Part shown: positions 1 through 51,068 of the stretch, in pieces | Layout of the letters: each line of letters starts with the position of its first letter | Numbering within the stretch: position 1 is the first letter of the stretch | From: Treponema sp. | GTDB lineage: Bacteria > Spirochaetota > Spirochaetia > Treponematales > Breznakiellaceae | Length of the DNA stretch: 51,068 nucleotides | Assembly (NCBI GenBank): GCA_031273325.1 | Contig: JAISSB010000071.1 | Coordinates: 1 to 51,068, forward strand | Direction of reading: 5' to 3' | Translations under genes and position numbers: made by a program | The notes under the pieces: generated by a model | The model's input: only the letters and a program-made list of their open reading frames with translations | The model's database searches: none | Told to the model about the DNA's origin: nothing

Positions 1-1
1 G

Positions 2-637
2 CGTATCCTTAGGGGTCATCAATATTCTGTTTTGTCAGTAGCGTATAGTCCTGATGGGCGGCATATCGTTTCGGGGTCTTGGGATAACACCATCAAGATA
101 TGGGATGCAGAAAGCGGACAGATTCTGCGTACCCTTACCGGTCATCAAGATCCTGTTAATTCAGTAGCGTATAGTCCTGATGGGCGGCATATCGTTTCGG
201 GGTCTTGGGATAACACCATCAAGATATGGGATGCAGAAAGCGGACGGAATCTGCGTACCCTTAGAGGTAATCAATATTCTGTTATATCAGTAGCGTATAG
301 TCCTGATGGGCGGTTTATCGTGTCGGGGTCTGATGATCAAACTATCAGAATATGGGATGCAAAAAGCAGACGGAATCTGCGTACCCTTAGAGGTAATCAA
401 TATTCTGTTATATCAGTAGCGTATAGTCCTGATGGGCGGTTTATCGTGTCGGGGTCTGCTGATTTGTGGGGGTCTGCTGATGACACCATCAAGCTATGGG
501 ATGCGGAAAGCGGGTGGAATCTGCGTACCCTTAGGGGTCATCAATATTCTGTTAAATCAGTAGCGTATAGTCCTGATGGGCGGTTTATCGTGTCGGGGTC
601 TTTGGATAAAACCATCAAGCTATGGAGCGTGGAATGA
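2..637 (+). CDS. WD40-repeat (beta-propeller) protein, 3' part; 5' end lies outside the window
   Basis: Open frame runs from the window edge (RILRGHQYSVLSVAYSPDG...); repeated SVAYSPDGRxIVSGSxDxTIKxWDAES blades. Confidence 0.9.
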   Translation, partial: RILRGHQYSVLSVAYSPDGRHIVSGSWDNTIKIWDAESGQILRTLTGHQDPVNSVAYSPDGRHIVSGSWDNTIKIWDAESGRNLRTLRGNQYSVISVAYSPDGRFIVSGSDDQTIRIWDAKSRRNLRTLRGNQYSVISVAYSPDGRFIVSGSADLWGSADDTIKLWDAESGWNLRTLRGHQYSVKSVAYSPDGRFIVSGSLDKTIKLWSVE

Positions 638-805
638 AAGTCACAAAGATTACCAACCGGCGCGTCGTTTCAGATTTCGGGAAGCGCAAAATCCATCAAG
701 GGACAGACCTCAAAAGAGACAGACCTTGTGCAGGTCTTACAATACTTCTCCGCAGGTTTCTCCGCTATGAAGCAGGTCTCTTGCATACTTGCGGGAACCT
801 TTGCA

Positions 806-2086
806 TCATTCCTTAATCTGCCGGAACACTACCGGCGTCTGCCGCTCGTGATGTTCCGGGAATAGCACTGTGATCCGTGTCCCTTTTCCTTCAGCGCTTT
901 CCAAATGTATATCTGCGTTGTGTATCGTTGCAATGTGCTTTACAATGGCAAGTCCAAGTCCTGTCCCGCCCGTTTTCTTGGAGCGGGACTTATCCACCCG
1001 ATAGAACCGTTCAAAAACCCGCGCCTGCACATCACGGGGAATCCCGATTCCGGTGTCCGTTACCGTTGCCTCTACCCGCTTATTTTTTTGCCGGAACTCG
1101 ACGGTCACCTTGCCTCCCCGTTTGTTGTACTTTATCGCATTATCAATTACATTGAAGAACAATTCCCGGATCAACGACACTTGTACATTAATATACATCG
1201 GTGCGCCGCTCACCGTGATTGCAACGTCATGATCAGACGCTTTGAACGCAAGCGCCTCGATAGCCTCGCGGGCAACCGCCGTGATGTCTACTGTTTCAAA
1301 GGCGGCGTCCGGCTTCCCCTCGTCCAACTGAGACAACAGCAGCATGTCTTCAATGAGCGCAACGAGGCGCTCGGATTCGTCTTGTATCTTGTGAATACAC
1401 GAAGCCTTATCTACTTCCCGCACCATGCCGTTATTGAGCATCTCCGCATAGCCGGAAATACTCGTGAGCGGGGTCTTGAGTTCGTGTGATACATTTGCTG
1501 AAAATTCCCGACGCATCTTTTCGCTTTTCTTGAGATCCTCAAGCTGAACGGCTATATGCTGCATACGGTGTGCAAGACTTCCCGCTGCGATATTACTCAC
1601 GATAATAACGACCGCTACCACGGCGATAATCAACGGGACGGCGCGGGCAAAAAGAAAAAAGATACTGTGCTGGGTCTTTGCGGCACGAAGCACAAAGCCG
1701 TTGTCAAGCCGAAGCGCATAATAGGAACTCTCCATTCCCAATGTGCCGGAAAAGCGCTTGCTTTCCCCAAAACCCTGCTCCCATGCATCGCGGATTTCCT
1801 GCCGGTCGGCATGATTTTCAAGACTTTCAGGAGGAACTGTATTGTCATAGACCACCGTCCCCTCCGGATTCACGAGAGTCACGCGCATATCAGAAGATTT
1901 AATGGCTGAGAGTATTCCCTGAAGCTGCTCAAAAGGAACCGGTTTATATGCCTCCGCCCATGCGTGCATGTCCGCATAGAGCGCAGCTGAAAAATGCTGA
2001 TACAGCACCACACACACGGCGCTTGAAGTCAGCACAATGCCGCTCAAGCTGAGTAATGCCATACTTAAAAAAATCTGCTTTTTCAT
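806..2086 (-). CDS. phoR: Pho-type sensor histidine kinase
   Basis: N-terminal TM, FSANVSHELKTPLTSISGYAEML H-box, DTGIGIP and GGTGLGLAIVKHI ATPase motifs; directly downstream of the phoB-like gene and pst operon. Confidence 0.85.
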   Translation of the reverse strand: MKKQIFLSMALLSLSGIVLTSSAVCVVLYQHFSAALYADMHAWAEAYKPVPFEQLQGILSAIKSSDMRVTLVNPEGTVVYDNTVPPESLENHADRQEIRDAWEQGFGESKRFSGTLGMESSYYALRLDNGFVLRAAKTQHSIFFLFARAVPLIIAVVAVVIIVSNIAAGSLAHRMQHIAVQLEDLKKSEKMRREFSANVSHELKTPLTSISGYAEMLNNGMVREVDKASCIHKIQDESERLVALIEDMLLLSQLDEGKPDAAFETVDITAVAREAIEALAFKASDHDVAITVSGAPMYINVQVSLIRELFFNVIDNAIKYNKRGGKVTVEFRQKNKRVEATVTDTGIGIPRDVQARVFERFYRVDKSRSKKTGGTGLGLAIVKHIATIHNADIHLESAEGKGTRITVLFPEHHERQTPVVFRQIKE

Positions 2087-2130
2087 ACTCTTTTAATACA
2101 CCGCGGGATTCGAGAGAAGCGCTCGGCAGT

Positions 2131-2808
2131 TCAAGATTCGATTTTGTATCCAACATTGCGGACGGTCTTGATCGCATTGCCGGCTTCACCAAGCTTGTGC
2201 CGAAGGGACTTGATGTGCATGTCAACAGTGCGGCTTTCGCCGTAATAATCAAATCCCCACACCTTCGAGAGTATTTTTTCCCGGCTCAAGACAATACTTT
2301 CATGGTGCATGAGATACTGTAACAACTCGAACTCCTTGTACGTTAAGAGAATTTCCGCACCGTTTACCATAACACTGCGCTTGTCCCGATGCATGGTAAT
2401 AGTACCAACGGTATGCTGATTTTCCGGAGCGGCGTCCGGCACGCTTCTCCTCAACACCGCCCGAACCCGTGCAATCGTCTCCATAACCGAAAAAGGCTTC
2501 GTGATATAGTCGTCCGCCCCTAAATCAAGCCCTTTGATACGGTCGTATTCCGCACTCTTTGCAGTCAGCATAATAACCGGTATTGCGCTCGTTTTTTCTG
2601 AAGCTTTGAGCTTCTTGAGAATATCTACCCCGTTCTCGCCTGGCAGCATAATATCTAAAAGGATTAAATCCGGTATGCGGGTATACAGTGCGGCATAAAA
2701 AGCTTCACCGTCCGCAAACCCTGTAGTCATGAAGCCTGCAGCCGTCAACGCATAGACAATCAGCTCGCGGATATTCTGATCGTCCTCTATCGTGTCTATT
2801 TTTTGCAC
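2131..2808 (-). CDS. phoB: PhoB-like response regulator (OmpR/PhoB winged helix), probable GTG start
   Basis: Receiver domain (DLILLDIMLPGENG, MLTAKS, KPFS) and C-terminal wHTH (YKEFELLQYLM...SRTVDMHIKSLRHKL); RBS GAGGAGGGAATA before GTG CAA AAA. Confidence 0.85.
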   Translation of the reverse strand: MQKIDTIEDDQNIRELIVYALTAAGFMTTGFADGEAFYAALYTRIPDLILLDIMLPGENGVDILKKLKASEKTSAIPVIMLTAKSAEYDRIKGLDLGADDYITKPFSVMETIARVRAVLRRSVPDAAPENQHTVGTITMHRDKRSVMVNGAEILLTYKEFELLQYLMHHESIVLSREKILSKVWGFDYYGESRTVDMHIKSLRHKLGEAGNAIKTVRNVGYKIES

Positions 2809-2810
2809 TA

Positions 2811-3135
2811 TTCCCTCCTCATTTATGCAGCGCTGCACTCTTTTTTTTAGCTTGAGGTCTGTCCCCTAATACAGTATCGAAGTTGGCACCCTCATCAGCC
2901 AAATCTTCCGGTGATATATTCCCTTCTCTTTATGCGGCACTGCATTCTTTTTTTTAGCTTGGGGTCTGTCCCCTAATACAGTATCGGAAGTCGACGCCCC
3001 CATTAGCTGAATCTCCCGGCGATATATTCCCTCCTCTTTATGCGGTACTGCATTCTTTTTTTTAGCTTGGGGTCTGTCCCCTAACAACAGTATCGAAGTT
3101 GGCACCCCCATCAGCCAAATCTCCCGGCGATATAA
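2811..3135. repeat. Three tandem copies of a ~107-bp unit between pstB and phoB
   Basis: AGCTTG(A/G)GGTCTGTCCCCTAA recurs at 2849, 2956 and 3064 (spacing 107 and 108 bp), each with the same flanks. Confidence 0.9.
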
Positions 3136-3881
3136 TCTTCTGTTTGTTTTTCAACGGGATAGGCAAACAGTTGCTCAGTTGCACCGTATTCAACCATTTC
3201 ACCGTGGAGAAAAAAAGCGGTATAGGTGCTGATCCGTGCTGCTTGCTGCATATTGTGGGTTACTATAATGATACTGTAGGCTTTTTGGAGCGTCTTTAAT
3301 AACTCTTCAATTTTTCCGGTGGAAATAGGGTCAAGTGCGCTCGTCGGCTCGTCTAATAACAGCACATCCGGTGACACCGCAAGCGCCCGCGCTATGCAGA
3401 GCCGCTGTTGCTGTCCTCCGGAAAGTCCAAGTGCTGATTTCTTGAGCCGATCCTTAAGCTCGTCCCACAAAGCTGCGTCGCGGAGTGATTGCTCAACGAC
3501 GGCATTGAGTTTAACCGGCGAAGTTATCCCATGGGTCCGCGGTCCAAAAGCAACATTATCAAACACGGTCATGGGAAAGGGATTCGGTTTCTGAAAAACC
3601 ATTCCAACCCGCTTCCGAAGGATATTTATATCAATATTCCCATAAATGTCTTGACCGAACAAGCGCACCGTTCCGCTTACAACGCATCCTGCTATCAGAT
3701 CGTTCATACGGTTGAGTGTTTTGAGCAAGGTACTCTTTCCACACCCGGAAGGACCAATGAATGCGGTTATAGTATTCATGGGGATATTCATCGTGATCCT
3801 TTTGAGTGCGTGAAGGTTACCGTAAGAGACTGCAACGCGGTGCAGTTCAAAGCAATTCATGACTTTATCCCAGCAATTCAT
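3111..3881 (-). CDS. pstB: Phosphate ABC transporter ATP-binding protein
   Basis: [20 protein letters not shown] Walker [16 protein letters not shown] signature, [12 protein letters not shown]. Confidence 0.95.
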
Positions 3882-4708
3882 GGTTTTATCCCAACCCTTC
3901 GTGCAAGTGCTGCGGCAGACGCGTTGATTAGGATTACAACAACGAGCAGAATCACTGCGGTCGCATATCCTTCGCCGGTGTGCAATCCTTCACTGGACAG
4001 TGCATACATGTGAACGGACAGTGTCCGCACTGACTGAAGAGGGCTGAACGGAATCTGTGCAACAGTTCCCGCCGTATAGATCAGTGCCGCTGTTTCTCCC
4101 ACGATGCGCCCAATTGCAAGCATAACGCCGGCAACAATACCCGGCATTGCTGCGGGAAGTACGATACGGAACACCGTTCTCAATCTTCCGGCGCCGAGTC
4201 CAAAGGCCCCTTCACGCCACGTATCCGGCACAGACCGAAGCGCTTCTTCTGAAGAACGCATGATCAGCGGCACTATCATAATCGATAAGGTACAAGCGCC
4301 GGCTATCAATGAAAAGCCCCAGCCGAGGAAGGTCACGAAGAAAAGCATCCCGAACAGTCCATAAACGATAGACGGAATGCCGGACAGTGTTTCGACAGTC
4401 ATCCGGATAATCGCCACAATGGGCGCCCCGCGCGGTGCGTATTCTGCAAGCCATATTGCCGCGCACACGCTGCACGGCACTGCAAGCGCAAGCGACAGTA
4501 CGATCATGGCAATAGTAGACACGAGCGCCGGCATGAGCGAGACATTTTCGGACGTATACTGCAACGCAAAGAGGCGCGGCGTTATATGGGGAATTCCTTT
4601 TAAAAGAATAAAGCCGATCAGATAGATCAGGACTGCAACGGTCAGGACCGCGGCACTCTGCGTCGCAAGACGCAAGATTAATTCAGTGTAATGGGATGCT
4701 TTCTTCAT
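3878..4708 (-). CDS. pstA: Phosphate ABC transporter permease PstA
   Basis: Multi-TM permease with [17 protein letters not shown] and [15 protein letters not shown] motifs; overlaps pstB start. Confidence 0.9.
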
Positions 4709-5570
4709 GCTGCAGCAACCGTACGCTCAAGTTTATAACTATAATGCAGACAAACAGTACCACGCCGGTTCCAATCAACGCTCCCCGGTGGAGATCGGCT
4801 GCATAGCCCATTTCAATAACGATATTTGCCGTCAAAGTACGAACTCCTTTTAAAAGAGAGACCGGCATACGCGCTTGATTGCCGGCCACCATTACAACAG
4901 CCATTGTTTCACCGACTGCGCGGCCGACACTCAGCACCACTCCGGCAAAGACACCGGATTTTGCAGCGGGAAGTATGGCATAAAAGACCGCACGGTAATG
5001 CCCGGCGCCAAGGGCCCGCGCTCCTTCATAATACTGTTCCGGCACTGCACGGAGCGCACTTTCAGCAATGACGATCACCGTTGGGAGGATCATAATCCCA
5101 AGCAAGACGCTCGCCGACAGTATGCTGTTTCCTATAATCGGCACAATTGCACCGATTCCGAAAAGGCCGTAGACAACTGAAGGAATACCGGCGAGCAGTT
5201 CTATAGCTGGTTTAACGACCCGGTACAGCTTGTCCGGGCAGCCCTGTGCAAGGAACACGGCAGTAAGAATACCGATAGGGACGCCGATACTGATTGCTCC
5301 GGCCGTTACATACAGACTGCCGACAATCATCGGCAGTATACCGAAGGCGCTCGGAACGTTTGTCGGCGACCACTCCTGAGTAAAAAGGAATGGACTAATA
5401 CCAATCGTTCCAATTGCCGGAAGACCGTTCACCAGTAAGAAGAAGCAGATCAGTGCAAGCGCAAGTATAGCAACCACGGCAGAGAAAAAGAACACTCCGT
5501 GCATACATGTTTCTCTTATCGCTTGCAGAGAAGCGTGCGTCCTCTGATTCATTTGATCACGCGGTTCCAC
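4683..5570 (-). CDS. pstC: Phosphate ABC transporter permease PstC
   Basis: LLAGIPSVVYGLFGIGAIVP and GRAVGETMAVVMVAGN motifs; gene order. Confidence 0.9.
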   Translation of the reverse strand: MEPRDQMNQRTHASLQAIRETCMHGVFFFSAVVAILALALICFFLLVNGLPAIGTIGISPFLFTQEWSPTNVPSAFGILPMIVGSLYVTAGAISIGVPIGILTAVFLAQGCPDKLYRVVKPAIELLAGIPSVVYGLFGIGAIVPIIGNSILSASVLLGIMILPTVIVIAESALRAVPEQYYEGARALGAGHYRAVFYAILPAAKSGVFAGVVLSVGRAVGETMAVVMVAGNQARMPVSLLKGVRTLTANIVIEMGYAADLHRGALIGTGVVLFVCIIVINLSVRLLQHEESIPLH

Positions 5571-6419
5571 TGCACTGTCTCTCCGGTAAAGATCGCTTTC
5601 ACCTGGTCTTTGGTAAGATCTTCCACAGGATTTTGACCGTGTACGATGACAGCAATGCCGTCAATGGCGATCTTTGTTGGGTTGAGTTGCGCCAACTCAC
5701 TCTCTCTCAAATCACGGCTTACCATACCGATATCACATATTCCCCGCACAGTAGCGGTTATGCCGGTTGAAGAATCACTCTGCTGTATTTCAATACCCAC
5801 GCTCGGATTCAATGCACGGTATGCCTCGCTCAATTTTTCCATAACGGGCGTTACCGAAGACGAGCCTGCCACGATAATCGTGCCGGAACGTGCCGTTCCT
5901 GCGTAGCTATCCGCGTCGGTATACACGGGAATATAGTTCTGTCCAACAACCGCTTGTCCTTCTGCTGAAGTTATAAAGCGGATAAAGTCTTGCACTATTC
6001 CGGTTGCTTCACCCTTTGTTACGATATAAAAGGGGCGTGCAACCGTGTAGGCGCCTGAAGCTACGAGGTCTGTGCGGGGACTAACACCGTCTATGCTGAC
6101 CGCTTTGACCGTGCTATTCAATGAGCCGAGTGAAATGTACCCGATAGCGTATTTATCCCCGGCGATATTCAACATCATAACGTCTGTTTGCCTGGCAATA
6201 ACGGCTTCTTTGGTCGTCATATCGTTCCGGCTGCCGTCCGCTCCCCTTTGTTCAATACCAAACAGCTCAATGAATGCACCGCGCGTTCCCGAACCGTCCT
6301 CACGGGACACGACATTGATATTCTTCTGCGGGTCAAAACTGTTCGTTTCACCTCTACCGTTTGCAAAAACCGCTCCGGCGGTAAGCAGTGCAAGAAAAAC
6401 GCTTAGCGTTTCTTTCATA
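5549..6419 (-). CDS. pstS: Phosphate ABC transporter substrate-binding protein
   Basis: SREDGSGTRGAFIELFG and SGTIIVAGSSSVTPVMEKLSEAY motifs; signal peptide MKETLSVFLALLTAGAVFA; RBS AAGGAG before the ATG at 6419. Confidence 0.88.
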
Positions 6420-6510
6420 TTAAATCTCCTTATAAAAGTTATATTGAGATAATAGGTTCTATATGTATAATCTGTGAGCAATCACAAGTAAAAAGTGTGT
6501 AAAGTATTAA

Positions 6511-6900
6511 GGGACAGCCCCCGTGAGGTCTGTCCCCGTTTGACTTAGAGGTCTGTCCCCGTTTGACTAGAGGTCTGTCTGTTTAGCTTAGAGGTCTGGC
6601 TTAGAGGTCTGTCCCCGTTTGACTTAGAGGTCTGTCTGCTTTAGCTTAGAGGTCTGCTTTAGCTTAGAGGTCTGTCCCCGTTAGCTTGAGGTCTGTCCCC
6701 GTTTAGCTTAGAGGGCTGTCTGTTTAGCTTAGAGGTCTGTCCCCTTTGACTAGAGGTCTGTCCCCGTTTGACTAGAGGTCTGTCCCCTTTGACTAGAGGT
6801 CTGTCCCCGTTTGACTAGAGGTCTGTCCCCTTTGACTAGAGGTCTGTCCCCGTTTGACTAGAGGTCTGTCCCCGTTTTAGCTTGGGGTTTATCCCCGTTT
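6511..6900. repeat. Array of ~17 short units based on AGGTCTGTCCCC(G)TTTGACTAG
   Basis: Direct reading; units of mostly 21-23 bp plus truncated variants. Confidence 0.95.
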
Positions 6901-7090
6901 GAAGTACCTTGATACGAAGCTATCAAGGGGTTTGAGACGATGCTGTGAAGGACCTTGAGACGATGCTATGAAGGACTTTGAGACGAGCCTGTGAAAGACT
7001 TTCACACGAGCCGGTGAAGGACTTTCACACGAGCCGGTGAAGGACTTTGAGCCGATGCTATGAAAGACCTTGAGACGAGCCTATCAGTGG
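6901..7090. repeat. Tandem array of ~8 units of about 23 bp, (GAAGGACTTTGAGACGATGCTAT)n, with inverted-repeat character
   Basis: Direct reading; perfect IR CCTTGATA-cgaagc-TATCAAGG at 6907-6928. Confidence 0.93.
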
Positions 7091-7185
7091 TCTGTTCATG
7101 TTTTTCCATAAAATTTTTAAAAACTGAATCAAAAGTAACAGCCGTTCCTTTATCTACTATATAACCTATTTTAAGGAGGATTATT

Positions 7186-7605
7186 ATGAAGGTTTTTTGT
7201 ACGATTTTGCTTACGGTGTTGTTGACAAACTGCAGGAGCGACCACATTCCGGATAACCCAGAAAGTATACAAACAAAACCTCTTATCCCGCTGGATTCAC
7301 CAGAAGAACAAGAAAAAGTACCTGAAGGTACCCTGAACATTAAGTTCAATGCTAAAGGAATACTCAGCGTGTATGGAATACCTGAGGGAGGATTGATACT
7401 TTCCTCGAATGGATTATCAGAATGCGTTTTACTCATTGAAGACAGTTCTATTGAATACTGGATAGACGGGAAAAAAGTCAACAATCCCAAGCATGTTCTT
7501 TACGCTTCAGATTACGCTGCACCCGTCCATTCAATGACATTTATTGGAACAAAAGACGGTATTTGGCAAAGTTATTCATTCATTTTTATTGTGGAGGACC
7601 TATGA
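7186..7605 (+). CDS. Small putative lipoprotein, translationally coupled to the next gene
   Basis: MKVFCTILLTVLLTNC lipobox; RBS AAGGAGG; stop TGA overlaps next ATG. Confidence 0.6.
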   Translation: MKVFCTILLTVLLTNCRSDHIPDNPESIQTKPLIPLDSPEEQEKVPEGTLNIKFNAKGILSVYGIPEGGLILSSNGLSECVLLIEDSSIEYWIDGKKVNNPKHVLYASDYAAPVHSMTFIGTKDGIWQSYSFIFIVEDL

Positions 7606-9473
7606 AAACCATTGTTTTTACCTTTGTTGTATTGCTTTTATGGAATGCTTGTTCACCGGACGATGATTCATATATCGATACAAACTATGGAGAAGTTCGG
7701 GTACATATTAACAGCGGCGCCCGCACTATTAATCCGGATTGGACTACGTTTAATCACTTTCGCCTCACTTTCATTGGAGAAGCCTTAACGATGAGTAAGG
7801 AATATACGGTACAAAACGGGCAGGGAATACTTTCTATATCCATGAAACCCGGATTCTGGACTCTTATTGTCAGTGCTTATTCGGATAATGGCGATAAAGA
7901 ACAGGCGCACATGCAAGGAAATACTACTGTCACCGTTGAATCGGGAAAATCCGTTGAAGTTACGGTAGCTCTTGATAACATTGTTGCTCCGTATGGAACA
8001 ATGGGAACATTTTCATATTCGATTCAATTTCCGGAATCGCTAGTAACATCTGCTTCATTACACATGTCTTTTTTAGATCAATATACCGGTAATTTTGTAC
8101 GTATGGAAACTGTTAATCTTATTGACACCGCTGTAATTGATAATGTTCATACGGGAATATTAACGCTTCCCTCAGGGTATTATCTCATGAATATACAGCT
8201 TTCAACAACTTATCCGGTTACCGGTAGAACGGATATTGTGTACATTTATCCAAATATGGAAACAAAAACGCCTCAATATACGTTCACCGAACAGTTTTTT
8301 CCTCATTATAATGAGGTGGATGAATCATTAACCCTTGATAACATCAAAGAGTACCTTGATGCTTTAAGCGAGAATACCGTTACCACTCCTTATGAAATAA
8401 ACATTGCTATTGACGTGGAACATGAGTTAAACACTTTATACGATTTACTTGATAAATATGTTGTACTTGATTTAAGTGGTGGAAGCGGAAATACATTTGG
8501 TACCGTTAAAACTGCGGTTAACACTGAGTATATTGTTTCTATTACTGTACCGGACACTGTAACTGCCATAACAGATAATGCGTTCAGCGGTTACACAGCG
8601 TTGAAATATGTTGAAATGGAAAACGTTACCACTGTGCCGGCACATGCATTTGCAGATTGTGACGCGCTTGAAACGTTAAAAGTTCCTTCATTGAAGACCG
8701 TCGTTTCTGAAGGTGTTGATAATCTTAAAAGAATTCTCTTTGCTTTAGATGCAAATACTCCGGAAACTCCTTATACTGTTGAGATTAGCACAGTTGATTT
8801 ATCTAAAAAACCTCAATTAGAAGCATTGTATGCAGCGCTGATTCGCTATGTTAATCTTGATTTGACTCATTGCAGCGGAAAAGACATTGCAAACTGTTTG
8901 TTTGATGAAGTTACTGATCCTAAAAATCCCAACATGATTAATATTGTATCAATTATCTTTCCTACATCGGTAGAAACAATAAATAACAAGCGTTTCACCA
9001 AATGTACTAATTTGGTATCGGTACAAGGCGAAGGAGTAACAACTATAAAAACTAAAGCTTTTGCGGGGTGTACTGCCCTTAAATCAATTAACTTTCCCTC
9101 AGTAACAAAAATAGAATGTAACAGTACAGCCAGTTCTGAAGGAGTATTTTACAACTGTTCAAAGTTAACAGACGTTGAAATACCAAGAATAGAAGAGCTT
9201 GGCAACTTTATATTCTATAACTGCTCGTCACTTCAGACGCTGAATATGCCGGAGATTCAATCCATTGGAAAACGTGCTTTCAAAGGAAGCGGCATTTCTT
9301 CAATTACCCTTGGAGAAACAGTTCCAACACTCGGCGAAAAAGTATTCGAAGGTATTAATCCATTATCAATTATGTACGTTCCGGCTGATAAAGTTGAAGA
9401 GTACCGTACAACTACCGTTTCTGGTTGGACAGACGAGCTAAAAGCACAAGTCACCCAGATTCCAGCTCAATAA
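7602..9473 (+). CDS. BspA-like leucine-rich-repeat (LRR_5) lipoprotein
   Basis: MKTIVFTFVVLLLWNAC lipobox; repeated IxxNAFxxxTxLxxVxxxxVTTIxxxAFxxCxxL pattern. Confidence 0.8.
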   Translation: MKTIVFTFVVLLLWNACSPDDDSYIDTNYGEVRVHINSGARTINPDWTTFNHFRLTFIGEALTMSKEYTVQNGQGILSISMKPGFWTLIVSAYSDNGDKEQAHMQGNTTVTVESGKSVEVTVALDNIVAPYGTMGTFSYSIQFPESLVTSASLHMSFLDQYTGNFVRMETVNLIDTAVIDNVHTGILTLPSGYYLMNIQLSTTYPVTGRTDIVYIYPNMETKTPQYTFTEQFFPHYNEVDESLTLDNIKEYLDALSENTVTTPYEINIAIDVEHELNTLYDLLDKYVVLDLSGGSGNTFGTVKTAVNTEYIVSITVPDTVTAITDNAFSGYTALKYVEMENVTTVPAHAFADCDALETLKVPSLKTVVSEGVDNLKRILFALDANTPETPYTVEISTVDLSKKPQLEALYAALIRYVNLDLTHCSGKDIANCLFDEVTDPKNPNMINIVSIIFPTSVETINNKRFTKCTNLVSVQGEGVTTIKTKAFAGCTALKSINFPSVTKIECNSTASSEGVFYNCSKLTDVEIPRIEELGNFIFYNCSSLQTLNMPEIQSIGKRAFKGSGISSITLGETVPTLGEKVFEGINPLSIMYVPADKVEEYRTTTVSGWTDELKAQVTQIPAQ

Positions 9474-9492
9474 AACAAACTATTATGAGAAA

Positions 9493-9512
9493 CCCCCGAT
9501 TAAAACCGGGGG
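9493..9512. terminator. Short stem-loop between convergent genes, candidate terminator
   Basis: CCCCCG-attaaaac-CGGGGG, followed by AT-rich DNA. Confidence 0.5.
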
Positions 9513-9527
9513 AATATATTGATTATG

Positions 9528-10460
9528 TTATAAGGAAAAATATCTTCTAACGACAGTTTCTGCATCTTTTGCATAAAAAGAATAACTTTTATCGTGTAAC
9601 ACGTTATTTTCACTGTACAATCGCGCAGGCCAAGACCATAAACAGTAACCGTTAACCCACGGACGATTTTGGGTATGTTCAAACATATCTTCGTACCACC
9701 GTGCTTGTTCGATCATATTTGCTTCTCCCGTTAATTCCCATTTATTCGGTACATAAGCAGAACCGGTAACACTCATACAACCGGTCTCTGCAAAGAAAAA
9801 CGGTTTATTAAACCGATAAACTACTTGTTCAATGCGATCAAGCTCTGTTTTCCAGGAACCAATAGGATAATATCCGCTTGATGAAATCACATCAACGCAA
9901 TCCCACCATGTAACATGGTCTTCTTGATACTTATCAGTATTGTAACTCACGTAACCGTGATATATGCTCTTAACTTCTGCCGTTAGATCACGCCATTCTG
10001 CTTCTTTGCGTTCTGCCATAACCATTTCACATCCCATAATGAACATAAAGCAATGTGTTTCTTCGGCAATTTGTGCATAGTGCAATTGAAATTGCTTATA
10101 AGAGTGAAACCAATTCCGCCACTTCGGCTCGCAAGGCACTTCGTTATCAAAAAAATTAATGAATGCCCGCCAGACTCCATTCTTACAGTTGACAGTTGGT
10201 TTAAGGATAACCTTTAATCCCAGCGACTGAGCAAAGTGGATAGCATTTTTTAACTCTAAATCGCTCGGTAAAAAATTGCTTTCGAAATCAATTTCTTCCG
10301 ATTGAGGAGTATTTTGCAAACCAGTCAAAGCAAAAAGTACACAATTAGCTTCAGTACATTGCATCATCATTGTAAGACTGTCGCGTGCTTCCATCGAACT
10401 CAACACCCCAAAATATGGAAAAGGGGCAAAAGTGATACCTTTTATTTGTTCCATTTTCAA
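9528..10460 (-). CDS. GH113-like (beta-mannanase-type TIM barrel) protein
   Basis: KGITFAPFP start, ...VILKPTVN..., ...CEMVMAERKEAEWRDL..., ...FFAETGCMS..., ...GYCLWSWPA pattern recalled for GH113-like proteins. Confidence 0.6.
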   Translation of the reverse strand: MKMEQIKGITFAPFPYFGVLSSMEARDSLTMMMQCTEANCVLFALTGLQNTPQSEEIDFESNFLPSDLELKNAIHFAQSLGLKVILKPTVNCKNGVWRAFINFFDNEVPCEPKWRNWFHSYKQFQLHYAQIAEETHCFMFIMGCEMVMAERKEAEWRDLTAEVKSIYHGYVSYNTDKYQEDHVTWWDCVDVISSSGYYPIGSWKTELDRIEQVVYRFNKPFFFAETGCMSVTGSAYVPNKWELTGEANMIEQARWYEDMFEHTQNRPWVNGYCLWSWPARLYSENNVLHDKSYSFYAKDAETVVRRYFSL

Positions 10461-10536
10461 TACTCTTTTGGTACATTAATACCTTTATTTGATTTCAAGC
10501 GATGATACTATTAAAATTCTATAGCACAGTATATAC

Positions 10537-10565
10537 TTGACATTTATTGATAATCAAGATATTAT
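10537..10565 (+). promoter_or_regulatory. Candidate sigma70 promoter upstream of the rpsL operon
   Basis: TTGACA - 17 bp - TATTAT. Confidence 0.55.
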
Positions 10566-10806
10566 AAAAAAGTTATATTGTGTACTAGTCAATCATCCCA
10601 CGGTTAAAGCTGTGGATTTGTGAAAATAAGCCTGATTGACCAAATAGGCGCTGTGAAGTACTATGTTATCTGTGTGAATCTCTGTTTTGAAAAAACAGCT
10701 CTTGACAAAAATTAAGAAGCTGTGTCTTAATAGAAAGCACTCTTGTCAAGTTTTTGGTGACTTGGGTGTTGAGGAAAATAAGTGGAGGATTAGTAAAACT
10801 TAAACG

Positions 10807-11181
10807 ATGCCTACTATTAACCAACTTGTTCGTTTTGGACGTAAAAAGTTAAGCTCAAAGACAAAATCACCGGCTCTTCAGTCTTGTCCTCAGAAACGTG
10901 GGGTATGTACCCGTGTTATGGTGACAACACCGAAGAAACCGAATTCAGCGCAACGGAAAGTTGCTCGCGTGCGTCTCTCACATGGTATTGAGGTAACTGC
11001 ATATATTCCAGGTGAAGGGCATAATTTGCAGGAACACTCTGCAGTGTTAGTACGTGGCGGTCGCGTGAAAGACCTCCCTGGTGTGCGTTACCATATTATT
11101 CGTGGTACTAAAGACACTAATGGAGTAAATGACCGTAAACGCGGCCGTTCGAAATATGGGGCAAAACGACCGAAAGCATAG
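10807..11181 (+). CDS. rpsL: 30S ribosomal protein S12
   Basis: [15 protein letters not shown]...[24 protein letters not shown]. Confidence 0.98.
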
Positions 11182-11190
11182 GAATATACA

Positions 11191-11661
11191 ATGGGACGAA
11201 AGAAAAAAACCGTGGATCGAGGAATTATGGCGGATCCGTTGTACGGTAGTGTAGTGATTTCAAAATTTGTTAATCGGATGATGTGGGAAGGAAAACGTTC
11301 AGTCGGTTTAAGGATTGTGTATAACGCTTTAACTTTACTCGGAACAAAGACTGCTAAAGACCCTCTTGAAGTCTTCCTTAAAGCTATAGACAATGTAAAG
11401 CCAAACGTTGAAGTAAAATCACGTCGTGTAGGGGGTGCTACCTATCAAGTACCTGTTGACATACGAGAACCGCGTCGTGAAGCATTAGGTATGCGTTGGG
11501 TTATTGCTGCAGCACGTAAACGCTCAGGAAAAGGAATGGACGACCGTCTTGCAGCAGAATTAATGGACGCGTATAATAATACAGGAACAGCGTATAAAAA
11601 ACGCGATGATACACATCGGATGGCAGAAGCAAACAAAGCTTTTATACATTATCGGTGGTAA
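11191..11661 (+). CDS. rpsG: 30S ribosomal protein S7
   Basis: S7 motifs (VGGATYQVPVDIREPRREALGMRW). Confidence 0.97.
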   Translation: MGRKKKTVDRGIMADPLYGSVVISKFVNRMMWEGKRSVGLRIVYNALTLLGTKTAKDPLEVFLKAIDNVKPNVEVKSRRVGGATYQVPVDIREPRREALGMRWVIAAARKRSGKGMDDRLAAELMDAYNNTGTAYKKRDDTHRMAEANKAFIHYRW

Positions 11662-11696
11662 ATACGTGATTAGTTTAACCAAAAAGGAGGTAAAAT

Positions 11697-12905
11697 ATGG
11701 CAAAAGAAAAGTTTAACCGCGATAAAATCCACATGAATGTAGGTACTATAGGGCACGTAGATCATGGAAAAACGACCCTTTCTGCTGCAATTACTATGTA
11801 TTGTGGTAAAAAATACGGTGATAAGATTATGAAGTTTGACGATATCGATAATGCTCCAGAAGAAAAAGCACGTGGCATTACTATCAATACGCGGCATTTA
11901 GAATACCAATCTGAAAAACGGCATTATGCCCATATTGACTGTCCCGGCCATGCGGACTATATCAAAAATATGATAACTGGGGCTGCTCAAATGGACGGAG
12001 CTATATTAGTTGTTTCTGCCCCAGACTCCGTTATGCCCCAAACACGTGAGCATATTATTCTTGCTAGACAAGTTGGAGTTCCAAGTATTATTGTATTTCT
12101 CAACAAGACTGATCTTATTGATGATCCGGAATTGTTGGAATTGGTTGAAGAAGAAATTCGTGATGTGCTTAAAGCTAACGGTTTTCCCGGGGATCAAGTT
12201 CCTATTATTAAAGGTTCTGCATTCAAAACAATGTCTGATCTTTTGAGTATGGGAAGTGGTGATTTACCTGAGTCTTCAGGTTGTGTTGAAGAGCTGCTTA
12301 ATACTATGGACAGTTATTTTCCTGATCCGATACGTGATGATGCTAAACCTTTTATTATGCCAATTGAAGATGTATTTACTATTCAAGGACGTGGTACCGT
12401 TGTAACTGGAAAAGTCGAACGTGGGGTGCTGAAACTGAACGAAGAAGTTGAAATTGTCGGTATTAGACCCACGCGAAAAACTGTTGTAACAGGTATGGAA
12501 ATGTTCAATAAAACCTTGGAAAGTGTTCAATCAGGAGATAATGTTGGTACACTCCTCCGCGGAGTTGATAAAAAAGAAGTTGAACGTGGACAAGTCCTTG
12601 CAAAACCTGGTTCTATCAAACCATATAACAAGTTCAAAGGGCAAATTTACTGTCTTTCAAAAGAAGAAGGCGGGCGTCACAGTCCTTTCTTCAGCGGTTA
12701 CCGTCCGCAGTTCTATTTCCGTACAACCGACATTACTGGAACGGTTAAACTTCCAGAAGGTAAGGAAATGATTATGCCGGGTGACAATACGGAAATTTTT
12801 GGGGAACTTATTCACCCTATAGCAATGGAAAAAGGTCTTAAATTTGCTATCCGTGAAGGTGGAAAAACCGTCGCGTCAGGGCAGGTTATTGAGATCATCG
12901 AGTAA
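11697..12905 (+). CDS. tuf: Elongation factor Tu
   Basis: [41 protein letters not shown]. Confidence 0.99.
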
Positions 12906-12919
12906 ATGTGAGGGTTTTA

Positions 12920-13228
12920 ATGGCTACTGAACGAATTCGAGTTCGATTACGGAGTTTCGATATTGAATTAATCGATCAAAGTGCACGATCGATTGTACAA
13001 ACAGTGCAAAAAGTTGGAGCAAAAGTAACTGGTCCTATTCCTTTACCAACACGGATAAATAAAGTGACTGTTCTCCGTTCTCCTCATGTAAATAAAAAAT
13101 CACGTGAGCAGTTTGAAATGCGGACACATAAACGGTTAGTTGACATAATTAGCCCTTCACCAGAGGTTATGGATGCTTTAATGAAATTAGAACTTCCTGC
13201 CGGTGTAGATGTAGAGATTAAACAATAG
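12920..13228 (+). CDS. rpsJ: 30S ribosomal protein S10
   Basis: [26 protein letters not shown]. Confidence 0.96.
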
Positions 13229-13252
13229 TTTGAGGTTGACATGTTGACGTTA

Positions 13253-13843
13253 ATGGCACGAAAAATTGGAATGACTCAAGTTTTCGATACGGCGGGAAAT
13301 TTGATTCCGGTAACGGTTGTTCAAATTAATCCGAATGTTGTAATAGCAAAACGAGAAGGTGGGGCATTTCTCCTTGGGGTCGATGATTTAAAGAAGCATA
13401 TAAAAAAGCCCTACGCGGGACAGTTTTCCGAGGGTATTATTCCGAAAAGGTATCTTAAAGAGGTTCGCGATATTGCTCGTGAGCTTCAAGTTGGAGATTC
13501 GTTAGGAATTGAAGTATTTGAAGGATGTCGATATGTTGACGTGACGGGTACTTCAAAAGGAAAAGGTTTTCAGGGAGTTGTAAAACGGTGGGGTTTTGGC
13601 GGTGGACGGAAAAGCCATGGCTCGAAGTTTCACCGTGAACCAGGATCGACAGGACAATCAACTTATCCGAGTAAGTCTTTTAAAAATGTAAAAATGCCCG
13701 GTCGTATGGGACGAGAGCAGGTTACAGTTCTCAATTTAAAGGTTGAGCAGATTGATACCGAACAGAAGTGTCTTTTGATTAGAGGAGCTGTTCCTGGAAT
13801 TAATAATGGGCTTCTTTCTGTAAGAAAGGCAGTAAAAAAGTAA
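13253..13843 (+). CDS. rplC: 50S ribosomal protein L3 (ATG at 13241 also possible)
   Basis: [11 protein letters not shown]...[30 protein letters not shown]. Confidence 0.95.
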
Positions 13844-13944
13844 GAAAAGAACACATATTATTTTTCTTTATATGTTTAGAAAAGAAAATGTGTTTTCCTT
13901 AAATAAGGGGGGTACCGTCTAGTTAGAGTGAACGGGAAATTATT

Positions 13945-14583
13945 ATGAATATAAAGGTTTATTCCACTGGAGGTTCAGAATTACGGGAATTATCCCTAGA
14001 GGAGGCTGTGTTTGGTCTTCCATTCAATGAAGCGGTTATCTGGTATGCTATCCAAAATGAGCTTGCTAACCAACGACTTGGAACAGCATGTACAAAAGAC
14101 CGTGGTGAAGTACATGGCTCAAATGCAAAACCGTATAAACAAAAAGGAACGGGACGTGCAAGACGCGGAGATAAAAAGTCTCCAATTTTAGTTGGTGGTG
14201 GTACCGTTTTTGGTCCAAAACCAAGAGATTTTTCGTATTCAATACCCAAAAAAGCTAAACGTGCTGCGATAAAAAATATTTTGAGTTTAAAAATACGAAC
14301 AGAAACATTTAAAGTTGTTGAAGATTTTTCAATAGAATCTGGAAAGACAAAAGATATTTTAAAGATTCTCAAAAATTTTACTATTAACGAACGTACAGTT
14401 ATTCTTTTAAAAAATGATGATCCAAAAATTAAACAAGCGGGTAGAAATATTCCATGGTTAAAATTTCTTTCTTACAACCGTTTAAGAGCTCATGATCTTT
14501 TTTATAGCCGCAAAGTTATCGCACTTGAAACAGCTGTCAAAAATCTCAATGTATTCTACGGAAATGCTGAAGGAGTTTCTTGA
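13945..14583 (+). CDS. rplD: 50S ribosomal protein L4
   Basis: KPYKQKGTGRARRGDKKSPILVGGGTVFGPKPRDFSY. Confidence 0.95.
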   Translation: MNIKVYSTGGSELRELSLEEAVFGLPFNEAVIWYAIQNELANQRLGTACTKDRGEVHGSNAKPYKQKGTGRARRGDKKSPILVGGGTVFGPKPRDFSYSIPKKAKRAAIKNILSLKIRTETFKVVEDFSIESGKTKDILKILKNFTINERTVILLKNDDPKIKQAGRNIPWLKFLSYNRLRAHDLFYSRKVIALETAVKNLNVFYGNAEGVS

Positions 14584-14879
14584 TGGCGTTAAGCATTAGT
14601 ACAGAAAATATTTTAATTGCGCCGATTCTTTCTGAAAAAACAAATATCATGCGTGAAAAAGGATTTTATGTTTTCAAAGTTGATTCGCGGGCAACAAAAA
14701 TTCTTGTCAAAGAAGCAGTTGCAAAACTATTCAACGTACATCCGCTTTTCTGCAATATCCAAATCGTCGGAGGGAAACCAAAACGTCAAAGATCTCGTTC
14801 CGGCTATACTGCAACATGGAAAAAAGCAATAGTGCGATTGAAGGCAGGTGAAAAAATTCCCCTCTTTGAGGGAGTGTAA
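14583..14879 (+). CDS. rplW: 50S ribosomal protein L23
   Basis: [23 protein letters not shown]; gene order. Confidence 0.93.
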
Positions 14880-14890
14880 AGGTTAAATGC

Positions 14891-15715
14891 ATGGCAGTGA
14901 AAACATATAAGCCAATTACTCCAGGAATGAGGCAATTGGTTAGTTTAGACAATTCGGGACTTTCGAAAATTCGCCCTGAAAAAAGTTTAACAACAGGAAG
15001 ATCTAATAATGCAGGAAGAGATTCTCACGGACGTATCAGTGTATGGCATAAGGGGGGTGGTCATAAACGACTGTACCGAACTATTGATTTTAAACGTGAT
15101 AAAATTGGTGTGTATGGTACCGTTCAAACGCTTGAATATGATCCAAATCGGAGTGCAAATATTGCACTTATTCAGTACGATGATGGAGAAAAACGTTATA
15201 TTATTGCTCCAAAAGGATTAATAATTGGATCGCGTGTTGTAAGTGGTCCCCAAGCTTTGCTTGAAGCAGCCAATGCACTGCCACTAAAGAATATTCCTCT
15301 TGGTTTTAACGTGTATAATATTGAATTGACCTTAGGAAAAGGAGGTCAATTAGTTCGCTCGGCAGGAGTGTCGGCAATTATTGTTGCAAAAGAAGGAAAA
15401 TATGTTACCTTGAAACTCCCTTCGGGGGAGATGCGGATGATTTTCCAAGAATGTTATGCAACAGTTGGTACTGTCGGGAATGAAGATCATATGAACATTA
15501 AACTAGGCAAAGCGGGACGCAATAGATGGCTTGGAATACGTCCCACCGTACGCGGTATGTCTATGAATCCAGTTGATCATCCTCATGGTGGTGGAGAAGG
15601 AAAAAATAAAGGTATCAATCCGGTTACCCCATGGGGACAGCCAACAAAAGGTTATAAAACACGTAAAAAACATAAACCTTCGTCACGGTTCATTGTGAGC
15701 CGCCGAAAGAAATAA
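14891..15715 (+). CDS. rplB: 50S ribosomal protein L2
   Basis: [17 protein letters not shown]...[19 protein letters not shown]. Confidence 0.98.
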
Positions 15716-15727
15716 AGGAGTAACATT

Positions 15728-16006
15728 ATGTCAAGATCCGTTACGAAGGGTCCCTTTGTAGAAGAAAGTCTGTACAAAAAGATTAAAGAAACAGTTAAAA
15801 GCGGAGATAGAAGAATAATTAAAACCTATTCTCGCTGTTCAACTATTGTTCCTATGATGGTCGGTTTGACTATCTCTGTATATAACGGAAAATCATGGAT
15901 TCCTGTATATATTACTGAAAATCTTGTCGGGCACAAACTGGGTGAATTTGTTCCAACAAGAATTTTTAGAGGTCATGCAGGATCAGATAAAAAGGCATCA
16001 AAATGA
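15728..16006 (+). CDS. rpsS: 30S ribosomal protein S19
   Basis: [19 protein letters not shown]...[16 protein letters not shown]. Confidence 0.97.
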
Positions 16007-16374
16007 GAAAACGTGAGGGATATAGAGCAGTAGCGAAATATTTTATCGTTTCGCCATTTAAAATTCGTCCAGTAGCAGATTTAGTACGTAGAAAAAAATA
16101 TCCTGATGCTATTGCTTTGCTAGATACAATGCCACATAAAGGGGCACTACTTATTAAAAAGGTTTTGAAATCAGGTGCGTCTAACGCTCTCAGCCGTAAT
16201 ACACAACTCGATGAAGGTATGCTGTACATAAAAGAGTTAATAGTCAACGAAGGTCCGCGTTTGAAGCGCGTGTGGTTCCGGGCACGAGGGCGAGCAGATA
16301 TGCTCCTCAAACGAATGTGTCATATTTCTGTTGTGATCAGCGAAAAGGGAGGAGTAAATGGGGCAAAAGGTTAA
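16003..16374 (+). CDS. rplV: 50S ribosomal protein L22
   Basis: [19 protein letters not shown]; gene order. Confidence 0.95.
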
Positions 16375-17068
16375 TCCTATCGGATTTCGTATCGGTATTA
16401 ATAAAAGTTGGGGGTCACGGTGGTATGTTGATCCAAGAGAGTATGTTAATGCATTGCATGAGGATGTTAAACTTCGCAAATTAGTGATGGAACTGCCAGA
16501 AACAAAAGGGGCAGATATTGCTGAATTAGAAATCATCCGGCATCCACAGCGAATTACTCTTACGATTCACAGTGCGCGTCCAGGTGTTATTATTGGACCC
16601 AAAGGGGCTAATATTGAAAAAATCGGTGTTGAATTACAGAAACATGCTACTAAAAAAATTCAGATAAAAATAAAAGAAATTAAGAATGCAGACAGTAATG
16701 CACAGATTATTGCTCAAAATATTAGCCGACAATTATTAACACGGGTATCTTTTCGAAGGGCAATGAAGCAAGCTATTACTAATGCAGTAAAAAAAGGAAA
16801 TGCCCAAGGGGTAAAAGTACGACTTTCTGGTCGTTTAGGTGGCGCTGAAATGTCGCGTACTGAAGAAATGAAAGAGGGACGTATTCCGCTTCATACATTA
16901 AGAGCAGATATTGATTATGGTTTTACCGAAGCTCATACAACATTTGGTTCCATCGGAATTAAAGTATGGGTTTTTAATGGTATGAAGTATGGAAAAGAAC
17001 AAAAAGAAGACGCAGGACAGCTGATTCGTAGTAAACGGCGGGAACACAGTTCTTCTACAAGGAGTTAA
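16358..17068 (+). CDS. rpsC: 30S ribosomal protein S3
   Basis: [25 protein letters not shown] domain, [12 protein letters not shown]. Confidence 0.97.
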
Positions 17069-17070
17069 AC

Positions 17071-17496
17071 ATGCTCAGTCCAAAACGGGTAAAGCATCGT
17101 AAAGTGCAACGCGGTACTATATCAGGTGATGCAACCCGAGGAAATACTGTTGCTTTTGGAGATTATGGTTTAGTAGCACTGGAATGTATGTGGATTACTA
17201 ACCGACAAATTGAAGCAGCGCGTGTTGCAATGAATCGCCATATAAAACGTGGTGGTAAATTGTGGATTCGTATTTTTCCTGATAAACCCTATTCAAAAAA
17301 ACCTGCCGATACTCGTATGGGCAAAGGGAAAGGTGCCCCGGAATATTGGGTTGCAGTAGTAAAACCGGGAACGGTTATGTTTGAATTAGGGGGAATCGAT
17401 AAAAAACTTGCTGAAGAAGCAATGACGTTAGCAGGAGCAAAATTACCAATTAAGACAAAATTTGTTGACCGTGCTGATGTGGAGTTTGGTTTATGA
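17071..17496 (+). CDS. rplP: 50S ribosomal protein L16
   Basis: [15 protein letters not shown]...[17 protein letters not shown]. Confidence 0.97.
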
Positions 17497-17693
17497 AAAA
17501 TTCTTTTAAAAATTTAACCTTAGCCGAAATGAAAGTTAAACGGGAAGAATTAATTCAAAAATATATGGAATTTCGTTTTCAACGTGTCGTCGGACACATC
17601 GATAATCCCTTGCAGGGGCGAATGATGCGGCGGCAGATTGCGCGACTCCATACATTAATTCACCTTCAAGAATTGCAAAAAGCTAAAGGATAA
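17493..17693 (+). CDS. rpmC: 50S ribosomal protein L29
   Basis: L29-like, between rplP and rpsQ. Confidence 0.93.
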
Positions 17694-17696
17694 ACT

Positions 17697-17963
17697 ATGA
17701 CAGAGCAGAAAATAAGTAGAGGAAAAAAAGAATTTGTCGGAATAGTAAAGAGTAATAAGATGGATAAAACAATTGTTGTCTCTGTTGAAACACTTACTCT
17801 TCATCCATTTTACAAAAAATATGTAAACCGTATAAAAAAAGTAAAAGCTCATGACGAAAAAAATGAAGCGAAAATTGGTGACCGTGTATGCATTGTTGGA
17901 TGCCGTCCGCTCAGCAAAGAAAAATGTTGGCGTTTGGTATCTATTTTAGAGCAAGCACGGTAG
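17697..17963 (+). CDS. rpsQ: 30S ribosomal protein S17
   Basis: [17 protein letters not shown]...; gene order. Confidence 0.95.
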
Positions 17964-17999
17964 AAAAAGGAGGAACCGTTCCTTTAACGGTAGAATGTT

Positions 18000-18371
18000 G
18001 TGATACAAGTAGAAACATTTCTCAATGTTGCAGATAATTCAGGTGCTAAGTTCGTTCAGTGTATCAAAGTTTTAGGTGGTTCAAAACGTAGATATGCAGG
18101 TATTGGTGACGTTGTAGTAGTAGCGGTAAAAGATGCTTTACCGACATCAAGCATAAAGAAAGGAAGCGTTGAAAAAGCTGTAGTTGTACGGATACATAAA
18201 GAATATCGTCGACCTGACGGTACCTATATTCGGTTTGACGATAATGCATGTGTTATTATTGATGGGGCATTGAATCCGAAAGGGAAACGGGTGTTTGGAC
18301 CTGTTGCCCGTGAGTTACGAGAAAAAGAGGCGTATATGAAGATTATATCACTTGCGCCAGAAGTATTGTGA
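18000..18371 (+). CDS. rplN: 50S ribosomal protein L14 (GTG start)
   Basis: [27 protein letters not shown]. Confidence 0.97.
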
Positions 18372-18381
18372 GGAGTGGAGT

Positions 18382-18729
18382 ATGGCAGTCGTACACCATA
18401 AAGTAGTACCGAAAATTCAACATAAATTTAAGGTAAAAAAAGATGATATTGTTCAAGTGATTGCTGGTAAAGACAAAGGAAAACGTGGGCGGATTCTAAA
18501 AATTCTTCGTGAAAAGGACCGTATTATTGTAGAAGGAGTTAACATTGTCAAAAAAGCAAAAAAACGACGTAATCAGCAAGATCGAGGTGGTATTATTGAG
18601 ATTGAAGCTGCGATTCATAGTTCTAATTTGATGATCGTGTGTAAAAAATGCGGTCAGACACGAATAGGATATCAAGTAAGCAATGATTCAAAAATTCGTG
18701 TCTGTAAAAAATGTGGAGAGGTGCTATAA
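18382..18729 (+). CDS. rplX: 50S ribosomal protein L24 with C-terminal CxxC pair
   Basis: [28 protein letters not shown]...CKKCG. Confidence 0.95.
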
Positions 18730-19316
18730 TGGCAAAGAAAGAAACTCCAAAAGTGTCGCAGCCGGTACATTATGTAGAACCACGATTGAAAAAACTGTAC
18801 CGTGAACAGGTTGCTCCTAATTTGTTCAAAGAGTTTAATTATAAATCTCCTATGCAAATACCAAAATTGCAAAAAGTTGTTGTCAGTATGGGAGTTGGAG
18901 AAGCACTTCAAAATAAAAAGCTTCTGGACGCAGCCGTTGAAGATTTAAGCATTATTACGGGGCAAAAAGCGATTAAAACAAAGGCACGTAAAAGTATTGC
19001 AAATTTCAAAATTCGTGCAGGACAAGAAATTGGAGTAAGTGTTACACTTCGTGGTGCTATTATGTATGAATTTTTGGACCGTCTTATTAATGTGGCCCTA
19101 CCACGTGTTAAAGATTTTCACGGTGTTAATCAAAATGCGTTTGACGGTAATGGAAATTATTCACTTGGTATTCAAGAGCAAATTATTTTTCCGGAAATTG
19201 ATTTTGATAAAATTGAGCGAGTTGCAGGATTAAATGTTGCGATTGTTACGACAGCACAGACAGATATAGAAGCACTTTCTTTTCTCTCAAAATTCGGTAT
19301 TCCGTTTAGGAAATAA
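18729..19316 (+). CDS. rplE: 50S ribosomal protein L5
   Basis: [11 protein letters not shown]..., [17 protein letters not shown] overlap with rplX. Confidence 0.96.
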
Positions 19317-19326
19317 GGGGGATATA

Positions 19327-19512
19327 ATGGCACGAAAGGCAATGATTGTAAAGGCACAACGAACGCCAAAATACAAAACGAGGCGAGTTAATCGATGTCG
19401 TATATGTGGAAGAGCACGTGGTTACTTACGGAAATTTGGTATGTGCCGCTTATGTTTTCGCAAATTAGCAAGCGAAGGACTTGTTCCGGGTGTTACGAAA
19501 TCAAGCTGGTAA
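19327..19512 (+). CDS. rpsN: 30S ribosomal protein S14, zinc-binding type Z
   Basis: 61 aa; [25 protein letters not shown]. Confidence 0.97.
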
Positions 19513-19528
19513 GTGGAGGAAAAGAAAA

Positions 19529-19927
19529 ATGAGTGTTTCTGATCCCATAGCGGATATGCTAACAAAAATTCGCAATGCTGGAATGGCAAGGCATGAAAAA
19601 GTTGACGTTTTAACATCAAAGTTAAAACTTGAAATCGTTAAAATTTTAAAGACTGAAGGGTATATAAAGAACTTCAAAAAAGTCAATATAGAAACAACGA
19701 GTTATATTCGGATATTTCTTAAGTATGATGATAAATTATTACCGGTTATTCATAATCTTGAACGTATTTCTAAACCTGGTCGAAGGTTATATGTAGGATA
19801 TAAGAATATGCCCCGTGTTTATAATGGGTATGGTACTGTGATCGTGTCAACGTCGCAAGGAGTCATAACGGGAAAAAAAGCCACTGAAAAAAAAGTTGGT
19901 GGTGAAATTACTTGTACCGTATGGTAA
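19529..19927 (+). CDS. rpsH: 30S ribosomal protein S8
   Basis: [17 protein letters not shown]. Confidence 0.96.
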
Positions 19928-19937
19928 AGGGGGAACT

Positions 19938-20480
19938 ATGTCACGTATTGGAAAAATTCCAGTTTCTGTTCCCCAGGGAGTTTCTGTTTCAATTAATGAA
20001 CAAACTGTGACAGTAAAAGGCCCAAAAGGAACAATGATTCAAACATGTTCTGCATCTGTTTCATTCGAACTTAAAGACAGTTCTATTATTATTGGTAGAA
20101 ATGATGAAAATAAACAAACAAAAGCATTTCATGGATTGTACCGTAATCTTATTAATAATATGATCATTGGTGTTTTTAAGGGTTTCTCAAAAACGCTTCT
20201 TATTACTGGAGTTGGTTATAAAGCTGAAGTAAAAGATAATATATTAATATTAAGCTTAGGGTATTCAAGTGATGTGTACATGATTATTCCACAGGGAATT
20301 TTGGTTGCTGTTGAAGCAGGTAATAAAGTGAAGGTCAGTGGTATTAATAAACAGCAGATTGGTGAATTTGCTGCAAATATACGGAAATTCCGTCCAATAG
20401 AACCATATAAAGGAAAAGGGATTCGATACGAAAATGAATTTGTACGAAGAAAAGTTGGTAAGAAAGCTGGTGTTAAGTAG
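19938..20480 (+). CDS. rplF: 50S ribosomal protein L6
   Basis: [31 protein letters not shown]. Confidence 0.97.
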
Positions 20481-20488
20481 GTAGTGGT

Positions 20489-20875
20489 ATGTTGAAGAAA
20501 ATGCCTGATAAAATTCGAAAAAGGCTTAAAAGAAAAGTTCATATACGGAAGAGTATTTCCGGAACCGCGTCAAGACCACGTATGACAGTGACGCGGAGTA
20601 ACCGTAATTTGTTTGTCCAAGTTATTGATGACACAGTCATTGATTATCAGGGGCGTACAGTGGGGCATACTTTGGTGGCGGTTTCGACACTTGAAAAAGA
20701 GTTGCATGATGTAAAACCAACCGTGGAAGGAGCCTTACATTTAGGAGAAATTATCGGAAAACGTCTTATGGAAAAAAATATAACGTCAATTGTATTCGAT
20801 AGAAATGGCTATCTTTACCATGGTGTTGTTAAAGCTCTAGCTGACGGAGTGCGAAAAACGGGGATCACTTTTTAG
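20489..20875 (+). CDS. rplR: 50S ribosomal protein L18
   Basis: L18 motifs ([38 protein letters not shown]). Confidence 0.95.
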
Positions 20876-20884
20876 GGGGAAATT

Positions 20885-21406
20885 ATGGAACGGACACGAG
20901 AAAAAGAACGAGATAAAGGTCAAGAAAAGGAATTTCCTGTAGTCAAATTAGTTAAGTTAAATAGAACTGCTAAAGTAGTAAAAGGTGGACGGAGATTTTC
21001 TTTTTCAGCTCTTACAGTTGTAGGAGATAAGAAAGGACGTGTTGGTTTTGGTTTTGGAAAAGCAAATGATGTTTCTGAAGCTATACGAAAAAGTGAAGAA
21101 AAAGCACGAAGAAATATCGTTATTCTTCCTATAAAAAATGGTACAATTCCTCATGAAATTCAAGGTACCTTTAAAGCTTCAAAGGTATTACTGAAACCTG
21201 CCTGTTCAGGAACGGGTATCATTGCAGGAGGTCCAGTCCGTGCGATTATGGAAGCAGGCGGGATTACCGATGTACTAAGTAAATCAATTGGAGCTGCAAG
21301 TCAGTATAACGTTGTGAAAGCGACCTTTAATTGCATTAGTAAAATGATGGATGCAAAAACTATTGCAAAAAATAGAGGAAAAGCTTTCAAAGAACTATGG
21401 GGATAA
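20885..21406 (+). CDS. rpsE: 30S ribosomal protein S5
   Basis: [34 protein letters not shown]. Confidence 0.97.
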
Positions 21407-21407
21407 T

Positions 21408-21596
21408 ATGGCTCAAAGAATACGGGTACGATTAGTGCGGAGCACTATTGGTACATTACCAAAACAGCGCGCAACTGTACGCTCGCTTGGTTTACGAAAA
21501 ATTGGCTCTTCAGTTGAACATGAAGATGGAGGTGTTGTTCGTGGAATGGTAAGAGTTGTATCTCACCTTGTTGTTGTGGAGGATGTTAATGAGTGA
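21408..21596 (+). CDS. rpmD: 50S ribosomal protein L30
   Basis: MAQRIRVRLVRSTIGTLPKQRATVRSLGLRKIGSSVEHED. Confidence 0.94.
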   Translation: MAQRIRVRLVRSTIGTLPKQRATVRSLGLRKIGSSVEHEDGGVVRGMVRVVSHLVVVEDVNE

Positions 21597-22035
21597 TTTT
21601 AATCTTCACCCTCCAAAAGGAGCAAATACCCGCAAGTTTATCATTGGACGAGGACAAAGCTCCGGAAAAGGAACAACAGCAGGAAGAGGAACAAAAGGAC
21701 AAAAAGCACGTTCAGGTGGAAAAACATATCCAGGGTTTGAAGGCGGGCAGATGCCATTGTATCGACGTTTAGCACAACGTGGTTTTTCTAATTATCCATT
21801 TAAAAAAAATGTTCAAATAGTTAACCTTGGAGAAATAGATAAAAAATATAATGATGGGGAAAATGTTGATATTGATTCTCTTTTAGAAAGAGGGTTAATT
21901 AGTCGAACCACTTTGCCTACAAAAATACTTGGGGAAGGCAATTTTTCAAAAAAACTTATTTTTAAGTTTAGTGTGTTTTCTCAGTCGGCAAAGGAAAAAA
22001 TTGAAAAAGCCGGCAGCTCAATAGTTGAGTCTTGA
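21589..22035 (+). CDS. rplO: 50S ribosomal protein L15
   Basis: GRGQSSGKGTTAGRGTKGQKARSGGKTYPGFEGGQMPLYRRL. Confidence 0.96.
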   Translation: MSDFNLHPPKGANTRKFIIGRGQSSGKGTTAGRGTKGQKARSGGKTYPGFEGGQMPLYRRLAQRGFSNYPFKKNVQIVNLGEIDKKYNDGENVDIDSLLERGLISRTTLPTKILGEGNFSKKLIFKFSVFSQSAKEKIEKAGSSIVES

Positions 22036-22058
22036 TACGGTTTAAAGAGGAATAGTGC

Positions 22059-23387
22059 ATGGCGAATCCATTTGTAAGTATTTTTAGAATCAAAGAACTC
22101 CGGGAACGTATCCTCTTCACTGTGTTGATGCTGGTAGTGTTTCGTCTCGGTGCAGTACTTCCTATACCTGGTATTAATGTACGAGAGCTGAACGCGTATT
22201 TTCTCTCTCAGCAAAATTCAGGGAATGCTATTGTTGATTATCTTGACTTTTTTGCGGGCGGAGCTTTCTCAAACTTTTCGATATTTATGTTGGGCATTAT
22301 GCCGTATATTTCAATGTCGATCATTATGCAGCTTCTCCTTATTGTCTTTCCTCGGATGAAGAAAATTTCTCAAGAAGAAGGGGGAAGAAAGAAAATTCAT
22401 GCTTATCAACGATATGGTACGGTGATAGTATGTCTCATTCAGTCTTTTTCGGTAACTCGCTATGCACAAAGTATTTCTCGAAGTGTTGAGAATCTTTTAA
22501 GCTTAGGAATGCTCCCATTTACATTAATTGCTATGTTAACGGTTACGGTAGGATCATTATTCCTTATGTGGATGGGTGAACAAATTACCAAACGCGGTAT
22601 CGGAAATGGAGTATCATTGTTGATCTTTGCTGGTATTGTAGCACGTTTACCTCAAGCAATATGGGAACTCTTTGGACGAGTACGAAGTGGTAATTTAAAT
22701 CTTGTATTTGTAATTGTTGTTCTTTTTATTTTTGTAGCAGTTATTACTCTTGTTGTATTTGAACAGCAAGGACAGCGAAAAATTCCTGTTAATTATGCGA
22801 AACGTGTCGTAGGAAGGAAAATGTACGGAGCGCAAAATACGTACATTCCATTCAAAATTAATCCATCTGGAGTTATTCCAGTTATTTTTGCTTCGTCTCT
22901 TCTCACTTTCCCATTACAAATTGCTTCCACAGTTGGTGGTAATATACCGTGGCTTGCAAGTGTCGCTCGGATACTTACTCCAAGCGGACCACTCTACAAT
23001 ATACTGTATGTACTTTTAATTATATTTTTTGCATATTTTTATACTCAGGTAAGCTTGAATCCAATAGAAATTGCGAAGAATATCCGGGAAAATGGCGGTT
23101 CTATTCCAGGTATTAGGGCTGAACGTATTGAAGAATATTTGACAAAAATTCTTAATAGAATTGTGTTACCTGGTTCTTTATATTTGGCTTTGATTGCTAT
23201 TATTCCAACATTTATTCAATGGGCTTTCAAATTTCCAACATCTATTTCATACTTAATGGGCGGAACAAGTTTATTAATTTTGGTTGGTGTTGATTTGGAT
23301 ACTATGAGTCAAGTTGAAGCATTATTAAAAATGCATTATCATGATGGATTGACAAAACGAGGTCGTTTACAGGGACGGAATCTGTAG
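22059..23387 (+). CDS. secY: Preprotein translocase subunit SecY
   Basis: 10-TM protein; GAVLPIPGIN, GIGNGVSLLIF, NPIEIAKNIRENGGSIPGIR. Confidence 0.98.
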   Translation: MANPFVSIFRIKELRERILFTVLMLVVFRLGAVLPIPGINVRELNAYFLSQQNSGNAIVDYLDFFAGGAFSNFSIFMLGIMPYISMSIIMQLLLIVFPRMKKISQEEGGRKKIHAYQRYGTVIVCLIQSFSVTRYAQSISRSVENLLSLGMLPFTLIAMLTVTVGSLFLMWMGEQITKRGIGNGVSLLIFAGIVARLPQAIWELFGRVRSGNLNLVFVIVVLFIFVAVITLVVFEQQGQRKIPVNYAKRVVGRKMYGAQNTYIPFKINPSGVIPVIFASSLLTFPLQIASTVGGNIPWLASVARILTPSGPLYNILYVLLIIFFAYFYTQVSLNPIEIAKNIRENGGSIPGIRAERIEEYLTKILNRIVLPGSLYLALIAIIPTFIQWAFKFPTSISYLMGGTSLLILVGVDLDTMSQVEALLKMHYHDGLTKRGRLQGRNL

Positions 23388-23417
23388 AGAAAAATATTTT
23401 TGTTAAGGGGATTGTAA

Positions 23418-23531
23418 GTGAAAGTAAGAACAAGTGTAAAACCGATCTGCGATAAATGCAAAGTCATTAAACGCAATGGCATTATTCGCATTATATGTCA
23501 AAATCCGAAGCACAAGCAGAGGCAAGGCTAA
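23418..23531 (+). CDS. rpmJ: 50S ribosomal protein L36 (GTG start; below the ORF-track cutoff)
   Basis: [37 protein letters not shown]. Confidence 0.97.
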
Positions 23532-23534
23532 AAT

Positions 23535-23900
23535 ATGGCACGTATTGCAGGTGTTGACCTCCCAAATAAGCATGTTAATATTGCATTGATGTATATTTTT
23601 GGAATCGGTAGAGCCAGTGCTGACAAGATTTGTGCTGACACAAAAATTGCCCCATTGAGGTTTATCAATGATTTGTCACAAGAAGAATTAAATGAATTAC
23701 GGCAACTTATTGAAAACGATTACAAAGTTGAGGGGCGTTTACGTACTGAAATTGCGCTTAACATTAAACGCCTTACAGATATTGGTTGTTATCGAGGAGT
23801 ACGACACAGAAAAGGGTTACCGCTTCGTGGACAGCGTACTAGAACAAACGCCCGTACCAGGAAAGGCAAGAAAAAAACCGTTGCAGGTAAGAAGAAATAG
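23535..23900 (+). CDS. rpsM: 30S ribosomal protein S13
   Basis: [11 protein letters not shown]...[26 protein letters not shown]. Confidence 0.98.
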
Positions 23901-23912
23901 TCGGAGGCTAAA

Positions 23913-24302
23913 GTGGCTGCTAATACGAAAAAGCAAAAACGTAAAGAAAAGAAGTCTGTGTACGAAGGAAATGTGTACATTCAAGCTACATTCAATAATA
24001 CTATTGTAACTGTAACTGATATTATGGGAAATACAATTTCATGGGCAAGTTCGGGAGGGCAAAATTTTCGTGGGGCAAAAAAATCAACTCCTTTTGCAGC
24101 TCAGCAAGTAACGGAAGTTGCTGCAAAAAAAGCTCTTGAAGTTGGATTGAGAGAGGTGCATGTATATGTAAAAGGTCCAGGTATCGGTCGTGAATCAGCA
24201 ATTCGTCAACTGGGAATATTAGGTATTCGCGTACGCTCTATCAATGATGTTACACCTATTCCTCACAATGGGTGTAGACCTCGTAAAACAAGACGGATTT
24301 AG
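23913..24302 (+). CDS. rpsK: 30S ribosomal protein S11 (GTG start)
   Basis: [26 protein letters not shown]...[12 protein letters not shown]. Confidence 0.98.
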
Positions 24303-24310
24303 GAGGAAAT

Positions 24311-24946
24311 ATGTCTCGATATACAGGACCTGTATGCCGATTATGCCGGACTGAACAGAAAAAGCTTATGCTCAAAGGTGCTCGATGCAGAAGTGATAAA
24401 TGTGCTATCAACAAAAAACTTCCTGCACCAGGAAAAGATCCAAAGTCACGTGCTGGAAAACGTAGTGATTATGGAATACAGCTGAGAGAAAAACAAAAAC
24501 TTAAGAGAATTTACGGTATGCAAGAAAAGCAATTCAGCCTTTTTTTTGAACGGGCTTTGCGGATGCCGGGTATTACCGGGGAGAATTTGTTTGTCCTTTT
24601 AGAGCGACGATTGGATAATGTTGTGTACCGATTGCGTTTTGCCGTAAGTAGGAGACAAGCACGGCAGTTAGTACTCCATGGACACATTATTGTAAACGGC
24701 AAAAAAATTAATATTCCCTCATATTTGGTAAAGGCGGAAGATGAAATTGCAGTAGCAAATCCATCAAAAAATTTAGCTTTTGTAAAAGAAGCTCTTAAAG
24801 AATTTGATAAATCTGGGGTTATGCCATGGTTAAAATTGGAAGCAAATGATATGAAAGGGAAATTTCTGGCTGCCCCACGACGAAGTGACATACGTGATAT
24901 GGCAGATATTAAAGAGCAAATGATTGTCGAGTTGTACTCTAAATAA
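24311..24946 (+). CDS. rpsD: 30S ribosomal protein S4
   Basis: MSRYTGPVCRLCRTEQKKLMLKG; RLDNVVYRLRFAVSRRQARQLVLHGHI. Confidence 0.97.
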   Translation: MSRYTGPVCRLCRTEQKKLMLKGARCRSDKCAINKKLPAPGKDPKSRAGKRSDYGIQLREKQKLKRIYGMQEKQFSLFFERALRMPGITGENLFVLLERRLDNVVYRLRFAVSRRQARQLVLHGHIIVNGKKINIPSYLVKAEDEIAVANPSKNLAFVKEALKEFDKSGVMPWLKLEANDMKGKFLAAPRRSDIRDMADIKEQMIVELYSK

Positions 24947-24955
24947 GGAGAATAT

Positions 24956-26047
24956 ATGGCACGTTCCAGTCTGCTCAAAGGATTTAAATGTCCGAAAAGT
25001 ATTAAATGCGAATATCTTGAACTGAAATCAAATTACGGTAAGTTTAGTGCAGAACCTTTTGAAACTGGTTTTGGAACAACAGTTGGTAATACCTTACGAC
25101 GTATTCTTCTTTCTTCTATACAAGGTTATGCGATCACAGCTATAAAAATTACTTCATACCGTACGGATGAAAAATCTGTAAGTGTTCCGTGCATCATTTC
25201 AAATGAATTTGAAACGATACCTGAAACTGTTGAAGATACTCTTGAAGTGATTAACAATCTGAAAAAAGTTCGTTTTCGATTATCTAACGACGTGGAACAG
25301 GGAATTTTTAGCTATAGATGGTCAGGAAATACTGAGATTCGCTCAAATGACTTAGAGCGGACAGGACAAGTAAGCATTTTGAATAACGGTTTACATATCA
25401 TGACTCTTATGGAAAAAGCAGATATCGAATTTGAAATTCAAATGGATCTTGGTCGTGGTTATGTAGCGGCTGAAGTAAATGAAAAATACATTAACGAGAT
25501 CAACGTTATCCCTATAGATGCAAATTTTTCGCCAGTTAGGAAAGTTAAATATACTATTGAGCCCACCCGGGTAGGGCAGCGGAATGATTACGAAAAATTG
25601 ACGTTAGAAATATGGACGGATGGGACAATTCACCCAGAAGATGCTCTTGCGGAAGCTGCAAAAATAGCTAAAGACCATTTTGCAGTTTTTATTAATTTTG
25701 ACGAAAGTAATATGAGCTTTGAAGATGAACTGGATGAAAATGACGAGCGTATCCGTCAAGTGTTAAATACTCCAGTTGAAGATATGGAATTATCAGTACG
25801 TTCTTATAATTGTCTTAAAAATGCGAACATTCGTACCATTGGCGAATTAACACGAAGAACTGAAGATGATATCACTAAGACACGAAATTTCGGGAAAAAG
25901 TCTCTCCAGGAAATTAAGGAAAAATTGAAAGAATGGAATTTGGTATTAGGAATAACTGATATTAACGTATTGAAAAATGCCATTTTAAATGGGAATATTC
26001 CACAAGTTGGAGTAGGAGTAACGGAATCAGAGACAAAGGGTCATTGA
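24956..26047 (+). CDS. rpoA: RNA polymerase alpha subunit
   Basis: [29 protein letters not shown]; alpha-[33 protein letters not shown]. Confidence 0.98.
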
Positions 26048-26060
26048 GGGAGTTCATAAC

Positions 26061-26462
26061 ATGAAACATAGAAGAGGTTTTAATCCTCTTGAAAGAATGG
26101 CGGCACACCGGAAAGCTCTTCATCGGAATATGGTGACATCGCTGTTTCGGTACGAGCGCATTAAAACTACAAAAGAAAAAGCCGCGGCGGTACGCCGCAC
26201 TGCTGAAAAATTAATAACCAGAGCAAAAATTGATTCAGTACATAACCGTCGTATTGCATCGAGTCGTCTTTTTGATGAGGAGATCGTGGCAAAATTGTTC
26301 ACGAATATTGGGGTACGAATGAAAGAGCGGAACGGCGGTTACACGCGAATACTTAAATTAGGGCAACGTTCTGGCGACGCTGCCGAAGTAGTGTTACTTG
26401 AATTAGTCGATTACAAAGTAGACATAAGCGAAGCTTCGGCAAAATCTAAGGAGAAAAAATAA
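26061..26462 (+). CDS. rplQ: 50S ribosomal protein L17
   Basis: [29 protein letters not shown]. Confidence 0.97.
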
Positions 26463-26632
26463 TGTCTAAATCACATAGGGGAAAAGGCATCTATGAATTA
26501 ATCCGACAGGGAAGAGGGACTTGCCCTCACTGTAAAAGACAAGCGGTAAAACTTTTATACGAACAAGAAATAGAAGGGAAAAAGGTTCATATTTGTAAAA
26601 TATGCAAGGCTACTATACAAAATAAGGCATAG
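26462..26632 (+). CDS. 56-aa zinc-ribbon small protein (CPHC...CKIC)
   Basis: [61 protein letters not shown] overlap with rplQ; absent from the ORF track. Confidence 0.8.
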   Translation: MSKSHRGKGIYELIRQGRGTCPHCKRQAVKLLYEQEIEGKKVHICKICKATIQNKA

Positions 26633-26638
26633 TAGTAC

Positions 26639-26720
26639 GCCCAGGTGGTGAAATTGGCAGACACGCTAGTTTCAGGTACTAGTGCCGCAAGGCTTGGGGG
26701 TTCAAGTCCCCCCCTGGGCA
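26639..26720 (+). tRNA. tRNA-Leu (anticodon CAG)
   Basis: GCCCAGG...CCTGGGC acceptor, anticodon arm CTAGT-TTCAGGT-ACTAG, long variable arm, GGGGGTTCAAGTCCCCC T arm; CCA not encoded. Confidence 0.93.
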
Positions 26721-26736
26721 ATTCTTATTCAAAAAA

Positions 26737-27111
26737 ATGAATTATTTGTGTGTTATTTTTGGCGGTGGAATTGGATCTTTACTACGGTATATTTCTTCTC
26801 ACTTAATTAATACATTGAGTGGTTTAATATTTCCAGTAGGGACATTATTTGTCAATATGATTGGATCATTGTGTATAGGGTTTTTGTTTTATATAGTAAA
26901 AACACGTACTATGAATACTGAATTACAGCTTCTGCTTATGACAGGATTTTTAGGAGGATACACAACATTTTCAACATATACATTAGAAACAGTACAATTT
27001 GTTCTTAACAATGAATTTAGAAAAGCAATATTTAATATATTAATTAATAACATTTTATGTTTATTGTTTGTTTTATTCGGGATAAAATTTGGTAAGCTTT
27101 TAATAAAATAA
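26737..27111 (+). CDS. crcB: Fluoride channel CrcB/FluC
   Basis: GGGIGSLLRYISS, GTLFVNMIGSLCIGF, TGFLGGYTTFSTYTLET. Confidence 0.93.
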   Translation: MNYLCVIFGGGIGSLLRYISSHLINTLSGLIFPVGTLFVNMIGSLCIGFLFYIVKTRTMNTELQLLLMTGFLGGYTTFSTYTLETVQFVLNNEFRKAIFNILINNILCLLFVLFGIKFGKLLIK

Positions 27112-27203
27112 TTAGTAAATTAACAATAATTTTCATTAACTACATTATTAAAGATTAAAAATATATAAGATATATATAGTGGATTGATAAATATGGAGAA
27201 ATA

Positions 27204-27977
27204 ATGCATCAAAAGGTAATATTTTTAGATATTGATGGAACACTTATTTTGGGGAATCAAGGCCCTTTCCAGTTTGATATACAACAAATACAAAAAGTAC
27301 ACAACTTTGGTCATAAAGTTTTCATTAATACGGGACGGTCATATTCAAATATACCTTTAGTATTTCGAAATGTTTCATATATAGACGGTTTTATTTTGGG
27401 GAGCGGTTCTCATGTTGTTATTAATGGAAAAACCGTTTACCATAAATTGATATCACAAGATGTGCTTAATAAAATTTGTCATTATTATCTAACTAATAAA
27501 AATAAATGGTGTGTTTTTGAAGGAGAATTTTACAATTATGCAATTAATGATTTTGATAAATCTATGTTTGTTACCGGAATTGTTTCTATTGAAGAAAGTG
27601 AATTCTTCTCCAAAGAATATCCATTTATAACCAAATTAACATTTGGTGGACAATTAAATGACGATGATGAAAGAAAATTTTTAGAAGATTTTTTTCAATT
27701 AAATAGTTTTTCAGATTATTTTGAAGGAATAATTAAGTATGAAAATAAAGCAAATGGAATGAAAATTGTGTTAGAAAATTTAGGAATTTCTCAAGAAAAT
27801 ACTTTAGCAATAGGGGATAGTATGAATGATATGGAAGCAATTCGTTTTGCCAAAATTGGTATTGCAATGAAAAATGCCTGTGACGAACTCAAACAACAAT
27901 CTGACGACATTACGGACGATTATTTACACGGTGGGGTTGGGAAAGCTTTACAGAAATGGGTTAACACTAGCTGTTGA
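27204..27977 (+). CDS. Cof-type HAD-IIB family phosphatase
   Basis: FLDIDGTL, INTGRS, AIGDSMNDMEAIRFAKIGIAMKNA. Confidence 0.9.
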   Translation: MHQKVIFLDIDGTLILGNQGPFQFDIQQIQKVHNFGHKVFINTGRSYSNIPLVFRNVSYIDGFILGSGSHVVINGKTVYHKLISQDVLNKICHYYLTNKNKWCVFEGEFYNYAINDFDKSMFVTGIVSIEESEFFSKEYPFITKLTFGGQLNDDDERKFLEDFFQLNSFSDYFEGIIKYENKANGMKIVLENLGISQENTLAIGDSMNDMEAIRFAKIGIAMKNACDELKQQSDDITDDYLHGGVGKALQKWVNTSC

Positions 27978-28002
27978 TAATGTTATATGCTATACTATCT
28001 TT

Positions 28003-28404
28003 ATGTCAGTGGTTTCAGACCTTTTGGCTATGTTCAAACGATTGTTGAACCAATGTCAAGAATTATTTAAGTCAATTATTCAAGATCGACGGATATTTCT
28101 TATAATCGCTGCTTTAGTGGTAGTTGTATGTATTTGCATACTTACTTTAAGTATTGCTATGTCTTCTCGTTTAAAAACTTCAACTGTCTCTGATAGTTTT
28201 AGCGTAGCCGAAATTCCTCAAGAAGAAATTTTTACTATGGACGAACCTGATTTTCTTCCTCCGATACTCTTGCAAAGAGAGCCGCAACCGTGGACAGTGG
28301 AGAATATTCTTCCGTTTTGGACTGACCCTTTAGAGAATGGAGAATTAGAGTGGCGAGAACGAATCCGTAGTTCAGTTGATATTTTGTTACAAGAGGTTCC
28401 TTAA
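28003..28404 (+). CDS. Hypothetical single-TM protein
   Basis: In-frame ATG at 28003 followed by FLIIAALVVVVCICILTLSIAM; coupled to next gene. Confidence 0.55.
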   Translation: MSVVSDLLAMFKRLLNQCQELFKSIIQDRRIFLIIAALVVVVCICILTLSIAMSSRLKTSTVSDSFSVAEIPQEEIFTMDEPDFLPPILLQREPQPWTVENILPFWTDPLENGELEWRERIRSSVDILLQEVP

Positions 28405-28406
28405 AA

Positions 28407-29522
28407 ATGTGTGCTAGATTTAGCATTATAATGCTATTAATTGTTATGACAGTAATAGTTTCTGCCCAGGAAATTCCCTCGGTGATACTTCCATTACCAG
28501 GATTGGACGTAACCGCAAATATTATTATTACCGATGAACCAGTATTTGATCGCCCTGAAATTGTCTTGCCTCCTTCTTTTACACCGGGAGCAACAGTAGC
28601 GGTATCAGTACCTGATCCGAATCCTCCACCGTACATATCACCACAAACGGACATAGAGCCTCGACAAACTCCAGTACCAGTACGTCCTACTCCATCTTCT
28701 CCAGCAACGACTCAAACTATAGTACCTTCTCAACAGACTCAGACACCACCACCTTCCCAGCAAGCTCAATCACCGTACTCCCGAACTGTACGGGTGCAGG
28801 TTGGTCAAATGTTAGAAATTCCTTATAGAGGGAATGATTGGGTTTATCTTGGAGAAGCGAACGCTCAGCGTGGATTAGCTTACGATTCACGAAGATTAGA
28901 TCCTGAGGGTTACAGTTTTATCTTCAAGATAAATAATCCGGGGACATATATTCTAAAATTTTATAAGCAGGATTTTTTACATAATTATATAATTAATGAT
29001 CTTGTGCAAGTTCAAGCGGGAGAAGCACCAACATTCTCTGCAACGACATGGTTTAATCCGCCACCACAACCAAGTCGCGTTACAGCTTCTCCTCGGTGGC
29101 CGACTCCGCTTGAAGAAATGTCTACAGTTTCTTTAGCTAATACTTTCGTACAAACTCCAAAAGAACCAGCGGTTCTCTTTAATGAAGAAAATTCTAACCC
29201 ACCACAGAAAGCAGAAACACAACCAGCTGCTGTTCAAGATATTTATAGTTATTTTGTTGAAGCGGATAAAGCGTTCAAAGCAGGGGACATTGATACTGCA
29301 TTTACATTTATCGAACAGTTTTATGAACAATACCCTTTGGGAACAGATGAAATCTGGTGGCTTTATGGGCAACTTTTTGAAGCATCTAGTCCGCGGCGTG
29401 ATATTCGAGCGGCAATTGAATGTTATAAGAGGTTGGTACAAGAATATCCGCAAGGTCAGCGAGTAAGTGACGCGCAAAAGCGAATTTCATATTTAGAACG
29501 ATACTATTTTACTATTCAATAA
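28407..29522 (+). CDS. Hypothetical secreted protein with Pro/Gln-rich linker and TPR-like C-terminus
   Basis: Signal peptide MCARFSIIMLLIVMTVIVSAQ; PTPSSPATTQTIVPSQQTQTPPPSQQ; C-terminal ADKAFKAGDIDTAFTFIEQFYEQYP... Confidence 0.6.
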   Translation: MCARFSIIMLLIVMTVIVSAQEIPSVILPLPGLDVTANIIITDEPVFDRPEIVLPPSFTPGATVAVSVPDPNPPPYISPQTDIEPRQTPVPVRPTPSSPATTQTIVPSQQTQTPPPSQQAQSPYSRTVRVQVGQMLEIPYRGNDWVYLGEANAQRGLAYDSRRLDPEGYSFIFKINNPGTYILKFYKQDFLHNYIINDLVQVQAGEAPTFSATTWFNPPPQPSRVTASPRWPTPLEEMSTVSLANTFVQTPKEPAVLFNEENSNPPQKAETQPAAVQDIYSYFVEADKAFKAGDIDTAFTFIEQFYEQYPLGTDEIWWLYGQLFEASSPRRDIRAAIECYKRLVQEYPQGQRVSDAQKRISYLERYYFTIQ

Positions 29523-29532
29523 TGAGGGATAT

Positions 29533-31266
29533 ATGCCAAAAATTGAAGTTAATGAAGCGTTGTTTTTTCATTTGGTTGGACAATATTTTGACAATCGCGA
29601 GGATTTTGAAGCAGCGCTTATGTGTGCTAAAGCAGAATTGGACGAAGTGTCAGATTCAAATCTTCCAATATATGAACGGAGTTTGAAAATTGAACTTAAT
29701 GATACCAACCGTCCGGATCTATGGGGGACAGCAGGTTGTGCGCGCCAACTACGGGTGTATCTGACTGCAACTATCCCGCAGTATACATTTTTTTCAGCTA
29801 ACCAGAAGAGTTGTTCTACTTCGCATACCGTAACCGTTGAAAAAACAGTGCAACAGGTACGTCCTTATCTTGCCGGTTTTATTGCTTCAGGTAAAACTAT
29901 CACAGATGCCAGCTTAAAAGATATGATTCAAACTCAAGAAAAGTTAGCTGATAATTTTGGTCGCAAACGTCGCACTGTTTCTATGGGATTGTACCGAATT
30001 GCCGCCATTAAGTGGCCTATCCATTATAAAGCGGTTGATCCTGATTCTGTATCTTTTGTGCCTCTCCAATGGGAGACACCGCTTACATTACGTGAAATCC
30101 TCAAACAACATCCAAAAGGGAAAGAGTATGCCTTTATTCAGGAGCATGAATCGTTGCACCCACTTCTCATTGATTCAACCGGAGCTGTTTTATCCTATCC
30201 TCCAATTATTAATTCTGCTGATTTAGGGGCGGTACAAATTGGAGACAGTGAGATATTTATTGAATTAACTGGAACAGATATTCAAGCGGTTACCCTTTCT
30301 GCTTCAATTATGGCTTGTGATTTGGCAGACCAAGGTTTTAATATCGAGCCTGTACTTGTTAAGTATGAGTATGACACACCGTTCGGACAACAAACGGTAA
30401 CTCCGTACTATTTTCAAGATCCCGTTTTTTGTTCATTTTCACGCATTGAAAAGTTTCTGGGAGAAAAAATTTCCGCTGATGATGCTCTCTATTATCTTGC
30501 AAAGATGGGCTGTCGTGCCGAAAAAGCTACAGGTTCGGATATATCTGATTATGAGGAAGGACTGCGGTTATTTCCCCCGGAATACCGTAATGATTTTCTT
30601 CATGCTGCCGATGTTATGGAGGATCTTATGATTGGACGTGGGTTAAACACGTTTAAGCCTGCTCGTCCCCGTGATTTTACGGTGGGGCGGCTCAATCCAT
30701 TGACAGTATTGAGCCGTTCGGTCAAACAGATTTTAATTGGACTTGGTTATCAGGAAATGATCTATAATTACCTCGGTTCCAAAAAAGATTTTGTTGATAA
30801 TATGGAAAATAACAGTGGTACTATTATCAAAATAGCTAATCCTATGTCAGAGAATTATCAATATGTCCGCGACAGTATTTTAGCTTCTCTCTTGACCAGT
30901 GAAGCTGTTTCAGGACATGCCACTTATCCTCACCAAATTTTTGAAGTAGGAAAAATTGTACGCCGCGCCCCTACAGAAAATTACGGTAGCGTAACCCGCC
31001 ACCATGTCGGGTTCTTGATAGCTAATAAAGAAGTTAGCTTTAATATTGCTGCCGCTCATTTACAAACGCTTTTTTATTATCTTTCACGTGAATATATAGT
31101 TGCAGAATCGATAGATACACGGTTTATTCAAGGGAGAGCAGCAAATATTTTGTTCAAAAATGAAATAATCGGTGTATTTGGAGAAATAAATCCGACAGTT
31201 TTAGAACATTGGGGTATTACAGTACCGTGCATTGGAGTAGAAATTGATCTTGAAGCTATACTGTAA
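29533..31266 (+). CDS. pheT: Phenylalanyl-tRNA synthetase beta subunit, short archaeal/spirochaetal type
   Basis: 577 aa; [16 protein letters not shown]..., [38 protein letters not shown]. Confidence 0.88.
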
Positions 31267-31288
31267 TACGTGCAATATTTAAAAAACA

Positions 31289-32143
31289 TTACGGATTAAG
31301 GATACGAGCAACGTTAAGTACAGCGTCTGCAAAACGCGGTCCATAACGGTATACAGTGTCTGCGTCCACCCAAGCTATTCGTCCAACGCGAACCGCTTCA
31401 AGAGAAGCAAAAACGGTTTTATTCTTGAGCCATGTGTGTATAGTTGGTCTATCCGAGCCTGTAAGAATCCACTGCGGAGCGCGGAGTACCACATGTTCTG
31501 CGCTTATAAACGGGTATTCTTCAGTAAGATCATGAAAAATATTGAGGCCGCCCCCAAGTTCAATGATTTCATTGATAAATGACGAAGCGCCAACAGTCAT
31601 AAAAGGTTCTTCAGTTAAAATCCATAACACACGGGGAATTGATTTTCCAGCACGTATGTTCTTTGCTTGTTGTATTTTAGTATTCATTGTCTGAATCAGT
31701 GTTTGTGCATCTTTTTCGTGACCGCTAATAATGGCTAACTGTTCGATAGTGTACAGTATTTCTTTGTATGAATGAGGTTCGACAGCAAAAGTTCGTATAC
31801 CAAGCGATTCTAATATGCCATTAATGCGTAAGTGCATAGTTCCGGAAAGAATTACAATATCTGGATTAAGCAGTATTATATGTTCAACATTAATAGTTGC
31901 TCCGGCAAAACCGCCAACAGACGGTACGTTTTTAACACGCGGCGGATAATTACAGTAATCTGTCCTGCCAGCTACCGTATTTTCCGCGTTGAGAGCATAG
32001 AAAATTTCTGTTACCGAAGGAGATAAGCTAATAATCCGCTCAGCCGGCTTTTCAAATGCTATTGTTCGTCCCCATACGTCCGTTAACAGTACCGCATGAC
32101 AAGGAACGGTTAAAAATGCAAACAATAAAAGAAACATATTCAT
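31289..32143 (-). CDS. BtuF/FecB-type ABC substrate-binding protein
   Basis: Signal peptide; PAERIISLSPSVTEIFYALNAENTVAGRTDYCNYPP. Confidence 0.82.
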   Translation of the reverse strand: MNMFLLLFAFLTVPCHAVLLTDVWGRTIAFEKPAERIISLSPSVTEIFYALNAENTVAGRTDYCNYPPRVKNVPSVGGFAGATINVEHIILLNPDIVILSGTMHLRINGILESLGIRTFAVEPHSYKEILYTIEQLAIISGHEKDAQTLIQTMNTKIQQAKNIRAGKSIPRVLWILTEEPFMTVGASSFINEIIELGGGLNIFHDLTEEYPFISAEHVVLRAPQWILTGSDRPTIHTWLKNKTVFASLEAVRVGRIAWVDADTVYRYGPRFADAVLNVARILNP

Positions 32144-32212
32144 AGTATTGAAAGATAGAGATATTTAATCAATACTTGATACTTTCTTCAATTTTCTTCT
32201 AATATTTTTGAT

Positions 32213-34546
32213 ATGTATAGTATTGATCCGCTTCACGTATTTTCTCACGAACTGTTATCTGTTGAAAAACCAAGCCGATATATCGGCGCAGAATATGGTT
32301 GCCAGGCTTCTCCTCACGCATTATTGCAAACTGTTATTGCTTTTCCGGATATGTATGAAATTGGCATGAGCAACCAAGCTATTAAAATTATATACAATCG
32401 GATCAACCGTATCCCGCATATTTCTTGCGACAGAGTCTTTGTGCCGGCTCCTGATTTTGAACAACTGTTACGTGAACGGAACATTCCGCTCTATGGGCTT
32501 GAAACCGGGAGGGCGCTTAAAGAATTTGATCTGCTCCTCATTAGTTTTGGTTATGAATTGGGGATTAGCGGGGTACTTAACATACTCGATCTGTCGGGTA
32601 TTCATTTGCACCGATCTGATAGACAGGACGATGAGCCGATTGTGATTATGGGAGGTCCATGCATATCAAATCCGCTCCCTTACAGTCGTTTTATCGATGC
32701 GTTTTGGATTGGCGAAGCAGAAGACGGCTTCTTTGCATTAATGGAAACTGTGCTTGATTTAAAGATTCACAAAAGATCTCGTGCAGATATTCTTGAATAC
32801 ATCTGTTCTGCTCCTTCGGTATGGACTCCGGACAAAAAAACGGCAATCCGGGCGTACGATAAACATTTTACCGACCGTGACGTACAATCGGCACTATTTC
32901 CCATTCCTAATATGAAAGTCATACACCCCCATGGGACGGTTGAAATTATGCGCGGTTGTCCCAATGGGTGCCGATTCTGTCATGCCGGCTATTGGTACCG
33001 TCCTACCCGTCAAAAAGATGCTGCAACAATCTGTGCGGAAGTGCATGCGCTTATTTATCAGGGAGGGTACCGTGACATTAGTCTTTCGTCACTGTCCAGC
33101 GGCGACTATGTGTATTTAGGCAATTTGGTCGAAAGTCTCAACCGCCGTTACCGGGACGAACACATTTCCTTTCAGTTGCCAAGTCTTCGTACTTCAACCT
33201 TTTCTTTAGATATGTTTGAAAAAATAGCTGAAGTTCGTAAAAGCGGACTTACGTTCGCTATTGAAACACCGGATATACAGTTGCAGCATTCGCTCAATAA
33301 AGAAGTTTCTCTTGATTCTGTCTGTGCGCTTATTTCCGAAGCAAAACAACGCGGGTGGCGCACAGTTAAATGTTATTTTATGATTGGGTTGCCTTTTAAT
33401 ACTGAAGATGAAGCGCTGCCTATTGTTGATTTTGTAAACACTGTTGCACGCCGTACGAACATACATTTGAACGTTGCTGTTGGAACGTTTGTACCAAAGC
33501 CGCACAGTCCCTATCAGTATGCACAACAAATGGACGAACAACTGTCTCAAAAGAAATTAAACTTTATTCGTTCAGAGCTTAAGCGGAAAGGACATAAAGT
33601 AAGTATTCAAGATCCGTTTTTATCGATAATCGAGGGGATTTTAAGCCGCGGAGACGAATCGGTCGGAACAATGATAGAAGAAGCGTATCTTAAGGGGTGC
33701 CGCCTTGATGCGTGGACAGAATTTTGTAAAAAGGATATATGGCGCGCTGTATTTAAAGAACATCATGCGACTGTTGATTCTATTCTTGCCGGAAACACGC
33801 ACGCATGGCAAAGCATTGATTCGGGGGTACAGCCGGATTATTTCGCGTATGAATTACAGCAATCTGACAATCACGCATTAACTGCTCCGTGTACCCAAGA
33901 CTGTCCCCATTATTGCGGTATTTGTGACGAAAACACAACTATCGTGCATAATACGACCGCTGTTATCCCGGAATCAAAGCCGGTTATTAACTATCCGGAT
34001 AATAGTACGCACCGCATACTCTTTTCATTTTCTAAGACCGGACCGGCGATTTTTCATGCTCATCTATCGCTTATGGAGATATTTTCAGCTGCGTTTACCC
34101 GCGCCCGGATTTCCCTCTGCTATTCTCACGGTTTCAATCCGCTCCCGCGGCTTGAAATTGCAGCCCCCCTTGCACTGGGTATTCACGCATACCATGAAAT
34201 TGCAAGCATCGATGTTCAAGAACCTATTGAACATTCACTATTTATTGATACAGTAAACAAGTGTTTACCGCCGGGCATTTTGATTACTCAAGCGCTTAAT
34301 ATCATTATTCCGCAGGGTGCAAAAAAATGGGCGCTTGCCCCTTTGGTATGGGGTTTTCTCTACGCTCCGCACGATACTGTGCCGGTTAAAGCAGAAAAAG
34401 CATACCGTCAAGGGAAGCTTAATGGTGGAAACATAGAACGGAAAACAGTATTCGCAAAAGATGAATCGAATAATCCGGAATCTTTTTTTACTGTGTATCC
34501 CCGGTTATGTAGTCCGCTTAACCCGTCCCAAGATAAGCAGCTTTAA
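32213..34546 (+). CDS. Radical SAM protein fused to a DUF2344 (TIGR03936-type) domain
   Basis: GCPNGCRFCHAGYWYRPTR cluster motif; C-terminal ILFSFSKTGPAIFHAHLSLMEIFSAAFTRARISLCYSHGFNPLPRL. Confidence 0.85.
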   Translation: MYSIDPLHVFSHELLSVEKPSRYIGAEYGCQASPHALLQTVIAFPDMYEIGMSNQAIKIIYNRINRIPHISCDRVFVPAPDFEQLLRERNIPLYGLETGRALKEFDLLLISFGYELGISGVLNILDLSGIHLHRSDRQDDEPIVIMGGPCISNPLPYSRFIDAFWIGEAEDGFFALMETVLDLKIHKRSRADILEYICSAPSVWTPDKKTAIRAYDKHFTDRDVQSALFPIPNMKVIHPHGTVEIMRGCPNGCRFCHAGYWYRPTRQKDAATICAEVHALIYQGGYRDISLSSLSSGDYVYLGNLVESLNRRYRDEHISFQLPSLRTSTFSLDMFEKIAEVRKSGLTFAIETPDIQLQHSLNKEVSLDSVCALISEAKQRGWRTVKCYFMIGLPFNTEDEALPIVDFVNTVARRTNIHLNVAVGTFVPKPHSPYQYAQQMDEQLSQKKLNFIRSELKRKGHKVSIQDPFLSIIEGILSRGDESVGTMIEEAYLKGCRLDAWTEFCKKDIWRAVFKEHHATVDSILAGNTHAWQSIDSGVQPDYFAYELQQSDNHALTAPCTQDCPHYCGICDENTTIVHNTTAVIPESKPVINYPDNSTHRILFSFSKTGPAIFHAHLSLMEIFSAAFTRARISLCYSHGFNPLPRLEIAAPLALGIHAYHEIASIDVQEPIEHSLFIDTVNKCLPPGILITQALNIIIPQGAKKWALAPLVWGFLYAPHDTVPVKAEKAYRQGKLNGGNIERKTVFAKDESNNPESFFTVYPRLCSPLNPSQDKQL

Positions 34547-35225
34547 CCGATTCATCGTGCATAAGGTCGTGTGCAGTGCCGGATCGGGTAATTTCTCCGG
34601 TTTCGAGGATATATGCACGGGTAGCAATGCTTAAAGCTTTGTATGCATTCTGTTCAACGAGCAGAATCGTTGTTCCCCGATCATTAATCGTCTTGATAAT
34701 GGTAAATATTTCGTCAACAAGGAGCGGTGCCAACCCCATTGACGGCTCGTCCATAAGGAGCAGTTTCGGCTTTGCCATGAGCGCTCTCCCCATAGCAAGC
34801 ATTTGTTGTTCTCCGCCGGAAAGCGTTCCTGCGATCTGCCGAATCCGCTCTTTAAGCCGCGGGAAGATATTAAAGACCGTCTCCATGTCATGGCGGATTC
34901 CCGCTTTATCATGGCGTGTATAGGCGCCCATTTCCAAATTATCAAGCACGGTCAAGTTCGCGAATATCCGCCGTCCTTCCGGAACCTGCACCAAACCGGC
35001 AGCAACGATACGGTCGGGGGCGCGCTGGGAAATATCAACCGTATCAAACTCAACCGTACCGGACGTCTTTTTTATGATGTTCGATATAGCGTGCAGCGTT
35101 GTTGTCTTTCCTGCTCCATTTGATCCGATCAGACTGATAATTTCTCCGGTATGCACTTCAAAGCTGATACTGTGGAGAGCTTTAATGGTGCCGTACTGAA
35201 CGTTCAATTTCGAAACGTTAAGCAT
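34518..35225 (-). CDS. livF: Branched-chain amino acid ABC transporter ATPase LivF
   Basis: GSNGAGKTTTLHAISNI, LSGGEQQMLAMGRALMAKPKLLLMDEPSMGLAP. Confidence 0.88.
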   Translation of the reverse strand: MLNVSKLNVQYGTIKALHSISFEVHTGEIISLIGSNGAGKTTTLHAISNIIKKTSGTVEFDTVDISQRAPDRIVAAGLVQVPEGRRIFANLTVLDNLEMGAYTRHDKAGIRHDMETVFNIFPRLKERIRQIAGTLSGGEQQMLAMGRALMAKPKLLLMDEPSMGLAPLLVDEIFTIIKTINDRGTTILLVEQNAYKALSIATRAYILETGEITRSGTAHDLMHDESVKAAYLGTG

Positions 35226-36018
35226 GATTAACGCCTTCTGTACCAAGATAAGCTTTTATGACGGCGGGGTTGCTTCGAATCTCGTGCGGAGTCCCTTCGG
35301 CAATAATTTTACCGTAATCAAGAACAATGATCCGCTCGCAAATACCCATAACGAAGCGCATATCATGCTCGATCAGTAAAATAGTAAGCTTGAAGCGTTC
35401 ACGGATAAGCGAGATCAGTTTCATGAGGCTATCTGTTTCTTGAGGATTCATGCCGGCAGCCGGCTCGTCGAGCAGCAGTAAGATAGGCTCGGCTGCCAAT
35501 GCCCGGGCGATTTCAAGTTTCCGCTGTTCTCCATACGGCAAATTCCGTGCCAGCTCATATTTCTTTGCGGCAAGAGCAAAAAGTTCCAACAGTTCGTGCG
35601 TTTTATGGATCATCCGCTGTTCGTCTTCAAAGAACCGGGGCAAGCGGAAAAGCACTTCAAAAGGGTTTTCGTTTCTGCTTGAATGGAGCGCAATCCGCAC
35701 ATTATCTTCAACGGTTAAATTCCCAAAGAGCCGTATATTTTGAAAGGTCCGCGAGACGCCGATACGGTTTAATTCTGCGGGGGCTAAGTGTGCTGTTCTC
35801 TGCACCTTCCCCTGCCGGTTGAGCACCCGTATTTCTCCGCTTGTCGGAGGATAAATGCCCGAAAGCATATTAAATACCGTTGTTTTCCCCGCTCCATTGG
35901 GACCGATCAAGCCCACAAGTTCGCCGCTGTGTACCGTACACGAAAAGCCGTTCACCGCCTTCAGTCCGCCGAAGGTAATCGAAATATCTTCAGATTCCAA
36001 TAATTGTTTTCTTTTCAT
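35218..36018 (-). CDS. livG: Branched-chain amino acid ABC transporter ATPase LivG
   Basis: GPNGAGKTTVFNMLSG, LPYGEQRKLEIARALAAEPILLLLDEPAAGMNPQET. Confidence 0.88.
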   Translation of the reverse strand: MKRKQLLESEDISITFGGLKAVNGFSCTVHSGELVGLIGPNGAGKTTVFNMLSGIYPPTSGEIRVLNRQGKVQRTAHLAPAELNRIGVSRTFQNIRLFGNLTVEDNVRIALHSSRNENPFEVLFRLPRFFEDEQRMIHKTHELLELFALAAKKYELARNLPYGEQRKLEIARALAAEPILLLLDEPAAGMNPQETDSLMKLISLIRERFKLTILLIEHDMRFVMGICERIIVLDYGKIIAEGTPHEIRSNPAVIKAYLGTEGVNHA

Positions 36019-36068
36019 AAGATTTGATCTATTTTATTGCCCCGCACCGTGATATTCAAGAGCCATAA

Positions 36069-36315
36069 GGACAGACCTCTGATCCTTCACAGGCTCTTAT
36101 CAAGCTTCTCGATCGGTCGGTATCAAGCTCCTCGATCGGTCGGTATCAAGCTTCTCGATAGACCGGTATCAAGCTCCTCGATAGCTTCGTATCAAATCCC
36201 TTTGATCGTTTATATCAAACTCCTGTGATCGCTCGTATCAAACTCCCTGATAGGGACGGCATAAACCGCTTAGGTAACCGTTAGGAGACCCTGAATCAAA
36301 AGGGGACAGACCCCT
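36069..36315. repeat. 23-bp tandem array (TATCAAGCTYCTCGATCGGTCGG)n bounded by GGACAGACCTC and GGGGACAGACCCC
   Basis: Direct reading; ~7 units at 36099-36260. Confidence 0.93.
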
Positions 36316-36434
36316 GAATAAGGGGGACGGGAAAAATATATTGATTTTTTCGTCCGAATAAGATAGACCTATACGCATACTTTAATTGAAAAGAATGGAG
36401 TGAAGACAATCTCTTACTGATAGGGGCATGAGCT

Positions 36435-38594
36435 ATGAAAAGCAATAAAAAAACTTCTTTTGCGGTCATATTCCCGGGGCTTTGTGTGGGGGTGATCGTA
36501 TTCGTGACGGTAAGCTTATCGTGCATTTTTGTGCTTAATTTCCGTTCCTTGTCGTCCCGACATATCATAGAAAATACCCGTGACCGTATTGATGCGATGC
36601 GGAATGCGGTCATATTCTCGTTTGAAAACTGGTCGGCTTTGGTGCGCTATGCGGGTTTTGCGGCTGCCCCCTTTCTTGCCCAAGAACCGATAGCGGCGCA
36701 GCAGGTGGAGGATATCTTTGCCCGAATTCAGTCGGCTCAAGACGAGGTATGGCTGCTCTATGCTACCAGTTATATGAAGTGGACGGAGCCGGGAGGTTAC
36801 GCCATTTTCAGTGATCGGGCTTCCCGCGACCCAAGCTGGGATAATACCTCCCGGAATTGGTATAAAAGCGCCGAGGCAAGGCCTGGAGAAATCACCTATG
36901 CCGAACCCTATATTGCCCAAAACAGCAGACAGCTCACCACCGCCCTTTCCACCACCATCACCGATACCCAAGGTCGGGATTTGGGGGTCATCTCAGGCAA
37001 TGTTTCTATCGCCTTCTTAACTGACCTTCTGCAAACGTATACTGCCTTGCCGAAACAAGAAACCTATTTCCTCAGTAACCAAGGGATATTTATGACGAAT
37101 CCCGATCAAGAAGCGGTTTTGAACAAAGACTTCTTTCGTGAATCCGGTTTGGAATCCTACCGAAATTCAGTGCTTGGCTTAGATGCCGATACCCCAACCT
37201 TTTCAGCGATCAATGCAGAAGCTTTTATCTATGCGGTATTCATTCCCGGTCCTGAATGGCTGCTGGTAACGACAATCCCCCGATCGGTTATCTTTAGAGA
37301 GACGAACCGGATCACTTTTATGTTGATTGCCCTTGTTCTCGTCTTCTTGATAGTGGTGAGTCTGATATCCATCGGCATTACCCGCAAACTGATACACCCT
37401 TTACAGGAATTGGAGCGCTTTTCCGGCACGATTGCCCAAGGGGATTTTTCCGGCATTGTCCCGGACTATCAAACAAAAGAGACCGCTCTGCTTTCCGCAG
37501 GTTTTAATGCGATCAATGCAAATATTTCAGGGCTGGTGAAGAATATCGTAGCTTCGTTTGAAACGATGCATAGCTATGCGGAAGAATTACACACGGTGAT
37601 GGATCAGAACGCCGTCACAACTCAAAAGATTACCGAATCCATGCGAACTCGCATTCAGGACAGTTCCCAAAAAACTGGACAGAATACACAATCCGTGGCG
37701 CACATTGACCACGAAATCGAGTCGTTCCACGATACGGTAACGGAACAAGTGCAGCATATTACCGTTGCCGCTCAATATATACAGCAGGCAGTGGAAAATA
37801 TCAGCGCCGAGAAAGAACTCATTGCAGGATTAAGTAATCAGCTCAACCGTCTTGTACAGAGCGCAAACACGGAGCATAGTCATATTATGCGGTCTGCTGA
37901 GATCGTCACACAGATGGATGTGGATTCTGAAGCCTTGGTAGAGATGAACAAGGTCATTGCCGGAGTAGCGGATCAGACGAATCTGCTTGCTATGAATGCG
38001 GCAATAGAGGCAGCTCATGCGGGGGAATCGGGGAAGGGCTTTACCGTCGTTGCCGGCGAAATCCGCAAACTTTCTGAAACCACCGCGAATCAAGCAAAGA
38101 GTTCCAGTGCAACCCTCCTTGCCATAAAACAGCGTATTGGAGAAATTGCCCGATTATCCGGCGTCATTGAAACTTCTTACGGAGAAACCAACGGGTTTAT
38201 CCAGCTCATCAACCGGCAGGTTGCAGAGATTAAAAAGTCGGCAGAGGATCAAGATGCGGCGTCCGTCCAGATTCTGCACAGTCTTGCCCAAATAGATAAT
38301 ATCACCAAACAGGTGCGGAACTATGCGGTAACGATTAAACAGGAAGCGGGGGTATCTCTGGGGAACTCAAAGCAGCTTTCTGAAAGCATGACGAGTATAG
38401 AACAGCAGATCACCGCTATAAGCCGGCACCTAGAACAGGTTTCTCATTCTTTTCAAAGATCGGTCGAGCAGAATACCGATGCCCTTGAGTCTTTGAATCA
38501 GGCACTTAAGAAGCTTAAAATTCGTAACATCCCCCCTCCCCCCAGCATTATGCAAGCGGGAATTGAAGAAGGCGACCGGCTCAGACATCCATAG
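36435..38594 (+). CDS. Methyl-accepting chemotaxis protein (Cache + HAMP + MCP signalling domain), copy 1
   Basis: Two TMs, periplasmic Cache-like region, GVADQTNLLAMNAAIEAAHAGESGKGFTVVAGEIRKLSE hairpin tip. Confidence 0.93.
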   Translation: MKSNKKTSFAVIFPGLCVGVIVFVTVSLSCIFVLNFRSLSSRHIIENTRDRIDAMRNAVIFSFENWSALVRYAGFAAAPFLAQEPIAAQQVEDIFARIQSAQDEVWLLYATSYMKWTEPGGYAIFSDRASRDPSWDNTSRNWYKSAEARPGEITYAEPYIAQNSRQLTTALSTTITDTQGRDLGVISGNVSIAFLTDLLQTYTALPKQETYFLSNQGIFMTNPDQEAVLNKDFFRESGLESYRNSVLGLDADTPTFSAINAEAFIYAVFIPGPEWLLVTTIPRSVIFRETNRITFMLIALVLVFLIVVSLISIGITRKLIHPLQELERFSGTIAQGDFSGIVPDYQTKETALLSAGFNAINANISGLVKNIVASFETMHSYAEELHTVMDQNAVTTQKITESMRTRIQDSSQKTGQNTQSVAHIDHEIESFHDTVTEQVQHITVAAQYIQQAVENISAEKELIAGLSNQLNRLVQSANTEHSHIMRSAEIVTQMDVDSEALVEMNKVIAGVADQTNLLAMNAAIEAAHAGESGKGFTVVAGEIRKLSETTANQAKSSSATLLAIKQRIGEIARLSGVIETSYGETNGFIQLINRQVAEIKKSAEDQDAASVQILHSLAQIDNITKQVRNYAVTIKQEAGVSLGNSKQLSESMTSIEQQITAISRHLEQVSHSFQRSVEQNTDALESLNQALKKLKIRNIPPPPSIMQAGIEEGDRLRHP

Positions 38595-38604
38595 ATTGCC
38601 GGCC

Positions 38605-38910
38605 TTATGAGGTCTGTCCCCTTTAGAGGTCTGTCCCCAATGAGGTCAATCTCACTTCGGGGTCTGTCCCCTTTAGGTCTGTCCCCCTTAGAGACTTATC
38701 TCCTTCAAGGTCTGTCCCCTTCAGAGGTCTGCACTTCGGGGTCTGTCCCCTTCAGGTCTGTCCCCCTTAGAGACTTATCTCCTTCGGGGTCTGTCCCCTA
38801 GAGGTCTGCCCTTCGGGGTCTGTCCCCTTCAGAAGTCTGTCCCCTTCAGAGGTCTGTCCCCCAGAAGTCTGTCCCCTTCAGAGGTCTGCCCTTCGGGGTC
38901 TGTTCCTTGG
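38605..38910. repeat. Array of GGTCTGTCCCC units between the two chemoreceptors
   Basis: Direct reading; includes a repeated longer block TTTAGGTCTGTCCCCCTTAGAGACTTATCTCCTTC. Confidence 0.93.
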
Positions 38911-39028
38911 CGCACCGCTCAGAAAAATACGTTGCATTCTGTTAATTTCCTAGTTAAGATAGGATATACCTTATACATACTTTAACATTGAGCGAAGGTA
39001 ATTTCATGACTGATAGGAGGCATACGGT

Positions 39029-41167
39029 ATGCAGAGCCATAAAAAAACTTCTTTTGCGGTCATATTCCCGGGACTGTGCGTAGGGATTATCGTATTCGTG
39101 ACGGTAACCCTATCCTGTATCTTTGTACTTAATTTCCGTTCCCTATCCTCTCGGCATATCATAAGGAATACTCGTGACACTATTGATGCGATGCGGAATG
39201 CGGTTATATTCTCGTTTGAAAACTGGTCGTCTCTGGTCCGGTATGCGGGTTTTGCAGCCGCGCCCTTTCTGTCTCAAGAACCTCTCGCGGCTCAGCAGGT
39301 GGAGGATCTTTTTGCCCGGATTCAGTCGGCTCAAGACGAGGTATGGCTGCTCTATGCTACCAGTTATACGAAGTGGACAGAACCGGGAGGCTACGCTATT
39401 TTCAGTGATCGGGCTTCCCGCGCCCCAAGTTGGGATAATACCACGCGGAATTGGTATGTCGGCGCTCAGGCAAGGCCCGGAGAAATCGCCTATGCCGAAC
39501 CTTATATTGCCCAGAATAGCGGACAGCTCACCACCGCCCTTTCTATCACTATCACCGATACCCAAAACCGGGATTTGGGCATTATCGCCGGCAATGTTTC
39601 TATTACCTTCTTAACCGACCTCTTACAGAGCTATATTGCTCTGCCGAATCAAGAGACCTATTTCCTCAGTAACCAAGGAATATTTATGACGAATCCCGAT
39701 CAAGAAGCGGTTTTGAACAAAGATTTCTTTAGTGAATCCGGTCTGGAGTCGTACCGGGATCCGGTGCTTGGCTTAGATGCCGATACCTCCGCCTTTTCAG
39801 CAATGGAGGCGGATGTTTTCATCTATGCAGTATTCATTCCCGGTCCTGAATGGCTCCTGGTAACAACGATTCCCCGGTCGGTTATTTTCCGGGAGACGAA
39901 CCAGATTACCTTTATGTTGATTGCCCTCATCCTCGTCTTCTTGGTAGCGGTGAGTCTCATATCCATCAGTCTTACTCGCAGACTAATACGTCCTTTACAG
40001 GAATTAGAGCGCTTTTCCGGTACGATTGCCCAAGGGGATTTTTCCGGCATCGTCCCGGACTATCAAACCAAAGAGACCGCTCTGCTTTCCGCAGGTTTTA
40101 ATGCGATCAATGCAAATATCTCAGGACTGGTGAAGAATATCGTCAGTTCGTTTGAAACGATGCATGGCTATGCAGAGGAATTACGCACGGTGATGGATCA
40201 GAACGCCGCCGCAACCGGGAAGATTATCGAATCTATGCGGACTATTACTGCGTACATTCAGGACAGTTCCCAAAAAACCGGACAGAATACGAAATCTGTG
40301 GCGCATATTGACCACGAAATCGAGTCGTTCCACGGCACGGTAACGGAACAAGTGCAGCAGATCACCGTTGCTGCTCAATATATACAGAAGGCAGTAGAAA
40401 ATATCAGCACTGAGAAAGAACTCATTGCAGGATTGCATGAACAGTTCAACCGTCTCGTGCAGAGTGCGGACACAGAGCATAGTCATATTTTGAGATCCGC
40501 TAAGATTGTGGAACAGATGGACGCGGATTCTGAAGCATTGGTAGAGATGAACAAGGTTATTGCCGGAGTAGCGGATCAGACGAGCCTGCTTGCTATGAAT
40601 GCGGCAATAGAGGCGGCGCACGCGGGGGAATCGGGAAAGGGCTTTGCTGTCGTTGCCGGTGAAATACGCAAACTTTCTGAAACTACGGCGAATCAAGCGA
40701 AGAGTTCCAGCATAACCCTTCTCGCCATAAAGCAGCGTATTGGAGAGATTGCCCGATTATCCAGTGTCATTGAGACTTCTTATGGAGAAACTAACGGGTT
40801 TATCCAGCTCATCAACCGGCGGGTTGCAGAGATTAAAAAGTCGGCAGAGGATCAGGATGCGGCGTCCGTCCATATCCTGCAAGGTCTTGCTCAGATAGAT
40901 AGCATTACCAAACAGGTGCGGAACTATGCGGTAACGATTAAACAGGAAGCGGGGGTATCGTTGGGGAACTCAAAGCAGCTTTCTGAAAGTATGACGAGTA
41001 TAGAACAGCAGATCACCGTTATAAGCCGGCAGTTAGAACAGGTGTCCTGTTCTTTTCAAATCTCTGTGGAGCAGAATACCGATGCCCTTGAGTCTCTGAA
41101 TCAGGCACTTAAGAAACTCAAAATTCGTAAAATATCCCCCCCCCCCCCCGCATTATGCAAGCAGTGA
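39029..41167 (+). CDS. Methyl-accepting chemotaxis protein, tandem paralogue of the upstream gene (copy 2)
   Basis: Near full-length similarity to 36435-38594; 14-C tract near the 3' end. Confidence 0.93.
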   Translation: MQSHKKTSFAVIFPGLCVGIIVFVTVTLSCIFVLNFRSLSSRHIIRNTRDTIDAMRNAVIFSFENWSSLVRYAGFAAAPFLSQEPLAAQQVEDLFARIQSAQDEVWLLYATSYTKWTEPGGYAIFSDRASRAPSWDNTTRNWYVGAQARPGEIAYAEPYIAQNSGQLTTALSITITDTQNRDLGIIAGNVSITFLTDLLQSYIALPNQETYFLSNQGIFMTNPDQEAVLNKDFFSESGLESYRDPVLGLDADTSAFSAMEADVFIYAVFIPGPEWLLVTTIPRSVIFRETNQITFMLIALILVFLVAVSLISISLTRRLIRPLQELERFSGTIAQGDFSGIVPDYQTKETALLSAGFNAINANISGLVKNIVSSFETMHGYAEELRTVMDQNAAATGKIIESMRTITAYIQDSSQKTGQNTKSVAHIDHEIESFHGTVTEQVQQITVAAQYIQKAVENISTEKELIAGLHEQFNRLVQSADTEHSHILRSAKIVEQMDADSEALVEMNKVIAGVADQTSLLAMNAAIEAAHAGESGKGFAVVAGEIRKLSETTANQAKSSSITLLAIKQRIGEIARLSSVIETSYGETNGFIQLINRRVAEIKKSAEDQDAASVHILQGLAQIDSITKQVRNYAVTIKQEAGVSLGNSKQLSESMTSIEQQITVISRQLEQVSCSFQISVEQNTDALESLNQALKKLKIRKISPPPPALCKQ

Positions 41168-41189
41168 TTGAAGTGACGATCTCCCCTAA

Positions 41190-41490
41190 AGCATAGAGAG
41201 TCTCTGCATTAGAAACACAGAGAGTCTCTACACTAGAGCACAGAGAGCTTCTGCATTAGAACACAGAGAGCTTCTGGTTTTTTAGACCAGATCACCAGTC
41301 TTTGAGACCCTAGAGGTCTGTCCCCTTTAGAGGTCAATCTCACTTCGAGGTCTGTCCCCTCAAGGTCTGTCCCCGTTAGAGGCTTCGTGTGAAAGTCCTT
41401 CACCGCATCGGGTGAAAGTCCTTCACCGGCTCGTATGAAAGTCCTTGGTCTTGTCTCTGTATGCGAGAGTCTTGTTGCTGTATACAGCGC
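41190..41490. repeat. Mixed repeat region: ~23-bp CATTAGAACACAGAGAGCTTCT units, GGTCTGTCCCC units, ~23-bp GAAAGTCCTTCACCGGCTCGTAT units
   Basis: Direct reading. Confidence 0.9.
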
Positions 41491-41497
41491 ATACATA

Positions 41498-42376
41498 TTA
41501 CCAAATTAATTTTTTGAGGGTGCTGTCACGGTGCCGCCAATCTTTAACTGTTTTTACCCGAAGATCGAGGGTGACCTTCCAATCAAGGAGACGGTTCAAT
41601 TCTTTTTGAGCATTGAGACGAATGATCTTGATTACAGCTCCACCCTTACCGACAACCATAGCTTTTTGGGATTCGCGCTCTGTAACCAAAAATGCCCGTA
41701 CCCATAAGCGATTTCCACTCAATTCAGCGTCAGCAACTTCGGCATAGAGAGAATAAGGGATTTCTGCATACAACTGTTCAATAGCTTTTTCCCGGATAAT
41801 TTCTGCAATACGGAAATCAAGCTTCTGGTCGGTGTAGTACTCACTGGGATAAAAAGCTTCTCCTTCCGGAGCATAGTCAAATAATCGTTGCAGGAGTACG
41901 GCAATTCCTTCGCCAGTCAACGCCGAAATCTGACAGTAATATTGTTCCGGCACTGAGGGAAATTTCTCCCGAATAAAGTTGAGCAGGTGCGGACACTGTG
42001 CTTCAGGAGAATCAATTTTATTTATTGCGAGTACGAGCCGCTCTACTTTTGATATGTATGAAACGACCGCCTCTTCTTCTATGCCGGGGAGGCGGGTTGC
42101 ATCCAACATATATAAACAAATATCAGAACTTTCAACTGTTCGATTGGATACTTCTCTCAGTCTTTTATTAAACTTTTTTTCTGATTGGTGCCGACCTGGA
42201 CTGTCAATAAAAACCAACTGTCCCTCCGGTCTATTAACGATACCGCGGATAGCATTGCGGGTTGTTTGAGGAATAGCACTCACGATAGCAACTTTTTCTT
42301 TGCATAACGTGTTAGTTAACGTCGATTTTCCCACGGAGGGCCGCCCAATAAGAGCAACAAATGCAGCTTTCCCCAT
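41498..42376 (-). CDS. era: GTPase Era
   Basis: GRPSVGKSTLTN, DSPGRH, NKID, C-terminal KH (VVGKGGAVIKIIRLNAQKEL). Confidence 0.95.
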   Translation of the reverse strand: MGKAAFVALIGRPSVGKSTLTNTLCKEKVAIVSAIPQTTRNAIRGIVNRPEGQLVFIDSPGRHQSEKKFNKRLREVSNRTVESSDICLYMLDATRLPGIEEEAVVSYISKVERLVLAINKIDSPEAQCPHLLNFIREKFPSVPEQYYCQISALTGEGIAVLLQRLFDYAPEGEAFYPSEYYTDQKLDFRIAEIIREKAIEQLYAEIPYSLYAEVADAELSGNRLWVRAFLVTERESQKAMVVGKGGAVIKIIRLNAQKELNRLLDWKVTLDLRVKTVKDWRHRDSTLKKLIW

Positions 42377-43884
42377 TAAAGAAGCGGGTCGGCTATTGAA
42401 GCCATAAATTGATTGGGAAATTCATAACCCATGAAGAACTCATATTGCAACCGTGCCTGTCTGACAAGCATATCGGCACCGTTTATGGTTCTACAGCCGG
42501 CTTCTGAAGCACGTTTAAGAAATTTTGTTTGCGCCGGCTCATAAATAATATCCATAACCATTTCCTTACCTGAAAATTGATAAAGCGCAAGCGGATCGGT
42601 CTCTACCTCAGGCGCCATACCTGCTGATGTTGTTTGAATAATAATATCGGAGTATTTTCCAACATATTCCATTCCGGCTCGGTCTAATTTATGCCATGCA
42701 AATTCATAGGGCGCCGCTAACTCTTTTGCACGTAATTCAGTACGGTTTAAAATCAAAGCCTTTCCTTTGAGACGGTACACTTCTGAAGCTACTGCACGTG
42801 CCGCGCCTCCTGCTCCAACAATGGTTATGCGTTTATTTTTTAATGTCTTTTTCCCAATAAAATCAAGCAACGAATCTGAAAAACCGGAAGCGTCGGTATT
42901 AAAGCCTTGCCAGCCTTCTTTAGTACGAAGTAAGGTATTGCATGCACCGATTGAATGTACGGCTGCTGAAGCAGAAGCTAAATACGAAACGACTGCTTCT
43001 TTATGCGGAACGGTAACCGAAGTCCCCACCAAACCGATTGCGTCAGCTAAAGCTAAAAATGACGGTACAGAGTCTGCAGGGAACGGTACGTATACCGCGT
43101 CAATATTCTCTAATTGAAATACTTTATTGAAAAATGAAGGACTTGAAGTGACAGCTAGAGGAAAACCCATAACACCGAAAATGCGGGTACTTGTTGTTAT
43201 GGTATGAAAATGATAAATATCTGATAACACTTGAGGATCAAGTTGTCCAGGGGCAGCCATTAATTCATTTTTTCCTGTTGAATACATAATTTTTGAGCCA
43301 AAATGCTCTGCTAAAATACGTGTAGGGGTGCCGAAATGCCCCATGCATACGACAATTTTTTCAATTTTTTCTGTTTCTTGAGCCGCTCGGTATAACTGTA
43401 ACACTTCGTCAAGTGACGAAGACATTACTGCTACTTTTGCAATTTCATCCCCAACTCGCCGAAGACTCTTGATCGTAGAAACAAGATCCGAATCAACTCC
43501 CGTTATATTATGGTATGAGCGTATGATTTTTGTACCAAAAACACGCGATGCTTCCTCTAAACCGGGTACCGTAATATCACTTTCTAAATCAATATACGCA
43601 AAATTTTGCCGTGGATTAGTGTAGGCATTCGCTATTCCTTGAGCTAGTAACGTTATGCGGGAACTTTCAGTTCCTTTGTAATAACCACCGTCTTGTTCTC
43701 TCCGTACTGTAAGAATGACTGGTAAACCTGCCTTTTCTGGAAAGCGCCGAATATAAAAGGATTCGTCCGGCTCCAAGCAATCAACTCTTAATTCAGCAAG
43801 ATCCACATATTTTCGGTACCGTTCCAACACTTCCAGATTATGCGCGAGTGTTTTTCCGGTTAAGCAAAGACAAAGTTTAGCCAT
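42376..43884 (-). CDS. aroDE: Fused 3-dehydroquinate dehydratase (type I) / shikimate dehydrogenase
   Basis: AroD part (LAELRVDCLE, ILTVRREQDGG, KVAVMS); AroE part (GVMGFPLAVTSSPSFFNKVF, VTVPHKEAV, GAGGAARAV). Confidence 0.93.
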   Translation of the reverse strand: MAKLCLCLTGKTLAHNLEVLERYRKYVDLAELRVDCLEPDESFYIRRFPEKAGLPVILTVRREQDGGYYKGTESSRITLLAQGIANAYTNPRQNFAYIDLESDITVPGLEEASRVFGTKIIRSYHNITGVDSDLVSTIKSLRRVGDEIAKVAVMSSSLDEVLQLYRAAQETEKIEKIVVCMGHFGTPTRILAEHFGSKIMYSTGKNELMAAPGQLDPQVLSDIYHFHTITTSTRIFGVMGFPLAVTSSPSFFNKVFQLENIDAVYVPFPADSVPSFLALADAIGLVGTSVTVPHKEAVVSYLASASAAVHSIGACNTLLRTKEGWQGFNTDASGFSDSLLDFIGKKTLKNKRITIVGAGGAARAVASEVYRLKGKALILNRTELRAKELAAPYEFAWHKLDRAGMEYVGKYSDIIIQTTSAGMAPEVETDPLALYQFSGKEMVMDIIYEPAQTKFLKRASEAGCRTINGADMLVRQARLQYEFFMGYEFPNQFMASIADPLL

Positions 43885-43892
43885 ACTATTCC

Positions 43893-44315
43893 TTAAAAAT
43901 CGGGTCGATATATAAAAATCGCAGAAACAACATCAGAATCATCAAAATCAACTCGCAGGACCCGCGGCCACGCTTGTCCTGAAAGGAACAGTAATATCGA
44001 CCGGCCAATCTGACGGCTCCGTTCCCCTAACACAGATTGTACCGTTTCGCGGTTATCCCCAATATTAACATCGTAGGCACTCTTTAATGCTACTTGCCAT
44101 ACTTGATCCCTATAGAGGTAAAAATCACCCATCGGATATCGAAACACGACATCATCTTGCCCGACTTTGTTGCCGCGCACGGCATATACCGTTTGAGGAG
44201 CGCCATACTGTTCAAACAATTCGTTAATAGTTAATCCAAGTAAATCTGCCATTTCTTCGGCATACACTGCAGTCATTAATACCACAATGTACCATAAGAC
44301 AAAAAACTTTTTCAG
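43893..44315 (-). CDS. Hypothetical secreted protein, apparent CTG start overlapping the upstream stop
   Basis: Extension from CTG at 44315 gives (M)KKFFVLWYIVVLMTAVYAEEM signal peptide; GAGG 6 nt upstream. Confidence 0.6.
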   Translation of the reverse strand: MKKFFVLWYIVVLMTAVYAEEMADLLGLTINELFEQYGAPQTVYAVRGNKVGQDDVVFRYPMGDFYLYRDQVWQVALKSAYDVNIGDNRETVQSVLGERSRQIGRSILLFLSGQAWPRVLRVDFDDSDVVSAIFIYRPDF

Positions 44316-44548
44316 TTGATACCTCGAGAAACAAGTTCACCGTTCAGTGCATTAAATGTATCTTTATCCATACTGGACATAAAATCATTTAAAATCGCTT
44401 TAATGATGGACCAATCATTTTGTTCTAAATGCATCGAACTGTCGTCATATTCACCGTCAAAAAAGGCTTCAACATATTTAATTTTATCTCCTAAAAATTT
44501 GATTTGTACCTCGTTCATTATCTTTGCACGAACTTCTGTTGCACTCAT
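44312..44548 (-). CDS. Hypothetical 78-aa protein
   Basis: ORF in co-oriented gene string, RBS GGAGGATAT upstream. Confidence 0.6.
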   Translation of the reverse strand: MSATEVRAKIMNEVQIKFLGDKIKYVEAFFDGEYDDSSMHLEQNDWSIIKAILNDFMSSMDKDTFNALNGELVSRGIN

Positions 44549-44589
44549 ATATCCTCCTTCTATTGCTTAAACACGGCTAAAAAACCGTC

Positions 44590-44913
44590 TTATTGCAATG
44601 ATTTTGGTTTACTTAAAATTTCAGCCCATACAACATATTTTTGTAAGGTACGGTGAGCTGAAGCTTTTGCCTGCACTACATTTGTACTTACTGTTTCTGT
44701 CCTCAAGAATACTTCCATTTTTTTTGGTTCTTGTTCAGAACTTTCTACCTGCGTACTGACCGGAGTCTCCTTCTCTGAAATATCCTTTAAAAAAACGGTA
44801 TGTTCTGCTTTTTCCTTACGTTTCTTTTTTACAGTGTTACTATATGCCCCGTATACTGAAAAAAGTACAAATCCTAGCCCTATTATCAATTGGATTATTT
44901 CTGAACTGTCCAC
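44590..44913 (-). CDS. Hypothetical single-TM protein downstream of floA
   Basis: N-terminal TM IIGLGFVLFSVYGAYSNTVKKKRKEK; 3 nt from the floA stop. Confidence 0.6.
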   Translation of the reverse strand: MDSSEIIQLIIGLGFVLFSVYGAYSNTVKKKRKEKAEHTVFLKDISEKETPVSTQVESSEQEPKKMEVFLRTETVSTNVVQAKASAHRTLQKYVVWAEILSKPKSLQ

Positions 44914-44916
44914 TTG

Positions 44917-45903
44917 CTATTGCTCCGATTTACTGATCGCAGCACGCATATCAGTATCTGCTTGAATATTTTTTAGACGGTAATAATCCATAATGCCTAA
45001 ACGTCCGTTCCGGAATGCGTCTGCAATAGCCATTGGAATTTCCGCTTCGGCAAGCACTACTTTTGCTCTATTCTCTTGAACTTTTGCTACCATTTCCTGT
45101 TCCTGCGCTTGAGCCAACGCCCTGCGTTTTTCGGCTTCAGCTTGGAATCTCCGTTTATCTGCTTCTGCTTGATCTGCTTGCAGTTTTGCTCCGATATTAT
45201 CTCCGACATCAATATCAGCAATATCTATTGAAAGGATTTCAAAAGCTGTTCCTGCGTCCAATCCTTTTTCTAACACCCTTCGTGAAATTAAATCGGGATT
45301 TTCCATAACCGATTTATACGATTCTGACGAACCAATAGTAGTAACAATTCCTTCGCCGACACGGGCAATAATTGTTTCCTCAGTGGCTCCCCCGACAAGC
45401 CGTTCCAAATTTGCCCGGACTGTAACCCGTGCTTTCACCTTTAATTGAATACCGTCCTTTGCAACTGCGTCTATCGTAACTTTTCCCTTGCTAGAATCCG
45501 GACAGTCTATAACCTTTGGATTAACACTTGTTTTGACCGCTTCTAATACGTCACGACCAGCTAAATCAATAGCGGCTGCCCGTTGAAAAGGGAGCGGAAT
45601 ATTCGCCTTATTTGCTGCAACAAGCGCCCATGCAACTTTCATAACATCGCCGCGTGCAAGAAAATGTGTTTCAAGCATATCCGAATCAATATCAATTCCA
45701 GCTTTACTAAGCATAATCCGTGAATCAACAATGATTCCAGGATTTACATGCCGCAACCACATGCCGATAATTTTACCCATACTCACATAAGAATTAGAAA
45801 GGAGCGCCCGAAACCATAAACCGAAGAATCGAAAAAAAAGTAATAAAAATCCAACAGCAACAATACCAATAACAGCAATAAGAATAATAAAGGGAATACT
45901 CAT
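44917..45903 (-). CDS. floA: Flotillin-like protein FloA
   Basis: N-terminal [33 protein letters not shown]; coiled-coil [27 protein letters not shown]. Confidence 0.88.
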
Positions 45904-45917
45904 TTTATAATAATACT

Positions 45918-46838
45918 TTAAAGAATAGGGAGTGTGCAAGAGTATTTTTTATTACAGTTAATAATATCAAGAAATCGCTGAGGAATCGGGGTACTAAACA
46001 TGTGTTGCTTCTCTTCACCAGGCAACAGTATTGCAAGGTTTTTTGCGTGCAGCATAAGAGAGTATTGGGTATGTGTTTTTCCGTACAATGGGTCACCGAT
46101 AATAGGGTGACCGATGTGGCGGAAATGTACTCTGATTTGGTGCGTGCGTCCCGTCTTCGGTTCAATGTACAGCAGTGACATATCCGGCCATGTTTTCAGG
46201 ACTTTATAAACGGTAACAGCTCTTTTTCCAGTTTTTGATACAGTAAAACGCTGACGGTTTTTTATGTCTCGTGAAATATACGTGTCTATGCAGTCGCACA
46301 TTTTTGGAGGAATTCCCTGAACGAGAGCGATATACCGTTTATGTACCGAGCGCTCTTTGAATTGACGGACAAGAAAATCAAGTGTTTCACTATCATAAGC
46401 AGCAATAAGTACGCCGGAAGTATCTTTATCAAGACGGTGAACAATACCGGGGCGCCACGTTTCTCCTGCATCGAGTTGGCTATGACGGTGCAGCAAAGCA
46501 TGTGCAACGGTGCCGTGCCAATTACCAGCACCGGGGTGTACAACCATTCCTTGCAGTTTATTTATCACAACCACATGTTCATTTTCATAGATAATATCAA
46601 GGGGAATATTTTCTGGTTTAAGCTCGCATACCCCCGGTGTATTCCACGTTAATTCAATGAAATCGTCGCGTTGAATACTGCGTGACATTTTAACCGCTTT
46701 CCCATTAAGTACGGCTTGTACATTTCGTGCTTTTATTTGCGACCGGCTCATTAAGTTCAAATATTCAGCAATGTACCGGTCAAGACGGAGACGGGGAGGA
46801 ATGTCTGCGCTGACGGTTCCTGAGAAGCTTGACGTCAT
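45918..46838 (-). CDS. RluD/RluA-family pseudouridine synthase
   Basis: S4 domain; [47 protein letters not shown]. Confidence 0.92.
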
Positions 46839-47227
46839 TGTTGTTGAGGAGTTCTAATAATACGAGGTGTTTCGGGCTGTATCTGACGGCGTTGTTTAGT
46901 GCGGAAAAGAAAATAATCCACCACTGCAATAACAACTGACCCGACTATTGCTACCGTAAGGGTAATGTTTTTTTCATTTTCCGTCATAGGAAAAGCGCTC
47001 GCTGCTTTGAACGGCCACGGCGCATACCGGGTATCAAAACCATTGTCAAAAAAACGCACCGTATCTATAAGAAATATTGACGTAAAAAGGGTAAAAGGAA
47101 AACTCCCAAAAGCAATTATCTCAGCACGCCGCAGTTGAGGAAGCCACGGCTTGTCTGTTTCCGTTTCCGTTTGGGCAAAGAGTGGTATTGAAAAAATAAA
47201 AAATACGATAATAAAGCAATTTTTCAT
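46835..47227 (-). CDS. Hypothetical membrane protein, translationally coupled on both sides
   Basis: Signal/TM segments; 4-nt overlaps with both neighbours. Confidence 0.6.
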   Translation of the reverse strand: MKNCFIIVFFIFSIPLFAQTETETDKPWLPQLRRAEIIAFGSFPFTLFTSIFLIDTVRFFDNGFDTRYAPWPFKAASAFPMTENEKNITLTVAIVGSVVIAVVDYFLFRTKQRRQIQPETPRIIRTPQQQ

Positions 47228-48486
47228 AGGTACTCTCCTCTATTATATGACGATTGATTATCATTTCGATAATACAGTAAGGTCACGATAATACCGGTAA
47301 TAAGTAAACAAACAGTCATAACAAACGGCAAATTCCGGGAGAGATCAGAAAGAATACCGGCAATCCACCCAAAAGGAGCAGTTGAACCCATAATAATCAT
47401 GTGCTGAATGGCCATAACACGGGCGCGTTCTGCTTTATTAACATGCAACGCAACTAACGATTCTGCCAACATTGCAAGAATTCCGGAACCAAAGCCGTCG
47501 AATATTAATGAAATGCAAAGCACAGGATAATTGGCAATTGGACACAATATTAACAGCGTTTGTCCGACGGCATAACTTATAAAACCAGCAAAAAGGGGAA
47601 TTTTTAGTCCTTTTTTCATAAGGCGAGGGATAACTGTCCAGAAAAAAATAATCGCAACAATTGACCGGAACATAGGAAACAGCGGTAATAACGAATCAGG
47701 AACTAATAATTTTTTATTTGCAATAATTTGCCAAAATGTATTGTTAACCATTGCAACAATACCGACAAGTGCTGAAATAACAAGAGAAAAGATCGTCCCT
47801 TTTGATTTAAGAATAATGCGGATAACACTCCGATACCCGACCACTAGACTCCATATACTGTTTCCTTTTGTTTCAGATAAACGAATTAATCCGGTTTTTG
47901 TTTCACGGGAAAATATATACAGTATAATAAGCTTCGCGGTCATAATAACAAGAGCATTGACATAAAGAATGCGGATTGCCGGCACTAAGGTAAGCCGTGC
48001 AACGAGTACTGCTGAAATAGGAGCAAAAAGAGCAGAAAACTGACCGCAGATAATGACTAATGAATAAATTGACGTAATCTGATTTTTTTCAGCATCTTCA
48101 ACGAGCAGACAATCCCATGAATTCGTCGGCACTTTCATAGCGCCATTAAATAATGCAGCGACAAGAAAAAACCAAAAATTTTGTGCTTGCCACCAAATAA
48201 TACATGGAATTGACCATGATAAAAAATCAAAAAGAGCGGTCGTTTTACGCCGCCCCAATTTATCGGTAATCGGTCCGCCTAAGAATGCAAATACTACTTG
48301 AGACAGCATAAAAATTGTTGTTACCAGACCGATTTGAACGTCACTTAACCCAAGAGCAAGCATGTACACTGAAGCGTAAGGAATACAGAGATTCATTGAA
48401 AGTCCCCACATTGGTTCCGTGTATACACACGCACGAGGATTTCCTTTCAATGAAATAAGTGTTTTAAAGAGGGCATTTTTTGACAT
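47224..48486 (-). CDS. Major facilitator superfamily transporter
   Basis: 12-TM-like; GGPITDKLGRRKTTALFDF. Confidence 0.88.
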   Translation of the reverse strand: MSKNALFKTLISLKGNPRACVYTEPMWGLSMNLCIPYASVYMLALGLSDVQIGLVTTIFMLSQVVFAFLGGPITDKLGRRKTTALFDFLSWSIPCIIWWQAQNFWFFLVAALFNGAMKVPTNSWDCLLVEDAEKNQITSIYSLVIICGQFSALFAPISAVLVARLTLVPAIRILYVNALVIMTAKLIILYIFSRETKTGLIRLSETKGNSIWSLVVGYRSVIRIILKSKGTIFSLVISALVGIVAMVNNTFWQIIANKKLLVPDSLLPLFPMFRSIVAIIFFWTVIPRLMKKGLKIPLFAGFISYAVGQTLLILCPIANYPVLCISLIFDGFGSGILAMLAESLVALHVNKAERARVMAIQHMIIMGSTAPFGWIAGILSDLSRNLPFVMTVCLLITGIIVTLLYYRNDNQSSYNRGEYL

Positions 48487-48549
48487 GTTTAATACTAGTA
48501 TAGGAGCATTATAGAGACGAGCGCAACTCCCCCGCGAAGGGGAAAGACA

Positions 48550-48965
48550 TTACTCTTTTACTGCTGCACTGCCCAATGCGGTTACGAGCATTTTTTGTGT
48601 TATCATAAAGAAAATGACAAAAGGAACTGAAACGATGACAGCTCCGGCTGCAAAATTGGTAAATTCATTTTTTCTATCAGTAACAAAATTAAACAGTCCC
48701 AGCGCTAATGTCATATTTTCTGAAGAACGCAGTACCATTTTGGGAAAAATAAAGTCCATCCATGGACCGGTAAAACTTGAAATTGCAAGAAATATTAAAA
48801 TCGGTTTTGCAACCGGGAGAATAATAGTAAAAAAGATTCTTAAATTATTTGCACCGTCGATCCGTGCTGCTTCGTCAAGAGAAGCCGGAATAGTATCCAT
48901 ATAACTTTTTACCAGCCACGTATTATACGGAATATTTCCCGCTAAATACACGAGTACCAGTCGTT
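48550..48965 (-). pseudogene. 3' fragment of a CUT1 sugar ABC permease (MalG-like), N-terminal half missing
   Basis: LVLVYLAGNIPYNTWLVKSYMDTIPASLDEAARIDGANNLRIFFTIILPVAKP (EAA loop); joined directly to the malE-like gene. Confidence 0.8.
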
Positions 48966-50117
48966 CTGCACATCGGCTCCATTCCAAATATTAGAACTTG
49001 CCGCTCCCATTGCGTCCCAAAATTTCGCCATTGGCGGAATCGAAGGCATGGGGAATGCATATTGCAATTGATCCAAAAAGCCTTTTGCATGCGTATTCCC
49101 GGTGACGGCTCCGCTTGTTGCCGGTAATGTGTTTGTGATCTGTGCGCGTAACTGCTGCATTTCCGGAGTGACTAAGAACGCACCGAATTTCTGTGCTTCT
49201 TCAATATTTTTACTGTATGCAGATACAAACATGACTCGGGTACCTGAAAACGAAGCTGCAGGACTATTTTCTCCCGGAAGGCTCGGCAAAGGAGCAACAC
49301 CGAAATTAACGCCTGCATCGGTAAACGGTTTTACATTCCACGGACCGGAGATATACAGTGCAACATTTCCCGCTGCAAAGGACCCGTCAGACGTTGAAGT
49401 TTTAAGGTCCGCAGCCGGTGCATTCAAAATACTCCGCAACCCTTGGAATACCTTCATCCCTTCAACGGCAGCAGGGGTATTAAGATTAGTATTTCTCGTA
49501 TCGGTTCCGTTTGCTCCAAAGAGCCTATTCCCCTTTGCACTGATAAAAATGATCGTATAATAGGCGTTTCCTACATCCATCATAAAAGGATATTTCCCCG
49601 GCTGATTGAAGTTTTGAGCAAAGCTTTTTAAATCGTCCCATGTTTTAGGAACTTGACTTTCAGCAATAAGAGCTTTGTTATAGAAGAGCGCATAGGTCTC
49701 AGCAGAAACGGGGTAGCCGTACTGCTTTCCTTCGTAGGTTGTTGCTGTTTTGCAGGCAGCCAAAAGCTGTGCATTGATAGCTGAAGGGTTTTCAAGCGGC
49801 ACAACTTGACCGGTTGCAACTAATTCGCCGAGCGTGTCGTGCGGAGCAGCAAAGAGATCGGGACCAACGCCTGCCGGTCCGTCCATAGCAATCTGCGTAT
49901 GCGAGTCTCCTAATTCCACATTAACAAACTTGATAGTCACATTCGGGTTCTGTTTTGTATAGGCAGCTCCTGCTTGACGGATAAATTCGTCAGGTCCATT
50001 GAGGGATTCCCACACGGTTAACGTTAGTTTTTTTCCGGTTCCCCCTCCCTGCTGTCCTTCGGCAAAAAGCGGCATCGATAAGCATACAAGAGCCGCTACA
50101 CAGAGCAACTTTTTCAT
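48942..50117 (-). pseudogene. CUT1 sugar ABC substrate-binding protein (MalE-like), C-terminus lost at a deletion junction
   Basis: MKKLLCVAALVCLSMPLFAEGQQGG; LTVWESLNGPDEFIRQ; ends ...SSNIWNGADVQNDWYSCI* inside malG sequence. Confidence 0.8.
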
Positions 50118-50195
50118 AAAATCTCTCCTTAAAAGATTTAATAGTATAGCTTTACTGTAGAGCGCTTTGTTCATTTTGTAAAATAGATTCTCTAC

Positions 50196-50229
50196 GGGGA
50201 CAGACCTCTGGATTCATGGGATTGTCCCC
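50196..50229. repeat. Inverted repeat of the dispersed word at the left edge of the 50-kb arrays
   Basis: GGGGACA (50196-50202) and TGTCCCC (50223-50229). Confidence 0.85.
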
Positions 50230-50530
50230 TTGTTTTTGTATACAAGGGTCTTGTTTTTGTATACAAGAGTCTTGGATCTATATACAAGAGTCTTGGATCT
50301 ATATACAAGAGTCTTGGATCCTATATACAAGAGTCTTGGATCTATATACAAGAGTCTTGGATCTATATACAAGAGTCTTGGATCTATATACAAGAGTCTT
50401 GTTTTTGTATACAAGGGTCTTGTTTTTGTATACAAGGGTCTTGTTTTTGTATACAAGGGTCTTGTTTTTGTATACAAGGGTCTTGTTTTTGTATACAAGA
50501 CTCTTATATCTGTATACAAGACTCTTGGTG
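50230..50530. repeat. 21-bp tandem array, ~14 units, TCTTG(TTTTTG/GATCTA)TATACAAGRG
   Basis: Direct reading; CTTG...CAAG ends conserved in nearly every unit. Confidence 0.95.
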
Positions 50531-50560
50531 CTAGACTTAGCTTAAACTCTGCCTTCCAGA

Positions 50561-50852
50561 CTAGATTGCTATTCTTCTGGGCTAGATTGCTATTCTTCTG
50601 GACTGGATTGCTATTCTTCTGGACTGGATTGCTATTCTTCTGGGCTAGATTGCTATTCTTCTGGACTGGATTGCTATTCTTCTGGGCTAGATTGCTATTC
50701 TTCTGGACTGGATTGCTATTCTTCTGGACTGGATTGCTATTCTTCTGGACTAGATTGCTATTCTTCTGGACTAGATTGCTATTCTTCTGGACTAGATTGC
50801 TATTCTTCCAGGCTAGATTGCTATTCTTCTGGACTATATTGCTATTCTTCCA
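50561..50852. repeat. 21-bp tandem array, ~14 units, GATTGCTATTCTTCTGGACTA
   Basis: Direct reading. Confidence 0.95.
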
Positions 50853-50860
50853 AGCGATAA

Positions 50861-50890
50861 GGGGACAGACCTCCTTTGAGGTCTGTCCCC
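50861..50890. repeat. Perfect palindrome of the dispersed word (13-bp stem, 4-nt loop)
   Basis: GGGGACAGACCTC-CTTT-GAGGTCTGTCCCC. Confidence 0.95.
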
Positions 50891-51068
50891 GTCTTCGGAA
50901 ATCTCTTGGTTTAGGGGTCTGTCCCCCCTTGTTAAAACTTCAACTCCCCCTGGGACAAGCCCAGTGGATTGTAAATAGCTACACCGGCTGAACGATGGTT
51001 ATCGCTTCTACTATTGGCTGATTGAACGCAGCCTGTCCCGATTGCTTTGACCGGGCATACTTGTCTCG

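Follow-up and report, generated by a model that had tools for sequence, protein, structure and literature searches.

A word-bounded composite of two minisatellites in a Treponema genome and its ties to a multi-copy REP-type transposase

Layout of the repeat block and other repeats in the window

The window, meaning the whole stretch of 51,068 nucleotides that was analysed, is an entire contig (C93) of a Treponema sp. assembly of 1.82 Mb in 103 contigs (80.9% complete). A repeat block at 50196-50935 ends about 140 bp from the contig end, and 79 bp from its other side lies the start of a minus-strand gene whose sequence reads as an extracellular solute-binding protein (48942-50117). The left boundary of the block (50196-50229, plus strand) is formed by an 11-base word, GGGGACAGACC (50196-50206), and a 7-bp inverted partner, TGTCCCC (50223-50229). 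Array A (50229-50523; TRF score 351) contains 14 units of the form CTTG(TTTTTG or GATCTA)TATACAAGNNT, which are 21 bp long except for one of 22 bp, and a junction (50524-50558) separates it from array B (about 50559-50858; TRF score 500), with 14 units of ATTGCTATTCTTCTGGACTAG of 21 bp. An inverted word pair, GGGGACAGACCTC-CTTT-GAGGTCTGTCCCC (50861-50890), and a minus-strand word, GGTCTGTCCCC (50916-50926), complete the right side. The preliminary description had reported two 21-bp arrays of about 14 units each between copies of the word, and direct reading gave 14 and 14. It had also called 50861-50890 a perfect palindrome; the 13-bp arms are indeed perfect, but a 4-nt spacer separates them, so that the feature is an inverted repeat and not, strictly, a palindrome. 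Its form, a pair of inverted words around a short spacer, is that of a REPIN.

The sub-types of array A follow one another as two TTTTTG, six GATCTA and five TTTTTG units and a final ATATCTG unit, and the 22-bp unit, which carries an extra C (50313-50334), lies among the six GATCTA units; these blocks and the unit with the extra C were all present as previously described. Adjacent units of array A were more similar than in shuffled order (p=0.002), bearing out the block amplification proposed for this array, and those of array B were not (p=0.59). The window contains 33 copies of the word GGGGACAGACC, compared with 0.01 expected from shuffled sequences. An Rfam search of the window returned tRNA only, with no known RNA family at the block, and the exact array-B unit was absent from the genome contigs of other species that were searched. 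A phage origin was rejected, as no similar DNA was found in the phage collection.

A second boxed array, of a 23-bp family, lies at about 36067-36315 (plus strand). The boxed layout suggested for 36069-36315 is present there, although its two words point in the same direction (+,+). At 6525-7084 a tandem array of the word is directly followed by a 23-bp array, and another tandem array of the word (38609-38903, minus strand) lies between two duplicated tandem chemoreceptor genes at 36435 and 39029 (span 36435-41167), which are 86% identical. Different repeat regions precede and follow each of these genes, and the upstream DNA common to the pair stops at the edge of different word/array regions; the comparison shows turnover of these regions. 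The second chemoreceptor gene has a poly-C tract at its 3′ end (41136-41150), a possible slippage site, and the contig start (1-601) holds repeats of 126-144 bp that, read from their sequence, encode WD40-like repeats.

Tandem arrays and their boundaries across the genome

Tandem arrays were surveyed in 1.23 of the 1.82 Mb, taken as stretches, of which they occupy 102.8 kb (about 8%). Good-quality arrays not made of the word have periods of 21 bp (n=82), 23 bp (n=28) and 22 bp (n=2), and arrays made of the word mostly have periods of 21-23. Within this sample the units form dozens of unrelated families, and 123 of 139 arrays are intergenic. A protein-coding repeat was rejected, given the intergenic position of these arrays, the 23-bp class, which has no codon frame, and the 22-bp unit in array A; the first two observations support the non-coding nature claimed for the block earlier. 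Palindromic units were also rejected as a defining feature, as array B is not palindromic and 3 of 55 families reached p<0.05. Arrays with a 7-bp unit, one third of 21 bp, were seen at L063:1-103, L064:1-103, L050:15120-15212 and L097:1-76.

The full order of array A, junction, array B, inverted pair and word is repeated on contig C6, with the same junction, about 15 A units, about 8 B units and related right-hand words. Beyond C6, family A also occurs on C60 and C1, and short pieces of family B occur on C3, C66, C76 and C90. Adjacent units were more alike than in shuffled order at p<0.05 in 44 of 94 arrays, array A among them and array B not, and over the 94 arrays the relative unit distance was 0.81 at lag 1 and up to 1.10 at lag 6. 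Such likeness of adjacent units is as expected from slippage or unequal exchange.

Placing arrays anywhere in the genome gave an enrichment of about 30-fold for words at both edges; as arrays and words share an intergenic location, this control was too lenient and was replaced by an intergenic one. Array edges lay within 30 bp of a word in 40% of cases versus 17% of intergenic points (2.3-fold), and 36 of 110 arrays had a word no more than 100 bp from each edge (33%, versus 12% of random intergenic segments), so that enrichment over the intergenic control was 2.3 to 2.7 fold. Homology breakpoints fell within 3 bp of a word in 40% of cases versus 25% for offset-matched positions. Recurrence of word-bounded arrays, as the preliminary description had envisaged, is seen elsewhere in the genome, but close bounding on both sides is absent from about two thirds of the arrays. 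No word lies within 200 bp of about 40% of intergenic array edges, and many large arrays have none nearby, indicating that an array can exist without the word.

Inversion of the bounding words, noted at the block, did not hold as a general rule: among the 36 arrays bounded on both sides within 100 bp, words pointed in the same direction in 25, faced inward in 9 and faced outward in 2. The relative orientation of array and word is largely constant within families 1, 3, 10 and 12. Inward-facing words bound family 1 in 8 of its 10 doubly bounded arrays; families 10 and 12 have same-direction words with a constant direction relative to the unit, as does family 3 in most copies.

The word and its transposase family

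The genome holds 1,255 copies of the word (670 forward, 585 reverse; reversed control, 1), three genus relatives hold 239, 41 and 7, and other genera of the family mostly 0-20. Comparison of 891 copies showed conservation of GGGGACAGACC plus, mostly, TC, and no conserved GTAG around these copies, which therefore lack the GTAG-type head of canonical REPs. In a Pfam search, Y1_Tnp was found at 33 places in the genome, at 46, 34 and 97 in the same three genus relatives, and at 0-9 in most other genera checked, with a few exceptions at 18-47.

The transposase genes encode proteins of about 170 aa. In the copy tested, Y1_Tnp was the only domain found, and the C-terminal helix-turn-helix-like domain of TnpA_Y1 subclass 2.1 was not detected. 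The HUH motif (NHIHFL) and the Y---NP motif (YINQNP) that mark the RAYT/TnpAREP domain are present, and this copy matches the NCBIfam model REP_Tyr_transpos NF047646 (98.3 bits, cutoff 80) and E. coli TnpAREP 4er8 (E=2e-5). Of 17 copies examined, most have a word that begins near -61 and a TAA stop with GGGGACAG immediately after it; the gene is flanked by a genome-abundant repeat, as RAYT/TnpAREP genes are. Over 272 pairwise copy comparisons, homology mostly sets in somewhere from the upstream word to about -30 and mostly fades no more than about 20 bp from the stop, at or just inside the words that bound the gene. The multi-copy element is a REP-associated tyrosine transposase, with the word as its terminal (REP/TIR-like) repeat. 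The copies differ by 11-23% at the DNA level (mean pairwise identity 82%), indicating that their spread is not very recent. One genus relative (G027; L142-L144) combines 97 Y1_Tnp hits with only 7 copies of GGGGACAGACC, its frequent words being AAGTCAGACCT and AGGTCAGACCT; this suggests that the word changes along with the transposase lineage.

A pattern scan of other bacteria found word pairs in at least many phyla among the matches listed. Among these matches, 10 of 80 fetched loci contained a transposase homologue, always within 334 bp of the word; such proximity has a chance of about 0.39 per locus, and all ten together arose in 0 of 20,000 trials. Four of these ten listed loci have frames of 247-251 aa in the inverted form GGGGACAGACCACG...gene...CGTGGTCTGTCCCC, which agrees with the published TIRYT consensus GGGGWSAS, and the words flanking the proteobacterial homologues among the matches are inverted.

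Comparison with known systems and origin of the block

A literature search for the sequence of the word returned unrelated papers or nothing. TIRtrons, or TIRYT, are TIR-associated tyrosine transposases whose flanking repeats fit GGGGWSAS (PMC3733652); TnpA_Y1 subclass 2.1 has been suggested to correspond to TIRYT, and no REP was found for subclasses 2.1 and 2.3 in the same survey (PMC6006769). The element described here resembles TIRtrons (PMC3733652; probably subclass 2.1, PMC6006769) in that a Y1 gene is bounded by short repeats that fit this consensus (GGGGACAG; a genus relative additionally uses GGGGTCAG) and that the repeats are also dispersed, in dimers and clusters. It differs in that the words bounding the gene are mostly direct rather than inverted, the protein of about 170 aa has no detectable extra domain, the gene is multi-copy, and the repeat has more than 1,200 copies and borders 21/23-bp arrays. 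The protein is too short for the domain described for subclass 2.1, and was therefore not filed there.

Like REP, BIME and REPIN sequences with their RAYTs (PMC2817692, PMC3116915), the words are repeats scattered between genes, are associated with a tyrosine transposase and form inverted pairs such as 50861-50890; unlike them, they lack the GTAG head, and one word alone does not make a hairpin. Published accounts describe RAYT genes as usually present in one copy and showing no sign of mobility (PMC8266576, PMC8049555), a picture that contrasts with the 33 Y1_Tnp hits here and the 97 in a genus relative. The element works like a REP/TIR, but departs from canonical REPs in having no GTAG and from described TIRtrons in its direct ends, short protein and many gene copies. 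Taken alone, the word represents a variation on a known kind; the scale and the combination are unusual. Neisserial intergenic mosaic elements consist of dRS3-bounded repeats and are similar in layout, in that a short word flanks intergenic repeat arrays, although their unit lengths differ from those here. Many non-coding repeat islands in this genome are linked to a REP-type mobile element, and the block is one of them. With 33 to 97 Y1_Tnp hits per genome, and with tandem arrays in about 8% of the sequence sampled here, the genus offers a system for asking by what route REP-associated transposases are mobilised and whether minisatellites spread through their action.

We regard the block, with a probability of about 0.62, as a non-coding composite repeat: a minisatellite expanding by local duplication sits inside a word-bounded segment and is dispersed together with the words. 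The REP-associated tyrosine transposase family of the word would have multiplied within the genome, and word-bounded segments, with or without the transposase gene, would have been copied into many intergenic sites. The interior 21- or 23-bp minisatellite would grow and shrink by duplication of adjacent units or small blocks, the interior arrays changing length on their own. The copying may be done by the transposase, cutting single strands at the word, or by recombination between words, which would equally give the excess of breakpoints at words, itself modest. We infer that the transposase may drive movement of the segments and that the block probably serves no function under selection in the cell. 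Neither an empty site nor an insertion polymorphism was found, and no close orthologue of the neighbouring solute-binding protein gene was found in the genus relatives. A bolder version, which we consider less likely than the composite repeat, would make the REP-type transposase itself mobile in the genus, with ends at GGGGACAGACC, and minisatellite arrays a cargo that it carries between its terminal words and so spreads.

Words and arrays could instead be independent spacer repeats, with word recombination and slippage mimicking the boxes while no transposase moves arrays. Both kinds of repeat are intergenic, the intergenic control already explains part of their proximity, and words show only a moderate excess of homology breakpoints; yet the fixed orientation within array families, the recurrence of the whole composite and the 2.3 to 2.7 fold word enrichment over that control make this origin rather unlikely. 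Misassembly of short reads as the source of the array structure is very improbable. Several contigs terminate inside arrays and contig ends overlap by 119 bp, which makes a k-mer assembly of short reads likely, but the longest exact repeat inside the block is 83 bp and its exact matches to the rest of the 1.23-Mb sample are at most 69 bp long. With every exact repeat in the block shorter than 119 bp, the assembled unit order is credible, and the boxed layout is not an obvious artefact. Retention of the arrays for a function, as in transcript-end stabilisation, protein binding or spacing, would fit the sharp period classes of 21 and 23, the equivalence of 21 bp to two helical turns, and the minus strand folding far better than shuffled sequence (z -7.5), a value that repeats and inverted words alone raise. 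We nevertheless consider it improbable in view of the dozens of unrelated unit sequences, the weak palindromicity of the families, the differing arrays beside the duplicated chemoreceptor genes and the copy number, which varies between copies of the composite.
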